From the NCBI GenBank assembly GCA_903848955.1, contig CAINHS010000083.1:1-53209 (forward strand): DNA of 53,209 nt, in the 5' to 3' direction. A program made the position numbers and the translations under genes. A model generated the notes under the pieces. That model ran no database searches. It worked only from the letters and a program-made list of their open reading frames with translations, and was not told the DNA's origin. This stretch comes from an uncultured beta proteobacterium. Lineage in GTDB: Bacteria; Pseudomonadota; Gammaproteobacteria; Burkholderiales; Rhodocyclaceae. Numbering within the stretch: the stretch's first letter is position 1; each line of letters opens with the position of its first letter. Below are positions 1-53,209 of the stretch, piece by piece.

Positions 1-14
1 CAGAGGAGCTAGAA

Positions 15-494
15 ATGCAGAAATCGTTGCACATTGACCCGGGTAAATGCACCGGCTGCTTGCAATGCGAGATGGCGTGTTCCTACGAGAATTACGGAGT
101 ATTCAACCTCTCCAAGTCGCGCATCAAGGTATTCAACTTCGAGGCGGAAGGACGCAAGGTACCCTACACCTGCACCCAGTGCGCCGAAGCCTGGTGCATG
201 AGTGCCTGTCCGGTCGATGCCATCCGCATTGATGCGGCGACCGGTGCCAAGGTAGTGCATATCGATGTCTGCGTCGGCTGCAAGGTATGCACCATCGCCT
301 GTCCGTTTGGTACGGTGAATTACGTCGCCGACTCGGGCAAGGTACAGAAATGCGATCTGTGCGGCGGCGATCCTGCCTGCGCCGCGGCGTGTCCCACCGC
401 CGCCATCACCTACATCGATGCCGACTGGACCGGGCTGGACAAGATGCGCCAGTGGGCCGGCAAGACCAACACTCAACCGCGCGCCAGCGCCTAA
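15..494 (+). CDS. aorA: AorA-type polyferredoxin subunit of aldehyde oxidoreductase
   Basis: Small (159 aa) cytoplasmic electron-transfer protein with four cysteine clusters typical of 4Fe-4S ferredoxins: CTGCLQCEMAC near residue 14, CTQC..CMSACP near 55, CVGCKVCTIACP near 83 and CDLCGGDPACAAACP near 109. No signal peptide or membrane segment is visible. A GAGGA ribosome site at 3-8 precedes the ATG. It lies 10 bp upstream of the tungsten aldehyde oxidoreductase large subunit, the arrangement known for the aorABC genes of Aromatoleum, where the ferredoxin passes electrons between the tungsten subunit and the flavin subunit. The assignment as AorA rests on the neighbours as much as on the sequence. 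Genes further upstream are outside the window. Confidence 0.88.
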   Translation: MQKSLHIDPGKCTGCLQCEMACSYENYGVFNLSKSRIKVFNFEAEGRKVPYTCTQCAEAWCMSACPVDAIRIDAATGAKVVHIDVCVGCKVCTIACPFGTVNYVADSGKVQKCDLCGGDPACAAACPTAAITYIDADWTGLDKMRQWAGKTNTQPRASA

Positions 495-504
495 GGAGAC
501 TGAC

Positions 505-2361
505 ATGGGATGGACACGAAAAATCCTGCGCGTTGACCTGAGCAAGGGCAGCTGCAAATCCGAGCCCCTCAACATGGAGTGGGCGCAACAGTATCTTGGC
601 CAGCGCGGACTGGCCACCAAGTATTTCGTCGAAGAAGTTGACCCCAAGGTCGATCCGCTGTCGGCAGCGAACAAGATGATCATGGCCACCGGACCGCTGA
701 CCGGCACCATGGCCTCCACCGGCGGCCGCTATTCGGTGATCACCAAGGGACCGCTGACCGGAGCCATCGCCTGCTCGAATTCGGGCGGCCATTTCGGCGC
801 CGAACTCAAGATGGCCGGCTGGGACATGGTCATCTTCGAAGGCAAGTCCGACAAACCGGTATATCTGTGGATCCAGGACGATGTTGCCGAATTGCGCGAT
901 GCATCGCATCTGTGGGGCAAGACCACCTGGGAAACCGAAGAGATGATCAAGTCCGGTCACCACGACCCGCAGATCCGCGTGGCCTCGATCGGACGTGCCG
1001 GCGAGAACGGCGTGTTCTACGCCTGCATCGTCAATGACCTGCACCGCGCTGCCGGCCGCTCCGGGGTTGGCGCCGTGATGGGCTCGAAGAACCTCAAGGC
1101 CGTGGCGATACGAGGCACCGTCGGCGTATCCGGCATCCGCGACTTCAAGGCCTTCATGACCGCGACCAACGCGGCGAAGAAGGTGCTCGCCGACAATGCC
1201 GTTACCGGCCAGGGCCTGCCCAAGTTCGGCACCCAGGTGCTGATGAACGTCATCAACGAAATGGGTGCCCTGCCCACGCGCAACGCCAAGGAAGTGCAAT
1301 TCGAAGGTGCGCGCAAGATTTCCGGCGAAGCCATGCACGAGAAGCGGCTTTCCGACGGCAAGGCCAACCTGGTCACCAATGCGGCGTGCTTCGGCTGCAC
1401 CATCGCCTGCGGCCGTATTTCGCAAGTCGACAAGGACCACTGGAGCGTCAAGAACAACCCCAAGTACTGGGGTGCCACGGGCGGGCTTGAGTACGAAGCG
1501 GCCTGGTCGCTGGGAGCAGCCGACGGGGTGGACGATCTTGATGCGCTGACCGTCGCCAACATGATCTGCAACGAAGACGGCTTCGATCCGATCACCTTCG
1601 GCGCCACGGTAGGCGCGGTGATGGAACTGTACACGATGGGCGTGCTGAGCAAGGAGCAGATCGGCATCGAATCGCCCTTCGGTTCGGCGCAGGCGCTGAT
1701 CGAGATCACCCGCATGACGGCGGAAGGACGAGGTTTCGGCAAGGAAGTCGGCCTTGGCTCGGCGCGTCTGACCGCCAAGTACGGCCATCCGGAACTGTCG
1801 ATGTCGGTCAAGGGGCAGGAATTTCCGGCCTATGATCCGCGCGGCATCCAGGGCATGGGGCTGACCTATGCCACCTCCAATCGCGGTGCCTGCCATCTGC
1901 GCTCCTATACGGTGGCGTCCGAAGTGCTCGGCATACCGGTCAAGACTGATCCGCTGGTGACCGAAGGCAAGCCGGGGCTGGTGATGGCGTTCCAGGACGC
2001 GACAGCGGCCTTCGATTCCTCGGGGACATGCGTTTTCACCACATTTGCGTGGTCGCTGGGCGATCTGGCGCCGCAAATCGATGCGGCCTGCGAAGGCGGG
2101 GAAGGCGGTTGGACGGTCGAGCGTCTGGCGCAGTTGGGCGAACGCATCTGGAACATGGAGCGCCTGTTCAACAATGCCGCCGGCTTTACCGCCAAGGACG
2201 ACGATCTGCCGCTGCGCATGAAGACCGAGCCGGCCAAGACAGGACCGGCCAAGGGTCTGGTCAGCGGCATCGACAAGATGGTGCCGGAGTACTACCAGCT
2301 GCGCGGCTGGGACAAGGCCGGCGTGCCTGAGAAGGACACCCTGGCGCGCCTCGGGCTTTAG
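505..2361 (+). CDS. aorB: Tungsten-dependent aldehyde:ferredoxin oxidoreductase large subunit
   Basis: 618-aa protein of the AOR family, which oxidises aldehydes to carboxylic acids (and can reduce acids) at a tungsten-bis-pterin site. The start at 505 is chosen because AGGAGA lies just upstream and the product then begins MGWTRKILRV, as family members do; a longer open frame begins inside aorA. The 4Fe-4S ligands expected in AOR are visible: Cys295, Cys298 and Cys302 (ACFGCTIAC) and a distal Cys509 in the DSSGTCVF segment. The N-terminal half carries the glycine-rich pterin-binding region. In Aromatoleum this enzyme handles phenylacetaldehyde and benzaldehyde in anaerobic aromatic metabolism; the substrate here cannot be read from sequence. 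A strong terminator follows directly. Confidence 0.93.
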   Translation: MGWTRKILRVDLSKGSCKSEPLNMEWAQQYLGQRGLATKYFVEEVDPKVDPLSAANKMIMATGPLTGTMASTGGRYSVITKGPLTGAIACSNSGGHFGAELKMAGWDMVIFEGKSDKPVYLWIQDDVAELRDASHLWGKTTWETEEMIKSGHHDPQIRVASIGRAGENGVFYACIVNDLHRAAGRSGVGAVMGSKNLKAVAIRGTVGVSGIRDFKAFMTATNAAKKVLADNAVTGQGLPKFGTQVLMNVINEMGALPTRNAKEVQFEGARKISGEAMHEKRLSDGKANLVTNAACFGCTIACGRISQVDKDHWSVKNNPKYWGATGGLEYEAAWSLGAADGVDDLDALTVANMICNEDGFDPITFGATVGAVMELYTMGVLSKEQIGIESPFGSAQALIEITRMTAEGRGFGKEVGLGSARLTAKYGHPELSMSVKGQEFPAYDPRGIQGMGLTYATSNRGACHLRSYTVASEVLGIPVKTDPLVTEGKPGLVMAFQDATAAFDSSGTCVFTTFAWSLGDLAPQIDAACEGGEGGWTVERLAQLGERIWNMERLFNNAAGFTAKDDDLPLRMKTEPAKTGPAKGLVSGIDKMVPEYYQLRGWDKAGVPEKDTLARLGL

Positions 2362-2375
2362 GCCCGGCATTCGAG

Positions 2376-2409
2376 CGCCAAGGCTGCCATCGGCAGCCTT
2401 GGCGTTTTT
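2376..2409 (+). terminator. Rho-independent terminator after aorB
   Basis: A perfect 13-bp stem (CGCCAAGGCTGCC, positions 2376-2388, paired with 2392-2404) closes a 3-nt loop and is followed by five T residues. It lies 14 bp after the aorB stop and separates aorAB from aorC, implying partial termination or a separate promoter for aorC in 2410-2489. Confidence 0.93.
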
Positions 2410-2489
2410 ATTTCAACTTCGGCAACTTCACTCCGGCGAAGCCCGCATGAACCATCACTGAAGCTAGGCTGTTATTTGAGGAATCTGCT

Positions 2490-3734
2490 ATGAAACACGT
2501 CATCATCGGCAACGGCCCCGCCGGCGTCGTCGCCGCCGAGGCCTTGCGTCGCTACGATCCACACGCCGACATCACGCTCATTGGCGAGGAAGTCGAGGCG
2601 CCCTATTCGCGCATGGCGATTCCCTATTTCCTCAACGGCAGCATTTCCGACCAGGGCACGCACCTGCGCAAGTCCGGCGATCACTACGAGCGTCATGGCA
2701 TCCATCTGCGTCAGGGGCGTGTGGTGCGCGTCGAACCGGAAAGCCAGACCATTGTCTTCGAGGACGGCAGCGAACTCGGCTACGACCGCCTGCTGGTCGC
2801 CAGCGGCTGCCATCCGGTGCGCCCGCCGCTGCCCGGCATCGATCTGCCGGGGGTGCATACCTGCTGGACGCTGGCCGATGCACGTGCCATTGCTGCGCGC
2901 GCCGCGCCGGGCAGCCGCGTGCTGCAGATCGGCGCCGGCTTCATCGGCTGCATCATTATGGAAGCGCTTGTCGCCCGCGGTGTCAAGCTGACGGTAGTCG
3001 AGATGGGCGATCGCATGGTACCGCGCATGATGACGCCCAGGGCCGGCACCATGATCCGCCGCTGGGTGGAAAAGAAGGGCGTGGCGGTGCACGTGAATAC
3101 CGGGGTGACGCAGATCGCTGCCAAGGGCGGCGCATTGCTGGCGACGCTCTCCGATGGCGCCAACGTCGAAGCCGATGTCATCATCTGTGCGGCCGGCGTC
3201 AGGCCCAATGTCGCCTTCCTCGCCGGCAGCGGCATGACGGTGGGGCATGGCGTTCATGTCGACCCGCAGATGCGCAGCGATGTACGCAACATCTATGCGG
3301 CCGGCGATGTTACCGAGGCGTCCGGCTTTCATACCGGCGAACGCGAACTCAATGCCATCCAGCCGGCGGCTGCAGACCAGGCGCGGGTTGCCGCGATCAA
3401 CATGGCTGGTGGCGAAGCGCGTTTCCACGGGGCGCTGGCGATCAACGTGCTGGACACGCTGGGCTTGATTTCGACATCCTTCGGTCAGTGGTGGGGTGTC
3501 GAAGGCGGCCAGGGGGTCGAGCGGGCAGACGAAGAAAACTTCCGTTACCTGTCCCTGCAGTTCAAGGACGACGTGTTGGTCGGCGCCACCAGCGTCGGCT
3601 GGACCGATAATGTCGGCGCACTGCGCGGACTGGTACAGGGCCGTTTGCGCCTGGGACCGTGGAAGGACAAACTGCTGCAGGATCCGACACAATTCATGGC
3701 AGCTTATATTTCCCGCATGCAAAAGGTCTCCTGA
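2490..3734 (+). CDS. aorC: AorC-type FAD/NAD(P) oxidoreductase subunit
   Basis: 414-aa pyridine-nucleotide-disulfide-family flavoprotein. An N-terminal FAD dinucleotide motif (GNGPAGVVAAE, residues about 7-17), a second nucleotide motif GAGFIGCIIME near residue 150 for NAD(P), and the FAD-closing IYAAGDV near residue 270 are all visible. In AorABC enzymes this subunit couples the tungsten and ferredoxin subunits to NAD+ reduction, and the order aorA-aorB-aorC supports that role. It has its own ribosome site (TTGAGGA before ATG at 2490). Unlike some aor clusters, no MoaD-like or MoeA-like maturation gene sits between or after the subunits. A nitrite-reductase-type or rubredoxin-reductase-type flavoprotein is the alternative on sequence alone. 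Confidence 0.85.
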   Translation: MKHVIIGNGPAGVVAAEALRRYDPHADITLIGEEVEAPYSRMAIPYFLNGSISDQGTHLRKSGDHYERHGIHLRQGRVVRVEPESQTIVFEDGSELGYDRLLVASGCHPVRPPLPGIDLPGVHTCWTLADARAIAARAAPGSRVLQIGAGFIGCIIMEALVARGVKLTVVEMGDRMVPRMMTPRAGTMIRRWVEKKGVAVHVNTGVTQIAAKGGALLATLSDGANVEADVIICAAGVRPNVAFLAGSGMTVGHGVHVDPQMRSDVRNIYAAGDVTEASGFHTGERELNAIQPAAADQARVAAINMAGGEARFHGALAINVLDTLGLISTSFGQWWGVEGGQGVERADEENFRYLSLQFKDDVLVGATSVGWTDNVGALRGLVQGRLRLGPWKDKLLQDPTQFMAAYISRMQKVS

Positions 3735-3904
3735 GCGGGCAATACCCCGATACCTGGTCCAATCGGCATCAAGCGCAGCCCGACAGCAATGGGACCATTT
3801 ATCGGCCCGTCAATGAGCTGTTCGCGCTGATCTATTCGTACATGGCCAGAGCCGCACTGTGTTCGCGCTTGGCGAAATCCGGGAGACCGGGGTTCGGCGG
3901 AGGC

Positions 3905-3929
3905 TGTCTCAGTTTGATACAGCTGTGTC
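3905..3929 (+). promoter_or_regulatory. Clustered TGTNTC half-sites (candidate activator site)
   Basis: TGTCTC (3905-3910), GATACA (3916-3921, the complement of TGTATC) and TGTGTC (3924-3929) form two overlapping imperfect palindromes sharing the middle half-site. They lie about 125 bp upstream of the sigma-54-like promoter, the usual place for an enhancer-binding protein. The identity of any regulator is inferred; AcoR-type regulators are known for AldB/acetoin genes. Confidence 0.45.
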
Positions 3930-4051
3930 GTATTGCTACGTAAAATATGCAAATTATCCCATAAATACAAGGATCTGGCGCAGGCGGCCCATATCGCGCC
4001 GTGCGTTGATACGAGGCCTTAATCGGCGCCTTGTGCCTTGTCCATGGAGAC

Positions 4052-4067
4052 TGGCACGGTAGTTGAT
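4052..4067 (+). promoter_or_regulatory. Candidate sigma-54 (-24/-12) promoter of aldB
   Basis: TGGCACGGTAGTTGAT matches the sigma-54 consensus TGGCACG-N4-TTGCW at every fixed position except C to A in the -12 element, with the correct 10-bp GG-to-GC spacing. It is about 60 bp upstream of the aldB start. The near-perfect -24 box makes it credible, the altered -12 dinucleotide makes it uncertain. Confidence 0.55.
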
Positions 4068-4127
4068 GGTAGGGGTGTTCCGCAAGGGAATGCCTGCGCG
4101 ACCAACCCCGAACATGGAGGAAACAAG

Positions 4128-5648
4128 ATGATCTACGCTGCCCCCGGTACTGCCGGCGCCAAAGTCAACTTCAAGGCAAAATATGACAATTTCATTGGCG
4201 GCAAGTGGGTTGCCCCGGTCAAGGGTCAATACTTCGATGTCATTACTCCGATCAGCGGCAAAACCTATACCCAGGCCGCCCGCTCAGGCGCCGAGGATAT
4301 AGAACTGGCGCTCGACGCCGCCCACGCCGCCGCCGACAAGTGGGGCAAGACCGCGCCCGCCGAACGCGCCAACGTGCTGCTGAAGATCGCCGACCGCATC
4401 GAAGCCAACCTCGAGTTGCTGGCCTACGCCGAGACCGTGGACAACGGCAAGCCGATCCGTGAAACGATGGCCGCCGACATCCCGCTCACCGCCGACCACT
4501 TCCGCTACTTCGCCGGCTGCGTGCGCGCCCAGGAAGGCGCGTTGAGCGATATCGACGAGAACACCGTCGCCTATCACTACCATGAGCCGCTGGGCGTTGT
4601 CGGCCAGATCATTCCCTGGAATTTCCCGATCCTGATGGCGGCGTGGAAGCTCGCTCCCGCAATCGGTGCCGGCAATTGCGTGGTGCTGAAACCGGCCGAA
4701 TCGACGCCGATCAGCATCCTGGTGTTGGCCGAACTGATCGCCGACCTGCTGCCGCCGGGAGTGCTCAACATCGTCAACGGCTACGGCCGTGAAGCCGGCA
4801 TGCCGCTGGCCACGAGCAAGCGCATTGCCAAGATCGCCTTCACCGGTTCCACCAGCACGGGCCGCGTCATCGCCCAGGCCGCTGCCAACAACCTGATCCC
4901 GGCGACGCTGGAACTCGGCGGCAAGTCGCCCAACGTGTTCTTTGCCGATGTCATGGATAAGGACGACGGCTTCCTCGACAAGGCCATCGAGGGCCTCGTC
5001 CTGTTTGCCTTCAATCAAGGCGAAGTCTGCACCTGCCCGTCGCGCGCCCTGATCCAGGAATCCATCTACGACAAGTTCATGGAGCGCTGCATTGCTCGCG
5101 TCAAGGCCATCAAGCAGGGCAACCCGCTGGATACCGACACCATGATCGGCGCCCAGGCCTCCAAGGAGCAACTGACCAAGATCATGTCCTACCTCGATCT
5201 CGGCAAGCAGGAAGGCGCCCAGGTGCTGACCGGCGGCGCCCAAGCCAACCTGAGCGGCGACCTGGCCGGCGGCTACTACGTGCAGCCGACCCTGTTCAAG
5301 GGTCACAACAAGATGCGCATCTTCCAGGAAGAAATCTTCGGGCCGGTGCTGGCCGTGACCACCTTCAAGGACGAAGCCGACGCGTTGGCGATCGCCAACG
5401 ACACGCTGTACGGTCTCGGCGCCGGCGTGTGGAGCCGCAACGGCAACGTCGCTTACCGCATGGGCCGCGCCATCAAGGCCGGCCGCGTATGGACCAACTG
5501 CTACCACGCCTACCCGGCCCACGCGGCCTTCGGCGGCTACAAGGAGTCCGGCATCGGTCGCGAGACGCACAAGGTCATGCTTGACCACTACCAGCAAACC
5601 AAGAACCTGCTGGTCAGCTACGCGGAGCAAAAGCTCGGCTTCTTCTGA
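4128..5648 (+). CDS. aldB: NAD-dependent aldehyde dehydrogenase, AldB/ExaC type
   Basis: 506-aa aldehyde dehydrogenase of the acetaldehyde dehydrogenase II group (AldB, ExaC, AcoD), oxidising acetaldehyde and related aldehydes with NAD(P)+. The start at 4128 is preceded by GGAGGAAACAAG, an excellent ribosome site. The general-base glutamate lies in LELGGKSPN and the nucleophile is Cys301 in [12 protein letters not shown], a signature close to E. coli AldB. The coenzyme-binding GSTSTG is near residue 240. It forms a unit with the DUF779 gene downstream, a pairing common for this group, although a terminator separates the two. Sigma-54 control is suggested by the upstream region. Confidence 0.93.
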
Positions 5649-5677
5649 TCCTCCGCTCAATGATGCGTTGAGCTTAC

Positions 5678-5710
5678 AGGGGGCTAATTTTCCATTAGCC
5701 CCCTTTTTTT
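5678..5710 (+). terminator. Rho-independent terminator after aldB
   Basis: A 10-bp perfect stem (GGGGGCTAAT at 5678-5687 with ATTAGCCCCC at 5693-5702) is followed by a run of seven T (5704-5710). The DUF779 start is only 13 bp beyond the T run, so that gene is presumably expressed by read-through. Confidence 0.93.
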
Positions 5711-5723
5711 ATTGGAGCCAGGC

Positions 5724-6089
5724 ATGGTTGATAAAGTCACCGCCACCGCGGCGGCTCTCGAACTGATCGCGTTCCTCAAGCAGAAACACGGCCCCCTGAT
5801 GTTTCACCAGTCCGGCGGCTGTTGCGACAACAGTGCTGCAAATTGCTATCTGCCGGGCGAACTGACCATCGGCGCCGGGGATGAGTTTCTCGGCGAGATC
5901 GGCGGCTGCCCGTTTTACATCGGCAAGGCGCAATACGAATACTGGAAGCACACCCAACTCATCATCGACGTGATCGAAGGCCATGGCGGGACCTTTTCGC
6001 TCGAAGGTCCCGAGGGCAAGGCATTTCACACGCGATCGCGGCTGTTCAGCGACGCGGAGTGGGCGCAACTGAGCCGGGAGGCTGGCTAG
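5724..6089 (+). CDS. DUF779 family protein
   Basis: 121-aa protein of the DUF779 family, whose genes regularly follow AldB/ExaC-type aldehyde dehydrogenases; its biochemical role is not established to my knowledge. The start at ATG 5724 has GGAG seven bases upstream; a TTG at 5712 in the same frame is less likely. Conserved-looking cysteines, SGGCCDNSAANC near residues 34-45 and IGGCPF near 67, suggest metal or thiol chemistry, but this is inference. No signal or membrane segment is seen. It lies immediately downstream of the aldB terminator. Confidence 0.85.
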   Translation: MVDKVTATAAALELIAFLKQKHGPLMFHQSGGCCDNSAANCYLPGELTIGAGDEFLGEIGGCPFYIGKAQYEYWKHTQLIIDVIEGHGGTFSLEGPEGKAFHTRSRLFSDAEWAQLSREAG

Positions 6090-6200
6090 GCGCGCTCGCG
6101 CGGGCGGATCATCGCCGCCCCGCCGGCAGCGACTTTTACCCGCCCCGGCGACACCAGCCGGTAGAATGCGCGACCCGCTGTCCATTCCGCTCCCGTCGCC

Positions 6201-7832
<1,632 letters not shown>

Positions 7833-7860
7833 TGGCTGCGCTTGCGGTGAAGCGCATCTT

Positions 7861-7881
7861 GTATTACAGTTAATACGTATT
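7861..7881 (+). promoter_or_regulatory. Overlapping palindromes upstream of toxin-antitoxin genes
   Basis: A perfect inverted repeat GTATTA-N4-TAATAC (7861-7876) overlaps a second perfect palindrome AATACGTATT (7872-7881), 19 bp upstream of the antitoxin start. This fits an autoregulatory operator for a ribbon-helix-helix antitoxin, and the AT-rich half-sites could also include a -10 element. Confidence 0.6.
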
Positions 7882-7900
7882 CGTTCCGGGAACCGCTGCC

Positions 7901-8167
7901 ATGACCACCACCGTTCGCCTTCCCCTGCGCGTCGAGCAGGCGCTGGCGACCTATTGCGTCGAGGCGAAGCGCACGAAATCGGAAGTGATCGTCGAACTCC
8001 TGGAGCAGCGCTTCATGGGCACGCAAACCGAACGCACGCCTTACGAACTGGCGCAGGAAGCCGGCTTCATCGGCTGCGTGTCCGGCAAGGGCAAAACTGC
8101 GGGCAGCGCCAAGGAGCGCGTCGTAGTCGCCATACGCAAGAAGCACGGCAAGAAGGCCGCGGCGTGA
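7901..8167 (+). CDS. Ribbon-helix-helix antitoxin
   Basis: 88-aa protein beginning MTTTVRLPLRVEQAL, a ribbon-helix-helix (CopG/MetJ-like) DNA-binding start, with the usual second helix EAKRTKSEVIVELLEQR near residues 24-40. The C-terminal half is basic and presumably binds the toxin. It precedes a PIN-domain gene with a 4-bp stop/start overlap, the hallmark of a type II toxin-antitoxin pair, and palindromes suited to autorepression lie just upstream. The pair sits between two ABC-F genes on the same strand, so it may be a local insertion into a housekeeping operon. Confidence 0.85.
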   Translation: MTTTVRLPLRVEQALATYCVEAKRTKSEVIVELLEQRFMGTQTERTPYELAQEAGFIGCVSGKGKTAGSAKERVVVAIRKKHGKKAAA

Positions 8168-8580
8168 GTTCCCTGCTGGTCGATACCGGTCCGCTGGTGG
8201 CGCTGGCGGACAAACGCGATGCCGCCCATGAGGATTGCAAGACGTTTCTCGCCGGATATCGCGGCCGGCTGCTGACGACCTGGGCGGTGCTGACGGAGTT
8301 CTCGCACCTGGCGCCCTCCGTCGCCGCGACGCTGCCGCTGTATCGCTGGATCGACAAGGGCGGCCTGGAACTGCTGCCGCTGGGACGCGACGAACTGGTG
8401 CGCGCCATCGACTGGCTCGAGAAATACGCCGACCGGCCGATGGACCTGGCCGACGCCTCGCTGGTGATCGCCGCGATGAGCACGGGCATACACACGGTGT
8501 GGACCCTCGACCGCAACGACTTCGAAACCTACCGGCTGCCGGGGCGCAAGCGCTTCCGCCTCGCGGTGCCGGCACGATGA
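8164..8580 (+). CDS. PIN-domain toxin (VapC-like ribonuclease)
   Basis: 138-aa PIN-domain protein, the expected ribonuclease partner of the antitoxin. It starts at a GTG (8164) overlapping the antitoxin stop, giving VSSLLVDTGPLVALADK. The acidic residues that bind metal in PIN nucleases are visible: Asp in LVDTGP near residue 7, Glu in LTEFSH near 45, Asp in DLADASL near 98 and Asp in WTLDRNDF near 117. A longer open frame upstream is not used because it would overlap the antitoxin. The stop overlaps the next gene by ATGA. The RNA target is unknown. Confidence 0.85.
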   Translation: MSSLLVDTGPLVALADKRDAAHEDCKTFLAGYRGRLLTTWAVLTEFSHLAPSVAATLPLYRWIDKGGLELLPLGRDELVRAIDWLEKYADRPMDLADASLVIAAMSTGIHTVWTLDRNDFETYRLPGRKRFRLAVPAR

Positions 8581-9133
8581 GCCTGCTGCGCGGCCCCGCC
8601 CGCCTCATCCTCAAACTGCTGGGCTGGAAGCTGCTCGATTTGCCGCAGCGCCCCGCCAAGGCGGTGGTGATCGGCTACCCGCACACCTCGAACTGGGATT
8701 TCCCGCTCGCCATCCTGACCATGTTGGCGCTGGAGATGGATGCGCGCTGGCTGGGCAAGGACGCGCTGTTCCGCTTCGGCTTCGGCCCTGTCATGCGCGG
8801 ACTGGGAGGCATTGCCGTGAACCGGCGCCAGCAGACGGGCTTCGTCGAGCGCATGGCGGCCGAATTCGCCAGCCGCAGCCGCCTGCTGCTGGTAATCGCC
8901 ACCGAAGGTACGCGCAGCCTGCGGCCGGGCTGGAAATCGGGCTTTTATCGTATTGCACTGGCAGCCGGTGTGCCGGTCGTCATCGGTGTCGTCGACTATT
9001 CGAAGCGCGAGGCGGGCCTGGTGTCCAGCCTCGCCATGAGCGGTGACGCCGACGCCGACATGGCGCGCATCGCCCTGTGCTACGAGGGTCGCTGCGGCTA
9101 TCACCACGAGAAGGCTTCGCCCATCCGGCTCCT

Positions 9134-9137
<4 letters not shown>
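8577..9137 (+). CDS. PlsC-like 1-acyl-glycerol-phosphate acyltransferase family protein
   Basis: 186-aa member of the glycerolipid acyltransferase superfamily. The catalytic H-X4-D motif appears as PHTSNWDFP near residue 38 and the substrate-binding motif as EGTRS near residue 106. It is shorter than PlsC (about 240 aa) and resembles the compact family found beside other housekeeping genes; the acyl acceptor is unknown. The start overlaps the toxin stop (ATGA), and its stop overlaps the start of yheS by four bases, so it appears translationally coupled on both sides. Confidence 0.82.
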
Positions 9138-11065
<1,928 letters not shown>

Positions 11066-12214
11066 ATGGCCGCCAAGCCCTCGACACCGAAGATCCCCGC
11101 CAAGGCCGCTACAGCGCCAAAACCGCGGACGCAGCGACGCCCGGGTTCCGGCGATGTCGCGCCCTCGCGTACAGCCAGGGGCATCAAGAAGTTCGTCATC
11201 AAGGACCGCTCCGACGCCGCGCGTGACTCCAAAGTGGAGGCAGTGCGCGATATCGTTTCCCATGCCAGGCCCGGCGAGGGCGCCAAGCTGGCACAGGCCC
11301 TGAAGGCCGTGGTCGAGGGTGCCTCGCCCGACGATGTCGAAGCGCTGACGCAAGCCCTGCTGCAGCGCGAAGTTGTCGCCACTGAACACCCCGACGAGGA
11401 ACTGGCGCCCGACTGGCGGGAAGGCGGCTACCCTTACCGCCACCTGATGACGCGCCGCAACTACGAAAAGCAGAAATACCACCTTCAGGTCGAACTGCTC
11501 AAGTTGCAGGCCTGGGTCAAGGACACCGGCCAGAAGGTGGTGATCCTGTTCGAGGGCCGCGACGCGGCGGGCAAGGGCGGCACCATCAAGCGCTTCATGG
11601 AACACCTGAATCCGCGCGGCGCCCATGTCGTGGCGCTGGAAAAACCCTCCGATACAGAGCGCGGCCAATGGTACTTTCAACGATATGTGCAGCATCTGCC
11701 GACCGCCGGCGAGATCGCGCTGTTCGACCGCTCCTGGTACAACCGTGCCGGTGTCGAGCGCGTGATGGGCTTCTGCAGCGATACCGAATATGAAGAATTC
11801 ATGCGCCAGACGCCGGAGTTCGAACGCACGCTGGTCAGGAGCGGCGTACACCTGATCAAGTTCTGGTTTTCGGTATCGCGCCCGGAACAGCGCCGCCGTT
11901 TCAAGGAACGCGAAACCCACCCGCTCAAGCAGTGGAAGCTGTCGCCGATCGACCTGGCCTCGCTCGACAAGTGGGACGACTACACCAAGGCCAAGGAAGC
12001 GATGTTCTTCCACACCGACACCGCCGATGCGCCCTGGACCGTGATCAAGTCGGATTGCAAGAAGCGCGCGCGGCTCAATGCGCTGCGCTACATCCTGCAC
12101 AAGCTGCCCTACACCAACAAGGACGTCGTGCAGATCGGCACGCTCGACACGCTGCTGGTCGGCCGCGCCCACATCGTCTACGAGCGCGGCGAAAAAAGCG
12201 GTGCGCTGATCTAG
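11066..12214 (+). CDS. ppk2: Polyphosphate kinase 2
   Basis: 382-aa PPK2-family kinase, which transfers phosphate between polyphosphate and nucleoside di- or monophosphates. The Walker A motif GRDAAGKGGTIKR is near residue 166 and the Walker B/lid segment LFDRSWYNRAGVERVMGFC near 220. The first hundred residues are rich in Ala, Lys and Pro and look disordered, an extension beyond the catalytic core. The ATG follows the yheS stop with no gap. Which PPK2 class (ADP or AMP phosphorylating) it belongs to cannot be fixed from motifs alone. Confidence 0.92.
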   Translation: MAAKPSTPKIPAKAATAPKPRTQRRPGSGDVAPSRTARGIKKFVIKDRSDAARDSKVEAVRDIVSHARPGEGAKLAQALKAVVEGASPDDVEALTQALLQREVVATEHPDEELAPDWREGGYPYRHLMTRRNYEKQKYHLQVELLKLQAWVKDTGQKVVILFEGRDAAGKGGTIKRFMEHLNPRGAHVVALEKPSDTERGQWYFQRYVQHLPTAGEIALFDRSWYNRAGVERVMGFCSDTEYEEFMRQTPEFERTLVRSGVHLIKFWFSVSRPEQRRRFKERETHPLKQWKLSPIDLASLDKWDDYTKAKEAMFFHTDTADAPWTVIKSDCKKRARLNALRYILHKLPYTNKDVVQIGTLDTLLVGRAHIVYERGEKSGALI

Positions 12215-12856
12215 ATGTACCTGCCAGCCCATTTCGAGGAAAGCCGCGTCGAGGTGCTGCATGCGCTGATGCGCGACTACCCGCTGGCGACGCTGGTGGC
12301 GCAAGGCAATCATGGCTTGACCGCGGATCATCTGCCGCTGCACCTCGCCGCCGAAGTGGCGCCGCACGGTGCCTTGCAGGGTCATGTCGCGCGAGCCAAC
12401 CCGCTCTGGCAGCAGTCGCCCGGCAGCGAAGTGCTGGCGATCTTTCACGGTCCGCAGGCCTATGTCACGCCCTCGTGGTACCCGACCAAGCGCGAGCACG
12501 GCAAGGCGGTGCCGACCTGGAACTACGTGGTGGTCCATGCCCGCGGCCGGCTGCGGACAATCGATGATCCCGCCTGGCTGCGCCGGCAGCTGGAAATTCT
12601 GGTCGACAAGCACGAAGCCGGCTTTGCCGAGCCCTGGCACATCGCCGAGGCGCCGCCCGACTACATCGACAAGATGCTGGAGGCGATCGTCGGCATCGAG
12701 ATCGAGATAACCGGGCTCAAAGGCAAGTGGAAGACCAGCCAGAACCAGCCGGCGGTCAATCGCGCCGGCGTGGTTGAAGGACTGCACCGGCAGGAGGCGG
12801 CGGATGCCCTGCTGATGGCGGAACTCGTCGCCGGCAGCGTGACGCCCGGGGCCTGA
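12215..12856 (+). CDS. PaiB-family FMN-binding protein
   Basis: 213-aa protein of the PaiB family (FMN-binding, split-barrel fold), annotated as a negative transcriptional regulator after Bacillus PaiB although many members may simply be flavin-binding enzymes. Family wording is clear: MYLPAHFEE at the start, FHGPQAYVTPSWYPTK near residue 85, VPTWNYVVVHARG near 103, and MLEAIVGIEIEIT near 150 followed by KGKWKTSQNQP. The ATG abuts the ppk2 stop. Its placement says nothing specific about function. Confidence 0.87.
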   Translation: MYLPAHFEESRVEVLHALMRDYPLATLVAQGNHGLTADHLPLHLAAEVAPHGALQGHVARANPLWQQSPGSEVLAIFHGPQAYVTPSWYPTKREHGKAVPTWNYVVVHARGRLRTIDDPAWLRRQLEILVDKHEAGFAEPWHIAEAPPDYIDKMLEAIVGIEIEITGLKGKWKTSQNQPAVNRAGVVEGLHRQEAADALLMAELVAGSVTPGA

Positions 12857-14022
12857 TGCAAGCCGCTCTGCCCGAGGCTTCGGCCGATGCGCGCGCGGCC
12901 AGCAAAGCGCTGACAGACATCATCGCCGCCGAAATCGGCGCCGGCGGCGGCTGGATGTCCTTTGCCCGCTACATGGAACTGGCGCTGTATGCACCGGGCC
13001 TCGGCTACTACTCTGGGGGCTCGCGCAAGTTCGGTGCGGAGGGCGACTTCCTCACCGCACCGGAACTGACGCCGCTTTACGCCCGGGCGCTGGCGCGGCA
13101 AGTGGCGCAAGTACTGGCCGCCTCCAGCCCGCGGGTGATCGAAGCCGGCGCCGGCAGCGGACGACTGGCGGCAGACCTGCTGACGGCGCTAGCGGCACTG
13201 GATTGCGCGCCCGAGCGCTACCAGATACTGGAACTTTCCGGCGAGTTGCGCGCACGCCAGAAGGAGACGCTGGCCGAACATGCGCCGCAATTCGCCGGCT
13301 GCGTCGAGTGGCTGGACCACTTGCCGGAGCGCTTTTCCGGCTGTCTGGTGGGCAACGAAGTGCTCGACGCCATGCCGACGCACGCGCTGCGCTGGGACGA
13401 TGCAGGGCCCGGGTGCAGCGTGCTGGAACGGGGTGTCGGCATCGCCGCGGAGCGACTGGTGTTTGCCGAACAGCCCGCGACCGGCGCGCTGCTGGCGGCG
13501 GCAAATGCGCTGCCTCTGGCGGCGCCCTATCGCAGCGAAATCAGCCTCGCTGCCCGCGCCTGGGTTGCCGAACTGGCGCAGCGACTGGATCAGGGCGCCC
13601 TGATTCTGATCGACTACGGACTGCCGCGCGGTGAGCTTTACAACCCCCTGCGCGACAGCGGCACAGTGCGCTGCCACTACCGGCATCGGATGCATGAAGA
13701 TCCGTTCTGGCTTCCCGGCCTGTGCGACATCACCTCCCACGTCGACTTCACCGCCGTGGCCGAGGCCGGCTTCGACGCCGGGCTGGAAGTTCTGGGCTAC
13801 ACCAGCCAGGCCAACTTCCTGATCAACTGCGGGGTGGCGGAATTGCTGCGGGAGACGGACGCCGGAAACGCGAATTTGAATGAACTTCGCGCGCGCGGGG
13901 CGGTAAATGTACTCATCTCACCCGACGAGATGGGCGAACTGTTCAAGGTGATCGCGCTCGGGCGCGGCGTGCCGGGGCCGCTGCTCGGCTTCAGCCACGG
14001 CGACCGGGTGCATACCTTGTGA
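12856..14022 (+). CDS. COG1565/NDUFAF7-like SAM-dependent methyltransferase
   Basis: 388-aa protein of the family that includes the mitochondrial arginine methyltransferase NDUFAF7. Recognisable segments are ALYAPGLGYYSGG near residue 45, KFGAEGDFLTAPE near 60, the SAM-binding VIEAGAGSGRLAADLL near 95, GNEVLDAMPTH near 170 and LILIDYG near 252. In mitochondria the relative methylates a complex I subunit; the bacterial substrate is not established. The ATG overlaps the PaiB stop by one base (TGATG). Confidence 0.9.
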   Translation: MQAALPEASADARAASKALTDIIAAEIGAGGGWMSFARYMELALYAPGLGYYSGGSRKFGAEGDFLTAPELTPLYARALARQVAQVLAASSPRVIEAGAGSGRLAADLLTALAALDCAPERYQILELSGELRARQKETLAEHAPQFAGCVEWLDHLPERFSGCLVGNEVLDAMPTHALRWDDAGPGCSVLERGVGIAAERLVFAEQPATGALLAAANALPLAAPYRSEISLAARAWVAELAQRLDQGALILIDYGLPRGELYNPLRDSGTVRCHYRHRMHEDPFWLPGLCDITSHVDFTAVAEAGFDAGLEVLGYTSQANFLINCGVAELLRETDAGNANLNELRARGAVNVLISPDEMGELFKVIALGRGVPGPLLGFSHGDRVHTL

Positions 14023-14044
14023 CGAAAACAAGCAAACGGAGAAC

Positions 14045-14434
14045 ATGATGCAAAGAAAATTGAGGTTTATTGCAGGCACGGGTCTGGCCTGCGGCTCGCT
14101 GCTGCTGTCCGGCTGCGGTGACATGAAGGTCAAGCAGTTATGGCCCTTTGGCGGCGACACGGCTCAAGGACGCACGCGCACGCTGCTCAATGCGACCGAA
14201 TACCAGTGCGCCGCCGGCAAGCGTTTCCATTTGCGCACTCTGGAAGACGGCGCCAGCGTGTGGCTGATCCTGCCGGAGCGCGAGCTGCGCCTCGAAAAGA
14301 CCGGCACCGAACCGGCAAAGCGTTATGGCAAGGGCAGCACGTTGCTCGACCTCGGCGGCAATGAGGCAACGCTCAAGGAGGGTGCGCTGGTTTCTTTCAC
14401 CGGCTGCAAGGCGGCGGCCGGCGATTCAAAATAG
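14045..14434 (+). CDS. MliC-like lipoprotein
   Basis: 129-aa predicted lipoprotein: basic N-terminus, hydrophobic stretch and lipobox LLLSGC with the modified cysteine near residue 23. The mature part resembles the MliC/PliC lysozyme-inhibitor domain: YQCAAGKRF, VWLILPERELRL, an EATLKEG segment and a terminal FTGCK, whose two cysteines would form the family disulfide. MliC protects peptidoglycan from C-type lysozyme at the outer membrane; that role is inferred. GGAG before ATG-ATG leaves the exact start (14045 or 14048) open. Confidence 0.75.
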   Translation: MMQRKLRFIAGTGLACGSLLLSGCGDMKVKQLWPFGGDTAQGRTRTLLNATEYQCAAGKRFHLRTLEDGASVWLILPERELRLEKTGTEPAKRYGKGSTLLDLGGNEATLKEGALVSFTGCKAAAGDSK

Positions 14435-14460
14435 GCTGCTGCCGGGGGCGCTGCGGCGGG

Positions 14461-14616
14461 TCAGAGGCAGGCCTGTTCCAGTGCCTTTTCGCACTTGTCG
14501 CAGAAGCCGTCGTCGCCCACAGCAGCGGGCATTCCACATCTGCGACAGACGGTCTGTGCTTGCGCGGGAGGGTCCGCAGCGGGATCCTGGTCGGAATGGA
14601 GTGCTGCATCGCTCAT
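14461..14616 (-). CDS. Small zinc-ribbon protein
   Basis: 51-aa protein with two CxxC pairs (CRRC at residues 24-27 and CDKC at 39-42) separated by a short Gly/Asp-rich turn, the layout of a single zinc ribbon. The N-terminal half is acidic and Pro/Ala rich, probably disordered. AGGAG lies nine bases before the ATG at 14616. The frame stays open further upstream but without better starts. I do not recognise a named family; a nucleic-acid or protein-binding adaptor is possible. It is convergent with the MliC-like gene. Confidence 0.6.
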   Translation of the reverse strand: MSDAALHSDQDPAADPPAQAQTVCRRCGMPAAVGDDGFCDKCEKALEQACL

Positions 14617-14725
14617 TGGCGCGCTCCTGATGGAGCCTTGAATGGAGTGAAAGCTCAGCGCTGCTGGCGTTCGAGGCAAGCGCGCAGCGCGGACGGGGAT
14701 CGGCCTCAGTAAATCTAGGCAGCGC

Positions 14726-14929
14726 TCACCGTTGGTTGCGGTACATCGCGGCAAGGAACGCCTCGGCGTCGACTTCACGGGCTTTCGCCTCGCGATGCCT
14801 GACTTCCTGCAATCCAGCCTGAAGCGCCGGGCTTGCAGGCATCCACTCGGCGTTGAGAACTTCGTCCTCGAACGCTCCGAATTCATCCTCGATGAGTTTT
14901 CCTGTGCTCATTTCCATCACCATTGCCAT
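14726..14929 (-). CDS. Small acidic hypothetical protein
   Basis: 67-aa protein from ATG 14929, which has a GGGAG ribosome site eight bases upstream. The product is acidic in the first half (IEDEFGAFEDE) and mixed-charge helical in the second (LQEVRHREAKAREVDAEAFLAAM). No cysteine motif or membrane segment is seen and the family is not recognised. An alternative start at 15016 would add 29 residues without an evident ribosome site. It stands alone between a zinc-ribbon gene and ampG, all on the minus strand. Confidence 0.5.
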   Translation of the reverse strand: MAMVMEMSTGKLIEDEFGAFEDEVLNAEWMPASPALQAGLQEVRHREAKAREVDAEAFLAAMYRNQR

Positions 14930-15070
14930 CTCGGTCTCCCTGACTGGAACCGCATGCCCCAGAGGATATAACGCCGCAGCGGTTGGAAAGTTGAGTAAAT
15001 CCTCAAATATATGCATTGTGTTGTTTCAGCACCACGCTACCCGGCTGGCATCAGCCTTTGACCGTGTTGC

Positions 15071-16345
15071 CTACACTGTCAATGGCGCCGCCGGCCTGCT
15101 GTTCCAGGGCGCCACCCGGAACAGCAGCGCCATGCCCGGCACTGCAAGCGCGGCGCAAAGCAGGAAGAAGCCGAGCCAGCCCATCTGTTCGACCAGATAG
15201 CCGGTGGTGGCATTGATGAAGGTGCGCGGCACCGCCGCCAAGCTGGTGAACAGGGCCAGCTGCGTGGCGGTGTACAGCGGATGCGTGGCACGGGCGATGA
15301 AGGCGACGAAGGCCGCCGTGCCCAGGCCAACGCCGAGCGCTTCGAAGCCGATCACCAGAGCGAGTTGCGCCAGTTCCGCCGCAGCCACCGTCTCGTGCCG
15401 GCCCAGCCACGCCAGCCAGGCGAAGCCGAAGATGGAAACCAGTTGCACCACGCCGAACAGCCACAGCGCGCGGTTGATGCTGAGCTTGACCATCCACAAC
15501 CCGCCGATCAGGCCGCCGATGACCGCCGGCCACAAGCCGGCGTTCTTCGCCACGATGCCGATCTGCGACTTGGCGAAACCCATGTCCAGGTAGAAGGGCG
15601 TCGCCAGCGCCGTGCACATCGAGTCGCCCAGCTTGTAGAGAAAGATGAAGGCCAGGATCGTCAGCGCCTCCTTCAGGCCGGCACGGTTGATGAACTCGTG
15701 GAAGGGCTCGACCACCGCGGCCCTCAGCGTCTTCGGCGCGCCCCCGGCGACGTCCGGCTCGCGCGCCAGCAGCGCCAGAGCCATGCCCGGCAGCATGAAC
15801 AGCGCGGTTATGACGAATACCTGGAACCAGGGCAGGCGGTCGGCCAGGATCAGCGACAGCGAACCCGGCACCAGCCCGGCAATCCGGTAGGCATTGACAT
15901 GCACCGAGTTGCCCAGACCCAGTTCCTGCTCCGAAAGAATCTCGCGCCGGTAGGCGTCGAGCGCGATGTCCTGCGTCGCCGACAGCAGGGCGATGCCGGC
16001 GGCGAGCCACAGGATCGGCACAATCTCGCTGCCCGGCGAAAACAGGCCGAGCGAGGCGATCGCTGCCAGCAGGCCGACCTGGGTAAACAGCATCCAGCCA
16101 CGGCGCCGGCCTTCGACGCCAATCGGCGGCGCATAGCGGTCGAGCAGCGGCGACCAGAGAAATTTCCAGGTGTAGGGAAACTGGACCAGCGCGAACAGAC
16201 CGATGGTCTTCAGGTCGACGCCCTCCGAGCGCAGCCAGGCCGGCACCAGGTTGAGCAGCAGGTAGAGCGGCAGCCCCGAGGAAAAGCCGGTGAACACGCA
16301 GATCAGCATGCGCCGGGTGAATAGCGCGGCAAGCCAGGGCGGCAT
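15071..16345 (-). CDS. ampG: AmpG family muropeptide permease (MFS)
   Basis: 424-aa major-facilitator protein with about 12 to 14 hydrophobic segments, matching AmpG, which imports GlcNAc-anhydroMurNAc muropeptides for cell-wall recycling. Typical wording includes FTGFSSGLPLYLL near residue 17, FPYTWKFLWSPLLDRY near 56, SATQDIALDAYRREIL near 115 and LYTATQLALFTSLAA late in the protein. The ATG at 16345 overlaps the stop of the upstream integrase fragment by one base; a GTG three bases earlier is also possible. No ampC or ampR lies nearby, so the role is probably recycling rather than beta-lactamase control. Confidence 0.92.
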   Translation of the reverse strand: MPPWLAALFTRRMLICVFTGFSSGLPLYLLLNLVPAWLRSEGVDLKTIGLFALVQFPYTWKFLWSPLLDRYAPPIGVEGRRRGWMLFTQVGLLAAIASLGLFSPGSEIVPILWLAAGIALLSATQDIALDAYRREILSEQELGLGNSVHVNAYRIAGLVPGSLSLILADRLPWFQVFVITALFMLPGMALALLAREPDVAGGAPKTLRAAVVEPFHEFINRAGLKEALTILAFIFLYKLGDSMCTALATPFYLDMGFAKSQIGIVAKNAGLWPAVIGGLIGGLWMVKLSINRALWLFGVVQLVSIFGFAWLAWLGRHETVAAAELAQLALVIGFEALGVGLGTAAFVAFIARATHPLYTATQLALFTSLAAVPRTFINATTGYLVEQMGWLGFFLLCAALAVPGMALLFRVAPWNSRPAAPLTV

Positions 16346-16620
16346 CACGGTTTGTCCAGGGACAACTGGAACTGCAGCGTTTCACGGTAAAGAAACAAGA
16401 GGGCGGAAAGCTCCCGGTTCTGCATCGAAGCGGACACCCCGGCTTCCCGCGCGCCCCTGTCACGCGTAGGACGCTTGCCGTGAAACTGGGTGCAGCGCCT
16501 GATCCATTGGACGCACTGCGTTTCGGTACGTATGCTTTCGTGCCTAAGCTTGGTACGCGTGCGGACCTGATCGAGCAGTTCCGCCACCGGGGCTGCTTCA
16601 GGGCTTGCTGACGGTGTCAT
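16345..16620 (-). pseudogene. Truncated integron-type integrase (N-terminal fragment)
   Basis: 91-aa open frame whose product reads like the N-terminal core-binding domain of integron integrases: LLDQVRTRTKLRHESIRTE, then WIRRCTQFHGKRP, then ALLFLYRETLQ. Compared with complete IntI proteins (about 320 aa), the stretch between RDRGA and SASMQN is shortened by roughly a dozen residues, and everything after the first domain, including the catalytic Arg and Tyr, is missing. The stop overlaps the ampG start (TGATG). I judge it a relic; whether it is still translated and couples ampG translation is open. Confidence 0.75.
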
Positions 16621-16709
16621 ATCAATAACTGAAACAGGTGTTGTTCAATGGCGGATTTCCATCAGGTCCATGGCTGCACGCAGAACCGGGCGGCTGGCGA
16701 GTCACAAAC

Positions 16710-16727
16710 ATACACCGATTTGTGTAT
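16710..16727 (+). promoter_or_regulatory. Inverted repeat upstream of the DUF1330 gene
   Basis: ATACAC-N6-GTGTAT is a perfect 6-bp inverted repeat 26 bp upstream of the start at 16754. Size and position suit a regulator site; nothing identifies the regulator. Confidence 0.35.
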
Positions 16728-16753
16728 TGGCTAACGGAGGAGCAATCAACCAA

Positions 16754-17041
16754 ATGAGCACTGCTTATCTGATCGGGCACATCACGGTCAAGGATGCCGG
16801 GAAGTGGGCGGCGTACCGCAACCAGGTTCCCTCCACTCTCGAGCCCTGGGGTGCCGAACTGGTGCTGCGCGGCAAGCGGACGGCAACGCTTGCCGGCGAG
16901 CATGCGTACGACGACGTGGTGGTGATCCGCTTCCCCAGCCAGGAGGCGGCCGACGGCTGGCACTCGTCGCCTTCGTATCAGGCCCTGATTCCCCTGCGGC
17001 AGCAGGCGGCGGACGTGGTTCTGCTCACCTATGAGACATAG
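16754..17041 (+). CDS. DUF1330 family protein
   Basis: 95-aa small protein of the DUF1330 family (dimeric alpha-beta barrel): MSTAYLIGHITVKDAGKW at the start, LVLRGKRTATLAGE in the middle and VIRFPSQEAADGWHSSP followed by YQALIPLRQQAA near the end, the usual family order. The biochemical role is unknown. The start at 16754 is chosen because earlier in-frame starts lack homology; GGAGGAG lies 12 to 18 bases upstream. It is divergent from the ampG unit. Confidence 0.88.
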   Translation: MSTAYLIGHITVKDAGKWAAYRNQVPSTLEPWGAELVLRGKRTATLAGEHAYDDVVVIRFPSQEAADGWHSSPSYQALIPLRQQAADVVLLTYET

Positions 17042-17112
17042 CCGCCATGGCGCTTTGCATGAGGAGTGCCGTACAATCGGGGCATTCAACCAGTCCCTGA
17101 CAGAGGTACCCG

Positions 17113-17274
17113 ATGGCAAAACCCAATTATTCGTTCGAGAAACGCCAGAGAGATCTGGCCAAGAAGGCCAAGAAAGAGGAAAAGCGCCTGCGCAAGACCG
17201 GCGCGCCGGCGAATCCGGAAAACCCGGAACCGGCTGCGGCACAGCCGGCAGGGGAAGTAAAAACCGCTCCCTGA
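17113..17274 (+). CDS. Small lysine-rich conserved protein
   Basis: 53-aa protein starting MAKPNYSFEKRQRDLAKKAKK, a form I recognise as a small conserved protein of unknown function in beta- and gammaproteobacteria. The first 30 residues are very basic and helical, the remainder is Pro/Ala/Glu rich and probably disordered. GAGG lies eight bases before the ATG and a TACAAT -10-like hexamer lies at 17072-17077. The charge suggests RNA or ribosome contact, which is only inference. Confidence 0.75.
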   Translation: MAKPNYSFEKRQRDLAKKAKKEEKRLRKTGAPANPENPEPAAAQPAGEVKTAP

Positions 17275-17283
17275 GTTCGGCGT

Positions 17284-17877
17284 CTAGCGGCCGAGCCGGT
17301 ACACGGCCAGGCTGCCGAGGAAGTTGGGTTCCTCGACAATGAGGCGGCCGGCTTCGTCGAGCACCTGCCGCTCGCGGATGATCAAACTCATCTTCGTGCA
17401 CAGCGACTCGAAATCCAGCAGAGTGAAGAAGCGCAGGTTGGGCGTGTCGAACCATTCGTAGGGCAGGTCTTCGGACACCGGCATGCGGCCGCCCATGACT
17501 GCCATGCGGTTTTTCCAGTAGGCGAAATTCGGAAAGGACACGACAGCCTCGCGCCCGACGCGCAGCATTTCGCTGAGGATGCGTTCGGTGTGGCGCACGG
17601 TTTGCAGGGTGCGCGACAGCACGACATGGTTGAAGGTCTGGTCGTCGAAGCCTGACAGGCCTTGTTCCAGGTTGCCCTGGACGACGTTTATGCCTTTGGC
17701 AATGGCGGCGAGCACCCCGGCACCTTCCAACTCGACGCCGTAGCCCAGGGCGCCGCGTTCCTCGATCAGGCGCTGCAACAGCGAACCATCGCCGCAACCG
17801 AGATCGAGCACACGCTCGCCCGGCTGCACCCAACTGGCGATGAGATCGAAATCGGCGCGTTCCGCGGGTTGGTTCAT
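17284..17877 (-). CDS. metW: MetW, methionine biosynthesis protein
   Basis: 197-aa SAM-methyltransferase-fold protein with the motif [12 protein letters not shown] near residue 23 and the MetW-typical [14 protein letters not shown] near 88 and [13 protein letters not shown] near 138. MetW forms a unit with MetX in proteobacteria and is required for efficient homoserine acylation in several species. It overlaps metX by four bases (ATGA), confirming the metXW operon. The methyltransferase fold does not prove methyltransferase activity. Confidence 0.95.
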
Positions 17878-19004
17878 AGCGTTACCCGCTTCAGGTAGGT
17901 GTCGACCACGGCGTGGTAGTGAGGCTCGTTCATCAGGAAGGAGTCATGGCCATGGACGCTGTCGATTTCGGCATAGGCCACGGCCTGGCCGTTATGCACC
18001 AGGGCATGCACGATCTCGCGCGAGCGCCCGGGCGAGAAGCGCCAGTCGGTGCTGAAGGCGATGATCAGGAACTTGGCCCGGGCGCGGGCCAGGGCGCGCG
18101 CCAGATCGCCATCGAAATCCTGCGCCGGATCGAAATAGTCGAGCGCCTTGGTCATGCGCAGGTAGGTGTTGGCGTCGAACACGCCGGCAAACTTGTCGCC
18201 CTGATGGCGCAGGTAGGATTCGATCTCGAACTCGACATCGAAGCCGTAGCTGCCGGCGCCGCTGCGCAGGCGGCGGCCGAATTTCTCGGCCATCTGGTCA
18301 TCGGAAAGATAGGTGATGTGGCCCAGCATGCGCGCCAGGCGCAAGCCGCGCAGGGGTCGCACGCCGTGCTCGTAGAAGTGTCCGCCGTGGAAATCCGGAT
18401 CGGTCAGAATCGCCTGGCGGGCGACATCGTTGAAGGCGATGTTCTCGGCCGACAGCTTGGGTGCGGCGGCGATGACCAGGCTGTGGCGGATGCGCTCGGG
18501 AAAACTCAGCGTCCATTGCAGCGCCTGCATTCCACCCAGAGACCCGCCCATCACTGCCGCCCAGGCGTCGATGCCGAGGTGATCGGCGAGCCGCGCCTGC
18601 GAGGCCACCCAGTCTTCCACTGTAACCACAGGGAAATCGGCACCCCAGGGCTTGCCGGTGGCGGGGTTGGGGCTGGCCGGGCCGGTGGTGCCGTGGCAGC
18701 CGCCGAGGTTGTTGACGCCGACGATGAAGAATCGATCGGTGTCCAGCGGCCGGCCGGGGCCGACGATGTTGTCCCACCAGCCGACGTTGGCCGTGGGTTT
18801 GCCAAATTCGTCGGCAGTACGGCCGGCAATGTGGTGGTGTCCGGAAAGTGCGTGGCACACCAGAATGGCGTTCGACTTCGCGGCGTTGAGTGCGCCGTAG
18901 GTTTCATACACCAGATCGAAAGCCGGCAGCACGCCGCCGCCCTTGAGAGCCAGCGGCCGGGTGAAGTGCGCGCACTGCGCGGCGACGATGCCGACACCAG
19001 ACAT
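17874..19004 (-). CDS. metX: MetX homoserine O-acyltransferase
   Basis: 376-aa alpha/beta-hydrolase-fold enzyme for the first committed step of methionine synthesis. The nucleophile serine is in [12 protein letters not shown] near residue 147, with the acid in STDWRFSP and the histidine in HGHDSFL near the C-terminus. Oxyanion and substrate segments [12 protein letters not shown] are clear. Many proteobacterial MetX enzymes use succinyl-CoA rather than acetyl-CoA; the acyl donor here cannot be told without aligning the specificity residues. It follows ptsI with a 2-bp gap and overlaps metW. Confidence 0.95.
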
Positions 19005-19006
19005 GA

Positions 19007-20746
19007 TCAGAGCTTCTCCACTTGTTCGCCGACCTTGTCCGAATCATCGAGCTTCAGGATCCGGGCGACGCGAACCGCAAGCTGCGCGGCGTCGGCCATC
19101 ATGACCTGCTGCTTGACTTCGAGGAGTTGCGCCGGATGCATCGAGAACTGCCGCAGGCCCATGCCGAGCAGCAGCCTGGTGAGCTTCGGATCGCCTGCCA
19201 TTTCGCCGCACACCGCCACCGGCATACCCACCCGCTGCGCGCTCTGGATGGTCTGCGAGATCAGCTTGAGCACGGCCGGATGCAGCGGATCGTAAAGGTG
19301 GGCGACCGCACCGTCGGTGCGGTCGATGGCCAGGGTGTACTGGATCAGATCGTTGGTGCCGATCGACAGAAAATCCAGCCGGCGCAGGAAGGGCCCGAGC
19401 GACAGGGCGGCGGCCGGGATTTCGATCATGCCGCCGACTTCGACGGCATTGAACCGGTGCCGCGACTCGCGCAGCTGCATCTTCGCCAGCTCGATCAGGG
19501 CCAGGGTCTGCTCGATCTCCTGGGCGTGCGCCAGCATCGGAATCAGCAGGCGGATCCTGCCGTAATGTGAAGCGCGCAGAATCGCCCGCAGTTGCACCAG
19601 AAACAGTTGCGGCTCGGCCAGGCAAAAGCGGATCGCGCGCAGGCCGAGTGCCGGGTTGGGGGCGCCGCGATTGCCGGCGCGATCGCGCAGGGCGCGCGCC
19701 TCCTTGTCGGCGCCGATGTCCAGCGTGCGGATGGTGACCGGCTTGTCACCGAGCGCCTTGACGACGCTGCGGTAGGCCTCGAACTGCTCGTCTTCATCGG
19801 GCACTTCATCGCGATTCATGAAGAGGAATTCGGTACGGAACAGGCCGACGCCATCGGCACCGACTTCCTTGGCGCGTTCTGCGTCCTGAGGCAGTTCGAT
19901 GTTGGCCTGGAGTTCGACGTCCTCGCCGTCCAGCGTTCGCGAGCGGCCCGTGACCAGGCGCTTGAGCTTGGAGCGCTCGAGTTCCAGCGCGGTCTTTCTG
20001 AGCCGGTACTCTTCCAGCACGCCGAAGTCGGGATCGACGATCAGCACGCCACGCGTGCCGTCGACGATCAGCAGGTCTTCATCCTGAATCAAGGGGCGCG
20101 CATGCTGCATCCCGACCACCGCCGGAATGGCGAGACTGCGCGCGACGATGGCGGTATGTGAGGTGGTGCCGCCCAGATCGGTGACGAAACCGCCGATCCT
20201 GAGGCTCTTGAACTGGATGGTGTCAGCCGGCGACAAGTCATTGGCGACCACGATCAAATCGTCATCCGCCGTGTGCGCCTTGCGTCGAACCAGCTTGCGC
20301 GCCTTGCCCTGCAAGACCCGCAGCACACGTTCGACCACCTGCACGATGTCCTGCTTGCGCTCGCGCAGGTAGGCGTCCTCGAATTCGTCAAACTGGTCGA
20401 CCACCAGTTGCATCTGCTGCACCATGGCCCACTCGACATTGCAGCGGCGTTCGCGGATCAGTTCGCGCACGCCGTCGGTCAGGGCCGGATCGGCGAGGAT
20501 CATGGCGTGCAGATCGACGAAGGCGGAAAGCTCGGCCGGGGCGCCGGGCACGCTGGCCTCGCTGCGCAGCGCATCGAGTTCGGCGCTGGCCGTGGCCACG
20601 GCCTTGTCGAAGCGCGCCACTTCGCCCGCCACGTCGCGTTCGCGCAGCTGGTACTGGGCGACTTCGAGCATGGCGTGCGAAACCAGATGCGCGCGACCGA
20701 TCGCGATGCCGCCGGAGACGGCCTGGCCATGAAGGCTGAAGGTCAT
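19007..20746 (-). CDS. ptsI: Phosphoenolpyruvate-protein phosphotransferase (enzyme I)
   Basis: 579-aa enzyme I of the phosphotransferase system: takes phosphate from phosphoenolpyruvate and gives it to HPr. The phospho-histidine is in [21 protein letters not shown] near residue 193. The C-terminal PEP-binding barrel shows [10 protein letters not shown] near 297, [18 protein letters not shown] and the [11 protein letters not shown] and VCGEMAGDP segments. It is encoded with HPr and an EIIA(Man)-like protein but no sugar permease, as in the incomplete regulatory PTS of betaproteobacteria. Sugar transport is therefore unlikely to be its role here. Confidence 0.95.
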
Positions 20747-20818
20747 GGCGGCGCCCCTTTCACCGCGCCGCCGCCGGGCAGGAAGTTGCTTCCGGCCGCG
20801 AGGCGCTGTGGAAACGCT

Positions 20819-21088
20819 TCATTCGTCCTCACCGAACTTGCCGGCGATCAGGTTCAGGATCCCCTGCAGGGCCTCTTCGGCGCGCTCGCCGTCGGTATCG
20901 ATGATCACGGTCGAACCCTTGCCGGCAGCCAGCATCATCACCCCCATGATGCTCTTGGCATTGATGCGGCGGCTGCCCCGCTCCATCCAGACCTCGCACG
21001 GAAAGGAGCCGGCCAGCTGGCAAAGCTTGGCCGAGGCGCGGGCATGCAGGCCCAGCTTGTTGACGATTTCAGCTTCGATACGCGGCAT
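20819..21088 (-). CDS. ptsH: Phosphocarrier protein HPr
   Basis: 89-aa HPr. The phosphorylated histidine is in NKLGLHARASAKL near residue 15 and the regulatory serine in AKSIMGVMMLAA near 46, so HPr-kinase control is possible. It lies 72 bp upstream of ptsI and 33 bp downstream of the EIIA gene, all on the minus strand. The partner EIIA and the absence of EIIB/EIIC domains suggest a regulatory phosphorelay rather than sugar uptake. Confidence 0.95.
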   Translation of the reverse strand: MPRIEAEIVNKLGLHARASAKLCQLAGSFPCEVWMERGSRRINAKSIMGVMMLAAGKGSTVIIDTDGERAEEALQGILNLIAGKFGEDE

Positions 21089-21121
21089 GGCAGAAGGTCT
21101 TTGTCCTTGAACGGTTTGATG

Positions 21122-21511
21122 TCAATGTTTCAGCATATTGAGAACGCCATCGCGACCACCGGCAAGGGTGCGCGTCAGCAGGGTTGCCATTTCCTGGTCG
21201 CGGCTGGCAATCGCGCGCAGCAACATGGGCAAGTTGGCTCCGGCGATGCCTTCGATGCGCCCCGGCTCCAGCAGTTTCATGGCCAGGTTCGCCGGCGTCG
21301 CGCCATAGATGTCGGTTAGGATCAGCACGCCACGGCCGCTATCGACCAGCTTCAGCATGTCGCGCGCCAGCGGCAGAGAGTCGAGCGGATCGTCCTGTGC
21401 GGTCAACCCCAGTTGCGCGACCTGCGCGGGCCGCTTGTTGAGCACATGGCAAGCGCACTGAATCAGCGATTCGCCATAAGTGGCGTGGGTCAGAAGGAAA
21501 ATGCCAATCAT
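21122..21511 (-). CDS. PTS EIIA component, mannose family (ManX-type)
   Basis: 129-aa EIIA of the mannose/fructose family. The phosphorylation histidine is in LTHATYGESL at residue 9; VLILTDIYGATPANLA near residue 62 is the family dimer segment. It stands alone without IIB, IIC or IID domains and with ptsH-ptsI directly downstream, the conserved betaproteobacterial arrangement in which this protein is thought to serve regulation. The start at 21511 gives MIGIFLLTHATYG as in homologues. Confidence 0.93.
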   Translation of the reverse strand: MIGIFLLTHATYGESLIQCACHVLNKRPAQVAQLGLTAQDDPLDSLPLARDMLKLVDSGRGVLILTDIYGATPANLAMKLLEPGRIEGIAGANLPMLLRAIASRDQEMATLLTRTLAGGRDGVLNMLKH

Positions 21512-21520
21512 GCTTTCATT

Positions 21521-21709
21521 CTAACGGATGACGATCCAGGCCAGAACGAGGGCGGCAGCAAGAATGAAGAAGATTGACAGCTGCCATGCCCGGCGCTCCT
21601 TTTCGGCTTCCAGCGCGTTGTCCGCTTCCACCATGCGCCGCAATCGCCGCAGCGCGGCGATGCCCACGGTGCGGCGCACGGCGCGGCGGATTTCGGCATC
21701 ATCGTTCAT
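21521..21709 (-). CDS. Small single-span membrane protein
   Basis: 62-aa protein with a charged, helical N-terminal part (IRRAVRRTVG, LRRLRRMVEADN) and one hydrophobic C-terminal segment (FFILAAALVLAWIVI, residues about 47-61). It would be a tail-anchored inner-membrane protein with a cytoplasmic domain. Its ATG overlaps the apbE stop by four bases and it ends 9 bp before the EIIA start, so it belongs to the operon. The family is not recognised. Confidence 0.65.
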   Translation of the reverse strand: MNDDAEIRRAVRRTVGIAALRRLRRMVEADNALEAEKERRAWQLSIFFILAAALVLAWIVIR

Positions 21710-22827
21710 TCAACCACCACCAGTTTCAGGTCAAACCCCTCCGTGATGCGCTTGTGCATTGCCGGCGTCACGCTGGCCGTGCCATCGGCAGCGACTTTCA
21801 GCACCGCCTCCACCCCCAGTTTTCGGGCCATGGCGCGCCATTCCGCACCGGCGATGAAAATGGGTTTGGACAAGGCATCGGAGCGCATACCTGCCCCCGA
21901 AGGGGAATCCCAGGTAGGCAAAGCACCTGCCCCCGAAGGGGAATCCCGAACAGGCAAAGCACCGGCTGTCGGCGCGTGCTCGATCAGGATCGTCACAGCC
22001 TGGGTGGCATCGGCGGGAAAACCCGTGCGCGGATCGAGCAGGTGGCAATAGCGGCGTCCGCCGATCTCGAAATAGCGATGGTAGTCGCCCGAGGTACCGA
22101 TCGCTTCGCCATCACGCAGTTCCAGGGCGGCCAGCGGCGCGCCGCCGACGGCCTGCGGTCGCGGGTGCTGGATACCGACCCGCCAGGGCATTCCGCCAAG
22201 CTTGCCGTCACGACTACCGAGCGCCATGACGTTGCCGCCGATATTGATCAGCGCATGATGGACGCCGTCCTGTTGCAGCAGGGCGGCGGCGCGATCGAGC
22301 GCCACGCCTTTGAGATAACCGCCGAAGTCGAGGGCTACGCTCTTGTTGCGGCTGCTGACGCGATTGCCGTCGAGGCGCAGGTCGGCAATCGAAGGATGTT
22401 CCGCCAACAGCGCCTTGACAGCGGCGACGTCGGGCAGGCGCGGCTGAATGTCGTCGCTCTGAAAGCCCCACAAGGCAATCAGGCGGCCGATGCCGGGATC
22501 GAACAGATAGTCGCCGGCGGCGGCAATGGCTTGCGCTTGGCGAATGAACCCGGCGAACTCGGCCGTGACCTCGTGCGTACGGGCGGCGGCGATGGACTCA
22601 TTCAGCGCCGACAGTTCGGACGGCTGCCAGGCGTGATAAGTGCGATGCAGGCGGTCGAATTCCTGCAGCACGCGGTTGCCGGCAGCCCGGGCCTGCGCTT
22701 CGGGCACACCGGCGATGAGCAGTTCGACGCGGGTGCCGAAGACATAGGATTCCTGCCGCCACGGCGCCGGCGGCGCACACGCCGCGAGCAGACAGACCGC
22801 GGCAAGCAATGTCAGGAGCCGGAACAC
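21706..22827 (-). CDS. apbE: ApbE family FAD:protein FMN transferase
   Basis: 373-aa lipoprotein-like ApbE, which attaches FMN to threonine of redox proteins such as NQR/RNF subunits. The N-terminus is a lipoprotein signal ending LLAACAPP. Family segments are ESYVFGTRVEL, LSALNES, DFGGYLKGVALDRAA near residue 168, INIGGNVMALG near 193, a HLLDPRTGFPA segment near 258, and DALSKPIFIAG. Between HAPTAGAL and SDALSKP there are two in-frame 12-residue repeats (GALPVRDSPSGA and GALPTWDSPSGA) that the family lacks. The 5' end overlaps gshB by 16 bp. The repeat lies in a loop and need not abolish activity. Confidence 0.92.
   Translation of the reverse strand: MFRLLTLLAAVCLLAACAPPAPWRQESYVFGTRVELLIAGVPEAQARAAGNRVLQEFDRLHRTYHAWQPSELSALNESIAAARTHEVTAEFAGFIRQAQAIAAAGDYLFDPGIGRLIALWGFQSDDIQPRLPDVAAVKALLAEHPSIADLRLDGNRVSSRNKSVALDFGGYLKGVALDRAAALLQQDGVHHALINIGGNVMALGSRDGKLGGMPWRVGIQHPRPQAVGGAPLAALELRDGEAIGTSGDYHRYFEIGGRRYCHLLDPRTGFPADATQAVTILIEHAPTAGALPVRDSPSGAGALPTWDSPSGAGMRSDALSKPIFIAGAEWRAMARKLGVEAVLKVAADGTASVTPAMHKRITEGFDLKLVVVE
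21889..21960. repeat. In-frame 36-bp tandem repeat inside apbE
   Basis: Two head-to-tail 36-bp units (21889-21924 and 21925-21960) differ only at the AGGT/GAAC stretch near the 3' side of each unit. Each contains the palindromic core CCCC-GAA-GGGG, able to form a short hairpin. They add 24 codons to apbE without a frameshift. Confidence 0.85.
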
Positions 22828-23759
22828 TCCCGCTCCAGGGCGTCGATCAGCATCGCCGCGACATCGAAGCGCGTCTGCCGGGCGATCTCGACGAAACAGG
22901 TGGGACTGGTGACGTTGATCTCGGTGAGGCTGTCGCCGATCACGTCGAGGCCTACAATCAGCAGGCCCCGCGCCCAGAGAACCGGCGCCAGCGCCTCGGC
23001 GATTTCGCGGTCGCGCCCCAGGAGCGGGCGCGCCACGCCCTTGCCGCCGGCGGCGAGATTGCCGCGCGACTCGCCGGCTTTCGGAATCCGCGCCAGGCAG
23101 TACGGCACCGGCTCGCCGGCGATCAGCAGGATGCGCTTGTCGCCGTGCGCAATGGCCGGCAGGTAACGTTGCGCCATGATGCTGCGGCTGCCGAACCGGG
23201 TCAGGGTCTCGACAATCACGTTGCGGTTGGGGTCGCTGCGCAAGACGCGGAAAATGCTGCTGCCGCCCATGCCGTCGAGCGGCTTGAGGATCACATCTTC
23301 CAGTTCGTCGATGAAGGCATGGATGTCGGCGGGATCGCGGGCGATCAGCGTGGTCGGCGCGAACTGCGGAAACTCGGCAATCGCGACTTTTTCGGAATGG
23401 TCGCGAATCGAGCGCGGCCTGTTCCAGATGCGTGCTCCATCGGCCTCTGCGCGCTCCAGCAGCCAGGTGGCGGCAACGTACTCGAAATCGAAGGGCGGAT
23501 CCTGTCGCATCAATACCGCATCGAAATCCTTCAGCGGGCTTACCGCTTCACCGGTCGGGGCAAACCAGCTCTCGTCATCGGCGCTCAAGTCGATTTTCTG
23601 CGCCCGCGCCGCGACGACGCCGTCGCGCCAGGTCAGCGCCTCGCGCCGGATCGCCCAAACCTCATGGCCGCGCTTCGCCGCAGTGCGCATCATCGCCACG
23701 GACGAATCCTTGTAGGCCTTGAGACCTTCCAGCGGGTCGAGGATGAAAGCGAACTTCAT
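22812..23759 (-). CDS. gshB: Glutathione synthetase
   Basis: 315-aa ATP-grasp enzyme that joins gamma-glutamylcysteine and glycine. Recognisable features are the MKFAFILDPLEGLKAYKDSS start, VLMRQDPPFD near residue 83, the ATP-grasp VILKPLDGMGGSSIF near 137, GNLAAGGKG near 213 and the C-terminal GDSLTEINVTSPT. Length matches the family. It lies downstream of gshA on the same strand but 140 bp away, with a palindromic element filling the gap. Confidence 0.96.
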   Translation of the reverse strand: MKFAFILDPLEGLKAYKDSSVAMMRTAAKRGHEVWAIRREALTWRDGVVAARAQKIDLSADDESWFAPTGEAVSPLKDFDAVLMRQDPPFDFEYVAATWLLERAEADGARIWNRPRSIRDHSEKVAIAEFPQFAPTTLIARDPADIHAFIDELEDVILKPLDGMGGSSIFRVLRSDPNRNVIVETLTRFGSRSIMAQRYLPAIAHGDKRILLIAGEPVPYCLARIPKAGESRGNLAAGGKGVARPLLGRDREIAEALAPVLWARGLLIVGLDVIGDSLTEINVTSPTCFVEIARQTRFDVAAMLIDALERECSGS

Positions 23760-23771
23760 GGGGAAAAACTT

Positions 23772-23860
23772 ACCGCAGAGGCGCAGAGGCGCAGAGAAAA
23801 TCGACGCAGAGGAAACCTGTCTTTCTCTGCGTATCCTCTGCGCCTCTGCGCCTCTGCGGT
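23772..23860. repeat. Dispersed palindromic element between gshA and gshB
   Basis: A perfect 25-bp inverted repeat (23772-23796 with 23836-23860) built from GCAGAGGC units encloses a smaller one (ACGCAGAG at 23804-23811 with CTCTGCGT at 23825-23832). The whole can fold as one 89-nt hairpin. A degenerate relative lies at 41991-42093. It has no coding capacity. Confidence 0.85.
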
Positions 23861-23899
23861 GAAAGATTTTGCATTCAACTCAAGCCTGAGCATTGCCGA

Positions 23900-25189
23900 T
23901 TACTCCTGTGGCGCCGCGCGTTCGAGTTCGAGCGAGGCCGCCAGCATTGCCAAGCGCGCGATCACGCCATAAGCATAGAAACGGTTGGGCGGCGCGTCGG
24001 GTCCGAGCTGGGCATCGGGCAGGGTGCAGCCGGTGTCGAAGGCCAACGGCTTGAAAGTCATGCCGGGAGCATTGAGGTTCTCGTTGATGGCGCGCCCGGT
24101 ATTGACGCGGTAGAAGCCGCCGACCACGTAGCGGTCGATCATGTACACGACCGGTTCGGCGGTGCCTTCATCGACCCGCTCGAAGGTCGGCACCCCTTCC
24201 TGGATGATGACCTCGGTCACCGCCATGCCTTCCTTGATCACCGCCATCTTGTTGCGCTGCTTGCGGTTGAGGTTCTTGACCTCGCTCGCGTCCTTCACCG
24301 TCATGATGCCCATGCCATAGGTCCCGGCATCGGCCTTGACGATGACGAAGGGTTCCGAGGTGATGCCGTATTCCCTGTACTTGGCGCGCATGCGGTAGAG
24401 CAGGGTATCGATGTTTGCAGCCAGACACTCCTCGCCGGCGCGCTCCTGGAAATTCACCTCGCCGCAAACTTCGAACTCGGGATTGATCAGCCAGGGGTCG
24501 ATGTCAAGTTCGGCGGCGAAGCTGATGGCAACATCCTGATACGCGGCAAAATGCGCCGACTTGCGCCGCACATGCCAGCCGGCCCACAGGGGCGGGATGA
24601 GGAACTGCTCGTTGAGGTTCTGCAGCAATGGCGGCACGCCGCCCGAAAGATCATTGTTGAGCAGCACGGCACAGGGGTCGAAACCCTCCAGCCCGAGCCG
24701 GCGACCTTCGCGGCCGAGCCGCAGCAGCGGTTCCAGCGTGAGCTTCTGGCCATCGGGCAGGTCGAGCGTGGTCGGCGCCGTGATCTCCGGCAGCAGGCTG
24801 CCGACGCGCACATTGAGGCCGGCGTGATGCAGGATGGTCGCCAGGCGCGCCACGTTCATGAGATAAAACTGGTTGCGCGTGTGGTTCTCCGGCACCAGCA
24901 GGAGATTGCGCGCCTCGGGGCAGATCTTTTCGATCGCCGACATGGCGGCCTGCACGCACAACGGCAGGAAGGCCGGATTCAGGTTGTTGAATCCGCCGGG
25001 AAACAGGTTGGTATCGACCGGCGCCAGTTTGAAACCGGCATTGCGCAAATCGACGGAGGTATAAAACGGCGGCGTGTGCTCCAGCCACTGCGTGCGCAGC
25101 CAGCGCTCGACCGTGGTGTCCATGTCGAGGATGCGTCGTTCGAGTTCAAGCAGCGGACCGGTCAGCGCCGTGGTGAGATGTGGAACCAT
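23900..25189 (-). CDS. gshA: Glutamate-cysteine ligase (ferrooxidans type)
   Basis: 429-aa ligase catalysing the first step of glutathione synthesis. It is of the type found in Acidithiobacillus and betaproteobacteria, unrelated in length and wording to E. coli GshA. Characteristic stretches are YTSVDLRNAGFKLAPVDTN near residue 43, FPGGFNN, VPENHTRNQFYL near 100, VIVKADAGTYGMGIMT near 280 and VYMIDRYVVGGFYRVN near 350. It is the first gene of a minus-strand run continuing into gshB, apbE and the pts genes. Confidence 0.93.
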   Translation of the reverse strand: MVPHLTTALTGPLLELERRILDMDTTVERWLRTQWLEHTPPFYTSVDLRNAGFKLAPVDTNLFPGGFNNLNPAFLPLCVQAAMSAIEKICPEARNLLLVPENHTRNQFYLMNVARLATILHHAGLNVRVGSLLPEITAPTTLDLPDGQKLTLEPLLRLGREGRRLGLEGFDPCAVLLNNDLSGGVPPLLQNLNEQFLIPPLWAGWHVRRKSAHFAAYQDVAISFAAELDIDPWLINPEFEVCGEVNFQERAGEECLAANIDTLLYRMRAKYREYGITSEPFVIVKADAGTYGMGIMTVKDASEVKNLNRKQRNKMAVIKEGMAVTEVIIQEGVPTFERVDEGTAEPVVYMIDRYVVGGFYRVNTGRAINENLNAPGMTFKPLAFDTGCTLPDAQLGPDAPPNRFYAYGVIARLAMLAASLELERAAPQE

Positions 25190-25324
25190 GGGTCAGAGAA
25201 TGAATATCGGGAAGCTTTGGCTGGACGGCAAGTGTAGCAGTCCGGACTTGATCCGGCGGCCGGTGTCGGGCCGGCGTGAATCGTTCATATCACGCTACGC
25301 CGGCCGGAGACTGGAAGCAACGGC

Positions 25325-25352
25325 AAAAAAATCCCGGCTCAAGGCCGGGATT
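25325..25352 (-). terminator. Rho-independent terminator (minus strand)
   Basis: Read on the minus strand, a perfect 9-bp stem AATCCCGGC/GCCGGGATT with a 5-nt loop is followed by seven T (A at 25325-25331 on the plus strand). It lies 51 bp after the 66-aa gene ending at 25404. The stem is identical to the terminator at 29533-29560. Confidence 0.85.
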
Positions 25353-25403
25353 GAAACCGATTCCTTGCGGAAGCGGAGGAGGAGACGATGTGCAAGCGGC
25401 GAC

Positions 25404-25604
25404 CTACGCCATATGAGATGCGCTTTGCAGGTCGTTGGCCAGGCTTTCCTTGGCCAGCCAGAGGCAGACGGTGGCCAATCCGGCAACGGTAAATCCGAGT
25501 ACTGCCGCAACCGGGTTTTGCGCCACGCCGGACGAAGCGGCGATTCCCAGCACCAGCCCAGGGATTCCGTAGATGAGATTTACCGCGAGAAAGATGATCT
25601 TCAT
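25404..25604 (-). CDS. Small two-span membrane protein
   Basis: 66-aa protein from ATG 25604, which has AAAGGAAG about eight bases upstream. Two hydrophobic segments are visible (IIFLAVNLIYGIPGLVLGI at residues 3-21 and AAVLGFTVAGLATVCLWLA at about 33-51) with a short polar C-terminus. The family is not recognised. It is transcribed divergently from the LysR regulator across 193 bp, so it may be that regulator's target, which is inference. Confidence 0.65.
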   Translation of the reverse strand: MKIIFLAVNLIYGIPGLVLGIAASSGVAQNPVAAVLGFTVAGLATVCLWLAKESLANDLQSASHMA

Positions 25605-25797
25605 GGAAACTTCCTTTCGTTGAAAGCAGTTGATCAAGGCCACGAAGGCGGCGCGATCCGATCACCACCTTCTGCGAGCAACGTGACGGAAAACCTTTGC
25701 AAACCACCTTCTCCTGATCGCACGGTGTTACCATATTCAAAATGATGCACTGCAACAAACGATCAATTCTCATCCGACAACATAGAAAAATTCATCC

Positions 25798-26745
25798 ATG
25801 CCGTACCGGTTACCACCGCTCAACGCGCTGCGCGCCTTCGAGGCCGCAGCACGCCGCCTGAGCTTCAAGAATGCGGCGGTGGAGCTTTCCGTAACCCCGG
25901 CCGCGGTGAGTCACCAAATCAAGTTGCTCGAGGACTTTCTCGGTCTGGCGCTGTTCCGCCGGCTGACGCGGGCTCTGGAACTGACGGCGCAAGGCGAGGC
26001 CATGCTGCCGAAGGTGCGCGAGGGTCTGGAGTGTTTTGCCGCCGCCGTGGAAAGCACGCACAAGCACGCCTCGCAAGGCAGGCTGTTTGTGGCCTCACCG
26101 CCGTCCTTCGCCGCACGCTGGCTGGTGCCGCGTCTGCAGCGTTTTACTCTGGCCGAACCGGACGTGAGCCTGCACGTCTTAAGCTCGATGAACGCCATTG
26201 ACAGCGACCAGCCGACCGCAGTACCGGGATTCGACAATGTCGACTTGCGCGAGGAGGATTCCCAGGTACTTGTCCGCTTCGGCACCGGATCCTACGCGGG
26301 CTGCCGCGTCGACCGCATTTTCGGCCCCGACTACATAGCGGTTTGCAGCCCCGGGCTGCTCGATTCCAGGTTCCCGCTGCGCCAACCGGCAGACGCCAGG
26401 TTTCATGTTCTGCTTCATGACGACACCATTGCCAACGAACGGGCCCGTCCGAGTTGGGAAGAATGGTTTCGATTGGCCGGGGTGGCGAATTTCGACAGCA
26501 GTGGCGGACCGCATTTCAGCGATTCGGGCCTGGCGCTGGTGGCTGCCGTCGACGGGCTCGGCATCGCGCTGGCATCGAAACCGCTGGTAGCCGCCGAAAT
26601 CGCAGCGGGAAGGCTGGTCGCGCCATTCGACATCGCCGTCGGGCAGCACTACGCCTACTACCTGGTAACGGCGGCAGCGATCTCCGGTCGCCCGGCCGTC
26701 AAAGCCTTCCGGGAGTGGTTGCTGGCCGAAGCGAAAATGGCATGA
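25798..26745 (+). CDS. LysR-family transcriptional regulator (GcvA-like)
   Basis: 315-aa LysR regulator of the GcvA/AmpR branch. The N-terminal winged helix is typical: LPPLNALRAFEAAARRLSF, then VTPAAVSHQIKLLEDFLG and LFRRLTRALELTAQG. The effector domain has the GcvA-like SPPSFAARWLVPRL near residue 100, VRFGTGSY near 160 and DSGLALVAAVDGLGIALAS near 240. The ligand is unknown. It is divergent from a small membrane-protein gene, and LysR regulators often control a divergent neighbour. Confidence 0.9.
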   Translation: MPYRLPPLNALRAFEAAARRLSFKNAAVELSVTPAAVSHQIKLLEDFLGLALFRRLTRALELTAQGEAMLPKVREGLECFAAAVESTHKHASQGRLFVASPPSFAARWLVPRLQRFTLAEPDVSLHVLSSMNAIDSDQPTAVPGFDNVDLREEDSQVLVRFGTGSYAGCRVDRIFGPDYIAVCSPGLLDSRFPLRQPADARFHVLLHDDTIANERARPSWEEWFRLAGVANFDSSGGPHFSDSGLALVAAVDGLGIALASKPLVAAEIAAGRLVAPFDIAVGQHYAYYLVTAAAISGRPAVKAFREWLLAEAKMA

Positions 26746-26784
26746 CTCGTTGTCCTGCCTGGCGGGATGGCCGGCCGACAGGAT

Positions 26785-27960
26785 TTACAGCAAACCCCTG
26801 ACGGCGAATTCGGCAAACTCCTCGGGCAGCAAGGCTTGTTCCAGGCTGCGCTGCGAGAACAGAAAGCGGCCGTCGCAAACGAAACCCAGTTCGCTCCAGT
26901 CCACGTCGTTGAGCATGGCGGTCAAGCGCTTCTGATCGGCTTCGCCGAGCTTGGTGCGGTGGGGGAAAAGCGCCAGTACCGCACCGTCGTAGTTGTTGCA
27001 CGGATGGCAAAAGAAAGGCGTCAGATTGCGCGTGCGGCCATTGACGTAAATCCGCGGATCGGCCGAGACGTGATGGCGGCGCCCCCATTTCCACCAGTTG
27101 GACTCGTCGAAGCGGGTGACGCGCCTTGCCAGCAGGCGCTCCTTGAACTGCTCCAGCCATGGCAGAGGGCCTTCGCGATCAAGGTAGATCATGCGTCGCG
27201 TGGCGCCGGTTTGCGCCGTCTTCGAGCAGACGAAGTCGGCATTGGCGAATTCCTCGTTGGTGAAAATATCATCGGCGCCGGAAACCGCGCCGACCTTGAC
27301 AGCGAAGACGCTGGCCAGCGGCAGGCTGTAGATGCCGCGGGTGAACATCAACTGCCCGCCGGACAGCGCCATGCGCCTGCCGTCGTGCAGGCGATGGCCG
27401 GCATTGCCTTTCTCGAAACGCCAGATGGCGCAATTGGGCGCCGCGCGGGCGAAGATCCTGGCGTCGCCGAGATCCTCGAAATCGGTGATGGTGCCCTGGT
27501 CGAACAGCCAGGTGTTGAGCCGCCCGGCGCCGCTGGCCTTGAGAAAGTCGCGCGGCGTGATGAGGATCAGTTCGCCGCCGGGAGCGAGATGGCGAACGCA
27601 CTTCTCGATGAAATGCAGGTAGAGGTTGGCATGGCCGTCGAGCAGGCTCGAACCCAGACGCACGGCGGTTTCCGGCCGGATGTCGCGGGCCTTGACGTAG
27701 GGCGGATTGCCGATGATGGTGGCGAACTGCTCGTGCTGCGGATAAGCAAAGAAGTCGACGTTGAGCGCCGCTTCCGGGCAGTGAGCGGCGTCGATCTCGA
27801 TCGCTACACAGCCGGGCAACAGCGCCGAAAACGCGCCGTCGCCGCAGGCAGGATCAAGCACCCGGCCGCGGTTGCGGCGCAGGGTCAGCATGCGGCTAAC
27901 TATCTCGGCAGGGGTGAATACCTGGCCGAGGGTGGCGACATCGTGGCGCATCGGAAACAA
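26785..27960 (-). CDS. Orphan N6-adenine DNA methyltransferase-like protein
   Basis: 391-aa protein with the SAM motif VLDPACGDGAFSALL near residue 34 and the catalytic NPPYVKARD near 85, the form found in N6-adenine DNA methyltransferases. The start TLGQVFTPAEIVSRML resembles Eco57I/TaqI-type enzymes. The C-terminal half (about residues 190-391) would hold target recognition. No endonuclease or specificity subunit lies nearby, so it looks like a solitary methylase for regulation or protection; a nonspecific or RNA substrate is less likely. The first ATG (27960) or the one at 27951 may be used. Confidence 0.78.
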   Translation of the reverse strand: MFPMRHDVATLGQVFTPAEIVSRMLTLRRNRGRVLDPACGDGAFSALLPGCVAIEIDAAHCPEAALNVDFFAYPQHEQFATIIGNPPYVKARDIRPETAVRLGSSLLDGHANLYLHFIEKCVRHLAPGGELILITPRDFLKASGAGRLNTWLFDQGTITDFEDLGDARIFARAAPNCAIWRFEKGNAGHRLHDGRRMALSGGQLMFTRGIYSLPLASVFAVKVGAVSGADDIFTNEEFANADFVCSKTAQTGATRRMIYLDREGPLPWLEQFKERLLARRVTRFDESNWWKWGRRHHVSADPRIYVNGRTRNLTPFFCHPCNNYDGAVLALFPHRTKLGEADQKRLTAMLNDVDWSELGFVCDGRFLFSQRSLEQALLPEEFAEFAVRGLL

Positions 27961-28019
27961 GGCATTGGGCGAAGGGTCGGATATTATCCTGCATGATCTC
28001 CCTCCGCCACGGAGTTGCC

Positions 28020-29507
28020 ATGCACGCCCGCCGCCTTGCCGCCCTGCTTGCCCTGCCCCTGCTCATGGCTCACGCCCATGCCGGTCCGCGTCCGGCCGAC
28101 GGGTTGGAGCGGATCGAACACATCGTGGTGATCTACGCCGAGAACCGCAGCTTCGACCATTTGTTCGGGCTGTTTCCGGGCGCCAACGGCATCCGCCAGG
28201 CAATGCCGGCCCAGACCACCCAGACCGACCACGACGGGCGCCCGCTGCCGGCCCTGCCGCCGGTGTATGCCCATGGCCACGCCGACCCGGCCTTTCCCGA
28301 ACATTTGCCCAACGCCCCGTTCCGCATCGAGCTGCCGCCGGTCAGCCGCGGCCTGCAGGAAGTGCTGCCCAGCCCGATCCACAACTTCTACCAGAACCGC
28401 GAGCAGATTGCCGGCGGGCGCAACAACCGCTTTGTCGCCGCCTCCAACGTCGGCGCCTGGGTCATGTCCTACATCGACGGCTCGCAGCTGCGCCTGTGGC
28501 AATGGGCAAAGGAGTACACGCTGGCCGACAACTTCTTCATGGCGGCCTATGGCGGCTCCTTCCTCAACCACCAGTGGCTGATCTGCGCCTGCACGCCGCG
28601 CCATGACGACGCTCCAGCCGCCGTGCGCGCGCAGCTCGACGCCGATGGCAATCTAAAGCGCAAACCGGGGTCGCCGGCGTCGGTGATGGACGGTCCGGCA
28701 CTGCTGATGGATGGCCGCGTCACGCCCGACGGCTGGGTGGTGAATACCTCACAGCCGCCCTTCCAGCCCTCGGGAATCCCGCCGGCGGCGGACGGTCCGC
28801 GCGAACTGGCCGACCCGGCCAAGCTGCCGGTGCCGCCGCAGACGGCGACCACCATAGGCGATACCCTCTCGGCCGGCGGCGTATCCTGGGCCTGGTATTC
28901 CGGCGGCTGGAATGCGGCGGTCGCCGACGGCACGCAGGTGCCGGCGGCGCCACGGCAGGTGATCTACAACCGCGACCCGGGCAGCCCGATCTTCCAGCCG
29001 CACCATCAGCCCTTCAACTACTTCGCCCGCTTCGCGCCGGGCAGCGCCGACCGCACGCGCCACCTCAAGGATGGTGCCGATTTCCTCGCCGCCATCGATT
29101 CCGGCAGCCTGCCCCAGGTCAGTTTCTACAAACCCGCCGGACGCGATTCGCAGCATCCGTCGTATACCGATCTGCTGACCGGCGACCGGCATCTCGACGA
29201 AGTGCTCGACAAGTTGCGGCGCAGCCGGCAATGGCCGCGCATGGCGGTCATCGTCACCTACGACGAGAACGGCGGCTTCTGGGATCACGCAGCACCGCCC
29301 GCCGGCAGCGGATTTTCAGATCGATGGGGGCCGGGTACGCGCATCCCGGCATTGATCATTTCGCCCTTCGCCCGCCGCGGCTTCGTCGATTCGACAGCCT
29401 ACGACACGACCTCCATCCTCAAGCTGATCACGCGCCGCTTCGGCCTCGAAGCGCTGCCCGGAGTACGCGCAAAGACCGGCGACCTGTCCGGCGCGTTCGC
29501 CTTCTGA
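28020..29507 (+). CDS. Secreted acid phosphatase/phospholipase C family protein (AcpA-like)
   Basis: 495-aa periplasmic or secreted phosphoesterase. From ATG 28020 there is a clear signal peptide (LAALLALPLLMAHAHA). The family core is visible: HIVVIYAENRSFDHLFGLFPG near residue 37 (metal-binding Glu-Asn and the catalytic Ser), NFFMAAYGGSFLNHQWL near 170 and VIVTYDENGGFWDHAAPP near 410. These match the phosphoesterase family with AcpA and phospholipase C enzymes; acid phosphatase or phospholipase activity cannot be separated by eye. An in-frame ATG at 27993 would spoil the signal peptide. It diverges from the methylase gene across 59 bp. Confidence 0.88.
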   Translation: MHARRLAALLALPLLMAHAHAGPRPADGLERIEHIVVIYAENRSFDHLFGLFPGANGIRQAMPAQTTQTDHDGRPLPALPPVYAHGHADPAFPEHLPNAPFRIELPPVSRGLQEVLPSPIHNFYQNREQIAGGRNNRFVAASNVGAWVMSYIDGSQLRLWQWAKEYTLADNFFMAAYGGSFLNHQWLICACTPRHDDAPAAVRAQLDADGNLKRKPGSPASVMDGPALLMDGRVTPDGWVVNTSQPPFQPSGIPPAADGPRELADPAKLPVPPQTATTIGDTLSAGGVSWAWYSGGWNAAVADGTQVPAAPRQVIYNRDPGSPIFQPHHQPFNYFARFAPGSADRTRHLKDGADFLAAIDSGSLPQVSFYKPAGRDSQHPSYTDLLTGDRHLDEVLDKLRRSRQWPRMAVIVTYDENGGFWDHAAPPAGSGFSDRWGPGTRIPALIISPFARRGFVDSTAYDTTSILKLITRRFGLEALPGVRAKTGDLSGAFAF

Positions 29508-29532
29508 CGGCATCCGCCGCCGCCCTGCGGAC

Positions 29533-29560
29533 AAAAAAATCCCGGCACGCGGCCGGGATT
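29533..29560 (-). terminator. Rho-independent terminator of the DUF2782 gene
   Basis: On the minus strand, AATCCCGGC/GCCGGGATT with a 5-nt loop is followed by seven T (A at 29533-29539). It lies 20 bp beyond the DUF2782 stop. The stem repeats that at 25330-25352 exactly. Confidence 0.85.
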
Positions 29561-29579
29561 CCTGCCCGTTCGGAACAAC

Positions 29580-29912
29580 TCAGAACGTCCCCAGCACCCA
29601 CATCGGCACACGCAGCCCGGAATCGCGGGAATCCTGGCGACTCCATTTGCCGTCGCCCTGATTGTCGATCAGGTAGTAGGACACGCCGTGCGGCGGCGTT
29701 ACCCTGAGCATGTAGAGTTTGCCGCCGAGGCGGAATTCCTCGACCTTGTCCTCGCCGCGACGGGTAATGGTGACCTGCGGCTCCATCGACTCGTTGAAGG
29801 TGCCGGCGGGTGCCGGGGGCGGCTCGGGGATGGGCTCCAGCTTGGGCGGCCGGGTCTGTGCGGCAACGCTCAGTGCCATGGCGGAAAGCAGAACAGCAAT
29901 CAGGCGACGCAT
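29580..29912 (-). CDS. DUF2782 family protein, secreted
   Basis: 110-aa protein with an N-terminal signal peptide (LIAVLLSAMALSVAAQ) and a proline-rich linker (LEPIPEPPPAPAG), then a compact domain with VTITRRGEDKVEEFRLGGKLYMLRV and YYLIDNQGDGKW. This is the DUF2782 family, commonly encoded beside polA; function unknown. It is followed by the terminator at 29533-29560 and lies 37 bp from the LOG-family gene on the same strand. Confidence 0.85.
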   Translation of the reverse strand: MRRLIAVLLSAMALSVAAQTRPPKLEPIPEPPPAPAGTFNESMEPQVTITRRGEDKVEEFRLGGKLYMLRVTPPHGVSYYLIDNQGDGKWSRQDSRDSGLRVPMWVLGTF

Positions 29913-29949
29913 GGGATGTCCTTCAAGAATTCCAGCGAGTTTATCAAAG

Positions 29950-30726
29950 TCAAAGGTTCAGCAGCAATTCGTGTTCTTCCGGCAGCGGACCGAAACCGCG
30001 CGACTCGTAATGATCGAAGATCGCCGCCACGATATCTTCCGGCTCGTCTATGACCTGGAGCAGGCCGACGTCTTCCGCGTCGATCATGTGCTCGGCCACC
30101 AGCCGCGCGCGGAACCAGTCAAGCAGGCCCGACCAGAACTCGGTGCCGACCAGGATCAGCGGAATGCGCGGGCTCTTGCCGGTCTGGATCAGGGTCAGGG
30201 CTTCGAGCAATTCGTCGAGCGTGCCGAAGCCGCCGGGCATGACGACATAGGCCGCAGCCACCTTGACGAACATGTACTTGCGGGCGAAGAAGTGGCGGAA
30301 GCTCTGCGAGATGTCCTGATAGTTGTTGGTCGTCTGCTCGTGCGGCAGCTGGATGTTGAGGCCGATGGACAGGCTCTTGCCTTCGAAGGCGCCCTTGTTG
30401 GCCGCCTCCATGACGCCGGGGCCGCCGCCGGAAACCACCGAAAAACCGGCATCCGACAACAGCCGGGCAATCTTCTCGGTGAGCCGGTAGTTGGCGGAAT
30501 CCCGGGCAGTGCGCGCGCTGCCGAAGATCGACACCGCGGGACGCACCGCGGCCAGGCGTTCAGTCGCCTCGACGAACTCTGACATAATGCCGAACACCCG
30601 CCAGGCTTCGCGGGCGCTCGTTGCGGCCTGCGTCGCCGGGGCTGCGGCAAGTCCCTTTGCACTCTTCGACCGGCCATCGGGTGCGCCTTTGGGTACGCTT
30701 TTGGGTAACTTGTCCTTCTCATTCAT
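29950..30726 (-). CDS. LOG family protein (TIGR00730-type nucleotide N-ribohydrolase)
   Basis: 258-aa Rossmann-fold protein of the LOG/lysine-decarboxylase-like family, which hydrolyse nucleoside monophosphates to base and ribose phosphate. The key motif PGGFGTLDELLEALT near residue 170 and the nucleotide-binding SGGGPGVMEAANKGA near 99 are visible. About 50 N-terminal residues are Lys/Ala rich and probably flexible. The ATG at 30726 is chosen for AAGGAG nine bases upstream; the frame could also start at 30750 inside polA. It diverges from polA with only 16 bp between starts. Confidence 0.9.
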   Translation of the reverse strand: MNEKDKLPKSVPKGAPDGRSKSAKGLAAAPATQAATSAREAWRVFGIMSEFVEATERLAAVRPAVSIFGSARTARDSANYRLTEKIARLLSDAGFSVVSGGGPGVMEAANKGAFEGKSLSIGLNIQLPHEQTTNNYQDISQSFRHFFARKYMFVKVAAAYVVMPGGFGTLDELLEALTLIQTGKSPRIPLILVGTEFWSGLLDWFRARLVAEHMIDAEDVGLLQVIDEPEDIVAAIFDHYESRGFGPLPEEHELLLNL

Positions 30727-30742
30727 TTCGTAGTGCTCCTTC

Positions 30743-33475
30743 ATGCCCACGCTTCTGCTCGTCGACGGCTCGTCCTACCTGTACCGGGCGTTTCACGCCC
30801 TGCCCGATCTGCGCAACGCCGCCGGCGAACCCACCGGCGCCGTGCGCGGCGTACTGTCCATGCTGCGCGCGCTCGAATCCGACTATAAGTCAGATTTCCG
30901 CGCCGTGGTGTTTGATGCCAAGGGCAAGACCTTCCGCGACGACTGGTACCCGGAGTACAAGGCACACCGCCCCTCGATGCCGGAGGATCTGGTGGCGCAG
31001 ATCGAGCCCCTGCACCAGTGCATACGCGCCGCCGGCTGGCCGCTGCTGATGATAGACGGCGTCGAAGCCGACGACGTGATCGGCACCCTGTCGCAACAGG
31101 CCGCCGCGGCCGGCATCGACTGCGTGATTTCGACCGGCGACAAGGATCTGGCGCAACTGGTGAATGGCCACGTCACGCTGGTCAATACCATGAGCAACGA
31201 AGTGCTCGACGAAGCCGGCGTCAAGGCCAAGTTCGGCGTGCCGCCCGGACGCATCGTCGATTACCTGGCGCTGGTGGGCGATACCTCGGACGGCGTGCCG
31301 GGCGTGGCCAAGGTCGGGCCCAAGACCGCCGTCAAATGGCTGGATGCCTACGGTTCGCTGGATGCCATCGTGGCCCATGCCGCCGACATCGGCGGCGCCG
31401 TCGGCGAGAATCTCAGGAAGCACCTCGATTTCCTGCCGCTCGGCGTCAGGCTGGTCACCGTCGTTTGCGACCTGCCGCTGCCGCTGGCGGTGACCGATCT
31501 CGCGCCGCAGGCGCCGGACAAGGAGGCGCTGGCGGGACTGTATGCCCGGCTCGAGTTCAAGGGCTGGCTGCGCGAATTGAGTGGCGACACGCCGCTGCCG
31601 GCTGCCCGCGCCCGGAACACGGCGCCGGCCGCAGCCACCGTTGCCGCGACCCCCACCGTCGAGCCCGACCGCAGCGGCTACGAATGCATTCTCGAGATGG
31701 CGCAACTCGATGCCTGGCTGGCCCGACTGGATGCCGCAGCGCTGGTTTCACTCGACACCGAAACCACCGGCCTAGACCCGATGCAGGCGCGGCTGGTCGG
31801 CATTTCCTTTGCCATCGAGGGCACGCATGCCGCCTACCTGCCGCTGGGTCACGGCTATGCCGGAGCGCCGGCGCAGTTGCCGCTGGCGGACGTGCTGGCG
31901 AAGCTCAAACCCTGGCTGGAGTCGGCCCGGCGCGCCAAGCTCGGCCAGCACCTCAAGTACGACCGCCACATCTTCGCCAACCACGGCGTGGCTTTGCGCG
32001 GCATCGTCGAGGACACGCTGTTGCAATCCTACGTACTGGAATCCGACAAGCCGCACGACCTCGGTTCGCTCGCGGCGCGCCATTGCGGGCTGTCGACGAT
32101 CAGCTACGACGCCGTCACCGGCAAGGGCGCCGCGCGCATTTCCTTCGCCCAGGTCGAGGTCGGGCGTGCCGCCGAATATGCCGCCGAGGATGCCGACGTC
32201 ACCCTGCGTGTGCATCAGGTGCTGCGCCCGCAACTGGCGGCGGCGCCGGAACTGGAAAGCCTTTACCGCGACCTCGAGCTGCCGGTGGCGGAAGTGCTGT
32301 TTCGCATCGAACGCAACGGCGTGCTGATCGACGCCGCGACGCTTGCCCGGCAAAGCGACGAACTCGGACGCAAGATCATGGCGCTGGAAGCCGAGGCGCA
32401 ACAGCTGGCCGGCCAGCCCTTCAACCTGAATTCGCCGAAGCAGCTGGCCGAGATCCTCTTCAATCAGCAAGGCCTGCCGGTGGTGAAGAAGACGCCCTCG
32501 GGCGGCCCGTCGACCGACGAGGAAGTGCTGGAAAAGCTGGCCGAGGACTACCCGCTGCCGAAGAAGATCCTCGAACATCGCAGCCTGGCCAAGCTGAAGA
32601 ACACCTACACCGACAAGCTGCCGAAGATGATCAACCCGGCCACCGGACGGGTGCACACCAGCTTCGCCCAGGCGGTGGCCGTCACCGGACGCCTGGCCTC
32701 CTCCGACCCCAACCTGCAGAACATCCCGATCCGCACCGCGGAAGGCCGCCGCATCCGTTCCGCATTCGTCGCGCCGGCCGCGCACCGCATCGTCAGCGCC
32801 GACTACTCGCAGATCGAACTGCGCATCATGGCGCATCTCTCCGATGATCCGCGCCTGCTGGAAGCCTTCGCCCGCGGCGAGGACGTGCATCGCGCCACCG
32901 CCGGCGAGATCTTCGGCGTGACGCCGATCGAGGTCAGCAGCGAACAGCGCCGCGCCGCCAAGGTGATCAATTTCGGCCTGATCTACGGCATGAGCGCCTT
33001 CGGCCTGGCCAAGCAGATCGGCGTCGACCGCGGCGCCGCCGCCGCCTACATGGACCGCTACTTCGCCCGCTATCCCGGTGTTGCCCGCTACATGGAGGAA
33101 ACCCGCGCTGTCGCCCGCGACAAGGGTTATGTCGAAACGGTGTTCGGCCGCCGCCTGTGGCTGCCGGAAATCAGGTCGTCCAACGCCGGCCGCCGCCAGG
33201 GCGCCGAGCGCGCCGCCATCAACGCGCCGATGCAGGGCACCGCCGCCGACCTGATCAAGCGCGCCATGCTGGCGGTGCAGGACTGGCTCGACCGGGAACA
33301 ACTGCAAACCCTGCTGGTGCTGCAGGTACATGACGAACTGGTGCTGGAAGTGCCGGAAACGGAGCTTGATGCGGTGCGCGAGGCGCTGCCGAAGCTGATG
33401 GGCGGCGTCGCCCGGCTCAAGGTGCCGCTGCTGGTCGAAGTCGGGGTCGGCGCCGACTGGGACGCGGCGCACTGA
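30743..33475 (+). CDS. polA: DNA polymerase I
   Basis: 910-aa full-length Pol I. The 5'-3' exonuclease domain starts LLLVDGSSYLYRAFHALP and runs to about residue 285. The 3'-5' exonuclease has intact acidic motifs: SLDTETTGLD near 335, LGQHLKYDRHIF near 405 and YAAEDADVTLRVH near 480, so proofreading is expected to work. The polymerase domain shows motif A (SADYSQIELRIMAHL near 684), motif B (RRAAKVINFGLIYGMS near 735) and motif C (LQVHDELVLEVP near 860). It repairs gaps and removes RNA primers. Its start is 16 bp from the divergent LOG-family gene. Confidence 0.97.
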   Translation: MPTLLLVDGSSYLYRAFHALPDLRNAAGEPTGAVRGVLSMLRALESDYKSDFRAVVFDAKGKTFRDDWYPEYKAHRPSMPEDLVAQIEPLHQCIRAAGWPLLMIDGVEADDVIGTLSQQAAAAGIDCVISTGDKDLAQLVNGHVTLVNTMSNEVLDEAGVKAKFGVPPGRIVDYLALVGDTSDGVPGVAKVGPKTAVKWLDAYGSLDAIVAHAADIGGAVGENLRKHLDFLPLGVRLVTVVCDLPLPLAVTDLAPQAPDKEALAGLYARLEFKGWLRELSGDTPLPAARARNTAPAAATVAATPTVEPDRSGYECILEMAQLDAWLARLDAAALVSLDTETTGLDPMQARLVGISFAIEGTHAAYLPLGHGYAGAPAQLPLADVLAKLKPWLESARRAKLGQHLKYDRHIFANHGVALRGIVEDTLLQSYVLESDKPHDLGSLAARHCGLSTISYDAVTGKGAARISFAQVEVGRAAEYAAEDADVTLRVHQVLRPQLAAAPELESLYRDLELPVAEVLFRIERNGVLIDAATLARQSDELGRKIMALEAEAQQLAGQPFNLNSPKQLAEILFNQQGLPVVKKTPSGGPSTDEEVLEKLAEDYPLPKKILEHRSLAKLKNTYTDKLPKMINPATGRVHTSFAQAVAVTGRLASSDPNLQNIPIRTAEGRRIRSAFVAPAAHRIVSADYSQIELRIMAHLSDDPRLLEAFARGEDVHRATAGEIFGVTPIEVSSEQRRAAKVINFGLIYGMSAFGLAKQIGVDRGAAAAYMDRYFARYPGVARYMEETRAVARDKGYVETVFGRRLWLPEIRSSNAGRRQGAERAAINAPMQGTAADLIKRAMLAVQDWLDREQLQTLLVLQVHDELVLEVPETELDAVREALPKLMGGVARLKVPLLVEVGVGADWDAAH

Positions 33476-33482
33476 GGCGAAC

Positions 33483-34133
33483 TCAGGGCAGGCGTTCGAT
33501 CAGTCGTCGTGCCGAATCCACGATGGCGCTGTGAAAGGTCACGGTACCCTCGTCGGTGGAATCGTGGGACGAGGTCAGCTCCACCGTGCCCTCCCATGCG
33601 ATCGAACCGTCGTCGCTGTCCCATATCTGCAGGAACAGGCGGACCACCGTGCTCTTGGTCTGGAATATGCGAAGACCGAACGCCCCCCAGCGCTCCTTTG
33701 ATTCCTGGCGAAACCCGGCCAGCTTGAGCTGGGCTAAATAGCGGGCGCCCGCCACGCGGCCGACCTGTTGCAGGATCCTGCGGTCGAGCAATCCCGTCGC
33801 GCGGTAGTCATCAAGCATGCGACGGTAATCGGCGCTCAATCCGGCCCGGTTAACCGCCGAAAGAGTGGCGGGGAGGGAAACCACCCGTATGTCCGGCCGG
33901 TCGCTCCTGAGTACCTCGCCGAAGGCCAGCGCCAGCGCCTGCTTGTCTTCCTCCTGGCCTGTCACCGACGACGGCGTCATGAAGGCGATGCCGAATTTGT
34001 TCAGGTTTGGCCGGGTCAGGCTGAGCGGCTGCGTCTGGACAGTGGAAAGTATCTGTGGCGCGGAACAGGCTGCCAACAGCACGGTCGCCGCGACACCAAC
34101 GATGGACCTACAGATCGACGAGCCGAACTTCAT
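33483..34133 (-). CDS. Putative lipoprotein of unknown function
   Basis: 216-aa protein with a lipoprotein signal ending VLLAAC (modified Cys near residue 22). The mature part contains KFGIAFMTPSSVTGQEEDKQALALAFGEVL, then a long helical region, then beta-rich stretches such as VVRLFLQIWDSDDGSIAWEGTVELTSS near residue 160, reminiscent of periplasmic proteins that bind or assemble at the outer membrane. The family is not recognised. A TATACT hexamer on the minus strand about 45 bp upstream of the ATG could be its -10. It is convergent with polA, 7 bp apart. Confidence 0.75.
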   Translation of the reverse strand: MKFGSSICRSIVGVAATVLLAACSAPQILSTVQTQPLSLTRPNLNKFGIAFMTPSSVTGQEEDKQALALAFGEVLRSDRPDIRVVSLPATLSAVNRAGLSADYRRMLDDYRATGLLDRRILQQVGRVAGARYLAQLKLAGFRQESKERWGAFGLRIFQTKSTVVRLFLQIWDSDDGSIAWEGTVELTSSHDSTDEGTVTFHSAIVDSARRLIERLP

Positions 34134-34250
34134 GCTGAAATGCCTGGCCCAGGCTGAAATTGAACACGACTACAGTATATACGGGTGCCTCGTGGCGAAT
34201 ATCGGACCATGCTGTCTGGCGGTCGGCGCTGCTTGTTGCAGCAAGTCACG

Positions 34251-36044
<1,794 letters not shown>

Positions 36045-36049
36045 TCCTC

Positions 36050-36154
36050 ATGTACCCGCTCACACAAGATTTCTCCAACACCGGCCACGACACCGCCGCA
36101 GCACTTTTTGCCGGCATGGCGCGGCTACAACCGGTGCAAGGGGGTCCCGCATGA
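36050..36154 (+). CDS. Possible 34-aa small ORF between msbA and glycosyltransferase
   Basis: ATG 36050 opens a 34-codon frame (beginning MYPLTQDFSN) that ends by an ATGA overlap with the next glycosyltransferase. It fills the gap between msbA and that gene exactly, suggesting translational coupling. No ribosome site, family or membrane segment is seen, so it may be chance or a relic of a larger gene. Confidence 0.25.
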   Translation: MYPLTQDFSNTGHDTAAALFAGMARLQPVQGGPA

Positions 36155-37263
36155 AGATTCTTCACACGGAAGCCTCCTGTGGCTGGGGTGGCCAGGAGAT
36201 CCGCATCCTGGAAGAATCGCGCGGCCTGATCGGCCGTGGCCATGAGCTTACGGTGGCCTGCCCGGCCCATGCCCGGATGACGACAGAAGCGGCCCGCTTC
36301 GGCGTACCGGTGGTGGCGCTGCCCATAGAGTTCAAGACCGTCGCCGGCTTAAAGGCGTTGCGCGCTTATCTGGCCAGCCATGCGCCGGACGTGGTGAACA
36401 CCCACAGTTCGGCCGATTCATGGCTGACGGCCCTGGCTTGCGCAACGCTCGGCAGTCCGCCGGCCATTGTTCGCACCCGCCACATCTCGGCGCCGGTGTC
36501 GGGCAACCCCCTGAACCGCTGGCTCTACCGTCGTGCCGGGGCCGTGGTCACCACCGGCGAAAGTCTGCGCCGGCATCTGCTCGACGTTCTGGAACTCGAC
36601 CCGGCGCGGGTGGTATCGGTGCCCACCGGCATCGACATCGAGCGCTTCATGCCGGCCGACAAGGCCGCCGCCAAGCTTGCACTGGGTCTCGATCCGGCAC
36701 ACAAGCATCTGGGCATCGTCGCCACGCTGCGCAGCTGGAAGGGTCACCTCTTCCTGCTCGACGCTTTTGCCCTCCTGAAACGGCCCGACCTGCACCTGCT
36801 TATCGTCGGCGAAGGTCCGCAGCTTGGGGCGATCCGCGACAAGATCGCGGCGCTCGGCATGGCATCGAGCGTTACGCTGGCCGGGCAACGCATCGACCCT
36901 GAGCGCTGGCTGCAGGCCATGGATGTCTTCTGCCTGCCATCCTATGCCAACGAAGGCGTGCCTCAAGCCGTGCTGCAGGCCATGCTCTGCGGCCTGCCGA
37001 TCGTGACCACGACAGTAGGGGCGATTACTGAAGCAGTGACTGCGGGCCACACGGCGCTGGTGGTGCCGCCGAAGGATATCGCGGCGCTCGCCGCAGCCAT
37101 CGCCCGCCTGCTCGATGACAGCGCGTTCGCCGCCGGCCTGGGCGATGCCGCGCGCCGCGCCGCCAGCACCGACTTTTCGCGGAACCTTATGCTCGACCGG
37201 ATGGAAGCAATATTCCGTGGCGTGATCGACTCACGGCAAGGGCGCGACCCGGCGCGTCAGTGA
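36151..37263 (+). CDS. Glycosyltransferase family 4 protein
   Basis: 370-aa GT-B-fold glycosyltransferase. The N-terminal domain starts MKILHTEASCGWGGQEIRILEE, with the glycine-rich loop for donor or acceptor. The C-terminal GT4 domain has LGIVATLRSWKGHLFLLDAF near residue 188, LLIVGEGPQL near 213 and the nucleotide-sugar-binding PSYANEGVPQAVLQAMLCGLPIV near 268. It follows msbA on the plus strand and overlaps the 3' end of the O-antigen ligase gene by 33 bp, pointing to a lipopolysaccharide-core role. The sugar is unknown. Confidence 0.88.
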   Translation: MKILHTEASCGWGGQEIRILEESRGLIGRGHELTVACPAHARMTTEAARFGVPVVALPIEFKTVAGLKALRAYLASHAPDVVNTHSSADSWLTALACATLGSPPAIVRTRHISAPVSGNPLNRWLYRRAGAVVTTGESLRRHLLDVLELDPARVVSVPTGIDIERFMPADKAAAKLALGLDPAHKHLGIVATLRSWKGHLFLLDAFALLKRPDLHLLIVGEGPQLGAIRDKIAALGMASSVTLAGQRIDPERWLQAMDVFCLPSYANEGVPQAVLQAMLCGLPIVTTTVGAITEAVTAGHTALVVPPKDIAALAAAIARLLDDSAFAAGLGDAARRAASTDFSRNLMLDRMEAIFRGVIDSRQGRDPARQ

Positions 37264-38463
37264 CAGCCAGCTGCCCAGGAGCAGCAGGGCCAGTATGGCA
37301 ATCTCATGGTGCAGCGTGGTGTTGAATATGCCGGCCAGCACAACGATGGCCCATGCCGCAAGCGCCGCCCCCCACAACGCCCATTCAAGATCGCTCCCGG
37401 CCACGGCGGGACGCCGGCGCCAAAGGCTGGCCGCCCACGCTATCAGCACGCAGGCGAAAACGGCAAAGCCGTAAAGGCCGCGCTCGACCAGGGTGTTGAG
37501 ATACAGGCTATGGGCATGGTTGGCGCCCACGTAGTCTTCGCGCTGGTAGCTTTGGCCGGAGGCTTCGACTTTTACCTTTACCTGCTCATCGGAGATCAAC
37601 TTGTAGTTGTCTATTCCGGTGCCGAACCAGGGATAGATGGTCCAGCCGACCAGGGCTCTTTTCCAGATGGTTCCGCGATGGGACAGATGGTCGCCGGCCT
37701 CGTAGCCGGTGCGCTGCTTCTCGACGATACCGATGTTGCCGAAGACCGCCGCAACGACGGCAATCACAGCCGCCAGCGAAAGAACCGTGAGTACCCGGCG
37801 CGAACGGCGCCACCAGGCTGCGCCAAGCAGGAACGGGACCGCCAGCATGGCACCCGTGGCGGCACGGCTGGCGCCGATAATGACACCGGCAAGGAGGAAA
37901 AGCAGTACGCACGCCATGATCAACCGTCGCGTCGCGCTCCACGATTGCCAGCAGGCCAGCAACAATGAAAGTGCCAGGCTGGCACAAATGGCAAGATAGG
38001 GCGCGCTGTGATTGACATGGCCGACGGAATTGAGTTCGACGTAAGTCCGCTCGTGACTGACGTAGTAGCGCCAGAACCCCCAGCCGAGGCCGATCGCGCA
38101 ACTGGCCAGCAAGGTGCCGGCCAGCCAGGCCAGTTCGGGCGCCGAATAGTTGCTGCGCTTGACGCACCAGAACAGCGATCCATAGCGCAACAGATCATTC
38201 GCTCCCGACCACTCGGAATGATGAAGGCCGGCGAATGCGGCAACAACATAGCCCGATGATATCCAGGCAACGATGAGCGTGTCCCAGCGGTCCCAGGATC
38301 CGCCCCATTCGCCGGAGCGCCCGCTGTTCCACAGCCAGACGAGAACATAGGCGAGCCAGAAAATGCTTTTCGGCGCCTCCAGCAGCGGCAGGAAAAAACT
38401 CAGGGCCAGCAGCAGTCCGAACTCGACGGGACGGCGTGATTGTTGAAAGGGATTGGTCATCAT
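37231..38463 (-). CDS. O-antigen ligase family protein (WaaL-like)
   Basis: 410-aa integral membrane protein with about 10 to 12 hydrophobic segments. The Wzy/WaaL-type domain has the large periplasmic loop with HRGTIWKRALVGWTIYPWFGTGIDN near residues 255-285 and NHAHSLYLNTLVERGLYG near 310, whose His is the conserved ligase residue. WaaL joins O-polysaccharide to lipid A-core in the periplasm. As the last gene of a minus-strand run of core glycosyltransferases it fits this role, though a Wzy-type polymerase is the alternative. Confidence 0.85.
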   Translation of the reverse strand: MMTNPFQQSRRPVEFGLLLALSFFLPLLEAPKSIFWLAYVLVWLWNSGRSGEWGGSWDRWDTLIVAWISSGYVVAAFAGLHHSEWSGANDLLRYGSLFWCVKRSNYSAPELAWLAGTLLASCAIGLGWGFWRYYVSHERTYVELNSVGHVNHSAPYLAICASLALSLLLACWQSWSATRRLIMACVLLFLLAGVIIGASRAATGAMLAVPFLLGAAWWRRSRRVLTVLSLAAVIAVVAAVFGNIGIVEKQRTGYEAGDHLSHRGTIWKRALVGWTIYPWFGTGIDNYKLISDEQVKVKVEASGQSYQREDYVGANHAHSLYLNTLVERGLYGFAVFACVLIAWAASLWRRRPAVAGSDLEWALWGAALAAWAIVVLAGIFNTTLHHEIAILALLLLGSWLSLTRRVAPLP

Positions 38464-38545
38464 TGTCCGGGCACCTGATTATTGTGTGGAGTTGATCCGC
38501 TTCCGGCAGGCCGCCATGGCCGGAACAATCTCGGCAACCTGGCCA

Positions 38546-39721
38546 TCAGATCGATGCCGCCAGCATTCCATGGCGACGGCACCAGGCCACCAGCCGCCCG
38601 ACGCGCTCGACGAAGGCCGCTTCGCCGAAGCGGGCCAGGTGGCCGGCGGCAGCGGCGGCGTCAATGCGGAAGGGTGCGGCTTCGAGCCGTTCGATCAGGC
38701 GCCCGAAGCCGACACCGTGATCGCTGCGCGGATCAGGGTAGAAAAGGCCGCTGACCTCATCCACCACGGTCTCGGTGAAGGGCGGCGCCGCCACCGCCAG
38801 GACCGGCGTGCCGCAGGCCTGGGCTTCGATGACGTTGAGTCCCAGCGCTTCTTTTTCCGGCAGGCCGGTCAGCAGGTAATCCAATTGACGGTAGGCGGCG
38901 GACACGTCGGCCTGGTGGCCCCAGAAGCGCGTCTGTTCCAGCACCGGTCCGAGGGCGCGCCGGAGGGCGCGCACCGAGGCATAGCCACCGGCGCCGAATA
39001 TCTCGAGCCGCACATGGGGATGTCGCGCCAGCACCGGCGCCAGCACTTCGAACAGGAGGGGAAACTGCTTGATGGGGGTGAGGCGGGAAACAATGCCGAG
39101 GGTGACACCCGGCCGGCGCTGAAATGCGGGCCGCGAGCGAAAGGGTTCTGCCAGCGGTTCCAGCCAGCCCAGCAGTCGATCCCGATACTTGCGCCTATCC
39201 CAGTCGTAAGGCGAGGCCTGGCGGATGGCACCGGCGGCACCGCGCAGCGAGAGATCGGCAACGCCGAGCAGAGGCTCGCGATAGGCCTGTTCCAGACCGT
39301 GGGCCAGGAGGCTGTCGAGGACGTAAGCGGAGACCGGAAAAATGGTTTCGCAAGCCGCGAGCGGCTCCGGGTTGCGCCCATACAGCGGCATGTGCGCGAA
39401 ACAGCAGAGGCGGTGGCCCTGCGCCCGCAAGGCCTTCGCCAGCGCCCCGGTCAGGGGCGCGTGACAGACGATCCAGGCCGGCTCGACAGCCTGCATGCGC
39501 GCTGCGACTTCGGCCGCAGTGGCGACGCGCTCGATACGTGCCGCGGCGGGCAGGCGGGCATCCCAGAAGCCGGCACCGGGATGGGCGAACAGTGTCGTTT
39601 CGATATTGCAGGCTGCCAGGGCGCGGGAAAAGAAGCCGGTATAAACCTCGCCGCCGCCGCAGCCGCGCTGCAGGTTGATCTGGTAGCAGCGGGCCTGCTC
39701 CATGGTTTCATTGCTGCTCAT
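38546..39721 (-). CDS. Glycosyltransferase (GT4-like)
   Basis: 391-aa GT-B glycosyltransferase. The N-terminus has INLQRGCGGGEVYTGFFSRAL near residue 15, an acceptor-domain glycine-rich loop; the C-terminal domain shows LGIVSRLTPIKQFPLLFEVL near 208, LEIFGAGG near 240 and EALGLNVIEAQACGTPVLAV near 290, with the E-X7-E donor motif. The start overlaps the neighbouring GT9 gene's stop by four bases. It belongs to the core-assembly operon; donor and acceptor are unknown. An ATG six codons in is an alternative start. Confidence 0.83.
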   Translation of the reverse strand: MSSNETMEQARCYQINLQRGCGGGEVYTGFFSRALAACNIETTLFAHPGAGFWDARLPAAARIERVATAAEVAARMQAVEPAWIVCHAPLTGALAKALRAQGHRLCCFAHMPLYGRNPEPLAACETIFPVSAYVLDSLLAHGLEQAYREPLLGVADLSLRGAAGAIRQASPYDWDRRKYRDRLLGWLEPLAEPFRSRPAFQRRPGVTLGIVSRLTPIKQFPLLFEVLAPVLARHPHVRLEIFGAGGYASVRALRRALGPVLEQTRFWGHQADVSAAYRQLDYLLTGLPEKEALGLNVIEAQACGTPVLAVAAPPFTETVVDEVSGLFYPDPRSDHGVGFGRLIERLEAAPFRIDAAAAAGHLARFGEAAFVERVGRLVAWCRRHGMLAASI

Positions 39722-40848
39722 GTGGTCGCCTGCGGGATGGCTTCAAGCAGCGCCACAGCGGCGGCAAACACGGCCTGCAATTGCTGCCCGGGATCCGGCC
39801 ACGTCTCGTCGGCGGACGGCCCCGGCCAGGCCATGGCCCAGGGCATCCGGCGCTTGAAAACCCGGCCGTCGCGGCGATCGCGAAAATGCGGCGCGACCAC
39901 GCCGCGAATTGCGGCATGACGGAAGAAGCGGCCCTTGCCGACCAGGGCTTCTCCTCCCGGGCCGTAGAGACAAACTGTCGGGCATCCGTTCAGTTTCGCC
40001 ATATGCACAATGCCGGTGTCGGCGCTGACCAGCAAGGCGGCGTTGGCGACGAAATGCCAGAGCTGCACGAGGTCGAAGCGCCCCGACGTGTCGGTGTAGC
40101 GAGCCGCAGGATCGATTTCACGGGCGATCGCTTCCTCGCCCGGTCCGGCACTCCAGAAAATGTCGTAGCCACGCGCGCTGAGCTTGTCCGCCAGTAAGCG
40201 CCATGATTCAGCCGGCCAGCGCCGGCCCGGCGAACTCGAACCGACATGCAGGACCACGTAGGGCCGGCCCGCGCTTGCGGCGATCGCGCCGGCAGGCAAC
40301 GGGACTGCCCAGTCGCCGTGACGGTAGCCGAGCTCGCGATCAGGCCCGGCGAGGTCGGCAAACGCGTCGAAGATTGTTCCGGGCCGGGACGAAAGCGCTA
40401 TGAGCTGATCACAAATCAGGTTCTTCCATTGCGGCCTATCGCCGGCGTGGGCGACGATCCAGCGCGCCTTGAAAGCGCGGGCCGCAATGGCGTTGCGATT
40501 GTCGCCGGGAACCACGGCCAGGTCGTAGGGGCCGCTGCGGCGCAAGCGGCGCAGGGATTGCGTGTCCTCGAGGTCAAAGGCCAGCGCGCTAAGCCCGTAG
40601 GGCCGCAAGGCAAACAAGGGCAGGAAACCCGACTGCACCGCGAGAACCAGTTCGGCATCGGGATGGTGGTTGCGCAATGCGGCCAGCAGCGGGGCCAGCA
40701 TCAGGGTGTCGCCCAGCAGGAAACGGCTGATGACCAATATCTTTTCCGGCCGGGGCGGCTTGTTGCGTGAGCGCATGGCGTAGCCGGCCAATGCCCATAG
40801 CAGCAATACGGTGCGCGCCGCCAGACGCCTGAACGCAGCGGCCTTCAC
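39718..40848 (-). CDS. Glycosyltransferase family 9 protein (heptosyltransferase-like)
   Basis: 376-aa GT9 protein. KILVISRFLLGDTLMLAPLLAALR near residue 34 is the family N-terminal signature, RPYVVLHVGSSSPGRRWPAESWRLLADKL near 190 matches the donor domain, and SADTGIVHMAKLNGCPTVCLYGP near 275 is the characteristic D-S/T-G-x-x-H motif. GT9 enzymes add heptose to the lipopolysaccharide inner core. The N-terminus has a short hydrophobic stretch (TVLLLWALAGYA) that may tether it to the membrane. It is coupled by ATGA overlaps to both neighbours. Confidence 0.87.
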   Translation of the reverse strand: MKAAAFRRLAARTVLLLWALAGYAMRSRNKPPRPEKILVISRFLLGDTLMLAPLLAALRNHHPDAELVLAVQSGFLPLFALRPYGLSALAFDLEDTQSLRRLRRSGPYDLAVVPGDNRNAIAARAFKARWIVAHAGDRPQWKNLICDQLIALSSRPGTIFDAFADLAGPDRELGYRHGDWAVPLPAGAIAASAGRPYVVLHVGSSSPGRRWPAESWRLLADKLSARGYDIFWSAGPGEEAIAREIDPAARYTDTSGRFDLVQLWHFVANAALLVSADTGIVHMAKLNGCPTVCLYGPGGEALVGKGRFFRHAAIRGVVAPHFRDRRDGRVFKRRMPWAMAWPGPSADETWPDPGQQLQAVFAAAVALLEAIPQATT

Positions 40849-41972
40849 TGCTTCGCCGCCGCTGCTGCCTGCACTGGAAGCAAGCCCGCATACAAAGCCT
40901 GCAGTTTGCCGGCCATGGCGTCGAGCGACAAGTGCTCGACGCTTTGCCGTGCCGCGTGGCGCATCTGGCCTGCACCTGCGGTCAACTCCGCCAGGGCCGC
41001 AGCCAAGGCCGCAGCATTGCCCGCAGCGACAATCCGGCCGTTGCCTCCGGTAACGAGTTCCGCCGCGCCGCAGGTAGTGGTGGTGACAATCGGCAGGCCG
41101 CAGGCCAGGGCCTCCAGCGCCGCATTGGGGAAGGGATCGTAGAGCGAAGGCAGGGCAAACACGTCCGCCGCGCCATAGAACGGCCGCACGTCGGCCTGCG
41201 CGCCAAGGAACAGCACACGCTGGTCGACGCCCAGGGTCTGCGCCAGACTGCGCATCAGAGACTCATGCTTGTCGCGGCCGACCACCCACAACCTGGCATC
41301 GGAACCTTCCATGCGCGAAAGCGCGTCGAGCAGGATCGGCAATCCCTTGCGCTCGTAGCCGGAACCGACAAACAGGATCACCGGGCTCGCCGCGTCGACG
41401 CCGGTCTTCTCGCGCAGCGTGCGGCCATGCATGTCGCGCAGGCGCGGGTTGAAGGCGTCGAGATCGACGCCGCTATAGATTACCCGCAGCTTGTCGTCGG
41501 CCACGCCGAAGCGGCGCGCGATGTCGTCCCGCACCATGCGCGAGTTGCAGATCACCGCGCGCAGGCGCGGGTGACGGAACATTTCCGCTTCCGCTGCCAG
41601 CGTGTAGCGGTGCCACGGCGCCAGCCGGTCCAGCGGCTTGTTGCGCAACTCCAGCCAGGTGGCATGGACGCCGTCGCCGGCACGGTAGATGTCGCAGCCG
41701 GGAATGCGCTCGTGGCTTTGCACCAGGTCGAAGCGCTGCTCGGCGATCAGGCGCTGCACGGCGTGCGCGAAACCGGCGTCGCGCCAGGTGCGGCCGAGGT
41801 AGAAGGGATTCACGCGCACGCCCTGTATGTCGCCGGCGGCGTCGCCCTGCCATTCACGGGCGATGATCGAGACATCCACATTCTTGGACTTGAGCGCGAC
41901 CAGTGCGCGCTCGACAAAGCGCTCGGCACCGCCGAATGGCGTGTATTTCTGGCGGACGATGGCGAGCTTCAT
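40845..41972 (-). CDS. Glycosyltransferase family 4 protein (WaaG-like)
   Basis: 375-aa glycosyltransferase resembling WaaG, the glucosyltransferase of the lipopolysaccharide outer core. It begins KLAIVRQKYTPFGGAERFVERAL, with the glycine-rich loop found in WaaG; VICNSRMVRDDIARRFGV near residue 143, VILFVGSGYERKGLPILLDAL near 200 and LPSLYDPFPNAALEALACGLPIVTT near 280 complete the GT4 pattern. ATG 41972 is chosen; an ATG three codons earlier is possible. A palindromic element sits directly upstream, between this gene and the next core gene. Confidence 0.87.
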   Translation of the reverse strand: MKLAIVRQKYTPFGGAERFVERALVALKSKNVDVSIIAREWQGDAAGDIQGVRVNPFYLGRTWRDAGFAHAVQRLIAEQRFDLVQSHERIPGCDIYRAGDGVHATWLELRNKPLDRLAPWHRYTLAAEAEMFRHPRLRAVICNSRMVRDDIARRFGVADDKLRVIYSGVDLDAFNPRLRDMHGRTLREKTGVDAASPVILFVGSGYERKGLPILLDALSRMEGSDARLWVVGRDKHESLMRSLAQTLGVDQRVLFLGAQADVRPFYGAADVFALPSLYDPFPNAALEALACGLPIVTTTTCGAAELVTGGNGRIVAAGNAAALAAALAELTAGAGQMRHAARQSVEHLSLDAMAGKLQALYAGLLPVQAAAAAKQ

Positions 41973-41990
41973 GGCATGCAATACTTCTTC

Positions 41991-42093
41991 GCCACAGAGG
42001 TCACCGAGGGAAAAGCAGAAGCCTGAGCCTGGGCACGAAATTCTTTCCTGCCTTGCCTGTGCATTTCTCTGTGCTCTCTGTGCTCTCTGTGGC
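41991..42093. repeat. Degenerate dispersed palindromic element
   Basis: GCCACAGAG (41991-41999) pairs perfectly with CTCTGTGGC (42085-42093). The right side is three copies of CTCTGTG-type units; the left side is eroded. Layout and motif resemble the element at 23772-23860. It occupies most of the gap between two glycosyltransferase genes and does not encode protein. Confidence 0.65.
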
Positions 42094-42108
42094 CAATGGT
42101 TTTCATGG

Positions 42109-43203
42109 TCAATCGCGAAGCGCCTCTTCGCACGCCGCCAGCACCTGCGCCAGCGGCAGGGCGGTCAGGCAAGCGCTTACCTTGCTGTCATTACAGCCGG
42201 CCATGCCACAGGGGCGGCAGGGGTGCGTGCTGGAGGCGACGACGCGGTGACCTTCTCCCCACGGGCCCCATTCAATATCGCCCGAGGGGCCGAAGATGGC
42301 CACCACCGGCGTGGCCATGGCGGCAGCGATGTGCATCGGTGCCGAATCGACGCCGACGAAGAGCCGTGCCTGGGCCGTCAGGGCGGCGAGTTCCTGAAGC
42401 GAGAGCTCGCCCGAAAAGTTTGCGGTTGGCGCCAGCGACACGAGCTCTTTGTTGCGGGCGGCGCCCACATCCGCAATCAAGGCCTTCTCCTTCGCATCCG
42501 GCGCCGAAGTCAGCACGATGGGCCAGCCCTTTGCCGCCAGCGCATCGCACAAAGCCGCCACCCGGTCGGCGGGCCAGCACTTGAATGCCCAGCGCGAGGT
42601 CGGGTGCACATGGATGAAGCCGCCCCTCTGCAGTCCCTGCTGCGCCATCAACCCGGCGACGCGCGCCTCGGCTCGCGCGCCCGGCACCAGCGCGACGTGC
42701 TTGTCCGCCGCAGTCGGCTGCAGGCCCAGCGCACGCAGGCTGTCGAGATTGGTTTCCACCGTATGGCGCTGCGGGTCCGACTGCGCCGGATAAAGATGAG
42801 TGAAACTGTTGGCCCAGAAACCGGGCCGGAACTTCGGTGCCACCGACCAGCGCGGACGCAGCAGACGCACCAGCCAGGCGCCGCGTGTGTGCACCGAAAG
42901 ATGCACGACAAGGTCATAATGCCGCGCCCGCAGTTGAGAAATCAGCTTCCATTCGGACGCTGCCTGGCGCAACAGGCCCCGCCGTTTCCAGTTGCGGTCG
43001 ATCAGGTGCAGCTGCGCCAATGCCGGATGGCCTTCGAGCATCGGCGCCGTGTCGGCGTACGCCAGCGCGTCCACCTGACACTGCGGCGCTACACGCTGCA
43101 ACATGGAAATCACCGGCGCGGCAAGCAGAACATCGCCATGATGGCGCAGCTTGATCACCAGCGCGCGGCGCAGGCCGGCCACAGAGAAGGCTTCGATGGG
43201 CAT
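42109..43203 (-). CDS. Glycosyltransferase family 9 protein (RfaQ/WaaQ-like)
   Basis: 364-aa GT9 protein close to RfaQ, heptosyltransferase III. Family segments: RALVIKLRHHGDVLLAAPVISML near residue 13, FIHVHPTSRWAFKCWPADRVAALC near 180 and VGVDSAPMHIAAAMATPVVAIFGPSG near 265, followed by the cysteine-bearing HPCRPCGMAGCNDSKVSACL near the end. It is the first gene of the minus-strand core operon. The ATG at 43203 gives the usual start; an ATG at 43239 is the longer alternative. Confidence 0.85.
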   Translation of the reverse strand: MPIEAFSVAGLRRALVIKLRHHGDVLLAAPVISMLQRVAPQCQVDALAYADTAPMLEGHPALAQLHLIDRNWKRRGLLRQAASEWKLISQLRARHYDLVVHLSVHTRGAWLVRLLRPRWSVAPKFRPGFWANSFTHLYPAQSDPQRHTVETNLDSLRALGLQPTAADKHVALVPGARAEARVAGLMAQQGLQRGGFIHVHPTSRWAFKCWPADRVAALCDALAAKGWPIVLTSAPDAKEKALIADVGAARNKELVSLAPTANFSGELSLQELAALTAQARLFVGVDSAPMHIAAAMATPVVAIFGPSGDIEWGPWGEGHRVVASSTHPCRPCGMAGCNDSKVSACLTALPLAQVLAACEEALRD

Positions 43204-43244
43204 GCGCCCATTTTGCCAGACCGGGCTGTCAAAGCACATTCACT

Positions 43245-43275
43245 TTGAAAGCTTGTTGCTTGACCTGATTAGACT
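43245..43275 (+). promoter_or_regulatory. Possible sigma-70 promoter of zapB-zapA
   Basis: TTGAAA (43245-43250) and TAGACT (43270-43275) are spaced 19 bp and lie about 20 bp upstream of the zapB ATG. The spacing is longer than optimal, so this is a weak call. Confidence 0.35.
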
Positions 43276-43295
43276 TTTCCCGGAAACTTGACGCC

Positions 43296-43490
43296 ATGAG
43301 CGTTTCCCTCGATCACCTTGAACGCAAGGTTGAACAAATTCTGGCCGTATGCGCCAGCCTGCGCAGCGAGAATCAGGCGCTGCGTGTCCACGTCACAGGC
43401 CTTGAGGCTGAAAAGAATGCTTTGGCCGACAAGATCAGCCATACGCGCGCACGCCTTGAGGCGCTGATGACACGGGTGCCCGAGGAATGA
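43296..43490 (+). CDS. Small coiled-coil protein upstream of zapA (ZapB/TIGR02449-like)
   Basis: 64-aa protein that is almost entirely a heptad-repeat coiled coil (LDHLERKVEQIL, LRSENQALRVHV, LEAEKNALADKI). Such proteins precede zapA in beta- and gammaproteobacteria and are thought to be ZapB-like divisome factors, though homology to E. coli ZapB is weak. It overlaps zapA by four bases (ATGA). Confidence 0.8.
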   Translation: MSVSLDHLERKVEQILAVCASLRSENQALRVHVTGLEAEKNALADKISHTRARLEALMTRVPEE

Positions 43491-43801
43491 GCAATACCCT
43501 CGAAGTCAAGCTGCTGGGCAAGGAATATCGCGTCGCCTGCGAACCGGGCGAACGCGAATCGCTGCGTGCCGCCGTGGCCTTTCTTGACGGCAGGCTGCAG
43601 GAAATCAGCGAGAAGACGCGCGGCAGCGGCGAGCGCCTCGCGGTCATGGCAGCCTTGAATCTGGCCCACGAATTTCTTGCGGCGAAAAACACTCCGGCGG
43701 ATGTTGCAATCGCACTTGAAAGCGAAGCGATTCAGCGTAGAATAAATTCCATCGAGGCCAAGCTCGACGAATCGCTGGCGCAGCACGAGCAGTTGTTCTG
43801 A
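43487..43801 (+). CDS. zapA: Cell division protein ZapA
   Basis: 104-aa ZapA, which binds and bundles FtsZ at the division ring. The N-terminal beta part reads LEVKLLGKEYRVACEPGERESL and is followed by helical segments AVAFLDGRLQEI and MAALNLAHEFL, with a C-terminal coiled coil for dimerisation. 6S RNA begins about 60 bp downstream, the classical zapA-ssrS linkage. Confidence 0.93.
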   Translation: MSNTLEVKLLGKEYRVACEPGERESLRAAVAFLDGRLQEISEKTRGSGERLAVMAALNLAHEFLAAKNTPADVAIALESEAIQRRINSIEAKLDESLAQHEQLF

Positions 43802-43861
43802 TTCCTGCTCTGACCGTTTCCCGCCACCGCTTCGCGAATGAGTTGTTTGGCCTTCCAGGGT

Positions 43862-44040
43862 TTCCCCTGCGGTGTTCGCCAAGGCCATACATTCCTTGAA
43901 CCAATACCGATTGGCATCGGCCGCAGCCCAATGACGCCGCTGTTGTGATCGCTCCCAGCGAGCGAACCTGAAGCGGCAGGAAAGCGGCCCCTCTGAACCC
44001 AGGTTCAGGATGCCGGCCAAACGGCACTCGCGGGGGAATC
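43862..44040 (+). ncRNA. ssrS: 6S RNA
   Basis: About 179-nt RNA gene located directly after zapA, the conserved position. The 5' strand TTCCCCTGCGGTGTTCGCC (from 43862) pairs with the 3' strand GGCACTCGCGGGGGAA ending near 44038. The TGTTCGCCAAGGCC and CCTTGAACC segments match the order in E. coli 6S RNA (GTTCGCAAGCGGGCC, CCCTGAGCCGATA). 6S RNA mimics an open promoter and sequesters sigma-70 RNA polymerase in stationary phase. Ends are approximate and no clear -10 was found. Confidence 0.88.
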
Positions 44041-44146
44041 AGTCAGTCAGGCGCGGAAAGCGAAGTTTCAGTCGAAGCTGATGCCGGCTTTCCCGGTGTC
44101 AGGCGAAGCGGCAGGAACAATGATTCCGTGCCATTTTTTTGCACCC

Positions 44147-45427
44147 ATGAGCGATCCTGCAACCCAAACGCGCGACCAACTGCGACAGGTATTCATCGGC
44201 CGCCAGCCGATCCTCGACGTGGATCAGGGCCTGGCCGGTTACGAGTTGCTGTTCCGCGCCACGGAGGACAACTCGGCCCATATCGACAACGCCAGCGCGG
44301 CGACGGCGGCGACCGCCGACGTCGTCTGCAAGGCTTTCGGCGAACTCGGCCTGGCCAATGTCTTCGGTCACGCACGCGCCTTCATCAATGTCGACGCCTT
44401 GTTTCTCGAAAGCGATCTGGTCGAGTTGCTGCCGAAAGACATCGTGGTGCTGCAGGTTGATATCGCGGCCTTCGCTGACCCGTTGCTGTTGCCGCGCTGC
44501 CAGGAACTCAAGACCGCCGGCTACGCCTTCTCGCTTTCCGGCGTAATCGACCCTGGCGAGCAGTTCTGGCCGCTGGTCGATCTCGCCACCTGGCTCAAGG
44601 TAGATATTGGCAGCGTTCCGCGAGATCGGCTGCAATCTTCGGCGCGGGCGCTCGGCACCACGCGCCGCACGCTGATTGCATCCCGTGTCGAGTCACAGAC
44701 GCAGATGGAACTGTGCCGCCTGCTGGGATTCCACCTGTTTCAGGGCTATTACTTTGCCAGGCCGGTGATCGTCGAAGGACGCAAGCTTGATGCCTCGACC
44801 CAGGGCCTGCTGCGCCTGATCAAGCTGGTAGCGGAAGACACCGACCAGGCCGTTCTCGACGCCGCCTTTCGCACCGAACCGGCGCTGGTGATCAACCTGC
44901 TGCATCTGACCAATTCGGTCGGCGCCGGCGCACGCATGCGCATCACCTCGGTGCGTCACGCCATCACCACGCTTGGCCGGCGCCAGTTGCAGCGCTGGCT
45001 GCAATTGCTGCTGTTCAACCGCGGCACAAATGTCGACCTCGCCCACAACCCGCTGCTGCAACTGGCCGCGTTGCGCGGCCGCTTCATGGAACTGCTGGTC
45101 GAAAAGCTGTACCCGGAACAAAGGGACCTGCGCGATCCGGCTTTCATTACCGGTCTCATGTCGGTGGTGCCTGCCGCGCTGGGCATGTCGATGACCGATG
45201 TGCTGGCGCAGGTTTCGGTCGGCAATGACGTGCGGCTGGCGTTGTCACGCCGGGAAGGCACGCTGGGCCAGCTGTTCGCCCTGACCGAGCGCTACGATGA
45301 CAATGACATCGACGGCATCCGGCCGCTGCTGGCACTCTACGGCGAGGCGGGCACACCGGGTTTGCTCGGCGAGATCCTCGCCCAGGCGCTGGCCTGGGTG
45401 CAGCAACTCGGCATGGAGGCAAACTGA
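44147..45427 (+). CDS. EAL-HDOD domain signalling protein with degenerate EAL
   Basis: 426-aa protein with an N-terminal EAL-like domain (about residues 10-200) and a C-terminal HDOD domain (about 205-400). The EAL start reads RQPILD..YELLFRA, but the catalytic Asp-Asp pair is absent: the expected DDFG region is SLSGVID. Cyclic-di-GMP hydrolysis is therefore unlikely, as in the YuxH/CdgJ type. HDOD shows LRLIKLV and VIRHAITTLGRRQLQRWLQLLLF-like helices near 290. ATG 44147 is chosen by homology; ATG 44120 has AGGAA too close to it. It overlaps nothing and precedes the EVE gene by zero bases. Confidence 0.87.
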   Translation: MSDPATQTRDQLRQVFIGRQPILDVDQGLAGYELLFRATEDNSAHIDNASAATAATADVVCKAFGELGLANVFGHARAFINVDALFLESDLVELLPKDIVVLQVDIAAFADPLLLPRCQELKTAGYAFSLSGVIDPGEQFWPLVDLATWLKVDIGSVPRDRLQSSARALGTTRRTLIASRVESQTQMELCRLLGFHLFQGYYFARPVIVEGRKLDASTQGLLRLIKLVAEDTDQAVLDAAFRTEPALVINLLHLTNSVGAGARMRITSVRHAITTLGRRQLQRWLQLLLFNRGTNVDLAHNPLLQLAALRGRFMELLVEKLYPEQRDLRDPAFITGLMSVVPAALGMSMTDVLAQVSVGNDVRLALSRREGTLGQLFALTERYDDNDIDGIRPLLALYGEAGTPGLLGEILAQALAWVQQLGMEAN

Positions 45428-45901
45428 ATGGCGCGCTACTGGCTGATGAAAACCGAGCCCGCGGTGGTGGGCATAGACGACGTGCTGGCGATGCCGCAGC
45501 AGAGCATCGACTGGTGGGGGGTGCGCAACTATCAGGCGCGCAACTTCATGCGCGACCAGATGAAGGTCGGCGACGGCGTGCTGTTCTACCACTCGAATTG
45601 CAAGCAGCCGGGCATCGCCGGACTGGCCGAGGTATCGCAACTGGCCTACCCGGACCGCACCCAGTTTGATCCGAAGAGCCACTACTTCGATCCGAAGGCC
45701 ACGCCCGAGAATCCGCGCTGGGTGAATGTCGATGTGCGCGTCGTGAAGAAAACCCGGCTGGTCGGTCTTGATGAGTTGCGGATGCATCCGCAACTGGCCA
45801 ACATGCGCGTCCTGCAGCGCGGCAACCGGCTGTCGATCACGCCGGTCGACCCGGCGGAATGGAAGTACATCGTCGACAAACTGATGAAAGAGACGACATG
45901 A
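45428..45901 (+). CDS. EVE domain protein
   Basis: 157-aa EVE-domain protein (PUA-like fold, related to thymocyte nuclear protein 1). Typical wording: RYWLMKTEPAVVGIDDVL at the start, WWGVRNYQARNFMRDQMKVGDGVLFYHSN near residue 30 and GIAGLAEV near 62. EVE domains are proposed to recognise modified bases in DNA or RNA. It starts right after the EAL-HDOD stop and overlaps the transporter gene by ATGA. Confidence 0.93.
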   Translation: MARYWLMKTEPAVVGIDDVLAMPQQSIDWWGVRNYQARNFMRDQMKVGDGVLFYHSNCKQPGIAGLAEVSQLAYPDRTQFDPKSHYFDPKATPENPRWVNVDVRVVKKTRLVGLDELRMHPQLANMRVLQRGNRLSITPVDPAEWKYIVDKLMKETT

Positions 45902-46698
45902 CACTCTGGTGGCTCACCTATCCCCTGCTGGGCGTATTCGCCGGTTTCGTCGCCGGCCTGTTCGGCGTCGGCGGCGGCCTGACCATCGTGCCCCTGCTCT
46001 TCATCCTGTTCACGGCGCAGGCCTTCCCGGTCGAGCACAGCATGCACCTGGCGCTCGGCACCTCGATGGCGACCATCGTGTTCACCTCGATAGCCAGCAT
46101 GCGCGCCCATCACAGCCACGGCGCAGTGCGCTGGGACATCGTCAAAAGCTTCGCCCCCGGACTGGTGCTCGGCACCCTGTCCGGTTCCTTTTTCGCCACC
46201 TGGGTACCGACCCGGCCCCTGGCCATGATGTTCACCGCAATCGTCTATTACGCCTCGGTGCAGATGATGCTGGACTTCAAACCCAAGCCCCACCGCCAGC
46301 TGCCCGGCACCTTCGGCATGATCATGACCGGCATCCTGATCGGCATCGTCTCAAGCCTGGTTGCCGCCGGCGGCGGCTTCCTGACGATCCCCTTCATGGT
46401 GTTCTGCAACGTGGTGATCCACCATGCCGTCGGCACGTCCTCTGCACTCGGATTCCCGATTGCGGTGGCCGGCACCCTCGGCTACATCCTCAGCGGCCTC
46501 AAGACGCAGGGCCTACCGGAGTATTCGCTGGGCTACGTCTATCTGCCCGCCTTCATCGGCGTCGTCGCCATCAGCTTCCTGATGGCTCCGGTCGGCGCCA
46601 AACTGGCGCACAAGCTGCCGGTGAAGCAGTTGAAGCGCGCCTTCGGCGGCTTTCTGGCCTTGCTGGCGAGCAAGATGCTGCACGGCCTGATCGGCTAA
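45898..46698 (+). CDS. TauE/SafE family sulfite/organosulfonate exporter
   Basis: 266-aa membrane protein with about eight hydrophobic segments. The duplicated TauE/SafE motif is visible: GLFGVGGGLTIVPLL near residue 20 and VAAGGGFLTIPFMV near 155, plus HLALGTSM and AVGTSSALGFP, the paired family signatures. Substrates of characterised members are sulfite or sulfoacetate; here unknown. The start at 45898 overlaps the EVE stop; a longer frame from 45859 is rejected. The 3' end overlaps the convergent GST gene by four bases. Confidence 0.92.
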   Translation: MTLWWLTYPLLGVFAGFVAGLFGVGGGLTIVPLLFILFTAQAFPVEHSMHLALGTSMATIVFTSIASMRAHHSHGAVRWDIVKSFAPGLVLGTLSGSFFATWVPTRPLAMMFTAIVYYASVQMMLDFKPKPHRQLPGTFGMIMTGILIGIVSSLVAAGGGFLTIPFMVFCNVVIHHAVGTSSALGFPIAVAGTLGYILSGLKTQGLPEYSLGYVYLPAFIGVVAISFLMAPVGAKLAHKLPVKQLKRAFGGFLALLASKMLHGLIG

Positions 46699-47390
46699 CG
46701 CACCGTCTTTGCGTCCTGTCCGAACAGCAGGCGCCTGGCCTCGTCGTCAATCACCGGCACCGGATTGATCTCCTGCGTCAGCGCGTAGGCGCGCTGCGTC
46801 GCCGCACGGCTGCGGATCGCTTCGAACCAGCGCTTCAACTGCGGAAAGTCGTCGAGATCCTGTCCCTGTTTCTGGTGCGGCACGATCCACGGATAGCAGG
46901 CCATGTCGGCGATCGAATACTCGCCGGTGATGAACTCGCGGTCGGCCAGGCGCTTGTTGAGGACCGCATACAGGCGCGCCGTTTCCCTGGTGTAACGCTC
47001 GATGGCGTAGGGAAGCTTTTCCGGCGCGTACTGCGTGAAATGGTGGTTCTGCCCCGCCATCGGACCGAGGCCGCCCATCTGCCAGAACAGCCACTGGATG
47101 GTTTCGTTGCGCCGGCGCAGGTCCGGGGCGATGAAGCGGCCGGTCTTGTCCGCCAGGTAGAGCAGTATGGCCCCCGACTCGAACAGCGCCAGCGGCGCGC
47201 CGCCATCGGCTGGCTGGTCATCGACGATGGCCGGTATCCGGTTGTTGGGTGCAATCCGGAGGAAGTCGGGGGCGAACTGCTCGCCCTTGCCGATGTTGAT
47301 CGGCACGATGCGGTAAGGCATCCCCGCCTCCTCGAGAAACATCGTGATCTTGTGACCGTTGGGGGTGGTCCAGTAGTAGAGGTCAATCAT
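46695..47390 (-). CDS. Glutathione S-transferase family protein
   Basis: 231-aa GST. The thioredoxin-like N-terminal domain reads DLYYWTTPNGHKITMFLEEAG and contains NNRIPAIVDD near residue 49 and the glutathione-binding LFESGAILLYLADK near 70. The C-terminal helical domain has YSIADMACYPWIVPH near 160. It resembles the YfcG/YghU group, which have disulfide-bond oxidoreductase activity with glutathione. Substrate unknown. Confidence 0.92.
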   Translation of the reverse strand: MIDLYYWTTPNGHKITMFLEEAGMPYRIVPINIGKGEQFAPDFLRIAPNNRIPAIVDDQPADGGAPLALFESGAILLYLADKTGRFIAPDLRRRNETIQWLFWQMGGLGPMAGQNHHFTQYAPEKLPYAIERYTRETARLYAVLNKRLADREFITGEYSIADMACYPWIVPHQKQGQDLDDFPQLKRWFEAIRSRAATQRAYALTQEINPVPVIDDEARRLLFGQDAKTVR

Positions 47391-47438
47391 GGCAATTGCT
47401 CCGGAACAAGTGTCGGCAAGTGTGCGCGTGGCGCAAAC

Positions 47439-47873
47439 TCAAAGCTGATTGTGCGTGCCCGAGCTCACTGCCAGATAGACTTCCCGCAGGAACAGGCTGA
47501 GCCCTGCAATCATCGCCAGCATGGCGGCGATGAAAGAGCTGGCCACCGCGCGGGAAAGATCGATGCCGAGCAGGGCTCCGAGAAAAGCACCGGCCACCAC
47601 CAGACAAACCAGAAGGGCGGAGAGCACGGCGCAGAAAATCGCGTGGTAAACCAGCCGGCTGCGACGCGCGAGGTACTGCATTTCCCGTTCTGTCAGCCCG
47701 GCCTCGTCTGCCGCTCGCGTACTCAGACGATCCTGTACCACGCGACGGCGATCGACAATCCGGCCCAGTCGCGAATTCATGGCATTGATCATGGTAGCGA
47801 TCGCCGTCAGCAGGAAGACCGGCGCCACCGCCAGCTGAATGACATGACCGATATCGGTGAGGTGCGATTCCAC
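47439..47873 (-). CDS. DUF2721 family membrane protein
   Basis: 144-aa membrane protein with three hydrophobic segments (VIQLAVAPVFLLTAIATMINAM near residue 12, AIFCAVLSALLVCLVVAGAFLGALLG near 80 and AMLAMIAGLSLFL near 118) around a charged cytoplasmic helix (RIVDRRRVVQDRLSTR). This is the DUF2721 family; function unknown. GGGAA lies upstream of the ATG at 47873. It lies 18 bp from the acyltransferase gene on the same strand. Confidence 0.85.
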   Translation of the reverse strand: MESHLTDIGHVIQLAVAPVFLLTAIATMINAMNSRLGRIVDRRRVVQDRLSTRAADEAGLTEREMQYLARRSRLVYHAIFCAVLSALLVCLVVAGAFLGALLGIDLSRAVASSFIAAMLAMIAGLSLFLREVYLAVSSGTHNQL

Positions 47874-47891
47874 GATTTCCCGGCCGGCGCC

Positions 47892-48794
47892 TCAGCGCCG
47901 CGGCGGCTCCAGCAACAGCGAAATCTGCGCGTCCTTGTCCAGCCACAACTGCTGCACCCAGCGCTGGAAGCCCTCGCGCGTTGCCGCATCGCCGGCGTAA
48001 TCGCTTTTCATCAGGTGTTCCGGCACCGGCAGGGTCTGCACCCGGACGATCACCCGCTGCAGTTTTCCGCAGAGGAATTCCCAGAAATCGGGGGCGCCGT
48101 CCGGGTAGACGATGGTGACATCGAGAATGGCGTGGAACTTCTCGCCCATGGCGTTCAGCGCCAGCGCGATGCCGCCCGCCTTGGGCTTGAGCAGGTGCCG
48201 GTAGGGCGACTGCTGGCGCTCGTGCTTGGCCGGCGTGAAGCGCGTACCCTCGAGAAAATTCATGACGCTGGTGGGGATCAGCGCAAACTTCTCGCAGGCC
48301 TTGCGCGTCGCCGCCTGATCCTTGCCGCGCATTTCCGGGTGCTGCCGCAGGTACTCCTCGCTGTGGCGGCGCATGAAGGGGAAATCCAGCGCCCACCAGG
48401 CCAGCCCCATGACCGGCACCCACATCAATTGCTGCTTGAGAAAGAACTTGAGCAGCGGGATGCGGTGGTTGAACAAGTGCTGCAGCACGAAAATGTCGGC
48501 CCAGGTCTGGTGATTGCAGTTGACCAGATACCAGCTGTGCGGATCGAGACCGTCTATGCCCTCGACATCCCACCGGGTGCGCTGGGTGAATTTCATCCAG
48601 GCACTGTTGAACGAGATCCATGCTTCGGCGATGGCCACCAGCACGGGATCGATGCGCAGGCGGATGGCCTTGAACGGCAGGAGCAGCTTGAGCAGGGCGA
48701 ACAGCAGCAGGGTCGGCACCCAGAACAGCGCGTTGAGTGCCAGCAGCAGAAAGGCGATGCCGCCGATCAGCGGCGCCGGCAGGAAAGTCAGCAT
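47892..48794 (-). CDS. YihG-like acyltransferase
   Basis: 300-aa membrane-associated acyltransferase. An N-terminal hydrophobic region (IGGIAFLLLALNALFWVPTLLLFALLKLLLP) precedes the catalytic NHQTWADIFVLQ (H-X4-D) near residue 94 and the FLEGTRFTPAK motif near 180. It matches the YihG-type 1-acylglycerol-3-phosphate acyltransferases of E. coli. The ATG at 48794 is chosen because the frame upstream overlaps the acyl-CoA synthetase gene. With that gene 7 bp upstream, the pair may build or remodel lipids. Confidence 0.85.
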   Translation of the reverse strand: MLTFLPAPLIGGIAFLLLALNALFWVPTLLLFALLKLLLPFKAIRLRIDPVLVAIAEAWISFNSAWMKFTQRTRWDVEGIDGLDPHSWYLVNCNHQTWADIFVLQHLFNHRIPLLKFFLKQQLMWVPVMGLAWWALDFPFMRRHSEEYLRQHPEMRGKDQAATRKACEKFALIPTSVMNFLEGTRFTPAKHERQQSPYRHLLKPKAGGIALALNAMGEKFHAILDVTIVYPDGAPDFWEFLCGKLQRVIVRVQTLPVPEHLMKSDYAGDAATREGFQRWVQQLWLDKDAQISLLLEPPRR

Positions 48795-48801
48795 GCCGGC
48801 A

Positions 48802-50328
48802 TCAGCGCGGCGCCATCGGCGAGTAGTGCCGGCGCAGGATGTTCTTCTGTACCTTGCCCATCGCGTTGCGCGGCAACTCATCAACCAGGTACACCCACTT
48901 CGGCACCTTGAAATTGGCCAGTTGGCCCTTGACCGCGGCGATGATGGACGCCTCGCTCAGCGCCGCGCCGGCCGCGTTCTTCTGCCGCACCACCACGGCG
49001 CTGACGGCTTCGCCGAAATCGGGATGCGGCAGGCCGATCACCGCCGACTCGACCACGCCGGGCAGGGCATCGATCAGCTCCTCGATTTCCTTCGGATACA
49101 CGTTGAGGCCGCCGGTGATCACCAGATCCTTGGAGCGGCCGCTGATGGTGACGTAGCCGTCGGCATCGAAGCTGCCCATGTCGCCGGTCCTGAAGTAACC
49201 GTCGGCGGTGAATTCTTCGCGGGTCTTTTCCGGCATGCCCCAGTAGCCGACGAAGACGTTGTCGCCCTTGACCTGGATGCCGCCGACCACCCCCGGCTTC
49301 AGCGGTGCATCCTTCGCCCCGACGATGCGCAGTGCCGTGCCCGGCAGCGGAAAGCCGACGGTGCCGCCGCGCCGTTCGCCTTCGTAGGGATTGGAAGTGA
49401 ACATGCCGCCCTCGGTCATGCCGTAACGTTCCAGAATCGTGTGACCGCTCCTCAGCCTGAACTCGTCGAAGGTTTCCCTGAGCAGCGGCGCCGAACCGGA
49501 AACGAACAGCCGGATGGTGCGGCAGGTGTCGCGAGCGAAAGCCGGGTCGAGCAGCAGGCGCACGTAGTAGGTCGGCACGCCCATGAACACGGTGGCCTGC
49601 GGCAGCAGCTTCATGGTGCGCGCGGCATCGAACTTCGGCTCGAAGAACATCGCCGACCCGTTCAGCAGTGTCGTGTGGCAGGCGACGAAAAGGCCATGCA
49701 CATGGAAAGTCGGCAGCATGTGAAGCAGCACATCGCCCGGCTGGAAATGCCAGTAGGCGTGCAGCGTCCTGGCATTGTGCGCGAGGTTGCCGTGGCTCAG
49801 CATGGCGCCCTTGGAGCGTCCCGTGGTGCCCGAGGTGTAGAGGATGGCGGCGAGATCGGCCGTGGTTCGCTGCACCGTGGCAAAACCGTCCGGCTGCGGC
49901 GCGGCGGCGGCGATCAGCGAACCGCGGCCGTCGTCGCCCAGCTCCAGCACATGCGGCACACGCGCATTCGCCGCCAGTTCGTCGGCCAGTTCGCGTATCT
50001 GCGGCCGACAGACGAAGAGACCGGGTTTCGAATCGGCCAGAAAGTACTCCAGCTCGTGACGCTGGTAGGCGGGATTCAACGGCAGGAAGACCATGCCGGC
50101 GCGGATCGCGGCGAGATACAGGACCAGGGCCTCCGGCGTCTTCTCCACCTGCGCCGCGACGCGGTCGCCCGGCTTGAGGCCCAGCGCAACGATCAGGTTG
50201 GCCATGCGTCCCGCGGCGCGCTCGACATCGCCGTAGGTCCACACCCGCCCGTCGGCGAGGATCATGCAAGGCGCCCGGTCCGTCTTGGGAAAACCGGAAG
50301 CAAGCAGGGAGTAGAGGTTCTGGTTCAT
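48802..50328 (-). CDS. Acyl-CoA synthetase, malonyl-CoA synthetase (MatB)-like
   Basis: 508-aa adenylate-forming enzyme. The P-loop LYTSGTTGRSKGAMLSH near residue 163, PTFHVHG near 213, ERYGMTEGGMFTSNPYEG near 298, YFRTGDMG near 380 and the C-terminal PRNAMGKVQKNILR (catalytic Lys) are present, so it should be active. Start MNQNLYSLLA and the RYGMTEGGM form resemble malonyl-CoA synthetases, but medium-chain substrates cannot be excluded. It is upstream of the acyltransferase on the same strand. Confidence 0.85.
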   Translation of the reverse strand: MNQNLYSLLASGFPKTDRAPCMILADGRVWTYGDVERAAGRMANLIVALGLKPGDRVAAQVEKTPEALVLYLAAIRAGMVFLPLNPAYQRHELEYFLADSKPGLFVCRPQIRELADELAANARVPHVLELGDDGRGSLIAAAAPQPDGFATVQRTTADLAAILYTSGTTGRSKGAMLSHGNLAHNARTLHAYWHFQPGDVLLHMLPTFHVHGLFVACHTTLLNGSAMFFEPKFDAARTMKLLPQATVFMGVPTYYVRLLLDPAFARDTCRTIRLFVSGSAPLLRETFDEFRLRSGHTILERYGMTEGGMFTSNPYEGERRGGTVGFPLPGTALRIVGAKDAPLKPGVVGGIQVKGDNVFVGYWGMPEKTREEFTADGYFRTGDMGSFDADGYVTISGRSKDLVITGGLNVYPKEIEELIDALPGVVESAVIGLPHPDFGEAVSAVVVRQKNAAGAALSEASIIAAVKGQLANFKVPKWVYLVDELPRNAMGKVQKNILRRHYSPMAPR

Positions 50329-50415
50329 GGTGGCGCGGCCGGTACAAGCAGTGCGCCCATTGTAGCCAATGCCAACCGGACCGGCCTGAAACTCGACGCC
50401 CTTCAGGTGCTCTAT

Positions 50416-50450
50416 CCCGGTCGGCAGCAGTTACTCTCTTGCCGACCGGG
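50416..50450. repeat. Perfect 11-bp inverted repeat upstream of the acyl-CoA synthetase gene
   Basis: CCCGGTCGGCA (50416-50426) and TGCCGACCGGG (50440-50450) form a hairpin with a 13-nt loop, about 90 bp upstream of the synthetase start on the minus strand. There is no T run, so it is not a standard terminator; a repressor site or small repeat is possible. Confidence 0.6.
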
Positions 50451-50640
50451 TCGAGGTTCTGCCGTTTACCACCGGCATTCAGTAAGCCCCCATCATGTAT
50501 TTCGGCCTCGCGTTACGACTTGCCCTTCTTACGTCCGCGTTGCAGCGGAAGCCGGCATTGGCAATGCCGTGAGCATGAGCTTTGAGTGGCCGGTGTCAGG
50601 CAAGCTACCGTCGAAGCAGGTGGCATTTCACACAGTAGCG

Positions 50641-50673
50641 AGCGGCCAATGGTAGAGTCGCATAATGGCCGCT
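50641..50673. repeat. Inverted repeat at left edge of AT-rich block
   Basis: AGCGGCCA (50641-50648) pairs with TGGCCGCT (50666-50673) across 17 nt. A related GGCCGCT occurs at the right side of the block (near 52630), where another hairpin lies at 52680-52699. Confidence 0.5.
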
Positions 50674-50749
50674 GGGAAATTGCCGTGAGATCTTTGCACC
50701 GGCTCACTTGGTGATACGCCACCAACAATTGTTTTGGGGAGACATTTTG

Positions 50750-51295
50750 TTGTCATCAATCTTGACTTATACCGGCAAGTGGTTCGATGTTCTCCGACCA
50801 GATCCCACGTTGATTGATATTTCCGATATTGCTGCGGCTCTCTCGAAACTCTGCCGCTTTGGAGGGCATTGTAAGAAATTCTATTCAGTAGCCGAGCACA
50901 GCATTACTTCATCAAAATGGATGGGGAACCGATACCAGGGAAATACGCCCCTTCGTATCTGGGCGTTACTACACGATGCGAGTGAAGCGTACATGGTGGA
51001 TATTCCTCGACCCGTCAAGCGCCAACTTCAGGAGTATGTACGCTTAGAAGATGCGATCCAGCATTCAATCGCCGTGCGCTTTGGTTTGCCGTGGCCAATG
51101 CCCGAGGAAGTGCATATCGTGGATCATGACATGCTGGCTATGGAATTACGCGCATACATGCCGTATCAACCTGAACACAAACTTCCGTCAATGCCGTCAA
51201 CAAGTGTGGCTTGTGATTTAGCCTCAATCACTCTCACTCCCGATTTGGCAGAAACCGCATTTCACGCAGAGGCATTGTCCCTTGGGCTGAAATGA
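50750..51295 (+). CDS. HD-domain phosphohydrolase (YfbR-like)
   Basis: 181-aa HD-domain protein. The metal-binding residues are present: His in YSVAEHSIT near residue 46, His-Asp in ALLHDASEAYMVD near 77, and Asp in IVDHDMLAME near 123. YfbR-type members hydrolyse deoxynucleoside monophosphates. No ATG suits; TTG 50750, seven bases after GGGGAGA, gives SSILTYTGKWFDVLRPDP, as relatives begin. The gene is clearly AT-richer than the preceding 50 kb, suggesting recent acquisition, and leads a three-gene plus-strand block. Confidence 0.82.
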   Translation: MSSILTYTGKWFDVLRPDPTLIDISDIAAALSKLCRFGGHCKKFYSVAEHSITSSKWMGNRYQGNTPLRIWALLHDASEAYMVDIPRPVKRQLQEYVRLEDAIQHSIAVRFGLPWPMPEEVHIVDHDMLAMELRAYMPYQPEHKLPSMPSTSVACDLASITLTPDLAETAFHAEALSLGLK

Positions 51296-51352
51296 GATGC
51301 GGAATGATATGTTCAGGCATTCGATGAAATTCGGACTTGTTGCACTTGATCC

Positions 51353-52120
51353 ATGATTGCCAAATCAGTGTACTTCTTGGGATGGGATGTCGGCGCTTGG
51401 CATTGCAAAGGCAACCTTACGGGTAAGACTAGCAGAGACGCCTTGGTCATTTTGGATTCGACGTTGAGATGCAAAGGTACATGGCGAGGAAATTTGTCAC
51501 AAAGCATTAACGATGCGGAGACAGCCGACGAATGGATTTCAATGCTATTTGCTTACTGCAAGATCGAACAGGAAGACCATAGGAGGTCAGAGATATTCCT
51601 CGCCATTGACACGCCACTAGGTTTTCCTGAAGCGTTTGTGCGTTTGGTGGGACATCGGCAATGCGTTCCGCGAATTGAAGAGTTGTCAAAAGACAACGTC
51701 TATTTGTACCGCGCGACGGAACGGGTCGTTGCTCAACATATTCGAAGGCCACTGTCAGCAGTTCAAGACCAGATTGGAAGCCAAGCCACTAAAGGGATGC
51801 ATATCTTGGCTAAGTTCGGAATCACAAAAGCGGCGGATTGCGGCGTTTGGAATTTGGTCACAGAAAATATTGCCCTGACAGTCATTGAGGCGTATCCGTC
51901 AGCTTGCGTCGGTTCGTCGAAGATCAATGAATTAAAGACACGATGCAATATCCCAGCTGTTTGGAGCGAAGATGAAAAAGATGCACTGACCTGCGCACTT
52001 GTCGCTAATCTTTATGGAACTGAGCGACACCTTCTGGCTGACCCCGATTCTGGAGTTCCACCTGATGAAGGTTGGATTTGGTTTCCGAAGGACGCGAATT
52101 TGATTGGCGGAGAAAACTGA
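51353..52120 (+). CDS. DUF429-like protein (RNase H-fold)
   Basis: 255-aa protein resembling the DUF429 family, predicted to have an RNase H-like fold. Acidic residues expected for such a fold are visible: Asp in FLGWDVGAWH near residue 12, Asp in FLAIDTPLGFPEAF near 87, Glu in VIEAYPSAC near 184 and Asp near the Asp-Glu-Lys-Asp-Ala stretch (EDEKDALTCALVA) near 205. Activity and substrate are unknown. The ATG at 51353 lacks a strong ribosome site. Base composition is low in GC, as in its neighbours. Confidence 0.75.
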   Translation: MIAKSVYFLGWDVGAWHCKGNLTGKTSRDALVILDSTLRCKGTWRGNLSQSINDAETADEWISMLFAYCKIEQEDHRRSEIFLAIDTPLGFPEAFVRLVGHRQCVPRIEELSKDNVYLYRATERVVAQHIRRPLSAVQDQIGSQATKGMHILAKFGITKAADCGVWNLVTENIALTVIEAYPSACVGSSKINELKTRCNIPAVWSEDEKDALTCALVANLYGTERHLLADPDSGVPPDEGWIWFPKDANLIGGEN

Positions 52121-52121
52121 A

Positions 52122-52622
52122 ATGACGGCGTATTCAAACGAGGTGCGGAGTCAATTTGAGCGGCTGGAGAATGAAGAGCTAATCGAAAAAGTTCAGAGCG
52201 GTACGCTGACTGACGCGGCTCACGAAATAGCCAAACAAGAATTAGCGTCGCGGGGTCTTCATGTTCCAGAGCAACAAGTGAGTAATCAGACCGCCGTAGA
52301 ACCCAAGCTAATTGCTGGTTTATACAGCAGCTTTCGCCGCGCATTTACGGGAAAGCTGGAGTTATGGCGAGTGTTTTGGAAAGGGGCGCTGATACCTGTC
52401 TTTTTGATGATGATCGTTAACGCCATTTTTTCAAACGATGGGAATATATCGAATATTGCCATGCGTTCTTACCTGTTGAGCTTTTGGTTTTGGATGTATG
52501 CGGTCTTGAAATGTTCTCCAAATGTGAGGACAGATCTGCTTGGCTTTTTGGCTAAACTGTATGCGGGGGCGATGCTTGTGTTGGTTCCGATTATGTTCGT
52601 CGGAAGTCTATTGCCACCTTGA
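52122..52622 (+). CDS. Membrane protein with N-terminal charged helix
   Basis: 166-aa protein beginning MTAYSNEVRSQFERLENEEL. The first 50 residues are charged and helical, with a LTDAAHEIAKQELASRGL element seen in several small membrane-protein families. Three hydrophobic segments follow (about residues 84-102, 115-130 and 142-163). It starts one base after the DUF429 stop, with GGAGA 9 bases upstream, so the two are probably cotranscribed. The family is not identified. Confidence 0.7.
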   Translation: MTAYSNEVRSQFERLENEELIEKVQSGTLTDAAHEIAKQELASRGLHVPEQQVSNQTAVEPKLIAGLYSSFRRAFTGKLELWRVFWKGALIPVFLMMIVNAIFSNDGNISNIAMRSYLLSFWFWMYAVLKCSPNVRTDLLGFLAKLYAGAMLVLVPIMFVGSLLPP

Positions 52623-52679
52623 AATTGATGGCCGCTTTGAGGGGTGCCTCCGGCCATTGACTATGACAATGTCAGCAGA

Positions 52680-52699
52680 CCGCTTCCAGTCTGAAGCGG
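52680..52699. repeat. Hairpin at right edge of AT-rich block
   Basis: CCGCTTC (52680-52686) pairs with GAAGCGG (52693-52699) across a 6-nt loop, just beyond the membrane-protein gene. There is no T run. It could end transcription weakly or mark the edge of an insertion. Confidence 0.45.
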
Positions 52700-52724
52700 C
52701 CAACACGATGTAATCGGTGCAACA

Positions 52725-52913
52725 TTACCCGGTTGGCGGGAAGTCCTTCAGGCAGCAGTTTCCCGAAGGATTCTTCGACTTGCACGAACACAATCCTGCC
52801 CGCGTCTTCTCCGCCACGAAGTCTTTCAGGGCCGGATTCCTGATGTAGTCGGACAAGCGGATGTCGAAGCAGTAGCAGATGATCCGGTCCCCGGGGGCTT
52901 CAGGCGCCGGCAT
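52725..52913 (-). CDS. Small cysteine-rich protein, CopZ-N/BFD-like
   Basis: 62-aa protein with a cysteine pattern of iron-sulfur metallochaperone-type domains: CYCFDIRLSDY near residue 13, CSCKSKNPSGNCCLKD near residues 42-57. The NPSGxCCL ending matches the N-terminal domain of CopZ-like proteins and BFD-type [2Fe-2S] modules. It would bind an iron-sulfur cluster or zinc. No clear ribosome site was found before the ATG at 52913. It lies 16 bp downstream of a TRAP transporter gene on the same strand. Confidence 0.72.
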   Translation of the reverse strand: MPAPEAPGDRIICYCFDIRLSDYIRNPALKDFVAEKTRAGLCSCKSKNPSGNCCLKDFPPTG

Positions 52914-52929
52914 GAGAATGTCCGGTGCT

Positions 52930-53209
52930 TTACTTGGTCGATATGCCCATCACCGCATCCGGGAAACCGGTGGCGATGGCAGGGAAGAAACAGCAGAGGA
53001 CGATGGCGATGAACATCAGGCCGACGAAAGGCATCACGCCCCAGATCACGTCCTTGAGCGGAATGTCGGGCGCGATGTTCTTGATGACGAAGATGTTGAG
53101 GCCGACCGGCGGATGGATCAGGCCCATTTCCATGACCACGGTCATCACCACGCCGAACCAGATCAGGTCGAAGCCGGCGGCCTTGAGCGGCGGCAGGATG
53201 ATCGGCGCC
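52930..53209 (-). CDS. dctM: TRAP transporter large permease DctM (3' part)
   Basis: The 3' end of a gene that continues past the right edge; only the last 92 codons are visible. The segment reads APIILPPLKAAGFDLIWFG, then MTVVMEMGLIHPPVGLNIFV and FVGLMFIAIVLCCFFPAIA, the C-terminal membrane spans of DctM-type permeases. These import organic acids with a periplasmic binding protein. The substrate cannot be judged here. Confidence 0.88.
   Translation of the reverse strand, partial: APIILPPLKAAGFDLIWFGVVMTVVMEMGLIHPPVGLNIFVIKNIAPDIPLKDVIWGVMPFVGLMFIAIVLCCFFPAIATGFPDAVMGISTK

Follow-up and report, generated by a model that had tools for sequence, protein, structure and literature searches.

A low-GC three-gene block with a candidate defence gene lies between two dispersed repeats in a Rhodocyclaceae contig

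The block and its three genes

The window, i.e. the whole stretch of DNA analysed, is contig CAINHS010000083.1 (positions 1-53,209; 53,209 nucleotides) of an uncultured beta proteobacterium of the Rhodocyclaceae (GCA_903848955.1). The ORF list confirms the three co-directional genes of the original prediction at 50750-52622, which encode an HD-domain protein, a DUF429-like protein and a small membrane protein (Table 1). This block of 1873 bp has a GC content of 48.0%, whereas windows of the same size over the first 50.6 kb have a mean of 64.4% (sd 1.8%) and a minimum of 60.2%. In 1-kb windows the GC content is 0.48–0.51 over 50.5–53 kb, compared with 0.58–0.70 upstream; the predicted low-GC block is thus real, and the drop persists in sliding windows. 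A scan of the neighbours (ligase, acyltransferase and TRAP transporter) recognised no defence island around the block. The tRNA search of the whole window found none, and no known RNA family reaches the Rfam gathering score in 50200-53209. A small cysteine-rich ORF of 62 aa is located on the minus strand between RE and dctM (52725-52913) and matches no Pfam or PADLOC family at E<=0.01.

Table 1. Features of the site in window coordinates.
Feature	Position	Strand	Evidence
AMP-binding ligase, left neighbour of the site	48802..50328	-	Pfam AMP-binding, E 4e-79
Remnant, 3' end of a DUF4143/AAA ATPase gene	50379..50477	+	78% identity over 99 bases to L052 2306-2403
Left end repeat LE	50541..50631	+	Profile matches; 77 copies across 31 genomes at E<1e-4, counting this one
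Hairpin just inside LE	50641..50673		Sequence
HD-domain phosphohydrolase, TTG start	50750..51295	+	ORF, family matches, alignment
DUF429-like protein, PADLOC candidate PDC-S44	51353..52120	+	PADLOC, E 7.8e-85
Small membrane protein, charged N-terminal region	52122..52622	+	Hydropathy; N-terminus similarity
Right end repeat RE, holds hairpin 52680-52699	52649..52701	+	42 copies across 31 genomes at E<1e-4, counting this one
TRAP transporter DctM (3' part), right neighbour	52930..53209	-	Pfam DctM, E 1e-18

At the TTG proposed for the HD gene, the protein lines up with the N-terminal end of a relative of 66% identity. H50, H75, D76 and D125 are invariant in the five aligned sequences, which agrees with the proposal that the protein keeps its hydrolysis residues. 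When the protein was compared with YfbR-type 5'-deoxynucleotidases for metal ligands, the HD ligands were present; its scores are below the family cut-offs of both Pfam YfbR-like (16.8 bits vs 25.9) and NCBIfam (14.3 vs 122). Relatives occur in 259 of 50,697 phage records, where they are not accompanied by relatives of the other two block genes, and judged by sequence the protein is a common phage-type phosphohydrolase. In congener G399 (L020 8567-11750) an HD gene of 66% identity stands beside genes for an ADP-ribosylglycohydrolase/macro-domain protein and a SIR2 protein, a group that, by its sequences, is possibly an ADP-ribose-related defence set.

The DUF429-like protein matches the PADLOC model PDLC05021 with residues 1-248 (profile positions 1-250 of 257), i.e. 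over most of its length, as is expected of a PDC-S44 member. Its acidic residues D12, D86, E179 and D210 are invariant in six relatives and invariant or nearly so across 11; acidic residues of this protein were first read from the sequence as those of an RNase H-like fold. The best likeness of the DUF429-like model is RuvC, and the DUF429 profile has no match among PDB sequences at E<=1.

The ORF of the membrane protein was listed from a TTG at 52104. The ATG at 52122 is the likelier start, since it is from this methionine onward that the protein resembles a relative; the N-terminus resembles that of a longer membrane protein in G399. The N-terminal region is charged, and two hydrophobic regions, instead of the predicted three spans, exceed the Kyte-Doolittle threshold of 1.4. 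Searches of Pfam, PADLOC and NCBIfam assigned the protein to no family at E<=1.

Genomic settings of the middle gene

PDC-S44 is present in 6 of 398 genomes of the phylum; within the genus, 2 of 31 genomes have the DUF429-like protein, own genome included in both counts; phage records gave no match to the protein at E<=1e-5. One DUF429-like match of 27% identity was found in a record filed as a plasmid (NZ_AP026896.1, Aeromonas caviae), the size of which (4.9 Mb) suggests a chromosome rather than a plasmid. The same record has a weak 31-base match to LE (E 0.07), far from the DUF429-like match.

Eleven other loci of the middle gene were read: L002-L006 from genome contigs, L021-L025 from the 398 phylum genomes and L239 from the genus; judged by length, L007 and L023 appear to be one contig. 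Known defence systems surround the relatives in two of the 11, and the block's own copy is not so embedded. In L002 the relative lies inside BREX, with BrxC (E 0) on one side and a PglX-like gene on the other; the latter matches PglX at E 9e-120 and a type IIG model at E 2e-120. The relative in L239 overlaps the end of the type I specificity gene HsdS (E 4e-62) at its stop codon, and the type I restriction gene HsdR (E 0) follows about 0.9 kb after it. WYL genes stand beside the relative in L003 and L005, and L003 also has an AAA gene with an IetA match. Reading of L021, L022, L024 and L025 by sequence recognised no defence neighbour; L024 and L025 hold distant family members (25% and 22% identity).

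One paper names PDC-S44, as a candidate. According to PMC12988326, PDCs were proposed by guilt-by-embedding, and most still await validation. Given the PDC-S44 match and the relatives within BREX and type I restriction, a defence role is supported for the middle gene and for no other gene of the block; we put the chance that it is a defence factor at slightly under even.

In the 9–21 kb read of each of the 11 loci, neither the HD nor the membrane protein had a relative by tblastn (E<=0.5), and the conserved trio was therefore rejected. The co-occurrence by which the original prediction was to be checked is absent from these loci, and the three families are largely found apart, the HD family alone in the 259 phage records. 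The predicted clustering with known defence genes holds for the middle gene in its two loci and does not extend to the trio. It is thus unlikely that the three genes act as one system.

The insertion site and the LE and RE repeats

Matches to the ligase and dctM lie on one contig and at most 303 bases apart in 19 of 30 congeners, and the gap is 4 bases in G407 and G425. Other DNA of 1.5–19 kb separates the two genes in G403, G415, G406 and G427. They are on separate contigs in G413; in G401 one contig has ligase and dctM side by side, and another contig holds a second ligase together with low-GC genes; and G398, G400, G422 and G423 have no full ligase match among the matches listed. Reading of the same site in L049-L053 recognised a sensor kinase in G403, a 472-aa unknown protein in G415 and a radical-SAM-rich cluster of about 19 kb in G427. 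IetAS (IetS E 0, IetA E 1e-150) adjoins the ligase in G405 (L054 1452-5009), where dctM is on another contig.

The DUF4143/AAA gene that is a remnant in the window is intact at the same site in G427. When its codons were compared by eye with L052, the remnant (50379-50485) appeared frameshifted. The adjacent flanks in most congeners, the other genes in others and the remnant in the window together indicate a variable site with turnover. Low GC content, the adjacency of the flanking genes in those 19 congeners and dispersed repeats at both ends support acquisition of the block. From the acquired defence module of the original prediction, acquisition is retained, defence is retained for the middle gene, and the three-part system is not.

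The short inverted repeats that were thought to bound the block both exist and are unremarkable as hairpins; the right one falls within RE, a repeat that recurs in the genus. Beyond this first reading, two dispersed non-coding repeats flank the block. A search of the genus with the right border yielded RE, a dispersed repeat of about 50 bp, and LE was found as a left-border match in several RE loci. The profiles were refined on the loci in hand, giving models R1 (LE, 8 sequences) and R2 (RE, 15 sequences). At E<=0.01, LE is present in 19 of the 31 genus genomes (own included), which leaves 12 without it, and RE is likewise present in 19. LE was found in none of 199 other genomes of the order (E<=1e-5, stricter filters). 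An exact 17-mer of RE occurs in seven viral contigs, and an exact 19-mer of LE in no viral contig. A literature search by title or abstract, in which the genus names were guessed, found no description of these ends.

LE and RE keep a fixed relation to each other. Among the 42 REs at E<1e-4, 27 have an LE on the same contig within 7 kb, and for 23 of these the nearest LE is upstream on the same strand, in the arrangement LE-cargo-RE (expected 0.25, p 8e-11). If any LE within 7 kb is counted, 24 of the 27 are in the proper arrangement, 15 of them on contigs without an LE seed. The four exceptions to the nearest-LE count are G000:C127 and G418:C102, where the nearest LE belongs to a tandem neighbour, an inverted RE pair (G420:C81) and an overlap (G418:C7). 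Since LE was first found in loci picked for RE, pairing as such was favoured by design; the seeds were not picked for orientation. The remaining 15 of the 42 REs are without an LE at this distance, and most LEs likewise lack a strong RE in their vicinity; contig ends explain some of these unpaired copies.

No terminal inverted repeats were found: neither of LE and RE is an inverted copy of the other (mean similarity over 30 pairs 21.3 direct, 19.3 inverted and 17.8 shuffled), the outermost ends being known at one site. Folding z-scores of 12 ends range from -3.3 to 0.1, and the consensus folds are weak. A further motif of 24 bases, about CGCCGTATCACCAGCGCCGACTTT (<=3 mismatches), occurs in 16 of the 40 fetched element regions (L152, L154, L155, L160, L162, L163, L167, L168, L170, L172, L173, L174, L180, L183, L184 and L187, with four in a row in L170) and is absent from the window.

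Forty-one stretches, the 40 fetched regions and the window, were read for brackets, i.e. an LE and an RE with the cargo between them. We delimited 33 brackets of 0.135–6.6 kb in 31 stretches from 14 genomes; the other 10 stretches have none. Two brackets, of 135 and 138 bp, are cargo-less, and tandem brackets are separated by 48–77 bp from RE to the next LE. The cargo is unrelated between brackets and mostly low in GC, with genes in either direction. In 27 of the 31 brackets with at least 200 bp inside, its GC content is below that of the surroundings (sign test 2e-5; 26 of 30 if the window is left out), with means of 0.544 and 0.608, respectively. Forty-three of the 49 listed cargo ORFs were scanned, one duplicate and five judged shadow ORFs being left out and the window's three genes not being among them. 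Among 25 of the 81 Pfam families matched are PAS (8), histidine-kinase ATPase (7), alpha/beta hydrolase (3), CHAT (2) and GGDEF (2); among the same 25 of 81 families, no transposase or integrase was recognised inside a complete bracket.

The bracket in G412:C59 carries a Lamassu set, with PADLOC matches to LmuA, LmuB and LmuC. The flanks of this site are 73 bp apart in G420, and the limits of the unit are wider than at L153 (below) and unclear. In G419, the 12 kb read around a Lamassu relative contain neither repeat. Flanking proteins, of which 74 of the 113 listed were scanned, also gave scattered PADLOC matches, and for this reason no enrichment of defence genes in the cargo is claimed.

One unit (L153) is precisely absent from four congeners (G419, G421, G423 and G413). 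The insert begins 69 bp before LE and ends 57 bp after RE. AGCG, which is present once in the empty site, stands at both borders, a possible target duplication seen at this one site. The homology to the ATPase gene in the window ends at 50477, 63 bp before LE, in agreement with L153. The L155 unit is absent from G407 and G421, with wider and unclear limits; L152, L163 and L157 have no usable adjacent flanks for such a comparison.

Two unrelated places in G401 (L187 2312-4239 and L184) share, at 100% identity, a 122-bp stretch that holds LE. About 36 bp behind one copy of this stretch begin two genes, each with a Pfam integrase domain (E 9e-31 and 8e-21), which are 75–84% identical to two genes of a trio in G418:C43. 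Such a set of tyrosine recombinases is RIT-like (recombinase in trio). The genes behind the unpaired LE may be the mover or may be a chance insertion. A simple motif search found no further such recombinase gene except one in L161, outside a bracket.

Readings of the brackets and comparison with known systems

The LE-RE bracket family is a stronger result than the three-gene module. The mostly fixed order and strand, the low-GC cargo, the two cargo-less brackets, the empty site of L153, the Lamassu bracket, the identical LE stretches in G401 and the turnover at the site favour the reading that a non-autonomous DNA element bears the block, and with it a candidate defence gene, as its cargo. This reading is weakened by the absence of a mover from the brackets, the unpaired LEs and REs, the 10 stretches without a bracket and the single site with exact limits, as well as by ends that are not inverted, by the Lamassu relative in G419 that lacks both repeats and by the 12 genomes without LE. 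On balance we regard it as probable. From sequence comparison we infer the mobility of the element, its enzyme and the function of the cargo, defence included.

The enzyme, a recombinase or transposase whose gene lies elsewhere, would recognise the ends in trans and would have placed the LE-cargo-RE unit between the ligase gene and dctM. An earlier insert at this site, the DUF4143-ATPase gene, would have left its remnant before the unit came. The PDC-S44 protein, with a putative RNase H/RuvC-like fold and a conserved acidic set, might act on invading nucleic acid and work as an accessory of restriction-type immunity. The HD enzyme might strip 5'-phosphates from deoxynucleotides and so leave fewer precursors for phage, and the membrane protein might anchor or signal. 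A wider proposal is more tentative: LE and RE could possibly be the ends of an undescribed class of bacterial cargo elements, without a transposase of their own or inverted repeats and moved in trans, that serve the genus as a general gene shuttle, take up sensor kinases, hydrolases and, as with Lamassu and PDC-S44, genes for phage defence, and are moved perhaps by RIT-like tyrosine recombinases.

LE and RE could instead be separate intergenic repeat families (REP/BIME-like) that gather round recently acquired genes, in which case the block came by ordinary recombination and the repeats later or by chance. The many LEs and the 15 REs that are unpaired at 7 kb, the third dispersed motif in 16 of the 40 fetched regions and brackets without a mover inside would all fit such families. 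However, independent repeats do not readily explain an order and strand that are fixed in 23 of 27 cases although the cargo genes run either way, or empty sites that lack both repeats and the cargo together, which makes this explanation rather unlikely. The tandem brackets, the weak similarity of LE and RE in direct orientation and the tyrosine recombinase genes directly behind one LE would also be expected if the brackets were integron-like gene cassettes, with LE and RE as recombination sites and the tandem brackets as arrays moved by a tyrosine recombinase. Both attC core boxes, however, are found together in just 2 of 30 LEs (0.4 expected from shuffled sequences) and in 2 of 30 REs (0.45 expected), and LE and RE have no common fold, so we consider cassettes improbable. 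That the block is a prophage fragment which kept a nucleotide-metabolism gene and two neighbours is very improbable: the HD relatives in phage records suit it, but the same records contain no match to the DUF429-like protein at E<=1e-5, none of the three ORFs is a phage structural gene and the window is without a tRNA.

Defence genes travel between bacteria, and small loads of 1–6 kb that bring no integrase with them are difficult to delimit. If the block is cargo of a non-autonomous element, two recognisable ends would allow such loads to be listed from sequence alone, and ends shared between loads would help to find more candidate defence genes and the enzyme that moves them.

Mobile insertion cassettes and transposase-less IS derivatives carry cargo between conserved ends with no transposase inside. 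The LE-RE brackets resemble them in this respect and differ in that LE and RE are not inverted repeats and no parent element was found in the brackets. Integron gene cassettes, taken here in their usual definition and with the usual attC core-box consensus, share with the brackets variable loads of one to few genes, some in tandem; unlike cassettes, each load has two different ends, and attC core boxes are not common. A Lamassu (LmuA/B/C) set is the cargo of one LE-RE bracket, whereas its genes are unrelated to those of the block and the ends alone are in common. Finally, the middle protein matches the model of PDC-S44, a PADLOC candidate single-gene system, to the known settings of which L239 adds a type I restriction locus; in contrast to a single-gene system, the block's copy travels with an HD and a membrane gene, between LE and RE and outside any recognised defence island.
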